A program made the position numbers and the translations under genes. The notes below the pieces were generated by a model. It was not told the DNA's origin, made no database searches, and saw only the letters and a program-made list of their open reading frames with translations. This document shows, piece by piece, positions 1 through 5,179 of a stretch of DNA of 5,179 nt. Position 1 is the stretch's first letter; each line of letters starts with the position of its first letter. Source of the DNA: Nitrospirales bacterium (lineage in GTDB: Bacteria; Nitrospirota; Nitrospiria; Nitrospirales; UBA8639); contig BQIY01000217.1 of NCBI GenBank assembly GCA_021604265.1, positions 1 through 5,179 on the forward strand, read 5' to 3'.

Positions 1-2
1 AT

Positions 3-761
3 GCGCTTATACAAGCAGTGGGCTACCTAAAATTCACAGCTGAACCTTATGAGCGTATATTTCTAAGGGGGCAGAGCAAGCTCTACGATGCGCTCGGTCC
101 TACGCTGTATCGTGGAATTTCAACCGATGCGGCTCAGGGCAGGCGTCACAAAGCTCTGAAGTCTGTTTTAAAAATATTCCAAAATAGTTGTTCTATTTTC
201 GACGCGTTTCCGGAATATGCTCATGAAGCTCTGCTACAGCACTATGGAATAAAGACCACTTGGATTGATGTAGTAGATAATATTTGGATTGCCTTGTGGT
301 TTTCGGTTTATAAGGCGGTATCAGCGGGGAGAAGCAATGAGTTTTTGCATTTTGATCTCAGAATTGCTTCGGATGATGACGAGTTTGGTTACGTTTTGCT
401 TCTCGCATCAAAGGATGACCGTAGGTCAAAAACAAGAAAAGGCATGATTTCGAGTAGCGACTCTGAGGTAATAGATCTTAGAATTGCCGCTCCTTCAGTA
501 TTCTTGCGTCCGCATGCACAGCACGGGCTCCTTTTTCGAGCAAGGGGGTCTCGCGGTCGGCGAATTTTGAACTATTCCGATTCTGTTCGCGGTATTATCA
601 GATACCGACTCAAGGATGCGATTGAGTGGATGGGGGCCGGCAACATGGTTGGCGTGCGCAGCCTATTCCCACCGCCATATTATGACCCGGGATATCAGTT
701 GCTATTATCAGCACCTCATACGGATTACTCGATTGGTACAATTCATCATGTGGGTGCTTGA
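3..761 (+). CDS. FRG-domain protein, 5' end outside window and C-terminus probably frameshifted
   Basis: The frame is open to the left edge and reads ALIQAVGYLKF into the GTG at 18, which has no ribosome binding site, so the true start is probably upstream. Counting from that GTG, FRG-family hallmarks appear in order: FLRGQ at residues 15-19, LYR at 30-32, LQHYG at 73-77, a WID...IALWF block at 82-95 (family pattern LLDWT..p..ALyFA), and RPHAQHGLLFR at 164-174. FRG domains are common in accessory and phage-defence neighbourhoods, and their biochemical activity is not settled enough to state a reaction here. No signal peptide or membrane helix is visible, so the protein is probably cytoplasmic. 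The stop at 759-761 looks premature: protein-like sequence continues in the other two frames to about 913. Family assignment is firm; function is unknown. Confidence 0.82.
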   Translation, partial: ALIQAVGYLKFTAEPYERIFLRGQSKLYDALGPTLYRGISTDAAQGRRHKALKSVLKIFQNSCSIFDAFPEYAHEALLQHYGIKTTWIDVVDNIWIALWFSVYKAVSAGRSNEFLHFDLRIASDDDEFGYVLLLASKDDRRSKTRKGMISSSDSEVIDLRIAAPSVFLRPHAQHGLLFRARGSRGRRILNYSDSVRGIIRYRLKDAIEWMGAGNMVGVRSLFPPPYYDPGYQLLLSAPHTDYSIGTIHHVGA

Positions 762-913
762 GGCCCTTAATGTTGGCCTCTCCACACTAACGCGATGGAT
801 GGAAACGACTGCGGTATCGAGTTGAATTGCGTTTATATGAGGCTGGTCTAGATGCCGAGTTCAAACTTCTTCGGCGAGGGGGAGCGTGCCTGCGTACGCG
901 AACACCAATATGA
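757..913 (+). pseudogene. Out-of-frame C-terminal remnant of the FRG-domain gene
   Basis: After the FRG stop, one frame reads LEALNVGLSTLTRW from 757 to 798. A second frame reads KRLRYRVELRLYEAGLDAEF from 803, continuing to a TGA at 911-913. Joined, they make a helical, charged, ordinary-looking C-terminus following IHHV of the preceding frame. The first shift is explained by four extra bases in GTGGGTG (750-756). The second is explained by a tandem duplication of GATG within GATGGATGG (794-802). Removing four bases at each site gives one continuous frame. The tail after about 865 is arginine-rich and less convincing, so the original end is uncertain. A chance reading is possible, since I have no homologue to align. 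Confidence 0.45.
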
Positions 914-1136
914 AGCGGCGATCTGCCTCTATCGGCGGGTGGGCTGAGTGGACATCCCATGCAGGCTCGCCAAACGGTCCCGCTAGGGTATCGCTCGGGT
1001 AGCAAATGGCCTGTGCTTGAACGTTTTGGCGCGAGAGGTGTCGATACAACGTGCGAAGCATGAAGCTCAACGATACCAATGGTCTATAGGGCGAATTGGG
1101 TAGGTGTGAGGCGCCTTGATTAGATCATCAGGAAGA
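914..1136. other. Intergenic stretch, GC-rich in its first part, no supported gene
   Basis: Up to about 1020 this stretch is visibly richer in GC than the FRG gene before it. The only longer open frames run on the minus strand (861-1079 and 787-1005). Both are proline- and arginine-rich, match no family I recognise, and the first needs a TTG start without a ribosome binding site. From about 1080 the sequence becomes AT-richer up to the tRNA fragment. The bases before 1136 do not form the 5' half of a tRNA. I see no promoter, terminator or repeat that I would defend. Confidence 0.5.
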
Positions 1137-1181
1137 ATCATAATCCGCGTGTCGGGGGTTCAAGTCCCTCTCCCGCTACCA
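1137..1181 (+). repeat. tRNA-Met(CAU) 3' fragment, internal att site
   Basis: This is the 3' half of an elongator tRNA-Met gene. It starts in the anticodon loop (ATCATAA, anticodon CAT at 1139-1141), followed by the 3' anticodon stem TCCGC. The T-arm pairs GGGGG with CCCTC around the loop TTCAAGT, and the 3' acceptor strand TCCCGCT ends in ACCA. The D-arm and 5' acceptor strand are absent upstream, so this is not a functional tRNA. A T-run follows immediately, as in a tRNA terminator. Positions 1137-1179 match 4890-4932 with a single difference (C at 1145, T at 4898). This extent, anticodon loop to 3' end, is the usual core left by tyrosine integrases that target tRNA genes. Confidence 0.88.
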
Positions 1182-1276
1182 TTTTTCCTGAATTTTTGTA
1201 TGCGATACGGCGCGGTCAAATGATTTTGACGATAGCCATCAACCTCTCAAGTATAGACGATGGCTGATTATACGCC

Positions 1277-1669
1277 TTGAAACCCCTTGTATCGGTGGTT
1301 CGGTTCTGCATTTCGACACCCAAATACGACAAGATCGCAAAGTTGTTTTTCGGCATTGCGCGGGCCAGGAATCATCCCTCTCGAGGGCACCTTTTGGGGT
1401 ATCAGTCCAATATTCCAAAAAAGCGGCGGCGAATTCTTCTTAGCGATTTCCTCCGACTCTATATGTATGTCACCTCAATCCGTATTGGAATGCCGTTGAG
1501 TGCAAGTGCGTGAACGAAACAACACGTGCATACTCTTCTGCTCGCTCAACTGACTGCGGCATTAGACGGTAACGGATTTCCACTCTTTTTGGATATCCAC
1601 GGTCACTTTTGCCGGTTCGCACCAGACACCACTCAAAGCGGCGCCAAGCATCTTCGACTCAGATGCTAG
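1277..1669 (+). pseudogene. Decayed gene with M14 zinc-carboxypeptidase-like fragments
   Basis: No frame is intact, but short plus-strand pieces recall cytosolic-type M14 carboxypeptidases in the right order and at roughly the right spacing. FFGIARARNHPS (HPS codons 1373-1381) resembles the ARxHPGE zinc motif. ILLSDFLRLYMYV follows in the same frame. LYVCHLNPYW from 1459 resembles the LNPDG segment. NETTRAYSS near 1511-1537 resembles the N-LNR-Y/W segment. FPLFLDIHGHF at 1577-1609 resembles the DxHGH third-ligand motif. Moving between them requires several frameshifts, and the G and E of HPGE are lost. Decayed-looking plus-strand pieces continue to about 1900, for example REFAIECTSPV near 1796-1828. 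The LDIHGH motif is the strongest piece; the rest could be partly fortuitous. Any product would be non-functional. Confidence 0.42.
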
Positions 1670-1930
1670 CCGACGAGCATACTCCATCCTCGCCCAAGCA
1701 AGAGTCTCTCAAGACCATCGGCGACCGGTCCCGTTTGCGCTTCATGAGCCTATGATAAGATGAGCGGGTGTGCCGAGTCAGGCATGATCCTCGGGAGTTT
1801 GCGATTGAATGCACAAGCCCGGTTTCGTCTACTTTGCTCACTTGCTACGATACATCTCCGTTGGGCGTTTCAGTCACCATAGCCACCAAAGGTCGCGTCT
1901 CCTGAGGTTTTGCTTGGCCATGATTCGGTA
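1670..1930. other. Degenerate sequence upstream of the operon
   Basis: No intact gene is present. Plus-strand open pieces of about 30-50 codons occur in two frames, ending at 1758-1760 and 1902-1904. They may be the continuation of the decayed gene before them, joined by another frameshift near 1757. The minus-strand open frames here are low-complexity, without recognisable motifs or ribosome binding sites. Confidence 0.35.
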
Positions 1931-1934
1931 CAAT
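1929..1934 (+). promoter_or_regulatory. Candidate -10 element of the operon promoter
   Basis: TACAAT lies 37 bases upstream of the first operon ATG and resembles a sigma-70 -10 hexamer. The bases upstream give only a weak -35 (TTTTGC or TTGCTT) at shorter than ideal spacing. An AT-rich tract with eight T residues follows at 1942-1949. This is the only promoter-like site I can point to before the operon. Confidence 0.25.
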
Positions 1935-1959
1935 TTGCCAATTTTTTTTGGGCTCGAAT

Positions 1960-1964
1960 AGGAG
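1960..1964 (+). promoter_or_regulatory. Shine-Dalgarno AGGAG for the first operon gene
   Basis: AGGAG sits seven bases before the ATG at 1972. This decides the start of the membrane-protein gene against the in-frame TTG at 1948, which lies upstream of the site itself, and against the in-frame ATG at 1981. Confidence 0.85.
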
Positions 1965-1971
1965 TTCTCGA

Positions 1972-2808
1972 ATGAATGGGATGAGCCGTTTCTTATACCT
2001 TCTCGTTGGTGCCCTCGTTTTCGTGTTTAGCGGATGGTTGACTGTAGTCTCTGTGATTGCGCTGTCCGAAAATGCCACTCATCAAGTTTTGGGCATACCT
2101 ACTAGTATTTGGATTGGCACTCTCGGATCGATAAGTGCATCAGGCATTTTTTTCACGATCTCTGAGGGGCTTCGGTGGCTTTTTGACTCAACCGTTAGTC
2201 GAAATTATCAGAGATTGCGTTTCTACGAAGAGACTGTTGGCATTAAAGATTTTTTCAGTCAAAAAGGTAGTGAAGATGCAAACAGTGACTATGGAAAGGC
2301 CATAGCCTCTGCAAAGCATCGTGTATGGGCATTTGGCATTTCAAATGGTGAATTTATCAGCGAGCACCTAGATAAATTGATTTCGAAGAAAAAACGTCAA
2401 CCTGCGCTCGATGTTTGCATTTCGTTTGTCGATCCAGAAACAAAAATTGTTCTGCTGGGACAGGGTGCCCGCCATTCGCTTTCACAAGTTCAACTCTACG
2501 ATCTTACTCGCGACGGAAGTCGAACCAGCGATGACTCATCTCGTGTATCTAACCGTGTTGCTGAAGCCATGTCCCACATTCAGGAAGCCGGCGTAACCCT
2601 TGACATTCGCCTGGTAAGTCCAGCAGGTTATCTATCGGCAATGGTGGTTGATGATACGATCTATATGTTTCCGTTCACTGCGGTATCCAAGGACAATACA
2701 CGTACTCCATACTTGAAGGTTTCAACAGGGTCCCAAATAGGCGGCGCAATGTTAGATTATCTTGAGGCGGTTCGCACACATCATACACTTTCTCGAGTTC
2801 CCGAATGA
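1972..2808 (+). CDS. Two-helix membrane protein with a C-terminal PLD-like, HKD-less domain
   Basis: This encodes 278 residues, first gene of the operon. Two hydrophobic segments, about residues 6-31 and 44-66, are followed by a soluble domain of about 200 residues, predicted cytoplasmic. The stretch from DYGKAIASAKHRVWAFGIS (about 106) to ISFVDPE (about 150-156), and later GVTLDIRLVSP, MVVDDTIYMFPF and TPYLKVSTGS (about 207-254), recall the strand-helix pattern of phospholipase D-like domains. No HxK(x4)D motif is present, so catalysis by that mechanism is unlikely and a binding or sensing role is more plausible. A charged linker with many Ser and Arg lies at about 180-195. The stop overlaps the next start (ATGA), indicating coupled translation. 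Membrane topology is clear; the fold assignment is tentative. An anchored effector or sensor for the two downstream enzymes is inference. Confidence 0.85.
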   Translation: MNGMSRFLYLLVGALVFVFSGWLTVVSVIALSENATHQVLGIPTSIWIGTLGSISASGIFFTISEGLRWLFDSTVSRNYQRLRFYEETVGIKDFFSQKGSEDANSDYGKAIASAKHRVWAFGISNGEFISEHLDKLISKKKRQPALDVCISFVDPETKIVLLGQGARHSLSQVQLYDLTRDGSRTSDDSSRVSNRVAEAMSHIQEAGVTLDIRLVSPAGYLSAMVVDDTIYMFPFTAVSKDNTRTPYLKVSTGSQIGGAMLDYLEAVRTHHTLSRVPE

Positions 2809-3356
2809 AGATCGCGTTCACCGGAGCGAGTGGGACTGGCAAGACCTCCGTCGCCCACTACCTTCTTTCAAAGAAATGTCGCGAATTATCGGAAATCCCA
2901 TTGGTAGGGGTTGATAGTCGAAATTTGCTCGACAATATTGGTCTGAAGAGGGCGGAGTTTATTGATCATAATCAGTATAAAGTGTTCCAGATAATGTATT
3001 TTTCACAGAAAATGCTCATTGAATCAGGGCGTGATGCATTTTTAACTGAGCGTTCTTTCGCTGATGGGTTAATTTATTGGAAAATGCATTGTGATGGGGT
3101 AGCGGATCCATCTGAAAAAGAAATAATTACGCGCCTTTGTCGTGAGCAAACCATGAAATATGACTATCATTTTCTCTTTCCTGTGGGGTTTATACCCTTA
3201 GAAGATGATGGATATCGCCATCAAAGCCCTGAATATCATAAGAGATTTGAGTTATATCTTGAGTCATTATTGAATGAATGGGGTATTAAATATATCGTTG
3301 TCCCCAATTCTGATGTTCCAACGCGTGCGAAATTCGTTTTGGATTGTCTGAAATGA
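2805..3356 (+). CDS. P-loop nucleotide-kinase-like ATPase (NadR/AAA_28 type)
   Basis: This encodes 183 residues. Walker A is GASGTGKT at 7-14 directly after a beta strand (KIAFT). FLTERSFADGLIYW at 79-92 matches the position of the D-x-R-(S/T)...D...Y segment found in NadR-like and deoxynucleotide-kinase-like P-loop proteins. YDYHFLFP at 119-126 followed by EDDGYRHQSPEYHKRFE at about 133-149 resembles the phosphate-binding lid, and IKYIVVP at 161-167 is the last core strand. Length and layout fit a single-domain kinase rather than an AAA+ machine or GTPase. The substrate cannot be read from the sequence; a nucleoside, nucleotide or small cofactor is likely. It starts inside the stop of the preceding gene (ATGA) with only a weak GAG upstream, so it probably depends on reinitiation. 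It is among the most AT-rich parts of the window. Confidence 0.85.
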   Translation: MKIAFTGASGTGKTSVAHYLLSKKCRELSEIPLVGVDSRNLLDNIGLKRAEFIDHNQYKVFQIMYFSQKMLIESGRDAFLTERSFADGLIYWKMHCDGVADPSEKEIITRLCREQTMKYDYHFLFPVGFIPLEDDGYRHQSPEYHKRFELYLESLLNEWGIKYIVVPNSDVPTRAKFVLDCLK

Positions 3357-4705
3357 CTAAGATCGTCGCTATATCCGCAGGTATGCTGCGCCCTAAGAAA
3401 GGAAATGAGGGATATCGAAAAGCACATCGTTATTTGAATTATGGCCTTCTTTCTTTAGCGTCATTATTTCCCGTACGTGTGCCTGTCTTGCACGGGAATT
3501 TCGTCGAACCCGAGCGATTTGTCGAACATAATCAAGAAGTAACGTCTGCCGATGTCATTCTTTTGTCTTTGCCCAGTTTCTATGCCGTGCCGTGGGCAAA
3601 GCGCTTTCTTATTGCACTAAAAAAAGTAAATCCGCGCGTTGATATCCATGTCGGCGGTCGGTGGGTGGTGGACTACAACGAAGCCTTGCTTAAAGCGGTA
3701 TTTCCGCGCGTCACCCGATACCACAGAGGTCTGGGTGAGGGAGCAATCGCGGACATTGCCTCCATTGTCAAAGGGCCGCGTGAGCGAGATCCAGAATACC
3801 TGCGGAAGGCGTGGCTTGACTATTCTCTGTTGCAGGATGCGACCGAATTTCAGCCAAGTGTCGAAGTTTCGCGCGGATGCGGATTGGGTTGCGCTTTTTG
3901 TGAAGAATCCGCGCTACCCCTTCAGCCATTGCGCGACCCCATTGACCTGTTTGATCAAATAGAAAGCATACGAAAATTTTACCCGGCAGATAGTCGGTTC
4001 TATTTTGAAAGTTCGTTTTTCGCACCAAGTCAGGCATGGACTGCGCTATTTGAAAGAGAATATCGCGAGCGTCAATGTGATTTTCAGTGGCGCACAGAGT
4101 CGCGCGTAGACGTATTGGACAAAGACAAGATTGAGGCTCTGGCTTCCGCTGGTCTGCGGGTGATCGATCTTGGCTTGGAGTCAGGGTCTCCGGAACAATT
4201 GATAAATATGGGTAAGACACGCAATCCGGACAGATACCTACTAAAAGCTAGTGAGCTCTTAAATGCCTGCCACTCTCACGGAGTCAAAGCAAAAGTCAAT
4301 ATTCTTCTGTATCCCGGGGAGACTGCGCGTTCCGTTCAGGAGACATATCAATTCTTGGATGAGCATGAAGGCCTTTTTTTCGGCCTCTCCACTTACCCGG
4401 TGGTGGTCTATGGCGAAGGTATTCGCCGAAGGCACTTTGAAGCGTTGTATCGCGCGCAAGGCGCTACTGGTTTGGTTAGGACCGACACTGTTGGAGTTTG
4501 GGATGTCCATTTGTCCGAGACGATCAGTGCGGAGGAAGCAAAAAAGATCGCAATAGCCATTTCACAGCGATTCATGTCTATGAACAGCTATTTTTATCTC
4601 AAAGCATTTTCATATTTTCGCTCAAGTTATGGTTGGCAGGAATTCGTGCGGGATGTCTCAGCCTTACCCGATAGTAAACTCGCTTTCTCTAGAGTTATGC
4701 GCTAG
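3353..4705 (+). CDS. Radical SAM enzyme with N-terminal cobalamin-binding-like domain
   Basis: This encodes 450 residues. The N-terminal part (about 1-140) has the Rossmann-like pattern of B12-binding domains in radical SAM proteins: ADVILLSLPS at 66-75, VDIHVGGRW at 96-104, and RGLGEGA at 125-131 in place of the usual RGEGE. The cobalamin-ligating DxHxxG is not seen, as in many such proteins. The radical SAM core begins with SRGCGLGCAFCEE, giving C176, C180 and C183 for the [4Fe-4S] cluster. It continues with the WRTESRVD segment (246-253) and GLESGSP (274-280), which lie where SAM-binding motifs are expected, and with KVNILLYPGET (314-324). The start at 3353 is set by the ATGA overlap; no Shine-Dalgarno is visible, so translation is coupled. 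Substrate unknown. It is not a viperin: the length, N-terminal domain and cysteine context differ. Confidence 0.92.
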   Translation: MTKIVAISAGMLRPKKGNEGYRKAHRYLNYGLLSLASLFPVRVPVLHGNFVEPERFVEHNQEVTSADVILLSLPSFYAVPWAKRFLIALKKVNPRVDIHVGGRWVVDYNEALLKAVFPRVTRYHRGLGEGAIADIASIVKGPRERDPEYLRKAWLDYSLLQDATEFQPSVEVSRGCGLGCAFCEESALPLQPLRDPIDLFDQIESIRKFYPADSRFYFESSFFAPSQAWTALFEREYRERQCDFQWRTESRVDVLDKDKIEALASAGLRVIDLGLESGSPEQLINMGKTRNPDRYLLKASELLNACHSHGVKAKVNILLYPGETARSVQETYQFLDEHEGLFFGLSTYPVVVYGEGIRRRHFEALYRAQGATGLVRTDTVGVWDVHLSETISAEEAKKIAIAISQRFMSMNSYFYLKAFSYFRSSYGWQEFVRDVSALPDSKLAFSRVMR

Positions 4706-4896
4706 CAACAATTGCGCGAAATCGATATCCGGAATATTGGGTTTCATTTGGTTTGCCGGAGCATTGTGTTTGCGAATTCCGACTCGCGAAAGAGCGACAC
4801 GTTCTGCCATGCGCTAGGATTAAGATTCGCGATCAGCTACGTGAGGAATTGAGCGCTGCTGAGGTGTTATTCATGGAGAGCAAGGACGCATCATAA
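4693..4896 (+). other. Open frame of 67 codons after the operon, possibly a truncated gene end
   Basis: In the frame shifted relative to the radical SAM gene, the sequence stays open from just after a TAG at 4690-4692 to a TAA at 4894-4896. It reads RNRYPEYWVSFGLPEH and then CEFRLAKERHVLPCARIK, and ends REELSAAEVLFMESKDAS, which looks protein-like. There is no ATG or GTG near its beginning. The first TTG (4753) has no ribosome binding site, so this looks like a gene tail without its head rather than a small gene. Its stop codon is supplied by the tRNA-Met fragment. It could instead be a chance open frame or the frameshifted end of the preceding gene. No terminator hairpin for the operon is seen here. 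Confidence 0.35.
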
Positions 4897-4932
4897 TTCG
4901 CGTGTCGGGGGTTCAAGTCCCTCTCCCGCTAC
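4890..4932 (+). repeat. tRNA-Met(CAU) 3' fragment, degenerate right-end att site
   Basis: This is the second copy of the tRNA-Met 3' half, 42 of 43 positions identical to 1137-1179. The single change (T at 4898) is in the 3' anticodon stem, and the terminal CCA has become CTA. Downstream, TTCCTGAA at 4939-4946 also occurs at 1185-1192, so the similarity reaches beyond the tRNA. No 5' half precedes it. Its position against the GC-rich flank fits the displaced original tRNA end, free of selection since the first integration. Confidence 0.88.
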
Positions 4933-4998
4933 TACTTCTTCCTGAAAAATTGTGATGTACGCGGCGTCCAGGCTGATCACGGTGTGGCCGCGTTCCAT

Positions 4999-5025
4999 AC
5001 CAGCGCGGCTCCTCACCGCGCTGGT
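4999..5025. terminator. Perfect 10-bp hairpin, possible terminator of the minus-strand gene
   Basis: ACCAGCGCGG and CCGCGCTGGT form a perfect 10-bp inverted repeat around a 7-base loop. It begins 12 bases beyond the stop of the small minus-strand gene, the right place for a terminator. Neither side has a clear T-run, so it is not a canonical intrinsic terminator; a factor-assisted or bidirectional role is possible. Confidence 0.5.
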
Positions 5026-5037
5026 CCGTCATTTCCG

Positions 5038-5169
5038 CTATTTCCCCTGCTTGCCGGGGGAGATCAGGGGTTTGGCGGCGTTGGAGTTGGCGGTGGCGAG
5101 GACCTTCGGCTTTTCCTGCTTCGGCTTCTTCGCTTCCTTGTTGCTGCGCGTCTTGTTGCCCTTGGACAT
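5038..5169 (-). CDS. Small lysine-rich basic protein, conserved hypothetical type
   Basis: This encodes 43 residues, starting MSKGNKTRSNKEAKKPKQEK and ending ISPGKQGK. ATG is at 5169-5167 and the stop TAG at 5040-5038. The frame is GC-rich with third-position G/C in most codons, unlike the AT-rich island genes, which supports real coding and a resident chromosomal gene. The composition (about a quarter Lys, with Asn, Ala and Pro, and no hydrophobic core) suggests a disordered, nucleic-acid- or ribosome-associated peptide. Short MSKGN...KEAKKPK proteins recur as hypotheticals in proteobacterial genomes, from memory and not checked. Only ten bases upstream are in the window, so its ribosome binding site cannot be judged. 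Function unknown. Confidence 0.75.
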   Translation of the reverse strand: MSKGNKTRSNKEAKKPKQEKPKVLATANSNAAKPLISPGKQGK

Positions 5170-5179
5170 TTCAGTGACT

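What the first reader, a model, noticed from the sequence alone, without database searches (positions are those of the whole stretch)
1972..4705. Unnamed three-gene system: membrane PLD-like protein, nucleotide-kinase-like P-loop protein and B12-type radical SAM enzyme
Seen: three intact genes joined by two ATGA overlaps, inside an att-bounded cassette. Known: defence-associated radical SAM enzymes (prokaryotic viperins) are often encoded beside nucleotide kinases, and several defence systems pair a nucleotide-type signal with a two-helix membrane effector. Inferred: the kinase and radical SAM enzyme produce or modify a small molecule that the membrane protein senses. The trio does not match a system I can name. 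Alternatives are nucleotide or cofactor modification, or a small natural-product pathway.
Basis: partly seen in the sequence, partly recalled or inferred. Interest (0 to 1): 0.78.

Follow-up and report, generated by a model that had tools for sequence, protein, structure and literature searches.

The report
Radical-SAM, kinase, membrane-sensor island operon
A rare three-gene bacterial operon on a small tRNA-inserted island combines a radical-chemistry enzyme, a nucleotide-kinase-like protein and a membrane protein with a dead phospholipase fold, and the company its relatives keep suggests a virus-defence system that makes an altered nucleotide and senses it at the membrane.

Summary
The trio is real and conserved. 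A (1972-2808), B (2805-3356) and C (3353-4705) are intact and joined by two ATGA overlaps. They lie between two partial copies of a tRNA-Met(cat) 3' half. A is a membrane protein whose soluble part folds like phospholipase D but lacks the catalytic HKD motif (18 sequences, one cut short before that region). B is an AAA_28 P-loop protein. C has CxxxCxxC and the fold of B12-type radical SAM enzymes (AprD4, MgmA, OxsB). Of 17 other A clusters, 14 share a longest-contig length with a C relative. B is optional: none between A and C in Pelagimonas. Wider relatives of C (36-41% identity) sit beside a dTMP kinase (22 of 38 loci, against 0 of 29 control radical-SAM loci), often with a SAMHD1-like HD protein or a large TPR protein, or inside type I restriction operons. 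The nearest catalogued kind is PADLOC's candidate PDC-M51 (radical SAM plus dTMP-kinase-like protein); the window proteins match its models poorly or not at all. Best reading: a nucleotide-chemistry defence module with a membrane pseudo-phospholipase sensor/effector. Anti-phage activity, the product and sensing are inferred. New variant of a known (candidate) kind.

The parts
1130..1184 (+). att-like direct repeat copy 1 (anticodon loop to CCA of tRNA-Met; 5' half missing)
1185..1971 (+). leader between repeat and gene A; no listed ORF of 80 aa or more that is not gene A, no Rfam match
1972..2808 (+). gene A: N-terminal membrane hairpin (about residues 5-31 and 44-66), then a degenerate phospholipase-D-fold domain (residues about 86-278) without HKD
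2805..3356 (+). gene B: P-loop AAA_28 nucleotide-kinase-like protein, Walker A GASGTGKTS, conserved ERS motif
3353..4705 (+). gene C: radical SAM enzyme, C176xxxC180xxC183, with N-terminal B12-binding-like Rossmann domain
4883..4937 (+). att-like direct repeat copy 2 (91% identical to copy 1; 5' half of tRNA missing)

Best explanation
The three genes are the cargo of a small tRNA-Met-anchored island and form a two- to three-component defence module built on nucleotide chemistry. C, a cobalamin-fold radical SAM enzyme, alters a nucleotide or nucleoside. B, where present, phosphorylates the substrate or product. A sits in the membrane by an N-terminal hairpin and binds the product with its catalytically dead phospholipase-D-fold domain; binding makes A oligomerise and disturb the membrane, stopping the infected cell. 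Shown here: gene structure, folds, loss of HKD, conserved A-C linkage, island-like repeats, and the kinase/HD/restriction company of C's relatives. [quoted passage not shown]
Confidence: 0.45

Rival explanations
1. Direct-poison defence without signalling: C and B make a chain-terminating or polymerase-blocking nucleotide (as viperins and OxsB do), and A is an accessory that senses infection or protects or exports, not the receiver of the product.
For: OxsB/OxsA and viperin precedents (passages); dTMP kinase and SAMHD1-like HD partners in relatives point to the dNTP pool; B is optional.
Against: A is the partner most often found with C in its clade and its dead PLD fold with near-invariant residues looks like a binding site; no exporter-like gene among the ORFs between the repeats.
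Confidence: 0.22
2. Small natural-product or cofactor pathway: C modifies a metabolite, B phosphorylates it, A anchors or scaffolds the pathway at the membrane.
For: C's nearest curated families are mostly biosynthetic (PhpK, ApyD, HpnJ, BzaD) and its nearest folds AprD4, OxsB, CysS, TsrM.
Against: No further long ORF in the cassette; the Pfam matches among 10 L002 flank proteins (pyrimidine-dehydrogenase-like pair, subtilase, RTX repeats) do not look like a biosynthetic cluster, five have no match; relatives lie with restriction and kinase/HD genes.
Confidence: 0.15
3. Membrane or nucleic-acid modification: C modifies a lipid or a nucleic acid and A is a PLD-like lipid or DNA binding protein.
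For: A's top Foldseek match is phosphatidylserine synthase, and TrmBL2 (DNA-binding) also matches; HpnJ and ladderane B12 radical SAM enzymes act on lipids; MiaB/RimO share C's fold.
Against: A lacks HKD in all sequences that reach the region; the kinase is unexplained.
Confidence: 0.1

Closest known systems
PADLOC candidate PDC-M51 (PDC-M51A radical SAM + PDC-M51B kinase; a 'phage defence candidate', no paper on it found)
   Same: Two adjacent genes for a B12-type radical SAM enzyme and a P-loop nucleotide kinase, overlapping by one base or more in the one high-scoring locus read (L062).
   Different: Window C matches PDC-M51A only at E 0.012 and window B does not match PDC-M51B; kinase family is AAA_28, not dTMP kinase; window adds membrane gene A; gene order differs (kinase before radical SAM).
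dTMP kinase / radical SAM / TPR or HD loci of Pseudomonas, Burkholderia, Rhizobium and others (annotated tmk, radical SAM protein, dgt; no system name found)
   Same: Radical SAM gene 36-41% identical to C, beside a nucleotide kinase gene, plus a third variable gene.
   Different: Kinase is a dTMP kinase, divergently transcribed; third gene is a 900-aa TPR protein or a SAMHD1-like HD protein, not A.
OxsB/OxsA (oxetanocin A) and AlsB
   Different: C lacks OxsB's N-terminal extension (450 against about 730 residues); window has no HD gene; sequence link weak (E 0.0086).
Prokaryotic viperins
   Same: Radical SAM defence enzymes acting on nucleotides (passages); kinase partners are recalled, not read here. 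One C relative, L026, matches pVip weakly (1.4e-4).
   Different: Window C has no pVip match at E up to 1 and has a B12-like domain, which viperins lack (recalled).
Clover (CloA dGTPase + CloB nucleotide signal; PMC12265719, abstract and outline read)
   Same: Defence in which a small nucleotide controls an HD effector; precedent for the kinase/HD/radical SAM loci of relatives.
   Different: No nucleotidyltransferase here and no HD gene in the window.

Membership tests
PADLOC candidate PDC-M51 | radical SAM protein matching PDC-M51A | tested here: not met
   window C E 0.012; L062 2e-170; relatives L005, L014, L026, L058 8e-5 to 1e-10
PADLOC candidate PDC-M51 | kinase matching PDC-M51B | tested here: not met
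   no match of window B at E up to 1; tmk of L005 and L058 about 1e-11
Cobalamin-type (B12-domain) radical SAM enzymes | CxxxCxxC cluster motif | tested here: met
   C176, C180, C183 invariant in 61 aligned sequences
Cobalamin-type (B12-domain) radical SAM enzymes | N-terminal Rossmann domain of B12-binding type | tested here: met
   whole-length fold match to OxsB, TsrM, CysS; PF02310 E 2.3e-6 but below its cut-off
Cobalamin-type (B12-domain) radical SAM enzymes | binds cobalamin | not testable with these tools
   top fold match AprD4 is, as recalled, cobalamin-independent, so binding cannot be assumed
Prokaryotic viperins | match to viperin models | tested here: not met
   no pVip match of window C at E up to 1
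Phospholipase D superfamily enzymes | PLD fold | tested here: met
Phospholipase D superfamily enzymes | HxKxxxxD catalytic motif | tested here: not met
   absent in 18 of 18 sequences, 17 of which reach the region; by sequence position it reads Y220-x-S222-x4-D227
Nucleoside or nucleotide kinases | P-loop Walker A and kinase-type family match | tested here: met
   AAA_28 5.2e-16 above cut-off; PHROG thymidylate kinase 8.2e-14
Nucleoside or nucleotide kinases | phosphorylates a nucleoside or nucleotide | not testable with these tools
   no relative of known substrate found
tRNA-integrated genomic island | direct repeats of a tRNA 3' end flanking cargo | tested here: met
tRNA-integrated genomic island | own integrase | tested here: inconclusive
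   none among the long ORFs between the repeats; the window is only 5.2 kb
OxsB/OxsA-type nucleotide pathway | HD phosphohydrolase encoded beside the radical SAM gene | tested here: not met
   none among the four window proteins scanned; present in 11 of 38 relatives of C

The most novel reading that the evidence does not exclude
A new class of nucleotide-signal immunity in which a radical SAM enzyme, not a cyclase or nucleotidyltransferase, makes the second messenger, and the receiver is a membrane protein that has turned a dead phospholipase-D fold into a ligand sensor; related clades plug the same enzyme into HD dNTPases, TPR proteins or restriction enzymes.
Probability: 0.2. Interest if true: 0.9.

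Novelty: new variant of a known kind. Interest (0 to 1): 0.62.

Why it matters
If right, radical SAM chemistry would join cyclases and nucleotidyltransferases as a maker of immune nucleotides beyond viperin's chain terminators, and a phospholipase-D fold would be a new kind of receptor for them. It also ties a scattered family of radical SAM genes, for which I found no system name (beside dTMP kinases, SAMHD1-like HD proteins, TPR proteins and type I restriction enzymes), to one testable idea: a shared enzyme with exchangeable partners.

Tried and rejected
Filing the trio as PDC-M51 or as a viperin: rejected, models not met. A as an active phospholipase or nuclease: rejected, no HKD. Whether B and the kinases of relatives are one family: not supported (hhalign probability 6.5 for a dTMP kinase, 70 over only 20 columns for the Nostoc kinase). 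B elsewhere in the Pelagimonas genome: no match at E 0.01, but no positive control genome. Other copies of A: none in IMG/VR, plasmids or 369 genomes of L005's class; the empty genome answer had no positive control. PDC-M51A as a search handle: at E 1e-8 it matches in 133 of 398 genomes and in 6 of 14 control genomes, so it is not specific. Conserved RNA in the leader: none in Rfam, nothing shared with the Pelagimonas leader beyond 15 nt. Promoter and terminator scans were below shuffle expectation. Literature: no paper for 'PDC-M51', none for anti-phage + radical SAM + thymidylate kinase + HD domain, nothing fitting in the listings; only open-licence papers are held. One unresolved lead: PMC10250203 (passages) names a radical SAM gene at the edge of a Pseudomonas aeruginosa defence hotspot; whether it is of C's family was not tested.

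Limits of the counts: the A-B-C linkage outside L002 and L024 rests on equal longest-contig lengths among the listed hits (120 of 681 for C), not on reading contigs. One further A cluster (P0122, 2896 bases) equals in length a 42% C hit (P0033); I took this for chance and did not count it. The F1 and F3 profiles were built from the same loci in which they were counted; only the control set is independent of them. Control loci are the 29 next best PDC-M51A loci after L062, 2.6-4.2 kb each. Of the 53 loci, L041-L053 (short matches only) were left out, and L001 and L002 belong to the window's clade. L018, L036, L038 and L039 have C in broken or miscalled frames; they were counted as loci, not mended; of these only L018 has the kinase, L018 and L036 the HD gene.

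Full report
What is there. The window holds three intact, same-strand genes: A 1972-2808, B 2805-3356 and C 3353-4705. Stop and start overlap as ATGA at both joints. They lie between two copies of a 55-nt repeat, 1130-1184 and 4883-4937, 91% identical. ARAGORN sees no tRNA. The repeat's core occurs in 4 of 142 genomes of the class of L002's genome (Pelagimonas, an alphaproteobacterium), in each as the end of a tRNA-Met(cat) gene. Aligned to one of these, copy 1 is identical from the anticodon loop to the CCA end, copy 2 differs there at three places, and neither clearly resembles the 5' half. So both are partial att-like ends of an island at tRNA-Met, and the trio is the only evident cargo between them. 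The next gene outside the repeats, 3-761, is an FRG-domain protein (Pfam 35.5 bits against a cut-off of 25; PADLOC PDC-S15 2e-9).

Gene B. AAA_28 at 5.2e-16 (cut-off passed) and PHROG 'thymidylate kinase' at 8.2e-14; Walker A GASGTGKTS, and E82-R83-S84 in which R83 and S84 are invariant in 13 of 13. Its substrate is unknown.

Conservation of the trio. Of 17 non-query A clusters, 14 have a longest contig of exactly the length listed for a C relative of 48-75% identity; the other 3 sit on contigs of 1468, 1487 and 2896 bases. Of 12 non-query B clusters, 4 share a contig length with both A and such a C, 3 with C only, 1 with A only, 4 with neither (120 of 681 C hits were listed). The names given for Arenicella (NBRC116583_02530 for A, _02550 for C) leave room for one gene between. 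Read directly: Pelagimonas L002 has A then C, 105 nt apart, no B, and no B match elsewhere in that genome at E 0.01 (no positive control). Phycisphaerales L024 has an A-like gene (E 7.7e-20; hhalign 97.9%) 29 nt before C, although its C lies outside the A-linked clade. A and C evolve in step (15 pairs, r 0.79; 0 of 5000 permutations as high), as expected of genes passed on together. A and C are thus the core and B is usual but optional.

The wider family of C. One scan of 84,980 species genomes gave 53 loci, 40 of which (L001-L040) match C over much of its length. In 38 of them (L003-L040; 36-41% identity), a dTMP kinase gene lies within 1.5 kb in 22 and a SAMHD1-like HD gene in 11; in 29 control loci with other B12-type radical SAM genes both counts are 0. 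The kinase of L005 passes NCBI's dTMP-kinase cut-off (136.8 against 83.25); the HD protein of L029 finds HD phosphohydrolases including SAMHD1 (1e-19) in the PDB and stays below NCBI's dGTPase cut-off. A 900-aa TPR protein is present in 12 of 38. Four loci (L010, L014, L017, L040) lie in type I restriction operons; HsdR overlaps the radical SAM gene by 4 nt in two and ends 3 nt before it in one. Of 6 plasmids with a relative, 5 have tmk beside it (two are B. glumae plasmids with the same genes); on a Nostoc plasmid an AAA kinase and the radical SAM gene lie between genes matching DpdE, DrmMI and DruE models. Against this, some loci have metabolic neighbours (L007, L026, L035). In the tree the 15 A-linked sequences (query included) fall in one clade of 25 (support 0.953), apart from the restriction and tmk groups. 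So the kinase/HD evidence bears on the window through family resemblance, not through its own clade.

Flanks of the one intact relative with A. Around L002's pair, Pfam matches in 5 of 10 proteins scanned: an oxidoreductase and a dihydroorotate-dehydrogenase-like protein (together like a pyrimidine dehydrogenase), a subtilase and two RTX proteins; five have none. A protein 7 kb downstream matches PADLOC candidate PDC-S06 at 5e-179. This is one defence-candidate neighbour, not an island.

Nearest catalogued kind. PADLOC lists a candidate PDC-M51 of two proteins, a radical SAM protein and a kinase; PDC stands for 'phage defence candidate' (PMC11514479 passages). One high-scoring member, L062, shows the two genes overlapping, the second dTMP-kinase-like (2.4e-21, below cut-off). 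Window C matches PDC-M51A only at 0.012 and window B does not match PDC-M51B. I found no paper on PDC-M51. It is a cousin in design, not a family to file the trio under.

How it most likely works. OxsB, which shares C's fold, rearranges deoxyadenosine phosphates, preferring dATP, and depends on an HD phosphohydrolase, OxsA (PMC13331322 passages; PMC7074753 passages). C's relatives sit beside a dTMP kinase and a SAMHD1-like HD protein. Clover shows that a small nucleotide can control an HD effector in phage defence (PMC12265719, abstract and outline). By analogy C would make an altered nucleotide, B adjust its phosphates, and A, a membrane protein with a dead enzyme fold, receive it and act on the membrane. 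Direct poisoning of replication with A as helper is the main rival.

Rarity. A: 1 of 385 genomes of L002's class (its own genome) and 0 of 369 of L005's class. C-type at E 1e-60: 1 of 398 of the phylum (the centre genome). No match in plasmids for A, in phage records for C, or in the IMG/VR scans for either. This patchiness fits accessory defence cargo but does not prove it.

Noticed in passing
window 3-761: FRG-domain protein, open at the contig start, outside the repeats; PADLOC candidate PDC-S15.
   Followed up: partly
window 1185-1971: About 790 bases of leader inside the cassette before gene A with no listed ORF of 80 aa or more other than A's own upstream extension, and no Rfam match.
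   Followed up: partly
L010, L014, L017, L040: A radical SAM gene of C's family lies inside type I restriction operons, directly after HsdR in three; in L014 the operon is followed by an Abi_2 gene.
   Followed up: partly
L058 (Rhizobium plasmid): tmk, radical SAM and a gene annotated dGTP triphosphohydrolase (not found by the F3 profile), near a 7-cyano-7-deazaguanine synthase gene.
   Followed up: no
L060 9309-9866 (Nostoc plasmid): The kinase before the radical SAM gene matches part of PADLOC's dCTPase model (6e-12), which spans a longer protein.
   Followed up: no
L006 11484-13091, L038 8294-9916: SEC-C/DUF4145 proteins with Sel1 or TPR repeats next to C relatives in Methylophaga and Neptuniibacter.
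   Followed up: no
L005 6561-9263: About 900-aa partner whose first 560 or so residues have no Pfam match and which has no PDB match at E 0.01; the rest is TPR.
   Followed up: partly
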